A stretch of DNA of 40,643 bases from Phycisphaerales bacterium. GTDB taxonomy: Bacteria; Planctomycetota; Phycisphaerae; Phycisphaerales; UBA1924. The position numbers and the translations under genes were made by a program. This document shows, piece by piece, positions 1 through 40,643 of this stretch. Position 1 is the stretch's first letter; every line of letters starts with the position of its first letter. The notes below the pieces were generated by a model. It was not told the origin of the DNA, did no database searches, and saw only the letters and a program-made list of their open reading frames with translations. The DNA lies in contig JAJDDE010000027.1 of NCBI GenBank assembly GCA_029260475.1, positions 1-40,643 of the forward strand. Reading direction: 5' to 3'.

Positions 1-1222
1 CGCGGGTGTTGTCCGGGTCGTCGGCGATGCGTCCGCCTTCGAGGAAGAGGATCTGCAGGTCACCGTTGGCGAGTTCCCGGGTCGCGAGGCCGCCGGTGTT
101 GCTGGCGCCGATGAAGGGGAGCTCAGCAAGAACCTCGGAGAGATTGCTCTCGGTGTTGCGCGCTTCGAGCAGGCCCTCGAGCGAGTTCGCGTCGCGCGGC
201 GCCGAGAAGATGATGTTCTCGAAGGGGACCGGCGGCTCCGGGGGAGACGGCGGGCTCGGCGGCGAGGGCGGGCTCGGGGGCGACGGAGGGCTGGGGGGCG
301 ACGGGGGGCTCGGCGGCGAGGGGGGTGACGGCGGCGCGGGGGGTGACGGCGGCGCGGGCGGCATCGGGTTACCGATGTCGATGCCTTCGCCGTCGAGTGC
401 GCCCGCGAGCTGCGCGAGCAGTTCCGATTCGAGAGGACGCGGCGCACCTTCGAGCTTGTGCATCTCAACCAGCGCCTTGCCAGCGGTGCGGTTGATGAGC
501 TTCTTCTCGTCCTCGGTGTCGAAGCCGGCGCCCCGGGCGTAGACGAGCGTCTTGTAGAACTCGAGGTCCGCGGGGTTCTTGTGCTCGTCAGTGGTCTCGT
601 GGTCCTCGATGATGGTCGCCTTGGTGCCGACTCGGTCCTCGTAGGTGAAGGCATAGATGCCCTTGTTCCCCGGGAGGCCGTAGGAGAGCGTCTCGCGTCC
701 GTTGACCTCAACGACGCCGTCGGTGCCGAGCACCGCGAGGACTGCTTCGGAGGAGCGGACGGTGAGCGCGTTGTCGAACTGCTCCTTGGTCACGTTGAAC
801 TGGAGGCGTCCGTATTCGAGCGTGACGTCGGTGGTGTCGATGCCACGCTCGTTGATGAGCTTGTCGAGCTTGACGAGGCCGCGCCGATCGATCGTGATGA
901 GCTGGCCCGCGCCGATCTTGATGCGCACCAGCGAGCCGGTGCCGGTGCGGAACGAGGCACCCTTGGGGTAGACCGCTCCAACCTTGACGCTGGACCACGC
1001 CTCCTCATCGGAGCGCCGGCCCTGCACCATGCCCGAGGCCTGGACGATCGTTGCGACGTTCTGCGCCTCCGCCTGGTTGGCGGGCGCGGGCGTATCGGCT
1101 TGGTCGGCGGCCGGTTGGGCGGGCGGGTTTGCTGGCAGGGCGTCCTGCGCGAGGGTGCTCCCCGCGAGGTACATCAGGGCGAGTGCGGACAGGGCGAGGT
1201 GGGTGCGCTTCGGCTCAGGCAC
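1..1222 (-). CDS. FecR-domain-like secreted protein with Ser-Pro-Pro linker (3' end beyond window)
   Basis: The gene runs off the left edge; 407 codons are visible. I chose the GTG at 1222-1220 because an exact AGGAGG lies 6 bases upstream (1234-1229) and a Sec signal peptide follows (hydrophobic core near residues 9-25, cleavage after a TLA-Q motif). Residues about 55-170 look like a FecR-type beta domain: a Val-Gln-Ala-Ser-Gly start, a GTGSLVRIKIG stretch and a VLGTDG-like motif, as in planctomycete FecR-like surface proteins. Residues about 287-333 are almost pure Ser-Pro-Pro/Ala-Pro-Pro repeats, probably an extended rigid spacer, followed by a second folded region that is cut off. No sigma factor of the FecI type lies next to it, so an anti-sigma role is unlikely from context. 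Cell-surface or periplasmic location is inferred; function is unknown. Confidence 0.8.
   Translation of the reverse strand, partial: MPEPKRTHLALSALALMYLAGSTLAQDALPANPPAQPAADQADTPAPANQAEAQNVATIVQASGMVQGRRSDEEAWSSVKVGAVYPKGASFRTGTGSLVRIKIGAGQLITIDRRGLVKLDKLINERGIDTTDVTLEYGRLQFNVTKEQFDNALTVRSSEAVLAVLGTDGVVEVNGRETLSYGLPGNKGIYAFTYEDRVGTKATIIEDHETTDEHKNPADLEFYKTLVYARGAGFDTEDEKKLINRTAGKALVEMHKLEGAPRPLESELLAQLAGALDGEGIDIGNPMPPAPPSPPAPPSPPSPPSPPSPPSPPSPPSPPSPPSPPSPPEPPVPFENIIFSAPRDANSLEGLLEARNTESNLSEVLAELPFIGASNTGGLATRELANGDLQILFLEGGRIADDPDNTR
222..363 (-). repeat. Ser-Pro-Pro coding tandem repeat
   Basis: Imperfect 9-base units (consensus AGCCCGCCG/TCGCCCCCC on the minus strand) are repeated about fifteen times inside the FecR-like gene and encode the Pro-rich linker. 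The repeat stays in frame and is coding, so it is not an intergenic array. Such tracts are prone to length change by slippage and to misassembly. Confidence 0.8.
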
Positions 1223-1228
1223 GATGGC

Positions 1229-1234
1229 CCTCCT
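1229..1234 (-). promoter_or_regulatory. Ribosome binding site deciding the GTG start of the FecR-like gene
   Basis: AGGAGG on the minus strand with 6 bases to the GTG at 1222. No in-frame ATG gives a comparable site together with the signal peptide. Confidence 0.75.
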
Positions 1235-1346
1235 GGGCTGGTCATCTCTTGGGTGGTGCGCGGACGACCGGGATGGTCCGACCGCGCCCTATGGACTCCA
1301 ACCATGGACTATGCCACGACTTACGCCGCCTGCAACCGTTTCATCC

Positions 1347-1370
1347 GTGTACGGCGCGCGCAGCGTACAC
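1347..1370. promoter_or_regulatory. Inverted repeat GTGTACG-N10-CGTACAC upstream of the FecR-like gene
   Basis: Perfect 7-base arms (1347-1353 and 1364-1370) flank a GC-rich 10-base spacer in the 201-base gap between the lipoprotein gene and the FecR-like gene. On the minus strand a weak promoter-like TTGCAG-N16-CATAGT lies between this repeat and the GTG start. It could be an operator or the stem of a terminator for the upstream genes, but no T run follows it. Confidence 0.4.
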
Positions 1371-1423
1371 CCTCACGGGGGGTCGCCGCGATGGGTGAAG
1401 ATAGGAAAGCTCGGAAATTGGGG

Positions 1424-2011
1424 TTATTCGGACGCGGGAGCGGTTTCGACCGCGTCATTGTCGACGGGTGCCGCCTGGGCGCGTGCCTTGGCGGCCTCGC
1501 GACGCATGTGATCTTCGCACTTGCTGATCACGCCAACATAATCCAGACCGTCGAGCACCATCTGCTCCGAACCCTCGGGCATGAGGTTCATGTACACGAG
1601 TTCGCGGTAGGCGTAGCGGGGCGACTTATCGGTCAGGCGCATCATCACGCCGCCCTCGATGTCCATCGCGCGGGTGAGGATGGAGGCGAGCGTGCCGCGC
1701 TGCATCGCGACGTTCGAGGCCTCATCGCCCAGCCCCTTGGGGAGCCAGCCGTTGGTCTCGAGGAAGGCGAGCCGGTTCTCGTAGGAGCCGGTCTCGTCGG
1801 TGCCGTTGATCATGAGGATGATGCCGTGGATGCCCTCGTCGTTGGTGATCGCGGAGCGGCCCGGGAGTTCGTGCCAGAAGTCGAGCTGCGCGGTGACGTC
1901 GTTGGGGTCGTACGAAGTCTCTTGAGGCTCGACGACGATGGTGCGTGCGCAGCCGGTGAGCAGCGTGGCGGAGACGAGTGCGGCGCTGAGGAGTCGGGTG
2001 GCGTGTGGCAT
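1424..2011 (-). CDS. Small lipoprotein of unknown function
   Basis: The product is 195 residues and begins with a type II signal peptide ending in the lipobox LLTGC, with the lipidated Cys at residue 21. The rest is soluble and mixed alpha/beta, with no family I recognise; it has no membrane segments and ends in an Ala/Glu-rich tail. It starts 23 bases after the stop of the outer-membrane barrel gene on the same strand, so the two are probably co-transcribed. A periplasm-facing partner or anchor for the barrel is possible but is inferred only from neighbourhood. The start codon is ATG with a poor Shine-Dalgarno match. Confidence 0.8.
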   Translation of the reverse strand: MPHATRLLSAALVSATLLTGCARTIVVEPQETSYDPNDVTAQLDFWHELPGRSAITNDEGIHGIILMINGTDETGSYENRLAFLETNGWLPKGLGDEASNVAMQRGTLASILTRAMDIEGGVMMRLTDKSPRYAYRELVYMNLMPEGSEQMVLDGLDYVGVISKCEDHMRREAAKARAQAAPVDNDAVETAPASE

Positions 2012-2034
2012 GCGTCGGGTTCCGTGCTGCTGGT

Positions 2035-3492
2035 TCAGAAGTTGAGAGTGGCGCCGAGGAAGACGAAGTGGCGGGCGTCGGTCTGGGTGGCGATGGCTTC
2101 GCCCGGGAAGAAGACGCCGTACCTGGCGACGACCGAGAGGTCGCTGGTGAGTCGCCAGTTCAGGTAGAGATCGATCTCGGAGCCGAGATGGGTGTCGTCG
2201 GTGGTGGGCTCTTCGATGGGCGCGTCGCTGTCGAGCTTGTTGTGGAAGAGCACGTCGGCGCCGAGCTGGAAGCGTTCGAAACCGTCGAGTTCTCGGAAGG
2301 GGAAGGTCGCGACGCCGGCGCGGAAGACAGCGATGTTCGAGAGCGCGGGGGCGAAGGCGAGGCCGGTGTTCACGAAACCGAGCGAGTTGAAGGCCTTGTC
2401 GTTCGAGCCCGCGAGGTTGCCGCCGACGGTGTCGGTGGTGACCAGGCGGTCGTCGTCGCCCGAGGCGAGGATGACCTCGAACTCGACGCGGGTGAGCCAG
2501 TCATCCCGCAGGTACCACTCGAGCTGACCGCGGGCGGCCCACGCGTTGATGTCCTCGGACCGCTGCGCGCCACGGAGCGGGTCGGACATGCTCTCGCCGA
2601 ACTGGTAGACGAACTCGCCGACGTAGCGGAGGCTGTTGCCGATGGAGCCGTTGGAGCCGAAGCCGAGGTAGGTGGCGTCGTAATCGAACTCGACGGGCTC
2701 GGGGACGATGGTCGCGCGGGGGCGATCGCCCGAGTTCTGGTCGCCCATGTGCAGGACGTAGGCGTAGACCTCGTGAGACGTCGGGAAGGTGTAGCGGATG
2801 GTGCCGCCGAAGAAGGAACGCTCGGTGTCCTCGTTGAAGTCTTCGCGCGAGGCGTCGAAGTCTGTCACGCCCTCGTCGCCCGGCGTGATGCCGATGAGGC
2901 CCTCGACCGTCCAGCCGTCGTAGGTGAAGGTCGGGCGGACGGCGTAGAGCTGCTCGGAGAGCGCGAGGCCGGCGTTCCAGTCCACGAACTGGCGGCCGGC
3001 GCGGATGTTGAAGTTCCAGTCGAGCTGACGCCCCTCGTTGGCGGCGACGGCGCTGGCGAGGTCGAACTCGTACCACCAGCGATCGACGACGGGCTCGTCC
3101 CACCGGTCGCCTCGCCCGTCGAAGCTGTCGCCCTCGGAGTACGCGCGGTAACGGGCACGGGCGCGGGCGAAGAAGGTGTGGGTACCGTCCACGATGGCTC
3201 GCCCGTAGAGGGTCGCCTCGGGCTGGATGAGGCGGCGTGAATTGTCCGCCGAGTCATCGAGCCAGACGCCCGTGAGGCTCGTGAAGCCGCCGACATCGAT
3301 CACCGAGCGCTCGTTGAGGGCCAGCGAGGGATCGATTTGGAGGCGGTAGTCCGGGCCCTCGGCCTGGCGCACCGCGCGCTCGATCCGGCGCTCCTGGTTC
3401 TGGGCCAGCGCCGAGGGCACCAGCGCGAGGAGCGTGCCCGCGCTGAGGGCGACGAGGAGGGTCTTCTGTGCGATCGGTCGCTGCGGATGCAT
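2035..3492 (-). CDS. Outer-membrane beta-barrel, alginate-export/porin type
   Basis: The 485-residue product has a Sec signal peptide (cleavage after SALA, near residue 30) followed by alternating hydrophobic/polar strands rich in Tyr, Trp and Phe. It ends in an aromatic C-terminal strand (FLGATLNF), the usual signal for outer-membrane barrel insertion. Stretches such as RWWYEFDL, NIRAGRQFVDWNAG and YLGFGS resemble the alginate_exp barrel family. The substrate cannot be read from sequence. An AAGGTG ribosome site precedes the ATG. The 204-base upstream gap carries a phased direct repeat (3640-3657) that looks like a response-regulator box. It leads a likely two-gene unit with the lipoprotein downstream. 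Confidence 0.8.
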   Translation of the reverse strand: MHPQRPIAQKTLLVALSAGTLLALVPSALAQNQERRIERAVRQAEGPDYRLQIDPSLALNERSVIDVGGFTSLTGVWLDDSADNSRRLIQPEATLYGRAIVDGTHTFFARARARYRAYSEGDSFDGRGDRWDEPVVDRWWYEFDLASAVAANEGRQLDWNFNIRAGRQFVDWNAGLALSEQLYAVRPTFTYDGWTVEGLIGITPGDEGVTDFDASREDFNEDTERSFFGGTIRYTFPTSHEVYAYVLHMGDQNSGDRPRATIVPEPVEFDYDATYLGFGSNGSIGNSLRYVGEFVYQFGESMSDPLRGAQRSEDINAWAARGQLEWYLRDDWLTRVEFEVILASGDDDRLVTTDTVGGNLAGSNDKAFNSLGFVNTGLAFAPALSNIAVFRAGVATFPFRELDGFERFQLGADVLFHNKLDSDAPIEEPTTDDTHLGSEIDLYLNWRLTSDLSVVARYGVFFPGEAIATQTDARHFVFLGATLNF

Positions 3493-3639
3493 CGGTGCGG
3501 CTCACCTTGGTGCGAAGGCGGTCGTGACGCCCGACGGCGCCATCGTGTGTGCCACGGTACCAACGCGCGGGGAACCGCGCATCGGGGAGGCATACGCCGC
3601 TCATCGGCGATGCGGCGGTCCGACCTGCGAGGAAAGCCC

Positions 3640-3657
3640 GAGAACCTTTTGAGAACC
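3640..3657 (-). promoter_or_regulatory. Direct repeat GGTTCTC-AAAA-GGTTCTC, response-regulator-like box
   Basis: Two identical 7-base half sites on the minus strand are spaced 11 bases start to start, with an A4 spacer. This matches the layout of OmpR/PhoB-family binding sites (7-base direct repeats with an AT-rich 4-base spacer), although the half-site sequence differs from the E. coli Pho box. It lies about 150 bases upstream of the barrel gene's start and just past the clpB stop. Confidence 0.45.
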
Positions 3658-3696
3658 CCGTTCGATGTCGCCCCGGGAAGCTTTCGGTACCGGGGA

Positions 3697-6348
<2,652 letters not shown>

Positions 6349-6507
6349 GAGATCGAATCCCCTGAGGTTCGTGCGTCGGTACACCACTGAATTGGCAACG
6401 GGCGTGCCAGCGGGAAAGGCCGGGACCGACGGGTGAGGGCGTGCAATGGGCGATTTCATGTCAGGAAGGGCGGTTTCGGTTGCCGTTCTGGCAGCACGAG
6501 GGAATCC

Positions 6508-6535
6508 TTGACTGCGTGACCGGAGAGGCTATCTT
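6508..6535 (+). promoter_or_regulatory. Sigma70-type promoter for the heme oxygenase operon
   Basis: TTGACT (6508-6513), a 16-base spacer and TATCTT (6530-6535). The expected transcription start falls inside the palindrome that follows, which leaves a leader of roughly 50 bases before the ATG at 6595. Confidence 0.6.
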
Positions 6536-6536
6536 G

Positions 6537-6553
6537 TTGCGACTGAGTCTCAA
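6537..6553 (+). promoter_or_regulatory. Fur-like 17-bp operator overlapping the heme oxygenase transcription start
   Basis: TTGCGACTGAGTCTCAA is an 8-1-8 dyad with one mismatched pair, close in layout to Fur boxes of the TTGAGAnTnAnTCTCAA type. A second dyad, AGTCT-CAATA-AGACT, overlaps it on the right and shares its half site. It starts one base after the -10 hexamer, so a bound repressor would block initiation. Assignment to Fur rests on the palindrome shape and on the downstream heme-degrading gene. Confidence 0.55.
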
Positions 6554-6594
6554 TAAGACTCGTACACCCCCCCGATCCCCGCAGGAGACCCCTG

Positions 6595-7230
6595 ATGCCC
6601 ACGATCGATACCCCCGTGATGGAACTGCTCCGCGACTCGACTTCCGAACTGCACAAGACCGCTGAGAGCCAGCCGATGCAGAAGGCCCTCGCGAAGGGTG
6701 AGCTGCCCGTCGATCGCTACGCGGCGTACCTCGAGCAGCTCTGGCTCGTGCACCGCGCGCTTGAGAAGGCGCTCGTGGATGCGACGCCCAACGAGGCTCG
6801 TCTTGAGGGCATGGACGAAGCCGCGGTGATGCACGTCCGACACCTCGAGGTGGACCTCGCGGAGCTCGGGCGCGATCTCAACGCTATCGATCCGACCCCC
6901 GCCGCTGCGAAGCTCGCGCAGCACATCGAGCGCGACGGCGCGACGGAGCCCGTGCTGCTCGCCGGGCACTTCTACGTGCTCGAGGGGTCGATGAACGGGA
7001 ACCAGTACATCGCGCGTGCGGTGCAGCGCGTGTACGAGTTGAACCCCGACGCGGGGCTCGCGTACCTGAGCTCGTACGGGGAGACCCAACGCCCGAAGTG
7101 GGCGTCGTTCAAGGAACGCATGAACACGATCGCCTTCACCGCGTCCGAGCGCGAGGGGCTGGTGGAGCGGGCCAAGGCCGTCTTCGGCGCGATCAGGGAC
7201 ATCGCGACTGAGTTAGACTCGCGAGCATGA
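6595..7230 (+). CDS. Heme oxygenase (biliverdin-forming type)
   Basis: The 211-residue all-alpha protein matches bacterial heme oxygenases. The proximal-ligand His is at residue 20 in TSELHKTAES, and a helix with HFYVLEGSMNGNQYIAR (residues about 124-140) corresponds to the distal Gly-rich helix, in the variant seen in phytochrome-linked heme oxygenases (YVLEGS). It should open heme to biliverdin, iron and CO in the cytoplasm using an external electron donor. AGGAG sits 7 bases upstream of the ATG. The gene overlaps the next by ATGA. The Fur-like palindrome suggests induction under iron limitation, so iron release from heme is the likely role. No phytochrome gene is in the window. Confidence 0.85.
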   Translation: MPTIDTPVMELLRDSTSELHKTAESQPMQKALAKGELPVDRYAAYLEQLWLVHRALEKALVDATPNEARLEGMDEAAVMHVRHLEVDLAELGRDLNAIDPTPAAAKLAQHIERDGATEPVLLAGHFYVLEGSMNGNQYIARAVQRVYELNPDAGLAYLSSYGETQRPKWASFKERMNTIAFTASEREGLVERAKAVFGAIRDIATELDSRA

Positions 7231-7958
7231 TAAAAACGATCCTGCTCGGCATGGCGTTGGTTCTGGGCGGTTGTGCTGTGACCGTGCGCGAGTCGGGCAC
7301 CGTGCCGGACGGCGTCGAGGTGGCGACCTACACCACCGATCAGCTCGTGACCATCAGGGGCGTTGTCACGATCCCAGAATCGACGAACGCTACGCTCGTG
7401 ATCGTTTCTGTGCGCTACGCGAACGGCGCTCTGGCAATCCGCATGACACCCGATGAGCGCGGCGTCTACCAAACCACGCGTCTGTTCCCGGACGAGACGT
7501 ACACCGTTTCTGCGGAGTTCGCGCTGGGACGAAACGGCCCGTGGCACTACCCCTCCCGGGTGGTCGAAGCGACCGATGGCGGCGTGTACCGCGTCGATTT
7601 CACGCCCTACGACGGTGATGCGACGCTCCATGTCGCGGCGGACACGGGCACACAGCCCTACCTCCTCGCGCTCTACCCCCAGGGCACACCCGTCCCCGAG
7701 GGACGCGGGGAGTTCCAGAAGTGGTTCGACGAGGGCAAGGGGCACCGCACACCCGTGTACATGCACCTGGGCGAGGGTGGCACCGAGTGGCAGGCGGAGA
7801 CCCTGCCGGGCGGGCGGTACCTCGTGGTCGCGATGGCGAACGACTGGCAGCCGGGCGACCCCTCGGCGAAGCCGGTGTCGTGCGAGATCGAACTGCTGCC
7901 CGGGCGTGTCACGAGCCTGCATCTCGGGGCCCGCTGCACGGAACTGGGCGTCCGCTGA
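7227..7958 (+). CDS. Lipoprotein coupled to heme oxygenase
   Basis: The 243-residue product has a type II signal peptide with lipobox VLGGC (Cys16). The mature part looks all-beta, probably two sandwich domains of the carboxypeptidase-regulatory/CNA-B kind (first about 40-115, second about 125-235), each with the pattern VRI.G.V..P followed by short Gly-rich turns. I do not recognise a family. The start ATG overlaps the heme oxygenase stop (ATGA), so both are translated from one message. A heme- or iron-related envelope role is suggested by that coupling alone. A GAGGGC/GCCCTC stem without a T run follows the stop. Confidence 0.8.
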   Translation: MIKTILLGMALVLGGCAVTVRESGTVPDGVEVATYTTDQLVTIRGVVTIPESTNATLVIVSVRYANGALAIRMTPDERGVYQTTRLFPDETYTVSAEFALGRNGPWHYPSRVVEATDGGVYRVDFTPYDGDATLHVAADTGTQPYLLALYPQGTPVPEGRGEFQKWFDEGKGHRTPVYMHLGEGGTEWQAETLPGGRYLVVAMANDWQPGDPSAKPVSCEIELLPGRVTSLHLGARCTELGVR

Positions 7959-7983
7959 GGGCGTGATCCGAGCCCTCGGGCGC

Positions 7984-7998
7984 TACACTCAGGGCCGA
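7984..7998 (+). promoter_or_regulatory. -10 element placed for a leaderless rlmN transcript
   Basis: TACACT (7984-7989) ends 8 bases before the ATG at 7998, so transcription would start at or next to the start codon. The AGGG in between is too close to the ATG (4 bases) to be a good ribosome site. Confidence 0.4.
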
Positions 7999-9119
7999 TG
8001 CCCGCGCTCACCGATGATATTTTGCGCACGCTGCCCAGCCCGCTTGGCGTGACGGCTGCGGAATTCGTGCAAGCGGCACGCGTCGTGCGCACGCCGGAGC
8101 GTGATGCGCAGCGCGCGTACAAGGCGTTCCATCAGGCACCGCCAGCCGATTCACCTTGGGCTGTGCCTGCTCCGACAAAGGTCCACGAGAGCGAAGGGCC
8201 AGAGGGCGTCACGCGGAAGTTCCTGCTCCCTGTGCGGGGGGTTGAGGCGCCGCGGAACCCGCGGGCGCTGCCGATCGCCGGTCAAGACGACACGCTGGAG
8301 ACCGAGACGGTTGTCATCCCCATGCGCACGCGAGGTGGTGTTTCGCAGACGCTCTGCGTCTCCAGCCAGGTGGGCTGCGCGATGGGCTGCGAATTCTGTG
8401 AAACGGCTCAGATGGGGCTGCTGCGATCGCTGGATGCCAGCGAGATCGTGCAGCAGTGGTGGGCCGCGACGCACCATCTCGAGCAGCCGGTGCGGAACAT
8501 GGTCTTCATGGGCATGGGCGAGCCCTTGGACAACGCGGAGAACGTGCTGCGCGCCATCGAGATCCTCACGGACGATCGCGGCCCGGCGCTCGCGATGCGC
8601 CGCATCACGATCAGTACCGTCGGGCGTTTAGACGGCCTCGCGATGCTCAGCGAGCGCGTGCGCACACACGGCTGGAAGCAGCTCAATCTCGCGGTGAGCG
8701 TGAACGCGCCGAACGATGAGATCCGCGACAGCATCATGCCCATCAACAAGGGCATGCCGCTGGGTGAGCTGGTGCGGATGCTTGAGGCGTGGCCGCTCTC
8801 CACGGGCAAGGCGATCTGCGCGGAGTACGTGCTCATCCCGGGCGTGAACGACGCGGACGAGCACGCCGACGAGCTCGCGCTGCGCCTGAAGAGCGTGCGC
8901 TGCTGCGTGAACGTGATCCCCTATAACCCCCGTCGCGATTCGCCCTGGCCCGCACCGGAAGAGGCATCGGTGGACCGCTTCCTGCAGCGTCTTGAGGCGA
9001 ATGGGCAGTTCTGCAAGCGCCGTCGGACAAAGGGGCGCGACACGATGGCGGCGTGCGGGCAGTTGGGGAATGAGAGGATTCGAGGGCGGCGGTATGTTGA
9101 GTCGACCAGCGTGTCATGA
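7998..9119 (+). CDS. rlmN: RlmN-type radical SAM rRNA/tRNA adenine-C2 methyltransferase
   Basis: Methylates C2 of adenine, A2503 of 23S rRNA and A37 of some tRNAs in the known enzymes. The radical SAM cluster motif C-x3-C-x2-C is at Cys127, Cys131 and Cys134 in SSQVGCAMGCEFCETAQMG. It is followed by GMGEP (SAM binding) and, near the C-terminus, the methyl-carrying Cys353 in AACGQLG. At 373 residues it is of family length. The ECxFCxTA-like spacing favours RlmN over the resistance enzyme Cfr. Planctomycetes often carry paralogues, so this may not be the only copy. It overlaps the next gene by ATGA. The first 100 residues are divergent. Confidence 0.85.
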   Translation: MPALTDDILRTLPSPLGVTAAEFVQAARVVRTPERDAQRAYKAFHQAPPADSPWAVPAPTKVHESEGPEGVTRKFLLPVRGVEAPRNPRALPIAGQDDTLETETVVIPMRTRGGVSQTLCVSSQVGCAMGCEFCETAQMGLLRSLDASEIVQQWWAATHHLEQPVRNMVFMGMGEPLDNAENVLRAIEILTDDRGPALAMRRITISTVGRLDGLAMLSERVRTHGWKQLNLAVSVNAPNDEIRDSIMPINKGMPLGELVRMLEAWPLSTGKAICAEYVLIPGVNDADEHADELALRLKSVRCCVNVIPYNPRRDSPWPAPEEASVDRFLQRLEANGQFCKRRRTKGRDTMAACGQLGNERIRGRRYVESTSVS

Positions 9120-9898
9120 ATGCTAAACAACGCGTCACCACGCGCCCGTACGGGCACGATCGCTGCCTCACCTGCGGCTACCAGATCGACCCCGGTTCAC
9201 GATGCAGCGAGTGCGGCACCGATGATGTCGTCCGCTATGTTCATCGTTCGGTCAAAAGCCAGACTCTACGTCCACGCGATGTGTACCTCGTACTTATCGC
9301 GAGTGTGCTCGCATCCTTCGCCGGCTACGCGCTGCCCTGGGTCTTTGTCCTTGGGGCGTGGATCGATCCTACGATCATCTCGCTCCGTGTGATCGAGTGG
9401 GGTGTACTGTGGCTCCCGCTGCTTACGATCTTGCCTCTGCTGAGTCCACGGATTGATCGCGCGTTTCTGCCCCTCGCACCGAGGATTGGATTGGTTTGCG
9501 CCGTCGTGGTGTACGTCGGGGCCGCCTATGTCTCTCGCCATCTGATCGTCGCCTATAACACCAACGGCGTTGCCTTCTCGCACAAAGTAATGTTCGTCGG
9601 TCTGTTCGAGGTAGGCGCGTCGTTTATCGCTGCTGGCATGTCGTTCTTCATTGCTGAGGGCGTAATCCGGAGTATGCGGTTCGATGTGGAGTCGCCGCGT
9701 TTCGCGCGTCAGAGCGCTGCCGCAGGTCGGATCTGCCTGACCCTCTGCGCTCTTTGCGGGCTCGGAACGTGCATGTTCGGGCTCGGGTGGTGGGCGTGGA
9801 CCTTCACGGTGCCACTCCTCCTTGTCGGGGTGATCTTCACACATGTGATCGCCTTCCGCAGCGTGCGTCCGTTCACGCTGGTTGCGGTCGGGTGGTGA
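9116..9898 (+). CDS. Zinc-ribbon multi-pass membrane protein, unknown function
   Basis: The 260-residue product has an N-terminal zinc ribbon (Cys17-x2-Cys20-Gly-Tyr and Cys30-x2-Cys33 in SRCSECG) and then five to six hydrophobic helices (about 55-85, 90-115, 125-150, 160-190, 200-250). This ribbon-plus-membrane layout is frequent in planctomycete proteins of no known function. It starts inside the stop of the rlmN-type gene (ATGA overlap), which implies translational coupling, though a functional link to rRNA methylation is not evident. Base composition is less GC-rich than in the neighbours, with codons such as GTA, ATA and AAC more frequent. Confidence 0.75.
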   Translation: MNAKQRVTTRPYGHDRCLTCGYQIDPGSRCSECGTDDVVRYVHRSVKSQTLRPRDVYLVLIASVLASFAGYALPWVFVLGAWIDPTIISLRVIEWGVLWLPLLTILPLLSPRIDRAFLPLAPRIGLVCAVVVYVGAAYVSRHLIVAYNTNGVAFSHKVMFVGLFEVGASFIAAGMSFFIAEGVIRSMRFDVESPRFARQSAAAGRICLTLCALCGLGTCMFGLGWWAWTFTVPLLLVGVIFTHVIAFRSVRPFTLVAVGW

Positions 9899-9918
9899 TG
9901 CGGGAATCCCGGCTGCGG

Positions 9919-9932
9919 TATCCTCCCGTGTA
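9919..9932 (+). promoter_or_regulatory. -10 element placed for a leaderless recQ transcript
   Basis: TATCCT (9919-9924) followed by 7 bases and the recQ ATG at 9932. No Shine-Dalgarno sequence precedes the ATG. Confidence 0.4.
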
Positions 9933-11773
9933 TGACCGCGGAGGGCCAACTCGTTGAACGTGTGATCCAGCAGGTCTGGGGCTTCGACGCCCTGCGGCCG
10001 CTCCAGCGGGAAGCCATCGAAGCGGGCGTTGATGGGCGTGATGCGCTCGTCGTGCTGCCGACGGGCGGCGGGAAGTCGCTGTGTTTTCAAGCGCCGCCGC
10101 TCGTGCGCCAGAAACTGGCGGTGGTGGTGTCGCCGCTGATCGCGCTGATGAAGGACCAGGTGGACGGGCTCGTCTCCAACGGGTACCCGGCGGCGGCGCT
10201 GCACTCGATGATGGACGAGGCCGAGAGCGCCGAGGTCGTACGCCGTGCGCGCGCTGGCGAGCTGCGCCTGCTGTACATCGCGCCCGAGCGGCTGGTGAAC
10301 CCGTGGATCACCGAGATGCTCCGCGAGGCGGTGGTGGACGCGTTCATCATCGATGAGGCACACTGCATCAGCCAGTGGGGGCACGACTTCCGCCCCGAGT
10401 ACCGCCAACTCGCGACGCTGCGCCAGCGCTTCCCGGGCGTCTCGGTCCGGGCCTTCACCGCGACGGCGACGGAGCGGGTCCGCGAGGACATCGTGCACCA
10501 GCTCGGGCTGGACGACCCGCTGCTGCTGGTGGGCGATTTCGACCGCCCGAACCTCGTGTACCGCGTGCAGGCGCGGGCCAACGCGCGGGGGCAGATCGCC
10601 GAGGCGCTCGAGCGCCACCGGGGTGAGGCGAGCATCGTGTACTGCATCAGCCGTGCGGAGACGGAGCGGACCGCCGCGGCGTTGCGGGACAAGGGCTTCG
10701 GCGCGGCGCACTACCACGCGGGCATGCAGCCCGACGATCGCAAGCGCGTGCAGGACGACTTCATGCAGGAGCGCACGGACGTGGTGGTCGCGACGGTCGC
10801 CTTCGGCATGGGCATCGACCGTTCGGACGTGCGGTGCGTCGTCCACACCGCGATGCCCAAGAGCGTGGAGCACTACCAGCAGGAGGCGGGGCGCGCGGGG
10901 CGCGACGGGCTGGAGGCCGAGTGCCTGCTGCTGTACTCGGGCGCCGACCCGATCCGCTGGCTCGAACTGATGGAACGCTCGGCGGGCGAGGCGGGCGTGA
11001 GTGTGAGCGACGACCAGCGGGCGCTCGTGTGGGAAATGCGGGACTACTGCTCGAGCGTGACGTGCCGGCACGCCTCGCTCGTCCGGTACTTCGGGCAGCC
11101 CTTTAGCAAGCACGAACGCGAGGGCGGGTGCGGCGCCTGCGACGTGTGCCTGGGTGAGCTTGTCGAGGTGGACGACGCGACGATGATCGCCCGGAAGATC
11201 TGCGCCTGCGTCGCGCGTCTCGAGCAGCGGTACGGCGCCGGGCACGTCATCGACGTGCTGCGTGGCGGCAACACGCAGCGCATCCGCGAGCAGGGGCACG
11301 ACCGGCTCTCGACCTACGCGCTGCTCCGCGGGCACGCCGGGCCGGCGCTGCGGAGCTACGTCGATCAGCTCGTGGACGGCGGGCTGCTCGTGCGCTCCGC
11401 GGACGAGTACAAGGTGCTGCGCCTGACGGACGAGGGCGTGTCGCTCATGAAGGGCGAGGGCGCGGTTCGCCTCATCGAGCCGAAGAAGACCAAGAAGTCG
11501 AGCGCCGCGGCGACGCGCGACAGCGCGGACTGGGAGGGCGTGGACCAGGTGCTCTTCGACGCGCTGCGGGGCCTGCGTCGAGAGATCGCGGGCGAGCTGG
11601 CTGTGCCGGCGTACATCGTGTTCGGCGACACCACGCTGCGCGAGATGGCCCGAGCGATGCCGACGGACCTCCGCGAGATGGCGCGCGTGAAGGGCGTGGG
11701 CGCGAAGAAGCTGGAATCCTTCGGCGAGCGGTTCCTTGAGCTCATCATCGAGCACACAGAAATCGCATCCTGA
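9932..11773 (+). CDS. recQ: RecQ ATP-dependent DNA helicase
   Basis: 3'-5' superfamily 2 helicase for recombination and fork repair. At 613 residues it matches E. coli RecQ length. Visible parts: N-terminal QxxxR/aromatic start (GFDALRPLQREAI), Walker A LPTGGGKSLCFQ (about 40-51), DEAH box IIDEAHCISQWGHDFRPEY, motif VI region YQQEAGRAGRDG, a zinc cluster with Cys residues in the CSSVTCRH...GGCGACDVC region, an RQC winged helix, and a C-terminal HRDC domain (about 530-605, FDALRGLRREIA to VKGVGAKKLESFG). All catalytic motifs look intact. The gene stands alone on the plus strand with a possible leaderless start. Confidence 0.97.
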   Translation: MTAEGQLVERVIQQVWGFDALRPLQREAIEAGVDGRDALVVLPTGGGKSLCFQAPPLVRQKLAVVVSPLIALMKDQVDGLVSNGYPAAALHSMMDEAESAEVVRRARAGELRLLYIAPERLVNPWITEMLREAVVDAFIIDEAHCISQWGHDFRPEYRQLATLRQRFPGVSVRAFTATATERVREDIVHQLGLDDPLLLVGDFDRPNLVYRVQARANARGQIAEALERHRGEASIVYCISRAETERTAAALRDKGFGAAHYHAGMQPDDRKRVQDDFMQERTDVVVATVAFGMGIDRSDVRCVVHTAMPKSVEHYQQEAGRAGRDGLEAECLLLYSGADPIRWLELMERSAGEAGVSVSDDQRALVWEMRDYCSSVTCRHASLVRYFGQPFSKHEREGGCGACDVCLGELVEVDDATMIARKICACVARLEQRYGAGHVIDVLRGGNTQRIREQGHDRLSTYALLRGHAGPALRSYVDQLVDGGLLVRSADEYKVLRLTDEGVSLMKGEGAVRLIEPKKTKKSSAAATRDSADWEGVDQVLFDALRGLRREIAGELAVPAYIVFGDTTLREMARAMPTDLREMARVKGVGAKKLESFGERFLELIIEHTEIAS

Positions 11774-11843
11774 TCTGCGGTTGCCGGTAGGTTTTCTGGT
11801 TACCCGAGGAGGGGCGTGAGGGCACTCCGAAGGAGAATTCCGG

Positions 11844-13565
11844 ATGCACCATTCATTTGTCGCGTGCGCGATCGCGCTGACTGGCGCGTGCGCGTCGAGC
11901 TGGGCGAGCGACGAGCAGGCCCAGTGGCTCCGTCAACACGCGGCCCCGCTCGCGGGGTTCGAGGCGGGCGCTGCCTTTGACGACCTTGAGGCCTTCGGCA
12001 CGCTCGTCGGTGACGCACGCGTGGTCGCCTTGGGCGAGTGCACGCACGGCAGCCGCGAGGTGTTTCAGATGAAGCACCGGCTCGTGGAGTATCTGGCGAA
12101 GGAGCAGGGGTTCACCATCTTCTCCATCGAGGCGAACATGCCCGAGTGCCGCCCGATCAATGACTATGTCCACGGTGCAGCAGGGAACGTTGTCGAGCTT
12201 ATTCGCCAGATGTACTTCTGGACGTGGTCAACGGAATCGGTCCGCGACATGGTCGAGTGGATGCGCATGTTCAACGCCGAAGAAAAGACGCGCGGGACCG
12301 AGCGATCGATCGACTTTACGGGCATGGATATGCAGGTTCCCGATTTCGCGATGCGGAACGTGCTCGCGTTCCTCGAAGCACACGACACGGAGGAACACGC
12401 CCGGGTGCGTGCAACCTACGAGCGTGCGTTGAGTGCCGGTGGCAAGTCAAAGGAATACGCCGCGACGGCAAACGCGCTGCCGGTTGACGATGTTAGGGGC
12501 CACCGCGTGACCTACAGCGGGCAGATCAAGACGAGTGTGCTCGTAGGCGGGCACGCGGGGCTGTGGATGCGCATCGACGGACCCGATGGCCCCTCACTGG
12601 GCTTCGAGAACATGAACACGACCGGCCCGCGCGGCGATACCGAATGGACGAGTTACGAGATCGCGCTCGATGTGCCGGAGGAGGCCGTTGGGGTTGTGGT
12701 GGGCTTGATCGTCACGGGGCGGGGCGATGCCTGGTTCGATGATCTCTCGATCCGCGTCGGCATGACGGCCTACGAGCCCGAGGGCTGGGAGCCGTCGTTC
12801 GAGACTGGCCCGGGCGTCTTCACGCTGCCAACGCTGCGCACGTACGAACTGAGCGTGACCGACAACGAATCGGCGGTCGGCGAGAAATCCCTGTTCGTGC
12901 ATCACATGCCGCTCGCCGATGGCTCGATGACCGCGGTGCAGGCGAGGGACGCCTGCGCCGAAGTTTCAGAGCGACTGCGAAAGCAACGCGGGTCTCTTGC
13001 AGAGGCCGCTGGTGCTGAGGCGTGCGAACGGATGCTTCGCGATGCGGAGGTCGTGCGCATGTGCATGGCCTCGCGCGCCGACTCAACCTACACCGTCCGC
13101 GACCGCTCGATGGCGGAGAATGTGCTCTGGATGCTGGAACGCAATCCGGAGGCGCGCATCGTGCTGTGGGCGCACAGCGGGCACAACGCGAAAGGCGATG
13201 GTCGGATGGGGAACACGCTGCACGAAGCGTTGGGGGAGGACTACATCAGCGTCGCCTTCGCGACGGGCGGCGGGACATACACCGCGGCGAAGAGCGGTGA
13301 GGGCATCGGTGAGCACCCGCTCATGGAGCCGCCTGTGGGCAGCTACGACGAGGCCTTCGCGGAAGTCGGGCACGATCTGTTTTTGCTCGACCTTCGCGAA
13401 GCAGAGAAGGGCAGCCCCGGCTCCGGTTGGTTCCACGAGGCGACGCCCTGGCGCGCGATCGGGGCGATCGCAACGGAGAACCAGTACTTCAACCTGGCGC
13501 TGCGGGAGTGGCACGACGCGGTGATCTGGATCGGCAAGACCACCGCCTCGAAGCCGCTGCGCTAG
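11844..13565 (+). CDS. Secreted erythromycin-esterase-family protein with inserted domain
   Basis: The 573-residue product has a Sec signal peptide (about 1-22). The erythromycin-esterase fold motifs are present: ALGECTHGSREVFQMKHR with Glu65 and His68, IEANMPE with Glu96, and VLWAHSGHN with His444 and His447. These match the active-site residues known in EreA/EreB. Between residues about 210 and 352 the fold is interrupted by a beta-rich segment (GHRVTYSGQIKTSV to DAWFDDLSIRV) that resembles a carbohydrate-binding or discoidin-like sandwich, so this is not a plain Ere enzyme. Family members are hydrolases with mostly unknown substrates; macrolide resistance should not be assumed. AAGGAG lies 8 bases before the ATG. 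Confidence 0.82.
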   Translation: MHHSFVACAIALTGACASSWASDEQAQWLRQHAAPLAGFEAGAAFDDLEAFGTLVGDARVVALGECTHGSREVFQMKHRLVEYLAKEQGFTIFSIEANMPECRPINDYVHGAAGNVVELIRQMYFWTWSTESVRDMVEWMRMFNAEEKTRGTERSIDFTGMDMQVPDFAMRNVLAFLEAHDTEEHARVRATYERALSAGGKSKEYAATANALPVDDVRGHRVTYSGQIKTSVLVGGHAGLWMRIDGPDGPSLGFENMNTTGPRGDTEWTSYEIALDVPEEAVGVVVGLIVTGRGDAWFDDLSIRVGMTAYEPEGWEPSFETGPGVFTLPTLRTYELSVTDNESAVGEKSLFVHHMPLADGSMTAVQARDACAEVSERLRKQRGSLAEAAGAEACERMLRDAEVVRMCMASRADSTYTVRDRSMAENVLWMLERNPEARIVLWAHSGHNAKGDGRMGNTLHEALGEDYISVAFATGGGTYTAAKSGEGIGEHPLMEPPVGSYDEAFAEVGHDLFLLDLREAEKGSPGSGWFHEATPWRAIGAIATENQYFNLALREWHDAVIWIGKTTASKPLR

Positions 13566-13589
13566 AAGGGTCCACCGCACTTCGGCAAA

Positions 13590-13614
13590 GCGGCGACACG
13601 TCGGTTGTTGCCGC
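13590..13614. terminator. Stem-loop between convergent esterase-family and pckA genes
   Basis: Arms 13590-13598 and 13606-13614 (9 pairs, one G-T wobble) enclose a 7-base loop in the 60-base gap between the two stop codons. On the minus strand it is followed by TTT, so it most likely ends pckA transcription, and it may act in both directions. Confidence 0.5.
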
Positions 13615-13625
13615 GACCTCTTCGC

Positions 13626-15221
<1,596 letters not shown>

Positions 15222-15345
15222 AGCGTGGTCTCCTCAGATTCGCAGGCATCCGTATGGCAGCGCCGAATCGGGTGACGCTCGACCGCTCGGACGGGCATCC
15301 ATTCTATCAATATCCGGGTTCCCCGCCTCGGATTTGGCCTTTTCA

Positions 15346-15374
15346 TTGACGCGGTTTGTGTCCACGGCTACCGT
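15346..15374 (+). promoter_or_regulatory. Promoter candidate for tRNA-His
   Basis: TTGACG (15346-15351), 17-base spacer, TACCGT (15369-15374). It would start transcription about 30 bases before the tRNA. The -10 is weak but the -35 and spacing are good. Confidence 0.45.
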
Positions 15375-15412
15375 TCGGGCCTCCCTGCGCGTCCGCCTCG
15401 TGGACGCCGGAT

Positions 15413-15487
15413 GGTGGCCGTAGCTCAGTTGGTTAGAGCACCGGGTTGTGATCCCGGGGGTCGCGGGTTCAAGTCCCGTCGGTCACC
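15413..15487 (+). tRNA. tRNA-His (anticodon GTG)
   Basis: A full cloverleaf can be drawn. The acceptor stem pairs GTGGCCG with CGGTCAC (one G-T pair), the D arm is AGCTC...GAGCA, the anticodon stem CCGGG/CCCGG holds the loop with GTG at 15448-15450, and the T arm is GCGGGTTCAAGTCCCGT. An extra G at 15413 opposite C at 15487 matches the G-1:C73 pair that is the identity element of tRNA-His. The 3' CCA is not encoded (the next bases are CTT) and must be added after transcription. Its last 19 bases lie antisense to the end of the hydrolase gene. Confidence 0.96.
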
Positions 15488-16323
15488 CTTGCCCCAGAGG
15501 CCTCGGACGCGAGTTCTATCGCTCGCTCGATTGCGGCTCGGCATTCTTCTTCGTGCGTCCAGACGATCATGTGACGCGCCCTAGGCAGCACCACGGTCTC
15601 AACGTGCTGAGCGCCCGAGAACGCCCGCTCCATGAACGCGACGTTCGCAAAGGGCACGAGCGTGTCGCGAACGCCGTGGACGATCACCACAGGGCAGGTC
15701 ACGCGGCCCAACAGGCCCGCCAGGAGCTTGGCCTCCTCCGGGGCACCCATGATCTCGTCGTTGCTGTTCCTCATCGATCGCGAGAGCAGCCCGCCCAAAG
15801 GGCCATCCGCGAGGTGGTTGAACCAACGGGGCGCCTCGAGGTCCGGGTCCAACGATCCGGCGAGGATGACGAGGGCCGCGACCCGATCCGGGGCGTCGGC
15901 GGCGGCCCGCGCGATGATCGGCCCGCCCAGCGAGTGCCCGACCAACACCGCGGGTTCGTCGCACCACGCCAGCACCGCCCGAGCCTGCTCCTCGTAGGAC
16001 GTCACCACCCGATTCGGCTCGGAGTCACCGAAGCCAGGGCGGTCGATCGAGACGGCGGGAGACTGCGAGACCGGGTGTTCCAGATACGCGAAGAAGGCCG
16101 CGGCGTCGCTGGGTGTGCCGTGGACGTAGACGAGTGGTGTGCCCACGCCCTCGCGCACCAGCGCCGAGACGCGTATCACATCGCCGCTTGCGAGCTCGAC
16201 CTCCCGGGACACGCGGCTGATCCCCGCGTCGCGCAGTTGCTCGGGTGACGCGCTGGGCGCGCAGCCGCTGAAACTTGCCGCCCCGAGGCACGCGATCAGT
16301 ACCGCCCGGAGTTTCACGCCCAC
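15469..16323 (-). CDS. Lipoprotein alpha/beta hydrolase
   Basis: The 284-residue product has an N-terminal type II signal peptide (Cys21 in SFSGC) followed by an alpha/beta hydrolase fold: oxyanion segment VYVHGTPSD, nucleophile elbow VGHSLGG, acid in VHGVRDTLVPF, and catalytic His in PRARHMIVW. The substrate is unknown. The GTG at 16323 has a GAGGGG ribosome site 5 bases upstream; the GTG at 16317 would give a 4-base overlap with the preceding stop and an equally good signal peptide, so either could be used. The start region overlaps the end of the M24 peptidase gene, indicating an operon. The stop codon lies inside the tRNA-His sequence on the other strand. Confidence 0.85.
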   Translation of the reverse strand: MGVKLRAVLIACLGAASFSGCAPSASPEQLRDAGISRVSREVELASGDVIRVSALVREGVGTPLVYVHGTPSDAAAFFAYLEHPVSQSPAVSIDRPGFGDSEPNRVVTSYEEQARAVLAWCDEPAVLVGHSLGGPIIARAAADAPDRVAALVILAGSLDPDLEAPRWFNHLADGPLGGLLSRSMRNSNDEIMGAPEEAKLLAGLLGRVTCPVVIVHGVRDTLVPFANVAFMERAFSGAQHVETVVLPRARHMIVWTHEEECRAAIERAIELASEASGARVTDGT

Positions 16324-17453
16324 GACAGCCCCTCGTGCAGCGTGTTCAGGTTGATCGGATCGCTGTCGGTCACGATCACCATGTCCTCGATGCGCAGCCC
16401 CCCCACCGCCGGGTCGTAGAGACCCGGTTCGACGGTGAGCGCATCGCCCTTCACGAGTGGTGGCGCGCCGTGGTCCAGCAGGGGCGGCTCGTGGACCTCG
16501 AGGCCGATGCCGTGCCCGGTGCCATGGACCATCTTCGCCCCGGATTCGTTCGGCTCGTGCATACCCATCTTGTAGCCGTGCGCCTCGATGTGCTTTGAGG
16601 TGACCTTGTGGACGTCCTCCCCGGTGGCGCCCACCCGGCAGGCGTCGATCGCGGCGGCCTTGGCCTCCACGATCGCCTCGTGCATGCGCGCCACGGCGTC
16701 TGGGATGTCGCCGTGAACGACGCAGCGGGTGCAGTCGCCGTTGTAGAGCGAGGATTTGTCCTTCGGGAAGACGTCGATGATCACCGGCTCACCGGTCCGG
16801 ATGACGCCCGCGCCCTGGAAGTGGCAGTCGTGGGAGGCGGGGCCGCTGGCGACGATGGAGCCCTGCGAGTTGTCGAAGGCGCAGGCGATGAGCGCGGTGT
16901 CGATGAGGGCACGGACGCGTTCGCTGGTCAGCGGCTCGCCCTCGTGCTGGAGCACGCCCTGTTTGTCGGCAGCCGCGCCCGCGATCATGCGGCAGTCCAG
17001 CTCGATCGCCCGCTCCGTCACGCGCTGCGCCTCGCGCAGGTGCTCGATCTCTTGCTCGTCCTTCGCACGCCGTTCGAGGACCCCCATCATCGGATCGCAC
17101 ACCACCTCGATGCCCGCTTCGCTGCACAGGTGCGCGAAGAGCATCGGTAGGGCGCGGTCCGTGCGCACGGTTGTCGCGCCCGCGCGACGCAGGCACTCGG
17201 CGGCGGCCTGGGCGGTGGCGATCTCGCGGTCCCCCGAGAGCCCGCCCTCGGGGGCGAACTCTGCTGGCGCGGCGCAGCGTTCGGTGCGGGCGTGCTGCTT
17301 GGCGCGTGCCAATTCGATATCGCGGAGGATCAGGGTCGAGGACCCACCGGTCGAGATGAACGCGACGGGGTCGTGGACGTCGAACCGGATGGTGCGGTAG
17401 AGCGAGAGGTTTTTCCCGGGGATGCCCGCGAGGAGCACGCTGCTGGTTGTCAT
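16314..17453 (-). CDS. M24-family metallopeptidase (Xaa-Pro aminopeptidase type)
   Basis: Predicted cytoplasmic dipeptidase/aminopeptidase cleaving Xaa-Pro bonds with a two-metal centre. The 379-residue product has a creatinase-like N-terminal domain (about 1-130) and a pita-bread catalytic domain with metal ligands recognisable as Asp in VIIDVFPKD, Asp in NGDCTRCV, His in HGTGHGIGLEVHE, Glu in LTVEPGLY and Glu in LRIEDMV. I chose the ATG at 17453 (MTTSSVLLAG). The frame is open 43 codons further upstream, but that part does not resemble the family and lies in the divergent promoter region. It overlaps the downstream hydrolase gene. The PEPQ-like set of ligands is complete, so it should be active. 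Confidence 0.88.
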   Translation of the reverse strand: MTTSSVLLAGIPGKNLSLYRTIRFDVHDPVAFISTGGSSTLILRDIELARAKQHARTERCAAPAEFAPEGGLSGDREIATAQAAAECLRRAGATTVRTDRALPMLFAHLCSEAGIEVVCDPMMGVLERRAKDEQEIEHLREAQRVTERAIELDCRMIAGAAADKQGVLQHEGEPLTSERVRALIDTALIACAFDNSQGSIVASGPASHDCHFQGAGVIRTGEPVIIDVFPKDKSSLYNGDCTRCVVHGDIPDAVARMHEAIVEAKAAAIDACRVGATGEDVHKVTSKHIEAHGYKMGMHEPNESGAKMVHGTGHGIGLEVHEPPLLDHGAPPLVKGDALTVEPGLYDPAVGGLRIEDMVIVTDSDPINLNTLHEGLSWA

Positions 17454-17497
17454 AGGACCGGCCTTTCTGCTGTCCGCCAGACCGTACCGGTTATCGC

Positions 17498-17519
17498 ACC
17501 CCGCGTGGCCCGGCGGGGT
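17498..17519. promoter_or_regulatory. Inverted repeat ACCCCGC-N8-GCGGGGT in a divergent intergenic region
   Basis: Perfect 7-base arms in the 177-base region between the divergently read M24 peptidase gene and the DUF4139-like gene. It could be a shared operator. There is no T run to suggest a terminator. Confidence 0.3.
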
Positions 17520-17630
17520 ACCGTCTTTGCGGGGATCCATATGAACCCCAGCCCCGCCCGCTGCGCTCGATTCGCACACCAACCCGCTTCCCCTTGCACC
17601 AAGCCCCGCGATCTGCGGGAAGGAGCCGAT

Positions 17631-19721
17631 ATGCCACGCCGCACCGCTTCACGACTCTCTTCGACCCTCGTCCTGGCCCTCGCCAGCGGCATGACCGCGA
17701 CCGTTGCCTACGCCCAACAGGGCGAAGACCCCATGAACGGCGAAACGCTGCTGCCCGTCAAAAAGGTCACGCTCTACCGCTCGGGCGTCGGCGCCTTCGA
17801 GCGCCAGGGCCTCGTGGAGGGTTCGAAGGACGTCGCCCTGCGCTTCGAGACGGACCAGATCAACGACATCCTCAAGAGCATGGTGCTGCTGGACCTCGAC
17901 GGCGGGCGCGTCTCCGCGGTCGGGTACGGCTCGCAGGAACCGCTGGAACGCCGCCTGGCGTCGTTCGCGATCGACCTCTCTGGCAACCCGTCGGTCGTGA
18001 GCCTGCTGCGTCAGCTCCGGGGCGCCTCGGTCACGATCGAGACGACCGACAAGGCCGTCAACGGCGTCGTGCTCTCGACCGAAGAACGGCGCGTGAAGGA
18101 CGATGCGGGGGCCGATGCCGGCACAGAAGAGTTCGTGACGGTGATGACGGACGCGGGGAGCATCGTCTCCACGCGGATGAGCGACGTGCGCTCCTTCCGT
18201 CTGCGCGACGAGGTGCTGCAGGAAGAACTGACGCGGGCGCTGATGGCATTGGGCGAGAGCCGCGCGGACCGGACCAAGTCCGTCGAGCTGCGCTTCGAGG
18301 GCGAGCCGGGGCGCGGGCGTCGGATCGTCGTCGCGTACGTCACGGAGATGCCCGTCTGGAAGACGAGCTACCGCCTCGTGCTCGACGAGGGCGAGGACGA
18401 CCCGACCGTCTTCGGCTACGCGATCGTGGAGAACACCACGGACCACGACTGGGACAGCGTGACGCTCTCGCTCGCTTCGGGACGCCCTGTGAGCTTCACG
18501 ATGGACCTGTACCAGCCGCTGTTTGCGACGAGGCCGAACGTCCCGGTGCCCTTCCTCGCGGGCGTAGCGCCGCGGCTGTACGAATCGGCGTTCAATCGGG
18601 CGCCGTCCCGAGCGTCGGGCGGTGTCAGCAACGGCAGGGCACCTGCATCCGAGGCCGCTAATGATGATGCGTACTTGGGCGGATTTGAAGGGGAAGTCGT
18701 CGCGAGCTTCCAGACACTCGACAGATTGTCCGAATACCTCCCGTCTGCGCAGGCCTCTGCCGGCTTCGCGGGCGAGCAGTTCATGTACACGGTGGACGGC
18801 CCCGTCACCATCGAGCGTCAGCGCTCGGCGATGCTGCCGATCCTCTCCTCGACGATCGACGGGCGGCGCGTCTCCATCTACTCGCCCAGCGTGAACCCCG
18901 CGAACCCCATGCGGGGCGTCGAGATCACGAACGATTCGGGGCTGCACCTCATGCCGGGTCCGATCGCTGTCTATGACGCGGGCGCCTACGCGGGCGATGC
19001 CCAGATCCCCCACACCTCACGCAACCAGACGCGCCTGCTCTCCTACAGCGTGGACCTGCCCGTCCGCTGCAAGACCGACGCGGACGTGGACTCCAACGTG
19101 GTGAGCATCCGGGTCAACAACGGTCTGCTCGAGCAGCGCAACAAGAACGTGCGCACCACCACGTACACCATCGAGAACGGCGACGACCGCAAGGGTCGCA
19201 CGCTGCTGATCGAGCACCCGCGCAACCAGGGCTGGACGCTCGTTTCGGGCGGCGAGCCCGAGGAGCTCTCCAACGCCTACCGCTTCGAGATGGAGCTCGA
19301 CACGGGCCAGACCAAGGAGCTCGAGGTGAAGGAGGAGTACGTCTTCCTCAACCGCTACGAATTGGTGAGCTACGACGAGGCGCAGCTCCGCCTGTACATC
19401 CGGCAGGGCGTCGCTTCTCAGGCGGTCCTCGACGCCTTCCGCAAGGCGGGCAATTTCTCGCAGCGCATCGCCTCGGGCGAGAAGCGCATGAGCGACATCA
19501 ACGCGGCGCTCCAGGAGATCGATCGCGATCAGCGGCGCCTGCGCGACAACATCAAGACCGTCCGCGAGGGCTCGGACCTGTACAGCCGCTACGTCGAGAA
19601 ACTCACCGATCAGGAGGACCGCATCGAGGCGCTCAACACCGAGCTCGAGGCGGTGACCATCGAGGTGCGCGATCTCCGGGAGGAGCGGCGCGTGTACCTG
19701 TCGAACCTGAACGTGAACTGA
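17631..19721 (+). CDS. Large secreted DUF4139-like protein
   Basis: The product is 696 residues. The ATG at 17631 has AAGGAG 5 bases upstream and is followed by a Sec signal peptide (cleavage near TVAYA-QQ, residue 29). The body resembles the DUF4139 family: a first beta domain beginning VKKVTLYRSGVGAFER, then the typical EMPVWKTSYRLVL and ENTTDHDWDSVTLSLASGRPVSF segment near residues 240-290. A variable, low-complexity stretch sits around residues 325-375, and the last 90 residues form a charged coiled coil (EKRMSDINAALQEIDRDQ and following). Function is unknown; the export signal puts it in the periplasm. Frame is open upstream of 17631 but without a signal peptide. It converges with the 419-residue protein gene. 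Confidence 0.8.
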   Translation: MPRRTASRLSSTLVLALASGMTATVAYAQQGEDPMNGETLLPVKKVTLYRSGVGAFERQGLVEGSKDVALRFETDQINDILKSMVLLDLDGGRVSAVGYGSQEPLERRLASFAIDLSGNPSVVSLLRQLRGASVTIETTDKAVNGVVLSTEERRVKDDAGADAGTEEFVTVMTDAGSIVSTRMSDVRSFRLRDEVLQEELTRALMALGESRADRTKSVELRFEGEPGRGRRIVVAYVTEMPVWKTSYRLVLDEGEDDPTVFGYAIVENTTDHDWDSVTLSLASGRPVSFTMDLYQPLFATRPNVPVPFLAGVAPRLYESAFNRAPSRASGGVSNGRAPASEAANDDAYLGGFEGEVVASFQTLDRLSEYLPSAQASAGFAGEQFMYTVDGPVTIERQRSAMLPILSSTIDGRRVSIYSPSVNPANPMRGVEITNDSGLHLMPGPIAVYDAGAYAGDAQIPHTSRNQTRLLSYSVDLPVRCKTDADVDSNVVSIRVNNGLLEQRNKNVRTTTYTIENGDDRKGRTLLIEHPRNQGWTLVSGGEPEELSNAYRFEMELDTGQTKELEVKEEYVFLNRYELVSYDEAQLRLYIRQGVASQAVLDAFRKAGNFSQRIASGEKRMSDINAALQEIDRDQRRLRDNIKTVREGSDLYSRYVEKLTDQEDRIEALNTELEAVTIEVRDLREERRVYLSNLNVN

Positions 19722-19750
19722 TCTCTCAGGAGCGGGCGCGGCGAGCGCGG

Positions 19751-21010
19751 TCAGTCGGGTCGCCGCTCGCGCCGGTCGATGAGGCGGCACAGCTCGACGA
19801 CCCTGCGCGCAAGGGCGTTAACGACCGTCTCGCGCCCGTCGCGTTCCACGCGTTCGGGGACGTCGGCGAGATCGATGACCCCCGCGATGGTGCCGTCCTT
19901 GCTCGCGACGACGACGGCGCTGTCGCCCTCGGCGCTGAAGCGGCGGATCGTCCGCCGGTCGCTGTAGGTGTACAGCAGGAGCTCGGGGGCGACGGCCTCC
20001 TGCATGTCGAGCTCGACGATCTGGATGGCCCTCTCGCCTCGGAGCGTGTCGATCACGCCGACGGGGTCGATGCGCGTGGTGGGGCCGATCTCTTGGGCCG
20101 CCTTGCGGAGCGCGTCGAAGGCAACACCCGGCCCGACCGGGAGCTGCTTGACCGCCTTCTCGCCGTCGAAGAAGAGCAGCAGGCGGTGCGTGTACGCCTC
20201 GGTGGGTGATGCGCCGTCGAGCGAGAAGATGATCAGCGGCATGTCCGGCAGCGGGTCACCGGCGCGGAGGTCGCCCGAACGCTCGCCGATCTCCGCCAAG
20301 GTCTCGACGCGGTTCCGCCGAGAGACGTCGTACCCCAGCCGATCCCCGCTCGCCTCGAGTGACTCACTGGTCACCGTGATGCTGACGGGGCCGGGTTTCG
20401 TCTCGAGCGTCGCTTCCAGCAGCCGCGGGGTGTCGTCGGCCTCGATCACGAGGCGGATCTCCGCGTCGCCCGAGTGCCCTTTGAACGTGACCGAGGGCGT
20501 CTGTCCGACGGGCCGGTCCTCGCTGGCGTGCGTCCACTCGATGTCGGGGAAGGAGGGGAAGAGCGGGCCGCCCAGCGTGAGCGCGAGCTGCGGCACCACC
20601 AGCGGCGGCAGGTGCGAGCGCATGGTCTCGAGCGTCGTCGCGTCGGTCGCGGGCGCCTCGTAGTACGAACGGAAATCGAGTTCGTGCGCGACGCGGACGG
20701 CGCCGGGGCCTTCTTCTTCGTCACCGGGTGGCCTGGTCCAGACTTCGATCTCGCCCAGGTCGAGCATGACCTCGGGCTCGCGAAACCCGTCGAGGGGCTG
20801 GCTGGCGTAGAGCACGAACTCGCGCCCGCGCTCTCTCCCGGCGTCCACGGTGATGGTGAGCCGCTCGCGCACCGGCTCGGAGCGGTAGTGCTGGCGCAGT
20901 CGCGCGAGCCAGAAGTCCGCGGCGGCCTTGACCTGCTGATCGGCGTCCTGCGCGGGCGCGGCGGGGGCCAGCAGGGTGAGGAGCGTGAGGGTCAGGAAGA
21001 ACAATCGCAT
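19751..21010 (-). CDS. Secreted protein of unknown function
   Basis: The 419-residue product starts with a Sec signal peptide (MRLFFLTLTLLTLLAPAAPA-Q). The first half (about 25-235) looks like a LolA/DUF2092-type open beta barrel, with repeated strands such as RERLTITVDAGRE and ATLETKPGPVSITVTSE. The second half begins AGDPLPDMPLIIFSLDG and has the layout of a thioredoxin-like domain, but has no CxxC and only one Cys near the end. Both domain calls are weak impressions. The start codon overlaps the folK stop by one base (TGATG), so the two are translationally coupled, although no folate link is apparent. Confidence 0.7.
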   Translation of the reverse strand: MRLFFLTLTLLTLLAPAAPAQDADQQVKAAADFWLARLRQHYRSEPVRERLTITVDAGRERGREFVLYASQPLDGFREPEVMLDLGEIEVWTRPPGDEEEGPGAVRVAHELDFRSYYEAPATDATTLETMRSHLPPLVVPQLALTLGGPLFPSFPDIEWTHASEDRPVGQTPSVTFKGHSGDAEIRLVIEADDTPRLLEATLETKPGPVSITVTSESLEASGDRLGYDVSRRNRVETLAEIGERSGDLRAGDPLPDMPLIIFSLDGASPTEAYTHRLLLFFDGEKAVKQLPVGPGVAFDALRKAAQEIGPTTRIDPVGVIDTLRGERAIQIVELDMQEAVAPELLLYTYSDRRTIRRFSAEGDSAVVVASKDGTIAGVIDLADVPERVERDGRETVVNALARRVVELCRLIDRRERRPD

Positions 21011-21516
21011 CAGTCCACCTTACGCCCCAGCCGGGCGAGCAGTTCTGACACCGTGACGCCCAGGACGGGGTGACGTGCGTCCGGGGCGATCGCCGCGAGC
21101 GGTTCGAGGACGAAGGCCCGCGTGTGCATCATGGGATGAGGGAGTGTGAGGCCCGGTTCATCGAGGATCGTGTCCTCGTAGAGCAGCAGGTCGAGGTCCA
21201 GGATGCGGGGCCCCCAGCGGACCGTTTCCTCACGCCGGTCCCGCCCCACTGTGCGCTCGATGCCCAGCAGGGTGTCGAGCAGTTCGCGGGGCGCGAGGGT
21301 CGTCCCAACCGCACACGCGCCGTTGAGGTAGAGCCCCTGCCCCGCCTGCCCGACAGGCTCGGTCTCGATCCAGCCGGAGACCGCGATCACCTCGATGCCC
21401 TCGCACGATCGCAGGGCACCGATCGCGGCGTGCAGATGAGCGGCCCGATCACCCACGTTCGAGCCCAGGGCGATGTGAGCGCATGCAGCGTCAGAATGGG
21501 CGGGTCGGGTTTCCAC
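21010..21516 (-). CDS. folK: 2-amino-4-hydroxy-6-hydroxymethyldihydropteridine pyrophosphokinase
   Basis: Transfers pyrophosphate from ATP to hydroxymethyl-dihydropterin in folate synthesis, in the cytoplasm. Signature segments: AHIALGSNVGDR at the N-terminus, and RWGPRILDLDLLLY with the two metal-binding Asp residues, followed by LPHPMMHTRAFVLEPL. With the GTG at 21516 it is 168 residues, near the usual 160. The frame is open to another GTG at 21537, but that codon lies in the stem of the fliA terminator. The GTG at 21516 has TACCCT 6 bases upstream and no Shine-Dalgarno site, so it may be leaderless. It is coupled to the next gene through TGATG. Confidence 0.9.
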   Translation of the reverse strand: METRPAHSDAACAHIALGSNVGDRAAHLHAAIGALRSCEGIEVIAVSGWIETEPVGQAGQGLYLNGACAVGTTLAPRELLDTLLGIERTVGRDRREETVRWGPRILDLDLLLYEDTILDEPGLTLPHPMMHTRAFVLEPLAAIAPDARHPVLGVTVSELLARLGRKVD

Positions 21517-21528
21517 GGCGCGAGGGTA
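21516..21528 (-). promoter_or_regulatory. -10 element placed for a leaderless folK transcript
   Basis: TACCCT (21528-21523 on the minus strand) followed by 6 bases and the folK GTG at 21516. It begins just past the terminator stem of the flagellar cluster. Confidence 0.35.
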
Positions 21529-21534
21529 ACGAAA

Positions 21535-21563
21535 CACCCCCGCGTCGTCGGACTGCGGGGGTG
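21535..21563 (-). terminator. Intrinsic terminator ending the flagellar cluster after fliA
   Basis: A perfect 9-base stem, CACCCCCGC / GCGGGGGTG, with an 11-base loop, followed on the minus strand by TTTCGTT. It lies 36 bases after the fliA stop codon. Confidence 0.75.
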
Positions 21564-21599
21564 CGAGGGGGTGCTCGGATGTGCTGATATGCGGGAGGG

Positions 21600-22478
21600 C
21601 TACTCCGTGGGCTCGAACTCGCGCTCGCGGTGCTGGAGCTGGGCCTTGAGGCGGGCGAGGATGGAGGAGTGCATCTGGCTGACGCGCGATTCGGAGAGGT
21701 CCAGCGTTGCGCCGATCTCTTTCATCGTCATCTGCTCGTAGTAGTACAGGATCACGATCAGACGCTCGGCGCGGGAGAGGCCCTTGGTGAGCAGGCCCTT
21801 CAGGTCGCGGCGCTGGATCTCCGAGAGCGGGTCCATCTGGCTGCCGTCCTGCAGGACATCGATCTCACAAACCTCGCGGTTGCCGTCGGACTGGTAGCGC
21901 TGGCGGTTGAGGCTTGTCGTGCTGACGGCCGAGCCGTCGCGGAGGATCTTCTTGACCTCCTCTTCGTCCACGCCGAGCTCGTTGGAGATCTCGATCTCGG
22001 TGGGCTTGCGCCCGAGGGACATCTTGAGACGCTCGCGCGCCTGCTCGACCTTGGACGTGCGGTGACGCACGAGGCGGGGCACCCAGTCCATCGAGCGGAG
22101 CTCGTCGAGGATGGCGCCGCGGATGCGCTGCGCGCAGTAGGTCTCGAACTTGACACCCCGATCGAGGTCGAAGGCGTGGATCGCGTCCATCAGCCCGAAG
22201 AGCCCCGCGGAGACGAGGTCTTCGATATCCACCTCATCGGGCAGGCGCGAGTACACACGCTCGGCGTTGTAGCGCACCAGCGGGTAGTACTTCTCGATCA
22301 GGTAGTTGCGTTTGTCCTCGCACGGGTCGGCCTGGAAGAGCTTCCAGAGCGGCTCGGTATCGAGAGCGTCGAGGCTGTCCCGGATCTCCAGACGCACGCG
22401 GTACGCTTCGAGATGACGGTCGTGTTCTGCTGCGCGCGTCTCGGAAGACGCGGCGTGTGCTGCACGGGTGCTGGGCAT
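21600..22478 (-). CDS. fliA: Flagellar sigma factor FliA (sigma-28 family)
   Basis: Directs RNA polymerase to late flagellar genes. The 292-residue product has an extended N-terminus (about 1-45), then sigma region 2 (PLVRYNAERVYSRLPDEVDIEDLVSAG, with the -10 recognition helix through FETYCAQRIRGAILDELRSMDWVPR), region 3 (SKVEQARERLKMSLGRKPTEIEIS) and region 4 with its helix-turn-helix (MTMKEIGATLDLSESRVSQMHSSIL). The DWVPR motif is typical of FliA/WhiG. An AAGGAG ribosome site lies 7 bases before the ATG. It is the last gene of the flagellar cluster, just before the terminator, and an anti-sigma FlgM is not seen in the window. Confidence 0.95.
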   Translation of the reverse strand: MPSTRAAHAASSETRAAEHDRHLEAYRVRLEIRDSLDALDTEPLWKLFQADPCEDKRNYLIEKYYPLVRYNAERVYSRLPDEVDIEDLVSAGLFGLMDAIHAFDLDRGVKFETYCAQRIRGAILDELRSMDWVPRLVRHRTSKVEQARERLKMSLGRKPTEIEISNELGVDEEEVKKILRDGSAVSTTSLNRQRYQSDGNREVCEIDVLQDGSQMDPLSEIQRRDLKGLLTKGLSRAERLIVILYYYEQMTMKEIGATLDLSESRVSQMHSSILARLKAQLQHREREFEPTE

Positions 22479-22512
22479 GATGGTCCGCTCCTTAGACCTT
22501 TTGTTCCGGTGT

Positions 22513-22543
22513 GAACCGGTTCGGCTCGCCGATCCTTGGCGAG
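22513..22543. promoter_or_regulatory. Two adjacent dyads upstream of fliA
   Basis: GAACCGGTTC (22513-22522) is a perfect 10-base palindrome, and 3 bases further CTCGCC-N7-GGCGAG (22525-22543) is a second dyad. Both lie in the 144-base gap before fliA. They could be an operator, or RNA hairpins tuning fliA translation. Confidence 0.4.
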
Positions 22544-22622
22544 TCCGAGAACATATGAACCTGAATGATGACGCGCGTCAAGTGCGTACGGGCACGACAA
22601 CGCGCAATAGATGCGAAGTTTC

Positions 22623-22949
22623 TCACGCCGCCTCCGCTTCGGGCGCACTCGGTGCGCTTTCTTCGATGGTCGGCGGGGATGTATCGAATGGGAGGGCGTC
22701 TGCGGTCTCGAGTGGTGGCGCGCCGAGCGGGCGTTCTTCGGAGTACCGTTCGAGGTGCTCGCGGACGATCGTCGCGCAGCCTTTGCCGAGCACCATCGCG
22801 ACGATGTAGCAGATGACCATCGCGAGGATCGCGCCCTGGAGCACCCCGATCGCCTCGGCGCCGCCAGAGAGCCCGGAGACGATCGCGATCGCGAAGCCAG
22901 CGAGCGCAAAGCAGCTCGCCATGGGCGCGATCGGGAATGGTCGTCTCAT
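22623..22949 (-). CDS. Small two-helix membrane protein between flhG and fliA
   Basis: The 108-residue product has two hydrophobic helices (about 9-28 and 32-54), a short basic stretch (REHLERYSEER) and an acidic Pro/Ala-rich C-terminal tail. An AGAGAGGG ribosome site sits 7 bases before the ATG, which supports it as a real gene. It lies in the same direction inside the flagellar cluster, 61 bases after flhG and 144 before fliA. I recognise no family. Placement suggests a role in flagellar placement or assembly, but that is inference from position. Confidence 0.7.
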   Translation of the reverse strand: MRRPFPIAPMASCFALAGFAIAIVSGLSGGAEAIGVLQGAILAMVICYIVAMVLGKGCATIVREHLERYSEERPLGAPPLETADALPFDTSPPTIEESAPSAPEAEAA

Positions 22950-23010
22950 ACAGGGACCCTCTCTGCCTCACGAGGGCCGCATAACGACGACCCCGCGGTA
23001 TCGCTATCGA

Positions 23011-24090
23011 TCAGTGCGCGTGCCCTCTTGATGCGCTTGAGCCAAAGTCGGTCGGATCGTGAGAATTCCGATCGCTCCGCCCGGTCATGATCCGCAAAGC
23101 CCGCACCAATCCGCGCCCGCCGCGCCGATCTTGCGTCGGATTCAGGCCAAATCGCTCACCCACGTATCCCGCGAGCCTCCCGACCCCCCGGCTCGCGGGG
23201 GACTTCGGGTGACCGATCACAAAGGGCGAACGCTCGCGGACGGCCTGTTGCACCGCCTTGTCCGTCGGCACCCAGCCCGCGAAGGGCACCGTGGCGTCGA
23301 GGAACCGTCTGGTAACGCCCTCGATCCGCTGGTGGACGGCGCGGGCTTCGCGCTCGTCCTTCGCGTTGTTGACAACGAGCGCGAAGCGCCCGTTCCCCCC
23401 CTCACCAACGCCCTCACGCGGACGCGTGATGAGCAGCTTGATAAGGGCGTAGGCGTCGGCGATCGCGGTCGGCTCGGGGGTCGTGACCACCAACGCGAGG
23501 TCGGCGGCGTGGACGAACTCGAGCACGCCCTGCCCCACACCCGCCCCGCAGTCTATGAGCGTGAGCTCGACGGCCTCCTCGAGGTCGGCGATGCCCATAA
23601 TGAGGCGTTCACGCTGTTCGTCGTTCATAGAAGCGAGGCGCGCGACGCCGGAGCCGCCCGGGATGAGGCTGAATCCGCCCGGCGCACGGACCGCGATGTC
23701 CGCGAGGGAGCGCCCGTGGTCGAGGGCGTGCCCGATGTGGACCGAGGCGTTGACACCGCAGAGGACATCGGCGTTGGCGAGCCCGAGGTCCCCGTCGAGC
23801 AGGGCGATGCGCCCGCCGCGCTGCGCCATCGCGGCGGCGATGCCGACTGAGATGCTGGTCTTGCCCACGCCGCCCTTGCCCGAAGCGATGGTCACGATGC
23901 GCGGGCGTTTCCGGGGCTTGGGCTCGATGACGGCTTCTGCGCGTTCGATCGGCGTCGTGCCCGTCTGCTCATGGTTGGCGGGGTGAACAACGTCGCGCAT
24001 CATGGCGCGCAGGCGTGAGGCCTGGTCGTCGCGGTGCTCACGCTCGGGCGCTTTGCTGATGGTCTGTGTCCCTCGCTGCTCGTCGCTCAC
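23011..24090 (-). CDS. flhG: MinD-like ATPase FlhG (FleN/YlxH)
   Basis: Controls flagellar number and C-ring assembly together with FlhF at the membrane. The 359-residue product has a charged N-terminal arm (about 1-62), which in this family carries the short segment that stimulates FlhF GTPase, then the deviant Walker A SGKGGVGKTSISV (about 70-82), LLDGDLGLANADVLCG, and a switch region TLIDCGAGVGQGVLEF. The start is GTG at 24090, forming a GTGA overlap with the flhF stop. The C-terminal tail is Arg/Ser-rich and lacks an obvious membrane-targeting helix. The usual Asp in the switch (IDCGAG in place of IDTGAG) is conserved. Confidence 0.92.
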   Translation of the reverse strand: MSDEQRGTQTISKAPEREHRDDQASRLRAMMRDVVHPANHEQTGTTPIERAEAVIEPKPRKRPRIVTIASGKGGVGKTSISVGIAAAMAQRGGRIALLDGDLGLANADVLCGVNASVHIGHALDHGRSLADIAVRAPGGFSLIPGGSGVARLASMNDEQRERLIMGIADLEEAVELTLIDCGAGVGQGVLEFVHAADLALVVTTPEPTAIADAYALIKLLITRPREGVGEGGNGRFALVVNNAKDEREARAVHQRIEGVTRRFLDATVPFAGWVPTDKAVQQAVRERSPFVIGHPKSPASRGVGRLAGYVGERFGLNPTQDRRGGRGLVRALRIMTGRSDRNSHDPTDFGSSASRGHAH

Positions 24091-25586
24091 GCATCACCCC
24101 CGGGGCTCGCCAAGAGCCGTCGCGCGAGGCGTTCGGCACAGGCGGTCTCGATCTGGTCAGGCACTTCCTGACCCGTGGTCACGAAGCTCAGCGGCGCGTT
24201 CAGGCCGCGAACCGCGTCCACAATAGGCCCCAGAGCGACGGACTCGTCGAGCTTGGTGGCGATCGTGTGCGTGGGCTCCAGGGCCCCGAAGACCTCGGCG
24301 ATCTTCTTGATCACCCGTCCGCTGGACGTCGAGCTCAGCACGAGCTGCGTGTGGTGCGGGCGGGCGGCGTTGAGGAAGCCGCGGAGCTCATCGATGCGGG
24401 CGCTGTCGTTCTGCGACCGACCGGCGGTGTCCAGGATGATCACGTCCCGATCGTCGAACGAGCGGACCGCCTGGGCCATCTCCGCGGGCGTGAGCGTCAC
24501 CTTGATCGGCAGACCGATGATGTTCGCGTAGGTACGGAGCTGATCGACCGCGGCGATGCGGTAGGTGTCCGAGGTGACGAGCCCGACGGATGCCCCGTGA
24601 CGGAGCTTGTAGGTCGCCGCGAGCTTCGCGACGGTTGTCGTCTTTCCGACACCGGTGGGACCGACGAGGGCGATGACCAGAGGCCCGCCCGAAGCGGGCT
24701 TCGTCGCCCGTGAGAGCGATTGGTCCACGGGCACCAAACCTGCGACACGACGGAGGGCGACCTGGCGGACCACGCTTTCGTCCTGCAGTTCCTCTGGTCG
24801 CAGCTCTTCGAGCACACCAGCGATGACGCGATCGGTCAGGGCCTGATCAAGTTCGGACTCTTCGAGCGCCTCGCTGATCGCCTCGAGCGCGGGGGGCAAC
24901 GCGACGGGGCTGTGCGAGCGCGAAGTGCGTAACACCTGTCCCATCATACGTTTGAGCTCCGCGAGCTCCGCAGAGACACCCTCGGGCTCGGGGCCCGGAT
25001 CGCGCCGAGGCGGTGTGGAGGGCGGCTCGAAGGCGGGCTTGGGCTCGATGACCCGCGATTCGGGGGCCAGCATGCCGCGCGGGTCTTCCATATAGAGCGC
25101 GTCGAGACGCGAGGAGTGGTCAGCGCTGGCTCGGGTCTCGGGGCGACGCTGGGTCTGCTTCGCGTGATCGGGCTCGAGGACGATGGTCTCGACCTTGCTC
25201 AGCGCGGCTTGACCGGACGAGGTCTGTGGCTGCGGGGTCGGCGTGTGTTCACGCGCACGGGTGCGGGCCGATGCGGACAGCTCCACCGCGTCCCGGAGCA
25301 TCTCGGCGCGCTCGGCGAATGGTCGATCCGCAAAATCACGCTGCTGCGCCGCGGGCTGGGAACGCTCTGGTGCCGGTTTTTCTCGCTTCAGACGCGGCGC
25401 GGGGGAGGAGCCCGCGGTGGCCGCGTTTGTGGCGGTGATCTCCGTGATGGTCTTAGCACCAAGGCCCATCACGCCGCCCTGCTTGAACGTGCGTGTGTGC
25501 AGGATGACCGCTTCGGGACCGATGTCCTTCTTCACGAGGACGAGTGCCTCGCTGGGGGATTTGGCGCGGTATGTCTTGATCGCCAT
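24087..25586 (-). CDS. flhF: Flagellar placement GTPase FlhF (SRP-type)
   Basis: SRP-family GTPase that marks the site of flagellar assembly. The 499-residue product has the short FlhF N-terminus (MAIKTYRAKSPSEALVLVKK), a long disordered Pro/Arg/Glu-rich stretch (about 60-205), an N domain (about 210-290) and the G domain with [41 protein letters not shown] and TKLDES. All nucleotide motifs are intact. It overlaps flhG by 4 bases (GTGA). A 194-base gap separates it from flhA, longer than most gaps in the cluster, so an internal promoter is possible. Confidence 0.95.
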   Translation of the reverse strand: MAIKTYRAKSPSEALVLVKKDIGPEAVILHTRTFKQGGVMGLGAKTITEITATNAATAGSSPAPRLKREKPAPERSQPAAQQRDFADRPFAERAEMLRDAVELSASARTRAREHTPTPQPQTSSGQAALSKVETIVLEPDHAKQTQRRPETRASADHSSRLDALYMEDPRGMLAPESRVIEPKPAFEPPSTPPRRDPGPEPEGVSAELAELKRMMGQVLRTSRSHSPVALPPALEAISEALEESELDQALTDRVIAGVLEELRPEELQDESVVRQVALRRVAGLVPVDQSLSRATKPASGGPLVIALVGPTGVGKTTTVAKLAATYKLRHGASVGLVTSDTYRIAAVDQLRTYANIIGLPIKVTLTPAEMAQAVRSFDDRDVIILDTAGRSQNDSARIDELRGFLNAARPHHTQLVLSSTSSGRVIKKIAEVFGALEPTHTIATKLDESVALGPIVDAVRGLNAPLSFVTTGQEVPDQIETACAERLARRLLASPGGDA

Positions 25587-25718
25587 GATCGCCCTCCGTG
25601 GCTGCTGGCTGCTCAGCGTCCTGCCGAACGTGTGCGCACGTGGCGCGTGCGCGTGGTCGGATCATCCCTAGAACCCCCCACTCTTGCAAGGGGTAATCGG
25701 ATGGTGAAATGTCCCCAA

Positions 25719-25731
25719 GCGCCCTGGGCGC
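25719..25731. repeat. GC-rich palindrome in the flhA-flhF gap
   Basis: GCGCCC-T-GGGCGC in the 194-base gap. It is not followed by a T run on the minus strand, so it is only a weak terminator or processing-site candidate. Nothing else clear was seen in this gap. Confidence 0.35.
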
Positions 25732-25780
25732 AAATTGTGGACAGCCGGTGGGTGGACAACGCCCCGATCCGCCGGTTTGC

Positions 25781-27961
25781 TCAGACCGCCTGGCGGACCG
25801 CGCCATCTTCTTCGGGCACGGTGATGAGGCCCATCGACTCCACCTCGACGCCCTGCACGATCTCGTTGTACCCGAGCACGACGACGCCCTCGATGTACGG
25901 TTCGAGGAGCTGACGCACCTGGGCGCGGACCTGGGGCGAGGCGATGACCACGGGCTCGTGCCCGGCGCCGACCACGCCACGAAGACCGTCGCGGACGCGT
26001 TGTGCGAGGCGAGAGGCGACGCCCGCGGGCATGGACATGGTCGTCGCGCCGCCGGTGCGATCGATGTAGCCGCCCACGACGTCCTCGAAAGCGGGGTCCA
26101 GTGTGACGCAGATGATCTTGAGGCGTGCGGCGCCGGGCCCCTCGCCCGCGCTGTCGTTGGGGACCGCGTGTTGCTGGCTGATGGAGCGTCGCAGCGCGTT
26201 GCGTGCGTACTCGCTGAGTACGTCCACGTCCTTTGTCTTGGGGGCCCAGTCCGCGAGGGTCTCGAGGATCGTCTCGAGATCACGCACCGGCACGCGCTCG
26301 CGGAGCAGCGTCTGCAGCACCTTCTGCAGGGCGGCGGGCGACACGACGTCGGGCACCGCGTCCTCCACGAGCTTGGGCGCGTGGCTCTTGAGCTGGGTCA
26401 GCAGGTTGCCGACCTCCTCGCGCGTGAGCAGCTCGTCGGCGTGCCGGCGCACGATCTCCGTGAGGTGCGTGGTGAGCACGCTGGTCGGATCGACGACGGT
26501 GTAGTTGAGGCTCTCGGCCTTGGTCTTGAGGCTCGGGACGATCCACCACGCCTTGATGCCGAAAGCGGGCTCGGTCGTCGGATCGCCCTGGATCTCGCCG
26601 GTGGTGAAGCCCGAGTCCATCGCGAGGAGCATCTCGGGCCTCGTCTCGCCCTCGGCGACCGTGGCGCCGCGCACGCGGACGCGGTAGCTGGTCGGGGTGA
26701 GCGTCATGTTGTCGCGGATGCGGACCGGGGGCATGACCAGTCCGATCTCCGCGGCGAGCTGGCGGCGCGTGGCGCTGATGCGGTCGAGGAGCTCGCCGCC
26801 CTGCTGGGTATCGACGAGAGAAACCAGGCCGTAACCGACCTCGAGCTCGAGCGTGTCCACCTTGAGGAGGGTCTCGACCTCTGGGGCCTCGGTGGCCTGG
26901 GCGGTCTGCTGGGCTCGCTCGTCGGTGACGCGCTGCTCTTCGATCGCTCCGGCGCGATCCTGCTTGAGCAGCGTGACGCCGATGCCGCCGAAGAGGATCG
27001 CGAGCGCGAACAGCGGCACCGCGGGCAGAGGCGTGAACGCGAGGGCGAGCATGAAGATCGCGGTGATGAAGAGCGCGATTGGGCGGGCGCCGAGCTGGTT
27101 GGTGAGCTGGTCGCCCAGCGAGTTCTTGTCGTTGGACCGCGTGATGATGAGCGCACTGGCGATCGCGACGATGAAGCTGGGCAGCTGCGAGGCGATGCCG
27201 TCGCCGATGGTGAGCGTGGTGAAGATCTTAGCGGTCTCGCCGATCGCCCAACCCTTCTCGATAGCGCCGATCGCGAAGCCGCCGATGATGTTCACGATCG
27301 TGATGATGATGCCGGCGATGGCGTCGCCCCGGACGAACTTGGAGGCGCCGTCCATCGCGCCGAAGAAGTCCGCCTCGTGGGAGATCTTGTCGCGACGGCG
27401 GCGTGCCTCGACCTCGTCGATGACCCCCGCGTTGAGGTCCGCGTCGATCGCCATCTGCTTGCCGGGCATCGCGTCGAGCGTGAAGCGGGCGGCGACCTCG
27501 CTTATGCGCGTCGCACCCTTGGTGATCACGACGAACTGCACGACGACGAGGATCACGAAGATGATCACGCCCACGATCATCGAACCGCCGGCGACGAACG
27601 AGCCGAACGTCGAGATCACCTCCCCAGCCATGTCCTGGGCCTGCTGGGGCGAGGTGGCGTCGGCCGAGAGGATCAGTCGCGTCGAAGCGATGTTGAGGAC
27701 CAGACGCAGCAGCGTGGTCGCGAGCAGCAGCGAGGGGAAGACGCTGAACTGCAGCGGCTCATCGGTGTACATCGTCGTCAGCAGCACGACGACCGCGACG
27801 CAGATGTTGAACGCGATGAGCACGTCCATCACCATCGGGGGCAGCGGGACGAGGATCACCGCGAGCAGCAGCATGAAGCCGAGCGGCGCAAGCAGCGCAC
27901 GGTGGCGTGCGATCGAGTTCACCCAACCGGGGTTGGGTGTGCTGAGGCTCTTCATCCCCAT
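25781..27961 (-). CDS. flhA: Flagellar export gate protein FlhA
   Basis: Large subunit of the flagellar type III export gate, forming the nonameric ring that docks cargo-chaperone pairs and uses the proton gradient. The 726-residue product has an N-terminal half with about eight transmembrane helices, including the conserved FHIPEP-family segment (SVFPSLLLATTLLRLVLNIASTR), and a cytoplasmic half from about residue 350 (LKVDTLELEVGYGLVSLVD, PPVRIRDNM and following). Length is slightly above the usual 690-700. A possible alternative start is the ATG two codons downstream. It lies 13 bases after flhB. Confidence 0.97.
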   Translation of the reverse strand: MGMKSLSTPNPGWVNSIARHRALLAPLGFMLLLAVILVPLPPMVMDVLIAFNICVAVVVLLTTMYTDEPLQFSVFPSLLLATTLLRLVLNIASTRLILSADATSPQQAQDMAGEVISTFGSFVAGGSMIVGVIIFVILVVVQFVVITKGATRISEVAARFTLDAMPGKQMAIDADLNAGVIDEVEARRRRDKISHEADFFGAMDGASKFVRGDAIAGIIITIVNIIGGFAIGAIEKGWAIGETAKIFTTLTIGDGIASQLPSFIVAIASALIITRSNDKNSLGDQLTNQLGARPIALFITAIFMLALAFTPLPAVPLFALAILFGGIGVTLLKQDRAGAIEEQRVTDERAQQTAQATEAPEVETLLKVDTLELEVGYGLVSLVDTQQGGELLDRISATRRQLAAEIGLVMPPVRIRDNMTLTPTSYRVRVRGATVAEGETRPEMLLAMDSGFTTGEIQGDPTTEPAFGIKAWWIVPSLKTKAESLNYTVVDPTSVLTTHLTEIVRRHADELLTREEVGNLLTQLKSHAPKLVEDAVPDVVSPAALQKVLQTLLRERVPVRDLETILETLADWAPKTKDVDVLSEYARNALRRSISQQHAVPNDSAGEGPGAARLKIICVTLDPAFEDVVGGYIDRTGGATTMSMPAGVASRLAQRVRDGLRGVVGAGHEPVVIASPQVRAQVRQLLEPYIEGVVVLGYNEIVQGVEVESMGLITVPEEDGAVRQAV

Positions 27962-27974
27962 GGGTCACCACCCC

Positions 27975-29072
27975 TCATGACGACGCCCCCGCCATGAACT
28001 CTTGGGCCTTGGTGCTGCGATCGAGCTTGTAGACGTAGGCGAGCACCTCGGCGACCGCCTCGTAGTCATCCGTGTGGATCTCCGCGCCGACGGGCACGTT
28101 GGCGTACAGCGCCCGCGCCAGGGGCGGGCGTTCCACGATGGGCACGCCGCTCGTCGTCGCGATCTGGCGGATGCGCAGCGCAAGATAATCGGCGCCCTTG
28201 GCGATCACGCGCGGCGCGTGCATCGCGCCCTGCTCGTACTTCAGCGCCACCGCGTAGTGTGTTGGGTTCGTCACGACCACGTCCGCCTGCGGCACGTCCG
28301 AGCCCAGCCGCTGCAGCGCGATCTCCCGCGCCATGCGCAAGCGGCGCTGCTTCATCTCCATGTCGCCGTCGCTGCTCTTGCGCTCCTCTTTGACCTCCTG
28401 TTTGGTCATCTTGAGGTCGTCTTTGTTCTGCCAACGCTGGTAGATGAGGTCCACCATCCCGAGGAAGAGCATCGCCAGCAGCACCCAAGAGCTGAGCTCG
28501 ATCATCAGGCGGACGGCGAGTGCCAACCCCTCCATGAGCCCGAGCACGCCCATCGACATCAGCACGTCCCAGCGGTTGTGCATCACGGCAGCCGCGATCG
28601 TTCCGAGCACGATCAGCTTGCCGATGTCGAGCACCGCCTTGACCGCGGACTTCTTGCTGAAGAGCCGCGCGAACCCCTTGATCGGGTCGAGCTTCTCGGG
28701 CTTGAAGCCGATCGCCTTGGGGGCGTAGACGAAGCCGACCTGCGTGACCTGACCGAGCGCACCGACGAATGCCATGATGAGCATGAAGAGGCCGACGGAG
28801 AGGCCTAGCCGCTCGCCGACGCCCTGGAGGTCCGCGAGCACGCGCCCCGCGCTGAGGTCCGAGCCCATGACCTCGGGCGAGAGGACGAACCGGGTGACGA
28901 GCGTCATCTCGCGGAAGATCATGCCGCCGAGCATGAGCGCGCCGACGGTCGCGCCGGCCATGACGACGAAGGCCGCGAGGTCCGCGGACTTGGCGATCTG
29001 GCCCCGCTCACGCGCATCGGAGATCTTCTTGGAGGTCGGGTCTTCGGTTTTCTCGCCGAGCTGCTCAGCCAT
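27975..29072 (-). CDS. flhB: Flagellar export switch protein FlhB
   Basis: Export-gate protein that switches substrate class from hook to filament after self-cleavage. The 365-residue product has the N-terminal KTEDPTSKKISDARERGQIAKS motif region, four transmembrane helices (about 32-55, 90-115, 145-165, 185-210) and the autocleavage sequence Asn269-Pro-Thr-His272, at the same residue number as in Salmonella FlhB, followed by YAVALKYE. It overlaps the end of fliR by 8 bases. Together with FliK in this window it provides a complete hook-length switch. Confidence 0.97.
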   Translation of the reverse strand: MAEQLGEKTEDPTSKKISDARERGQIAKSADLAAFVVMAGATVGALMLGGMIFREMTLVTRFVLSPEVMGSDLSAGRVLADLQGVGERLGLSVGLFMLIMAFVGALGQVTQVGFVYAPKAIGFKPEKLDPIKGFARLFSKKSAVKAVLDIGKLIVLGTIAAAVMHNRWDVLMSMGVLGLMEGLALAVRLMIELSSWVLLAMLFLGMVDLIYQRWQNKDDLKMTKQEVKEERKSSDGDMEMKQRRLRMAREIALQRLGSDVPQADVVVTNPTHYAVALKYEQGAMHAPRVIAKGADYLALRIRQIATTSGVPIVERPPLARALYANVPVGAEIHTDDYEAVAEVLAYVYKLDRSTKAQEFMAGASS

Positions 29073-29898
29073 CGGGCGTCCCCCCGATCAGCGACGGCCC
29101 GATCAGGGGCGGGCCCAGCGACTGCACCCAGCCCACGATCGCGTCGGCGGTGTGGTCCATGTCCGCGGTCGTCACGGTGCGGATGAAGGCGAGCGCACCG
29201 ATGACGGCGCCGATGCCCAGCAGGATGCGCAGCGGGAAGCCGAAGTTGAGGATGTTGAGGCCCGGGATCGTGCGCATCAGGAAGCCGACAACGATGTTCT
29301 CGAGGAAGATGATGACCACGATGGGCATCGAGACGCGCAGCCCGACGATGATGCTCGCTTGCATCAGGCTGCCGAGCAGCTCGATGACGGTGATGTCCAT
29401 GCGGTATCCGCCCAGCGGTACGCGCCCGAACGTCTCGATCGTCGCGCCGACGATCAGCTCGAGCCCCCCCACCAGGACGAAGCTGACCATCGCCATGAGG
29501 TAGAAGATCTGGCCCAGGACGTCGCCGTCGATGTCGGACCCCGGGTTCACGACCGAGGCGATGCCGAGCCCCATCTGCTGGCCCATCATGAGCCCGCCGA
29601 GCTGGATCGCGTGCAGAGGCAGGCTCGCCATGAGGCCGATGACGGCGCCGATCGCGAGCTCCGCGATGACGAGGGGCGCGAGGGTGTAGACGTCGTTGGC
29701 GAGCGGGATGGCGGTGGTATCGATCGGGATCGCGGGGTAGACGCAGATGCCCAGGCTCAGCAGCATGAGCACCTTCACGCGACGGGGGATGATGTTGCTC
29801 GAGAGCAAGGGCGCGGTGAGTAGCAACCCCGCGATGCGCGACAGCACCACCAGGAACGGGATCGCGTGGACCAGGAGTGACTCGAAGCCGATCGGCAA
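29065..29898 (-). CDS. fliR: Flagellar export gate protein FliR
   Basis: Core component of the FliP5Q4R1 export channel in the inner membrane. The 277-residue product is highly hydrophobic with about six helices; the first contains LLVHAIPFLVVLSRIAGLLLTAPLLS, where the conserved Arg and the following aPvf-like segment match the family. The start is a TTG at 29898. It is supported by an AAAGGA ribosome site 6-7 bases upstream, located right after the fliQ stop, and by the family's short N-terminus; no ATG in the first 80 codons fits. The C-terminus overlaps flhB by 8 bases. Confidence 0.93.
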   Translation of the reverse strand: MPIGFESLLVHAIPFLVVLSRIAGLLLTAPLLSSNIIPRRVKVLMLLSLGICVYPAIPIDTTAIPLANDVYTLAPLVIAELAIGAVIGLMASLPLHAIQLGGLMMGQQMGLGIASVVNPGSDIDGDVLGQIFYLMAMVSFVLVGGLELIVGATIETFGRVPLGGYRMDITVIELLGSLMQASIIVGLRVSMPIVVIIFLENIVVGFLMRTIPGLNILNFGFPLRILLGIGAVIGALAFIRTVTTADMDHTADAIVGWVQSLGPPLIGPSLIGGTPDG

Positions 29899-29914
29899 CC
29901 GCGGTCCTTTCGGC

Positions 29915-30172
29915 TCAGGCGAGCGTGAACATCTCGATGGAGAACATCGCGAGCATCTGCAGGATCCAGGGGAGCAGCAGGATCGTGACGATGGTCATGA
30001 TGAAAATCTTGGGGACCAGCGCGAGCGTCTGCTCCTGGATGGAGGTCACCGACTGGAAGATGCTGATCGCGAGGCCGATCACGATGCCCGCGCCCAGGAT
30101 GGGCGTCGCGATCTTGAGGACCACGAACAGCGCGTTGCGCACCAGCTGCAGGAGCGTGTCTTCGATGAGCAT
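29915..30172 (-). CDS. fliQ: Flagellar export gate protein FliQ
   Basis: The 85-residue product has two transmembrane helices forming a hairpin (about 14-40 and 52-76), as usual for FliQ (89 residues in E. coli). The ATG at 30172 (MLIEDTLLQLVRNAL) is preceded by AGGGAGGG about 7 bases upstream. The frame is open 23 codons further upstream, but that would run into fliP and lacks similarity. It sits between fliP (13 bases) and fliR (16 bases). Confidence 0.95.
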   Translation of the reverse strand: MLIEDTLLQLVRNALFVVLKIATPILGAGIVIGLAISIFQSVTSIQEQTLALVPKIFIMTIVTILLLPWILQMLAMFSIEMFTLA

Positions 30173-30185
30173 CGGCGGACCCTCC

Positions 30186-30992
30186 CTACGTGACCGTCTG
30201 CACGCTGTACATGAGCGAACCGACCACGAGGTTCCAGCCATCGACCAGCACGAACAGCAGCATCTTGAAGGGCAGCGAGATGAGCACCGGGGGCAGCATC
30301 ATCATGCTCATCGAGATCAGCATGCTCGCGATCACCATGTCGATCACCAGGAACGGCAGGTACACGCGGAAACCCATCGTGAAGCCCGCCTTCAGCTCGC
30401 TGAGCATGTAGGCGGGGATGAGCGTCATCGTGTCCACGTCCTTGCGCTGCATCTCCTCGGGGTTGGAGGTGTCCATCCCCTTGTAATTCATGATCATGTA
30501 CAGGCTCGACCAGTTCCCGGTGGACTCGATCTGCGCGAACATGAAGTCGCGCAGCGGCTGCTTGGCCTGGTCCCACATCACCGTCTGATCGATGATCTCG
30601 CCGTTCTGGTACGGCACGATCGCCTCGTTGTAGATCCGGTCCATCGTCGGGGCCATGACCATCGCGGTCATGAAGAGCGCGAGGCCCGTGATCACCTGGC
30701 TGGGCGGGAGCCCCTGCGTGCCCAGCGCCTGCTTCAGGAGGCCCAGCACGATGATGAACCGCACGAAGCAGGTACACATCACCATGATCGACGGCACGAG
30801 CGCGAGCACCGTGAGCAGCACGATGATGTTCAGCGTGCCGCTGAGGCCGCCCTCGAAGCCCGGGATCGAGTTCGCCGCCTCTTCCATCACCGACACCGGG
30901 TTCATCGCGGCGTTCTGAGGCTGCGTCACGCTCTGCGCGCTCGCGATGCCCGTGATCAACAGCATCGAGATGATCGCGATGACTCGCTTCAT
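30186..30992 (-). CDS. fliP: Flagellar export gate protein FliP
   Basis: Five copies build the export channel with FliQ and FliR. The 268-residue product keeps the cleavable signal peptide usual for FliP (MKRVIAIISMLLITGIASA-Q), then transmembrane helices with the conserved FVRFIIVLGLLKQALGTQGLPPSQV and MAPTMDRIYNEAIVPY segments, and DMVIASMLISMSMMMLPPVLISLPFK. The second periplasmic segment is of normal length. Overlaps fliO by 4 bases. Confidence 0.97.
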   Translation of the reverse strand: MKRVIAIISMLLITGIASAQSVTQPQNAAMNPVSVMEEAANSIPGFEGGLSGTLNIIVLLTVLALVPSIMVMCTCFVRFIIVLGLLKQALGTQGLPPSQVITGLALFMTAMVMAPTMDRIYNEAIVPYQNGEIIDQTVMWDQAKQPLRDFMFAQIESTGNWSSLYMIMNYKGMDTSNPEEMQRKDVDTMTLIPAYMLSELKAGFTMGFRVYLPFLVIDMVIASMLISMSMMMLPPVLISLPFKMLLFVLVDGWNLVVGSLMYSVQTVT

Positions 30993-31762
30993 ACGCCCAG
31001 CCCCCGCATCCGGCGCACGCGCTCGGAGAGTTCGTCGGTCGTGTACTGGTCGTCGAGGGTGCGCGGGTCGGACTCCATCTCGCGGAGCATGCCGTTGAAG
31101 CGGGCGACCTGGCTGGCACCCTCCTCGTCGCGCGTCTTCATGAGAATCGAGGCGACCTCACGCTCGTCTGTGATCTCGCTGAGTGTCTTGAAGCCGTCGG
31201 ACGACTGGTCGAGCAGCAGCACCCGCGTGTCGAGCTGGAGGAGCACGAGCGATCGCCCCCGCGCGATCGGGTACCGCCCGAGCACGCTGAGCACGCCAGA
31301 GGGCGCGCGTCCGCCCGCGCCGAGCGCACCACCCAGGCCGCGGCGTCTCCCGGCACGTACGAGGACGAAGCGGAAGACGATCAGCAGCCCGATGACGCCC
31401 GCCAGCGCGAGCCCGGTACGGAGCCAGCCCTCGACGTCCGTGACGTCCGATGCGGTGGTCACGTTCTCCGGCGTGGCGCCGAGGGTGCGGCGTTCGATCG
31501 GCGGGAGCGGCAGCGACTCGGTTTCTGAGACCGGCGGATCTATCGACGCGGCACCGGCATCATCAACTACCGCGTCGAGCTCCGCGGTCGCCTCGACGGG
31601 CGGCTCTGGCGCGTCCCGCTCGACGCTCATGAGCAGGCTGTCGAAGCCGTCCGGGGGCAGCATGACCGGCACCGGGTTGGCGCTGGCCTGGGCGAAGAGT
31701 GTGCCGCTAAGAGTGAGGAGCGCCGCCATGGTGAGGCTGGGCGCGATCGTGGTCATCCGCAT
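30989..31762 (-). CDS. fliO: FliO-like flagellar export protein
   Basis: Assigned from position just before fliP and from layout: an N-terminal signal sequence, a poorly conserved acidic periplasmic stretch (about 30-105), one transmembrane helix (about 112-131, LRTGLALAGVIGLLIVFRFVLV) and a cytoplasmic FliO/FliZ-like domain (VLSVLGRYPIARGRSLVLLQLDTRVLLLDQS). FliO acts as a scaffold for FliP pentamer assembly. At 257 residues it is about twice the length of E. coli FliO, and the long periplasmic region is the extra part. Confidence 0.85.
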   Translation of the reverse strand: MRMTTIAPSLTMAALLTLSGTLFAQASANPVPVMLPPDGFDSLLMSVERDAPEPPVEATAELDAVVDDAGAASIDPPVSETESLPLPPIERRTLGATPENVTTASDVTDVEGWLRTGLALAGVIGLLIVFRFVLVRAGRRRGLGGALGAGGRAPSGVLSVLGRYPIARGRSLVLLQLDTRVLLLDQSSDGFKTLSEITDEREVASILMKTRDEEGASQVARFNGMLREMESDPRTLDDQYTTDELSERVRRMRGLGV

Positions 31763-31846
31763 ATCGCCATCCTGGCTGCTTGCCGAGCGTGCTCCGACGC
31801 CCGGGTGATCACTCGCTGTGCCCCGCCCGCTGGCGAGGCCTTTTCG

Positions 31847-32440
31847 TCAGGCCGCCGCGCCGCTGTCGTCGGCGTCGGTCACGTCCCCCTCGTGGATCTG
31901 AGAGATGATTTCGCTGATGCGGACGCAGAAATTGTCGTTGAGCACGAGCACCTCCCCGCGAGCGACGGGGCGGTCGTTGACGTAGATGTCCACCGGGTCG
32001 CCCGCGAGCTTGTCCAACTCGACGACGGACCCGGAGTTCAGGCGGAGCACGTCCTCGACGAACATGCGCGTGCGCCCGAGTTCGATCTTCACGTTCAGGT
32101 TAACGTCCGCGAGCAGGTCCAAGCCGTCGGGCAGCGCGCGGGGCGTGCCCATCCCGTCGAAGGCGGTGGGGGCGAAGCCGCCGACCTGTCCGGCGGTGCC
32201 GTTGTCTGCGGTGGAGGCCCCGCTTGGGTCCGCGTCCGCTGTCGGCGTGACGGGGTCCTCGCCGGTCGGGGCGTTGGGCTCGAAGCTCGAGAGCGCGTCG
32301 TTCGCGGCTTCGAGGGCCTCTTCGGCCATGCTGCTCGCGTCGGCGGTGTCCTTGGGGGCCTGGGCCGGTGCCTCGGTGGATTCCGCGGCGGCGTCCTGGA
32401 TGGGCTCTTCGGGATTTTGGTTGGGGTCTTGCTCGGGCAT
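31847..32440 (-). CDS. fliN: Flagellar C-ring protein FliN
   Basis: The 197-residue product has an acidic low-complexity N-terminus (about 1-110, rich in Glu, Asp, Ala and Pro) and a C-terminal SpoA/FliN domain (about 118-188: [53 protein letters not shown]). FliN forms the lower C-ring and docks the export ATPase complex. I chose the ATG at 32440 (AGAGG upstream); the frame is open 13 codons earlier. E. coli FliN is 137 residues, so the N-terminal extension is notable. fliM, normally next to it, is not found in the window. Confidence 0.92.
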
Positions 32441-32544
32441 CCATGCCTCTGCGCTGTGTGGAGTGCGCGTGGGGATCAAGGGCGGGCTCCGCGCCGCCGA
32501 GGGAGTCGTATCGGCGACCGCGTCTGGAGGGGGTCACAATTGCT

Positions 32545-32577
32545 CGGCAGATCGTGCGCGGTGCGCAGTCCCTGCCG
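32545..32577 (-). other. Two-tier RNA hairpin in the fliL-fliN gap
   Basis: Nested arms CGGCAG/CTGCCG and TGCGC/GCGCA with a 3-base loop and a symmetric 4x4 internal loop, in the 177-base gap where fliM is usually encoded. No T run follows, so it is more likely an RNA-processing or attenuation site than an intrinsic terminator. Confidence 0.45.
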
Positions 32578-32617
32578 ATCCCCCGCTCTGTCGAGGACGA
32601 CAACGCCCCCGGTCGGC

Positions 32618-33151
32618 TTAGTAGTCAGCCGGGAATCCGATACAGCTCGGAACGAGCACATCCAGCACGAGCGGCTCGCCATCGGGATCGGTGCCGACGA
32701 GCTCGTCGGAGGCCAGGAAGTCGATGATCTGACGACGGATGGTGTCGTAGCCCGGTTCCTGGAAGTAGGTGTGCTGCGCCGACGCGACGATCCGCCCGAT
32801 CCCCGAACGGATCAGGCTCCCGCGCCGATCGAGCACCTCCTGGACCTCGATCTCGTTGCGGGCTTCCACCGCGACGACGATCTCCATGTCCCAGATCCAC
32901 AGGCGCCCCTGCTTGGCGTTCGAGAACTTGTCCTGGAGCACGGGCAGCTCGCGGACCTCGCGGAGCTCCTGCTCCGGGTCCTTCAGCACGTCCATGGCGC
33001 TGACCTCCGACGGCTTGCCCATCATGGTCATCAGGAAGACGATCGCGCCGCCCTCCATCACCAGCAGCGCAAGGATCACGACGATCGTCTTGATCGGGAG
33101 ACCCTTCTTGGCTTCGGTTGTGGATTCGGCTGCGGGTGCTTCGTCGCTCAT
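32618..33151 (-). CDS. fliL: FliL-like flagellar basal-body protein
   Basis: The 177-residue product has a short cytoplasmic N-terminus, one transmembrane helix (about 21-44, TIVVILALLVMEGGAIVFLM) and a periplasmic domain of the stomatin-like FliL type ending in LVLDVLVPSCIGFPADY. FliL forms a ring around the stator and helps motor output under load. Its place right after motB fits. The periplasmic domain is divergent, so the name rests on layout plus position. Confidence 0.85.
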   Translation of the reverse strand: MSDEAPAAESTTEAKKGLPIKTIVVILALLVMEGGAIVFLMTMMGKPSEVSAMDVLKDPEQELREVRELPVLQDKFSNAKQGRLWIWDMEIVVAVEARNEIEVQEVLDRRGSLIRSGIGRIVASAQHTYFQEPGYDTIRRQIIDFLASDELVGTDPDGEPLVLDVLVPSCIGFPADY

Positions 33152-33187
33152 CGCTGGCTCCTTGGTGCTTCGCGATCTATCGGCCGG

Positions 33188-33961
33188 TTAGCCCTCACGG
33201 CTAAGCGCCTCGCTGGTTCCGTTCGGGTCCGCGTGCAGTTCGTTCATCATCACCTCGAGCATGATGACCTCCACTCGCCGATTTTCCGACTGCCCCTCGT
33301 CCGAATAACGGCGCACCGCGACGGGTTCCGTGTCGCCCCGCGCGTCGAGGATCAGTCGCTCCGGGCGCAGCCCGCCCTCCGTGATCAGGAACTCGGCGAT
33401 CGCCTTCGCCCGGTAGTACGACAGGTCCATGAGGTCGCGGTAGGGCGAGTCCTTGGGGAGGATTTTCCGCGCCGCGTGACCGCGGACACCGATTTTATTG
33501 TTCCGACCGCGCACGAGGTTGGCGATCTTCAGCAATTCGTCCTTCGCGTCCGACTTGAGCTCAGTAGACCCCGGCTCGAACGTGAGGCTACCGCCGATCG
33601 TGAACATGAGCCCGTCGTGGACACGCGTGACCTTGGTCTGCTTGCCGCTGATGCCCCGGTCCTTGGCCTGCGAGACCTTGGATTCTTTAGACATCTGGGC
33701 GGCAACGTTCTCGAGCAGTTCGACCATCGAGCGCATCGGTGGGTCGTCCGTGGGCATCACGCCCACGCCGCCCGAGTAGCCGAAGGCCTCCTGCACCGCG
33801 GTGATGACGCGTTGGTACTCGTCTTCCTTCTTGAGCTCGCTGAAGGCCGCGAGTAGGATGAAGAAGCACAGCAGCAGTGACATCATGTCGCCGAAGGTGA
33901 CGACCCACTCGGGGATGTCCCCGCCGCCCTCTTCTTTTTTGCACTTGCACTTTTTGGGCAT
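33188..33961 (-). CDS. motB: Flagellar stator protein MotB (PomB-like)
   Basis: Anchors the stator to peptidoglycan and carries the ion-binding Asp. The 257-residue product has a Cys/Lys-rich N-terminus (KKCKCKK), the transmembrane helix WVVTFGDMMSLLLCFFILLA with Asp25 as the ion site, a plug/linker and a C-terminal OmpA-like peptidoglycan-binding domain (about 125-240: LTFEPGSTELKS...VRGHA...YYRAKAIAEFL). The TFGDMMSLLLCFF segment and the Cys-rich start are closer to Na+-type PomB than to E. coli MotB. 18 bases from motA. Confidence 0.93.
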   Translation of the reverse strand: MPKKCKCKKEEGGGDIPEWVVTFGDMMSLLLCFFILLAAFSELKKEDEYQRVITAVQEAFGYSGGVGVMPTDDPPMRSMVELLENVAAQMSKESKVSQAKDRGISGKQTKVTRVHDGLMFTIGGSLTFEPGSTELKSDAKDELLKIANLVRGRNNKIGVRGHAARKILPKDSPYRDLMDLSYYRAKAIAEFLITEGGLRPERLILDARGDTEPVAVRRYSDEGQSENRRVEVIMLEVMMNELHADPNGTSEALSREG

Positions 33962-33979
33962 CGGGTGGCGTCTCTTCGA

Positions 33980-34765
33980 TCAGGCGGCCTGCGCCATTTC
34001 GTCTTCGCCCTCGCCGAAGCGTTGCGACGGCGGGAGGAAGGTCATGAGTTTCTGCTCCACCACACGCGGGTTGTCGCCCGACTGGATGGACATCACGCCC
34101 CTCACGATGATTGTCTTGATGAGCATCTCGTCCGCGTCCTTCACCTTCAGCTTGTCGGCCAGGGGCAGGAACAGACAGTTCGCCATGATGGCGCCGTACA
34201 TCGTGGTGAGCAGGGCCGCGGCCATGCCGGCACCGATCGCCGATGGGTCGGACATGTTCGCGAGCATCGCGACGAGACCGATCAGCGTGCCGATCATGCC
34301 GAAGGCGGGCGCGAAGCGGCCCATCGTGTCGAACAGACCCTTGCCGTACCCGTGACGGGCGGTCGTGTTCTCGATGTCCGCCTCCATGATGTCTTCGATG
34401 AGCTCGGGGTCCGTGCCGTCAACCGCCATCTTGATCCCGAGGATGAGGAGCTGGTCCTCCATCTCCTCGGTCAAGCCCTCGAGGGCGAGGATGCCGTCAC
34501 GACGGGCGACTTCGGCGAACTGCACCATCTGCTTCACGAGCGCGCCAGGGTCACCGGAACCGCCCTGGAGCGTCTTCTTGAAGACTCCCGGCAATTGCAG
34601 CACTTTCGCCACCGGGAACGCGGTCAGCGTCGCGGCGATCGAGCCGCCGATCACGATCATCACCGAGGGGATGTCGATGTACGCGCCGGGCGAACCGCCC
34701 ATGAAGATCGCCATGAGGATCAGCGCGAAGCCGAGAACTACACCGATGATCGTATTGAGGTCCAT
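33980..34765 (-). CDS. motA: Flagellar stator protein MotA (PomA-like)
   Basis: The 261-residue product has four transmembrane helices, starting with MDLNTIIGVVLGFALILMAI and SVMIVIGGSIAATLTAFP, and the large cytoplasmic loop between helices 2 and 3 that contacts FliG. The helix 3-4 region (MGRFAPAFGMIGTLIGLVAMLANM and MYGAIMANCLFLPLADKL) is typical. Length and the MDL..LiG start match PomA (about 255) better than E. coli MotA (295). It lies between flbD (110 bases) and motB (18 bases). Confidence 0.94.
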   Translation of the reverse strand: MDLNTIIGVVLGFALILMAIFMGGSPGAYIDIPSVMIVIGGSIAATLTAFPVAKVLQLPGVFKKTLQGGSGDPGALVKQMVQFAEVARRDGILALEGLTEEMEDQLLILGIKMAVDGTDPELIEDIMEADIENTTARHGYGKGLFDTMGRFAPAFGMIGTLIGLVAMLANMSDPSAIGAGMAAALLTTMYGAIMANCLFLPLADKLKVKDADEMLIKTIIVRGVMSIQSGDNPRVVEQKLMTFLPPSQRFGEGEDEMAQAA

Positions 34766-34875
34766 CTCTGCTGATCGCTCCGTAGGTGCGCGAGCGAGGT
34801 GCCCGCTTCGGAGTCATCGTCAGAGAAGGGTGTCCACTTCACGGGACTCTCAGACTCTGCACCCGCGGAGCAGAA

Positions 34876-35073
34876 TCACGCCGCCGGTTCGAATCCCCGG
34901 ATCAGGCGGCCGTACTCGATCGAGCGGCGCACCACTTCCTCGGGCGTCTCGAGCACCATCAGCGCATCGCCTCCGGTGAGTCGGATCGTGGTGTCGGGCG
35001 TCGACTCCACTGTGCGGATCAGTTCCGCGTTCAGAACGAAGCCGCTGCCGTTGAGCTTGGTCAGTACGATCAT
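34876..35073 (-). CDS. flbD: FlbD/SwrD family flagellar protein
   Basis: The 65-residue product starts MIVLTKLNGSGFVLNAELI and continues with VESTPDTTIRLTGGDALMVLETPEEVV, the full pattern of the FlbD family (SwrD in Bacillus), which tunes stator power. Its position directly after flgE and before motA matches the standard order. ATG start. Confidence 0.92.
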   Translation of the reverse strand: MIVLTKLNGSGFVLNAELIRTVESTPDTTIRLTGGDALMVLETPEEVVRRSIEYGRLIRGFEPAA

Positions 35074-35117
35074 GGCACTCCGGTTATCGGCGGGCGAACT
35101 CCGCCCCTTGAGCCGAA

Positions 35118-36836
35118 TCAGCCGGCGGTCGCGATGAGCTGCTGTAACAACTCGTCGGACGTGGTGATCACGCGGCTCGCCGCCGAGTAGCCCGTGCTCG
35201 TCAGGATCATGTTGATGAACTCCTGCGGCAGGTCCACGTTCGCGAGCTCCAAGGCACCGCCGATGATGCGCCCCGTGCCGAACTCCGTCGGGCCGGTGAC
35301 CAGCGCGGTGCCGGAGTTGGGGCCGACCGCGAAGAGGTTCTCACCGACATCGATAAGACCCTCGGGGTTGGTGAACTTGCCGACCGCGACGCGCCCGATG
35401 GTGCGCGTGAGCCCGTTCGTGAAGCCGCCGACGATCGTTCCGTCGATGCCGACCGCGTAGGTGGTGAGCGTGCCCAGCGGCGAGCCGTCCTGGAAGGTCG
35501 CTGCGAGCGAGCTCAGGCCCGAGGCGCCGAGCGGGCTGGAGAGGGCCGTCACGTTATCGCCGGTGGAGTTGAAGTTGAGCGCGAAGTTGATCGGGTCCAC
35601 AGCGCCGGTACCGTCGCGGTCCACCTGGATGCCCACGGGCGCATCGTCGGCCAGCTGCCCGAAGTTGTCGAAGTTGATCAGTGGCGCAGAGTCCGTGCCG
35701 CCGAGGTCGAGGTTGTACGCGACGTCTGAGTCGTCCGGCGAGCGGATATACAGGCGCCACCCGGTGCCCGTGTCGCCCTTCTGCTCGAGCACCGCGGTGA
35801 TGTCCACGTTCACCGGTGATCCCAGCGTGTCGTACACCACGAACGTGGAGCGTACGGATTCGCCGTCGGCCGACTGGGTACGGCTGGTGATGAGCGTTCC
35901 GTCCGTGACGGCGAGGCCCGTGGTCCCATCGGTGAAGCCGAGTTCACCCGTCTCGAACGTGAGATCGTTCTGAGAGCCCAGGTTGCCCCCGATGGAGATG
36001 ACGCCCGCCGCATCGATGGTCACGCCGCCGACACCGCCAGCCACCGCGCCGTCAACGATGCCCAGCGCGTCGCCGATGAAGGTCATGAGCTCGTCAACAT
36101 CGGTGGTCGCGGTGATCGTCAGTGTCGCGTCCGGGATGGTCTTGTTGCCGATCTCGGCGCCGGAGATCGTGAATTCGTCACCGATGGCGAGGACCGGTGA
36201 GTCGAGCGCGGTCAGCAGCGTCGCGCCGGTTGCGGGGACGGCGCCCGAAAGCAGCGCGGGCATGGTGTGGATCGAGCCCTGCGTCGCAAGATCGCCCGCG
36301 GCGTTGAGGTTGCCCGAGAAGTTCACGTTGGCCGTGGCCTCCGCGATCGTCGCGACACCCAGCGGGATGGTCAGCCCGTCGAGGTTGCCCTCGATGAGGT
36401 TGTACTGGTCGTCAACCGTGAACCCCTGCACTCGGGCGCCCGACGGTGTGACCAGCTCGTTGTTCGCGTTGAGTTGGAAGGCGCCGTCTCTCGTGAAGAA
36501 GCGGCTGCCCCCTCGGTCCACCACGAAGAAGCCGTCGCCCTCGATCGCGAGGTCGGTGGGGATGCCGGTGGGCGTGGTGGCTCCGCCGCTGAAATTGCGC
36601 TGCGTCGCCGAGACACGGACGCCCGAACCGATCTGGGCCGGGTTCGTGCCGCCGTTCGCGGCGTTGGGCGATGAGCCGAGGCTGAAGTTGCGCGACAGGT
36701 TCGGTGCGAAGAGGATCCGGTTGCTCTTGAACGCGACCGTGTTCACGTTCGCGATGTTGTTGCCGATCACCTCGAGGCGACGGTTGTTGGCGTTGAGGCC
36801 GGAGAGTCCGGTGAACAGTGTGCTGGGTGACGACAT
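35118..36836 (-). CDS. flgE: Flagellar hook protein FlgE
   Basis: The 572-residue product has the conserved N-terminal rod/hook motif (MSSPSTLFTGLSGLNANNRRLEVIGNNIANVNTVAFK), the D1 signature TDLAIEGDGFFVV, a long central beta region and the C-terminal helix pair (ALELANVDLPQEFINMILTSTGYSAASRVITTSDELLQQL). Hook proteins are usually about 400 residues; the extra length lies in the surface-exposed D2/D3 part, which is rich in Gly, Asp and Thr. It is exported by the type III gate encoded downstream and its length is set by FliK. Confidence 0.96.
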   Translation of the reverse strand: MSSPSTLFTGLSGLNANNRRLEVIGNNIANVNTVAFKSNRILFAPNLSRNFSLGSSPNAANGGTNPAQIGSGVRVSATQRNFSGGATTPTGIPTDLAIEGDGFFVVDRGGSRFFTRDGAFQLNANNELVTPSGARVQGFTVDDQYNLIEGNLDGLTIPLGVATIAEATANVNFSGNLNAAGDLATQGSIHTMPALLSGAVPATGATLLTALDSPVLAIGDEFTISGAEIGNKTIPDATLTITATTDVDELMTFIGDALGIVDGAVAGGVGGVTIDAAGVISIGGNLGSQNDLTFETGELGFTDGTTGLAVTDGTLITSRTQSADGESVRSTFVVYDTLGSPVNVDITAVLEQKGDTGTGWRLYIRSPDDSDVAYNLDLGGTDSAPLINFDNFGQLADDAPVGIQVDRDGTGAVDPINFALNFNSTGDNVTALSSPLGASGLSSLAATFQDGSPLGTLTTYAVGIDGTIVGGFTNGLTRTIGRVAVGKFTNPEGLIDVGENLFAVGPNSGTALVTGPTEFGTGRIIGGALELANVDLPQEFINMILTSTGYSAASRVITTSDELLQQLIATAG

Positions 36837-36889
36837 GCCGCAAAACCTCCTGGGTGCGTCCGTACTGCGGACGCGTTGGTGTAACGGGC

Positions 36890-37459
36890 CTACGCGAGCG
36901 GCGTGCCAGCGCTGTTCAGATCGGTCAGCACACGCGCCAGCGAAGCATTCTCCAGCGGGCGGGCCCCGAGCAGGGGTGTGTTTCCCACCACCCGACGCGC
37001 ACGCCCCGCGTCCTCGCTCAGCATCTCGCGCAAGGCCTGCCCGTCCACGTCCGGCACGCGCACGAAGGCGTCCACGCCCGTGATCAGCCGCCCCGCGCTG
37101 TCGTTTTCTATCGATTCGACGAGCCGCCCGGCGACGTCGAGCGTCACGGAGCGCACCGGCACCGGGTCGCGCTCATCTTCGGGCACGCCCTCCACGAGCG
37201 CACCGACACGCGCGAAGCCAGCGGCCTGCGCCGCATCGGCGACTGCGCTGAGCAGTTCCATCGTCCGCGGGTCCACCGGACCCACGCCCTTGGCGATGTC
37301 CAGGCCCTGACCGCTGTGGATCTCGCCCCGACGAGCGAGCACGATGAGTTCGTCGAACCCGACACCCTCCAACGGAGTGCCCGTGGCGCGGGGCGTGCCC
37401 GCGCCCGGGCGAACGCCCGAGCCGAGCCGGCGCAGCATGGTGCGCGCCGACGACTCCAT
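36890..37459 (-). CDS. TIGR02530-like flagellar operon protein
   Basis: The 189-residue product sits between flgD and flgE, the place of the TIGR02530 family in Firmicutes and spirochaete clusters. The sequence fits loosely: a central helix LLSAVADAAQAAGFARVGALVEG, then VRSVTLDVAGRLVESIENDSAGRLITGVDAFVRVP, comparable to the family's K-x-NRTVITA...NIDGAVIV core. Both ends are longer than in the known family. Role is unknown in general, probably hook-assembly related. Its start overlaps the flgD stop by one base (TGATG). Confidence 0.65.
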   Translation of the reverse strand: MESSARTMLRRLGSGVRPGAGTPRATGTPLEGVGFDELIVLARRGEIHSGQGLDIAKGVGPVDPRTMELLSAVADAAQAAGFARVGALVEGVPEDERDPVPVRSVTLDVAGRLVESIENDSAGRLITGVDAFVRVPDVDGQALREMLSEDAGRARRVVGNTPLLGARPLENASLARVLTDLNSAGTPLA

Positions 37460-38232
37460 CAGGGCGTTTCCGGCTCTTCGACGAACTCCTGCACAAAGAT
37501 GCGGAACGTCGTCGAGACCTCGTTGCCGAAGGTGTCCGTCGCGGTGACGCGGAACGTGTGCGAGCCGATGTCCTCGGTGTCCGGGTTCAGCGTGAACGTG
37601 CGCGTCGCGGGGTCGAACTCCACCCAGTCGGGCAGGTCCGTGCCGTCGGCGTTCGCGGCGGTGTAGGTGAGCAGGTCGCTCGGGTCCGCGTCGGCGAAGG
37701 TGTCGGTGCGGAAGTCGAAGCTCAGCTCATCACCCGCGACGACGGTGACGTCCTCGATGTCGCGTTCCGCGGTCGGCGCCGCGTTCTCGGGCGGCTCGAG
37801 CAGCTGCGGGTCCACGATCTCGTCGAGGTTCTTCAGCGGAACGCTGAACCCTGTGCCGAGGTTGAGACGCAGACCGTCACGTGTGATCGATACGGAATCG
37901 ACGTACCCGACCACTTCCTGGCCGTTGTCCGTGCGCCCCGCGACGAACGTTCCGACGAGGGAGCCCGCAGAGGAAATTTCGCCGCGTGCTGCGATGTCCT
38001 TGAGGCTCTGTGAGAGTTCGAGGTCCGACTCGATCTGGCGGATCGTGCCGATCTGATCGAGCAGCGCCTGCGTGTCATTCGGCGACAGCGGGTCCTGGTT
38101 CTGCAGCTCCGACAGAATGATCGCGAGGAAGTCCTGCGAACTCACGCTGTCGAAGCCCGATGCCGATTCGCCCGACTGCACCGCTTCTGCCGCGGCGAAC
38201 GGGTCGGGAAGCTGTGATGGAAGTGCGCTCAT
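37459..38232 (-). CDS. flgD: Hook-cap scaffold FlgD with appended cadherin-like domain
   Basis: The 257-residue product has the normal FlgD N-terminal motif (residues 28-75: VSSQDFLAIILSELQNQDPL ... LLDQIGTI) and a small tudor-like beta part (about 88-140). From about 152 to 248 it carries a beta-sandwich of the dystroglycan/cadherin (CADG) kind with FADADPSDLLTYTAANADG, LPDWVEFDPATRTFTLNP and GSHTFRVTATDTFGNEVSTTFRI. FlgD caps the growing hook and is removed on completion. The extra domain is not part of the normal FlgD. It overlaps the next gene by one base. Confidence 0.9.
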   Translation of the reverse strand: MSALPSQLPDPFAAAEAVQSGESASGFDSVSSQDFLAIILSELQNQDPLSPNDTQALLDQIGTIRQIESDLELSQSLKDIAARGEISSAGSLVGTFVAGRTDNGQEVVGYVDSVSITRDGLRLNLGTGFSVPLKNLDEIVDPQLLEPPENAAPTAERDIEDVTVVAGDELSFDFRTDTFADADPSDLLTYTAANADGTDLPDWVEFDPATRTFTLNPDTEDIGSHTFRVTATDTFGNEVSTTFRIFVQEFVEEPETP

Positions 38233-38254
38233 GGTCCGACTCCTGTAAAGCTGC

Positions 38255-39763
38255 TCACGCCTCGGCGCTCAGGCCGAGTGCGAACCCCTCGTGTCCCCAG
38301 CGAGCGGCGTACCGCTCGAAGGCCCGGTCACTCTGATCGCGCTGATCGTTTCGATCGCGCCGCCCGTCTCGCTCATGCTGAGGCTGGTCATCGCGCGCCT
38401 CGTCGCCGGTGTGCTCCTGCGTCGAGCCGCGCTGCGACCCGTCGGCGGGTCCTGTGGTCTGGATGGGCGACGGCGCGAGGTGGACGTTCGCACGCTCGAT
38501 GCGCATGCCGCGCGACTCAAGCGACGCACGCAACGCTCCGAGTTCTTTCGTAAGCGCCTGGTGTGCTCGCTCCGTGGTGGCTTCCACGTCCAGCGATACG
38601 GCGCCCTGATCGATCTGCAACGACACCTTCACGCTGCCGAGATTCTCGGGCGATAGCTTGAGGGTGATCGAACCCCCCCGCTGGCTCAGGGCAGCGCCCA
38701 CACCACGCGAGACCTGGGCCTCCACGGAGATCTGAGGATCGGAGGGTTGTGCCGATGAGTTCGCGCTGGGCGTGGGTGTCGCGATCGTGCGCACGGGCGC
38801 GGGCGATTCAGCGAGCTTCGCGTCACCGACCCGCTCGGGGGAGACGGTCTGCGCCGCCTGCGGCTGCGGATCCGCCGATCGCACCTCGGCTCGCTCGGGT
38901 GCTGGTCTCGAGGGGTGCGAGACCGGCGCAGGCTTGTCAGCTTTTTCTGGTGCGTGGCGCTGGTCCGAAGGGCTCCGCCGCTCGTCGGACGCAGAGGCAT
39001 CACCCTCGGTTTCCGCGCCTGATGGGCGAGACAGGCCGACGGATTCGGACTGCGCGGCTGTCCGTGCCTGCTCGTTGTTCGCGGGTTCGGGGCTCGCAAC
39101 CCGCGGCTCCACCACTACGGGTGCCTCGGGAGCGGGATGTGTCGTGGTGGAATCGGTGCTAGCGGGCTGATCCGTGCGCACCGGCTTGGTTGACGCCGGA
39201 GCCGACTCCTTCGGTGCCTCGGCATCTACCGGCGCGGGGCCTTCAGTATCAGTGGACGGGGAGGCGTGTCTGGAGACCTCGTTCACGCCGCTCGGCTGGG
39301 CGGGGCGTTGCGGTTCGCTAGGCAACGCGGGCAACTCGGGCCCGGCGACCGAGATCGATGGGGACGACGTCGCTTCCGGGGGCGGGTTCTGAGCGATGGC
39401 CTGCCCGATCTTCTCCCCGTTGGGGAGCGAGGGCACGGCCTCGAACGACGGCACCGGCAACTCACTTGAGAGATCAGTCGCGCCGGGTTGAAGCACCGGC
39501 TCGCCACCCTCCGCGGCATCCTCGGACGCAATGGTTGGCACCTCTTCCGAGCCCGCGGTTTCCTCGGGCGTGTTCTGGGGCGCGGGCGCGGGTTCTTCGG
39601 ACGTGCGCTCTGGTTTCGGTTCGGTCCGTTCGCGCAGGCGTTGTTCGAAGCTCTGGGGCGCAAGGGCCGCGCCCTCGGGGCGCGAATGCGCACGCTCTAC
39701 CGGCGCGTTCTGCGCGTTCGTCGGCGGCGTGATGGGTGTGATCGGCGTTGTTGGCAGGATCAT
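38255..39763 (-). CDS. fliK: Hook-length control protein FliK
   Basis: The 502-residue product has a long Pro/Glu/Ala/Ser-rich N-terminal two thirds, expected of the molecular ruler, and a C-terminal FliK domain (about 350-440: GGSITLKLSPENLGSVKVSLQID, followed by ERAHQALTKELGALRASLESRGM) that contacts FlhB to switch export. The last 60 residues are very charged (Asp/Arg/Gln). It overlaps the preceding motE-like gene by 4 bases. Confidence 0.93.
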   Translation of the reverse strand: MILPTTPITPITPPTNAQNAPVERAHSRPEGAALAPQSFEQRLRERTEPKPERTSEEPAPAPQNTPEETAGSEEVPTIASEDAAEGGEPVLQPGATDLSSELPVPSFEAVPSLPNGEKIGQAIAQNPPPEATSSPSISVAGPELPALPSEPQRPAQPSGVNEVSRHASPSTDTEGPAPVDAEAPKESAPASTKPVRTDQPASTDSTTTHPAPEAPVVVEPRVASPEPANNEQARTAAQSESVGLSRPSGAETEGDASASDERRSPSDQRHAPEKADKPAPVSHPSRPAPERAEVRSADPQPQAAQTVSPERVGDAKLAESPAPVRTIATPTPSANSSAQPSDPQISVEAQVSRGVGAALSQRGGSITLKLSPENLGSVKVSLQIDQGAVSLDVEATTERAHQALTKELGALRASLESRGMRIERANVHLAPSPIQTTGPADGSQRGSTQEHTGDEARDDQPQHERDGRRDRNDQRDQSDRAFERYAARWGHEGFALGLSAEA

Positions 39764-40458
39764 CCGGGCTCCTCGGGAGCGGCGTCGGTCTCGACACCGT
39801 GCTCCCGAAGACGCTCCAGCAACCTGGCTGCCAACACGATGTCATCGCCCTGAACGCTGCTCATGACGTCCGCCGCAATTCTCGGTTTCATCGCGTTGAG
39901 GTAGGAGACGACCTCATCCTCATCCCCGGATCGGACGAGCTGCGTGAAGAGCGCTGCCACCTCATCGGGCGGCAGCCCCTCGTACACCTTGAGCGCCTTC
40001 TTGAACTGCTCGGAGCCCTCACGCTCCTTGATCTCGTCGCGCAGGCGTTCGAATTCGTCCATGGTCTCTTTGAGCGCATCCTCACGCTTCTCGAGGTCGC
40101 GCTGCCACTGGAAGAGCGTCTCCTGGCGGTCGCGTGCCTCGCGAGAGGTGCGGGCCGACTGGCCCTCCACGCTCCGCGCGATCTCTTGCGCGTAGGTGTT
40201 CCGCCCCGCGGCGGTGATGGGCGGGGTGCCGACGTTCGACTGCTGGGCCGACAGCTCCGCCTCCGCGTTGGCGGCCTTTTCGGCCTGATCGTCGGCGATC
40301 CGCTGCATCGCGACCGTCTCCGAGAAGAGTTCGCGCAGCGCCGCGATGCGTCCCTCGCTCAGGCGGTCGGTGCCCATGAGCCACGACGCGAAGATCACGA
40401 ACCCGAGCAGGTTCGCGATCGCGAGCGTTACAAGGATTGTCCAGAGCGAACGGATCAT
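39760..40458 (-). CDS. YlxF/MotE-like flagellar protein
   Basis: The 232-residue product has one N-terminal transmembrane helix (about 6-28), a long coiled coil (about 30-150) and a C-terminal MgtE-N-like helical repeat (LPPDEVAALFTQLV, VVSYLNAMKPRIAADVMSSV, DIVLAARLLERL). This is the layout of Bacillus YlxF and rhizobial MotE, which lie between fliJ and fliK and assist stator or hook proteins. Overlaps fliK and fliJ by 4 bases each. Confidence 0.82.
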   Translation of the reverse strand: MIRSLWTILVTLAIANLLGFVIFASWLMGTDRLSEGRIAALRELFSETVAMQRIADDQAEKAANAEAELSAQQSNVGTPPITAAGRNTYAQEIARSVEGQSARTSREARDRQETLFQWQRDLEKREDALKETMDEFERLRDEIKEREGSEQFKKALKVYEGLPPDEVAALFTQLVRSGDEDEVVSYLNAMKPRIAADVMSSVQGDDIVLAARLLERLREHGVETDAAPEEPG

Positions 40459-40643
40459 GCGGGCGTCCTCCTGCGTGGCGGCGTGAAGTCCTCATCGGTG
40501 CGCGCGGCGCGGCTCGAGACCAGTTCGTCCTGATCGACGCGCTCCTTGCGCTGTGCCTCGCGTTTCCACTCCTCCTCGCGCTTCTCCTTGAGCAGCTCGA
40601 TCGCCCGCCTATCCCGCGCCGCCAGGGCGAGACGGGCCCGGGC
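40455..40643 (-). CDS. fliJ: FliJ, C-terminal fragment (5' end beyond window)
   Basis: The last 62 codons run in from the right edge: a charged alpha-helical stretch (ARDRRAIELLKEKREEEWKRE) typical of the C-terminal coiled coil of FliJ, then a basic tail ending before a TGA that overlaps the next start (ATGA). FliJ is the export-ATPase stalk and chaperone escort. The name rests on this coiled coil and on gene order; fliI and fliH would be expected further right. Confidence 0.8.
   Translation of the reverse strand, partial: ARARLALAARDRRAIELLKEKREEEWKREAQRKERVDQDELVSSRAARTDEDFTPPRRRTPA

Follow-up and report, generated by a model that had tools for sequence, protein, structure and literature searches.

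The sole FlgD of a Phycisphaerales bacterium consists of a FlgD core fused to a separate C-terminal CADG/He_PIG domain, a sandwich of the dystroglycan/cadherin-like type. The protein is encoded in a 40,643-nucleotide window (the whole stretch of DNA that was analysed), where an initial annotation made from the sequence had described it as such a fusion; Pfam, sequence matches and fold prediction all agree with that description, and the gene lies on the minus strand. The fusion is confirmed to be real and rare, and it is present in two genera. We propose that the protein is a working FlgD, that one CADG domain was added to its variable C-terminal end in the ancestor shared with a single sister genus, and that the domain provides the hook cap with an enlarged petal. 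We put the probability of this reading at about 0.5.

The flgD gene and its neighbours

The gene sits in a flagellar gene cluster, and the features of the region are collected in Table 1. The match of window FlgD to PF03963 scores 38 bits (cut-off 27), that of residues 106–135 to the tudor model PF13861 is sub-threshold (17.1 bits versus a cut-off of 26.9), and the NCBIfam FlgD models match below their cut-offs. The tudor-like part is clearer in the sister protein, L064, which aligns contiguously to positions 5–57 of the 58 in PF13861 (E 7e-5, 23.4 bits), also below the cut-off. The C-terminal domain scores 58.1 bits against PF05345 (cut-off 24) and covers model positions 2–94 of 96; Big_9 matches as well, just over its cut-off.

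Table 1. Coordinates of flgD, its domains and adjacent features in the window
Feature	Coordinates	Strand	Basis and remarks
flgE (hook protein, 572 aa; the cap's presumed client)	35118..36836	-	Pfam FlgE domains; length ordinary for the family
Next gene, 189 aa, between flgD and flgE	36890..37459	-	Start codon overlaps the flgD stop
flgD, 257 aa; FlgD core with a CADG/He_PIG domain at the C-terminus	37459..38232	-	ORF, Pfam
Acidic C-terminal end (EFVEEPETP)	37462..37494	-	Alignment; sister protein also acidic there (ESSGEEEETE)
CADG/He_PIG (dystroglycan/cadherin-like) domain, residues 153–246	37495..37776	-	PF05345, E 1.3e-15; fold
DADPSDLLTYTA signature, residues 181–192	37657..37692	-	Sequence, column conservation
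Linker, residues 142–152, up to the NAAP junction that is typical at the start of CADG domains	37777..37809	-	Alignments, column conservation
Short uninterrupted tudor-like part, about residues 83–141, without FnIII insert	37810..37986	-	Weak PF13861 match
FlgD N-terminal (stalk/hook-binding) domain, residues 20–78	37999..38175	-	PF03963, E 2e-9
AGGAG, likely ribosome-binding site	38240..38244	-	7 bases before ATG; inference from sequence

The flgD gene looks intact, judging from the AGGAG that precedes its ATG and the TGA stop that overlaps the ATG of the next gene (TGATG). An assembly chimera or a frameshift is unlikely because genome G437, of another genus, has the same architecture, with a downstream start likewise coupled to flgD by a 4-base overlap. 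Third-position G+C is 0.96 in the CADG part (37495–37776, minus strand) versus 0.79 in the FlgD core; the contrast is smaller in G437 (0.85 in the tail versus 0.82).

The export-gate recognition motif has the form FxxxPhi. In the window protein the sequence F35-LAI-I39 would fit this form and lies as far from the N-terminus as expected; the Salmonella motif (GRM) occupies residues 36–40 (PMC8983047).

The 189-aa gene that follows flgD has no Pfam or NCBIfam match, and a syntenic homologue follows the flgD of L064. Its homologues in relatives are syntenic and fast-evolving (about 50–61 bits), and the gene may correspond, in divergent form, to the small flagellar operon protein encoded at that place in other bacteria. 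The second gene downstream of flgD is flgE, as identified by Pfam. Nearby genes, which we take from reading their sequences to be motA, motB and fliL-like homologues, are conserved in relatives.

Fold of the C-terminal domain

Structures were predicted by AlphaFold2 without an alignment, both for the full-length protein and for the tail alone. The tail was modelled as a seven-stranded beta-sandwich. Its pLDDT values were mostly 77–89 within the full-length prediction and averaged 74 when the tail was folded by itself; outside the CADG domain the full-length prediction is of low quality (mean pLDDT 54). In both runs the best PDB fold matches of the predicted model were the cadherin-like domains of dystroglycan (Z 10.6–12.4, about 93–105 residues aligned, rmsd 1.8–4.1); SraP scored lower (Z about 9), and Ig domains formed a background at Z of about 8. 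When the tail alone was compared with the sequences of solved structures, the top match was alpha-dystroglycan (E 3e-7), ahead of the cadherin-like domains of SraP.

The appended sandwich and its signature DADPSDLLTYTA were thus as the initial annotation had described them, and the recommended search for CADG/He_PIG domains returned PF05345. The fold of residues 150–250 was predicted to differ from that of the ordinary FlgD C-terminal part: family and fold searches both argue against the FnIII fold of other FlgD proteins, and the tudor fold does not fit either. The FnIII model FlgD_ig (PF13860) gave no match to window FlgD up to E 1, none in the window genome, and none on any FlgD in 61 family genomes. 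FlgD FnIII chains are missing from the top fold matches, an absence which alone would not exclude an FnIII fold. Since the dystroglycan matches rank above the Ig background and FlgD_ig does not match, the sequence searches and the predicted model identify the tail as a CADG domain, distinct from the FnIII part of ordinary FlgD.

Distribution among relatives

FlgD is present in 112 of the 120 family genomes sampled. In 110 complete family proteins the core extends to about residue 141, and the tail beyond it has a median length of 14 residues (range 0–118). Long tails are mostly of low complexity, and the two longest are the CADG tails of the window genome and G437. A search of 163 family genomes with an alignment of the domain found the fusion in these two alone. 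No further case was found in 397 genomes of the class, where the nearest domains lie in frames of 900–7500 residues, or in 392 genomes of the phylum, for which the full-length pair served as query; the family, class and phylum samples overlap, and together they cover one phylum. The proposed survey of relatives therefore recovered the same fusion once, in G437, and nowhere else in the three samples. A scan of genome contigs with window FlgD gave a single CADG-bearing match, to one gammaproteobacterial protein. An apparent match into the CADG domain in genome G797 fell in an 852-residue frame; the actual FlgD frame of that genome is ordinary, at 139 residues. No description of such a FlgD fusion was found in the part of the literature that was covered.

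Other additions to FlgD were seen. Family tails differ sharply between relatives, with TG-repeats, poly-aspartate and PT-rich stretches (L065, L059, L133, L075 and others). In the class and phylum samples FlgD often carries additional tudor-like repeats in place of such tails: one or more follow the FlgD core in L253–L257, L265, L266, L090, L096, L100 and L102, in frames of up to about 470 aa spread over several families of the phylum. In genome G082, of another family of the class, a single frame (L092:298–981) encodes FlgD followed by a type I dockerin (PF00404, E 2.4e-12).

Origin of the fusion

Window FlgD and the FlgD of G437 share 44% identity overall and the same architecture. A tree of 24 genomes was built from concatenated FlgE, MotA, MotB, FlgD core and FliL sequences. 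Both carriers fall inside a fully supported clade of 11, where they are sisters with support of 80/97, just under the mark for a secure branch; the flagellar genes of the two genera are about 60% identical. Because the carriers are sisters in this tree, the most likely history is one gain in their common ancestor, kept across the split of the genera.

The domains themselves are less informative. The two FlgD CADG domains are 39–42% identical to each other, no closer than either is to free CADG repeats (up to 45–49%); the domain tree is unresolved, with long branches, and they rarely group in its bootstrap replicates. These observations would be explained by independent gains in the two carriers from tandem-array proteins, a history that is compatible with any functional reading of the domain. 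We nevertheless consider independent gains unlikely, as one origin is compatible with the domain tree in an AU test (p 0.51) and the two proteins have in common, besides their sister position, the place of the junction, the acidic end and the residues G167, E169 and T241. The FlgD core tree alone leaves the carriers in an unresolved polytomy. In the window genome, the search for He_PIG domains turned up that of FlgD alone, and neither carrier genome yielded another; spread from another He_PIG protein within the same genome was considered, and no such protein was found.

Conserved residues and the question of calcium

The core of the CADG domain is kept in both carriers (F179, D181, L188, Y190, W203, F206, D207, R211, F213, P217, G223, D233 and F243), which suggests that selection has held the fold. 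The acidic positions characteristic of CADG tandem arrays have fared differently: both carriers have lost those at 166–167 and 241, and G437 has lost D183 as well, whereas D181, D186 (D/E) and D233 are kept. A role of these positions in calcium binding is assumed from analogy, and they may never have been present in many He_PIG domains. We read the domain as one whose fold has been kept, probably without a conserved calcium-array function. Calcium binding and sugar binding, two of the functions suggested in the initial annotation, are so far unsupported.

These residues bear on the possibility that the domain acts as an adhesin at the tip, where it would sit on the outside of the cap, bind calcium as well as polysaccharide or another cell, and aid attachment during or after hook growth. 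Bacterial cadherin-like domains have been described in Ca2+-dependent contacts and carbohydrate binding (Fraiberg 2010, 2011 and RapA2, as cited in PMC12153261). The nearest relatives of the domain occur in giant multi-repeat proteins, the window copy retains D181, D183 and D186, and the dockerin of G082 shows another type of extracellular binding module joined to a FlgD of the class. However, the loss of the acidic positions listed above weighs against adhesion, and a single domain in place of an array would provide no inter-domain calcium site. Salmonella FlgD is present in few copies at a transient cap, and no cohesin was found in genome G082 to pair with its dockerin. An adhesin is therefore quite improbable. 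Because the array-typical acidic positions are lost, a structural role in the cap is favoured over calcium-dependent adhesion, and enlargement of the cap is the most likely function of the two.

A proposed model for an enlarged cap petal

In Salmonella, five FlgD subunits form the cap; their N-terminal stalk is essential, and the C-terminal tudor and FnIII parts form a petal that aids efficient assembly (PMC8595650). The C-terminal domain of FlgD is reported to keep FlgE from being lost into the medium (PMC5069557), and for C. jejuni it was proposed that additional FlgD sequence touches additional domains of FlgE (PMC8595650). We propose a model for window FlgD whereby its N-terminal signals would direct the unfolded protein out through the flagellar channel, and its N-terminal helices would form the stalk of the cap. 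The tudor-like part together with the CADG domain would constitute an enlarged, outward petal, in which the CADG sandwich stands in for the FnIII insert of Salmonella FlgD that is absent in this family. This petal may protect or retain FlgE subunits as they arrive and broaden the contacts of the cap during hook growth, and the CADG domain would leave together with the cap. Contact with the neighbouring hook protein is the most plausible of the functions raised in the initial annotation. Another of these, that the domain stays with an enlarged hook, found no backing: FlgE measures 568–589 aa in all 24 genomes compared, and an enlarged hook is thus not specific to carriers.

A special FlgE in the carriers was also looked for and not found. 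Across the 24 genomes, FlgE of the carriers is of ordinary length and shows no matching change other than five residues unique to the two and an insert of 3 residues; without a special insert, no matched partner domain is seen in the hook. A further point against a role in the cap is that most relatives have a short tail and no added domain, so that the domain is dispensable in the family. The FlgD C-terminal end may simply tolerate any exportable tail, the lineage having happened upon a CADG module that travels as a neutral passenger. Since family tails are so variable (0–118 residues in length, rich in PT, D or TG, and folded in the two CADG cases alone), this stays a serious rival, and the N-terminal 86 residues of Salmonella FlgD are partly sufficient (PMC8595650). 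A neutral tail should, however, decay or turn over as those of the neighbours do, and two genera whose flagellar genes are about 60% identical have kept an intact fold and its core residues; we regard the neutral passenger as somewhat unlikely.

It is conceivable, though the chances are against it, that hook caps in this clade, whose family lacks the FnIII domain on FlgD, came to have an Ig-like petal again, at a topologically new place, when an unrelated cadherin-like domain was appended and retained; a surface for holding FlgE would then have evolved twice from different sandwich folds. How the FlgD petal helps to hold and fold the hook protein is an open question (PMC8595650). The relatives, with their bare cores, disordered tails, extra tudor-like repeats, dockerin and CADG domains, constitute a natural experiment: it is evident from the range of tails that this end of the cap can change freely, and these natural swaps offer a way to find which surface matters.

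Comparison with known systems

The N-terminal part of window FlgD (residues 22–99) aligns weakly, at E 0.009, to Salmonella FlgD in the hook cap (PDB 7bhq, 7eha, 7nvg). The two share a presumed hook-cap role and an Ig-like sandwich in the C-terminal half. In Salmonella, however, the FnIII domain belongs to a tudor/FnIII hybrid, whereas the tudor-like part of window FlgD is uninterrupted and the CADG domain lies at the end. The short FlgD proteins of the family (for example L033, L061 and L139, 140–144 aa) have the same core, presumed role and match to the same FlgD model, but end just past the tudor-like part, without a folded tail.

For the tail, the cadherin-like domains of alpha-dystroglycan (9c3c, 5llk, 8uf4) are the best match in both sequence and fold; the protein is a eukaryotic adhesion receptor, and the fold of the domain is all that it has in common with window FlgD. 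The tandem CADG/He_PIG repeats of giant bacterial surface proteins (for example L184, L188 and L207) belong to the same domain family, with 40–49% identity, but form arrays in frames of 900–7500 aa and carry the acidic positions that the FlgD domain has lost. The FlgD-dockerin protein of G082 likewise has an extracellular module added at the FlgD C-terminus, with a type I dockerin in the place of CADG and in another family of the class.
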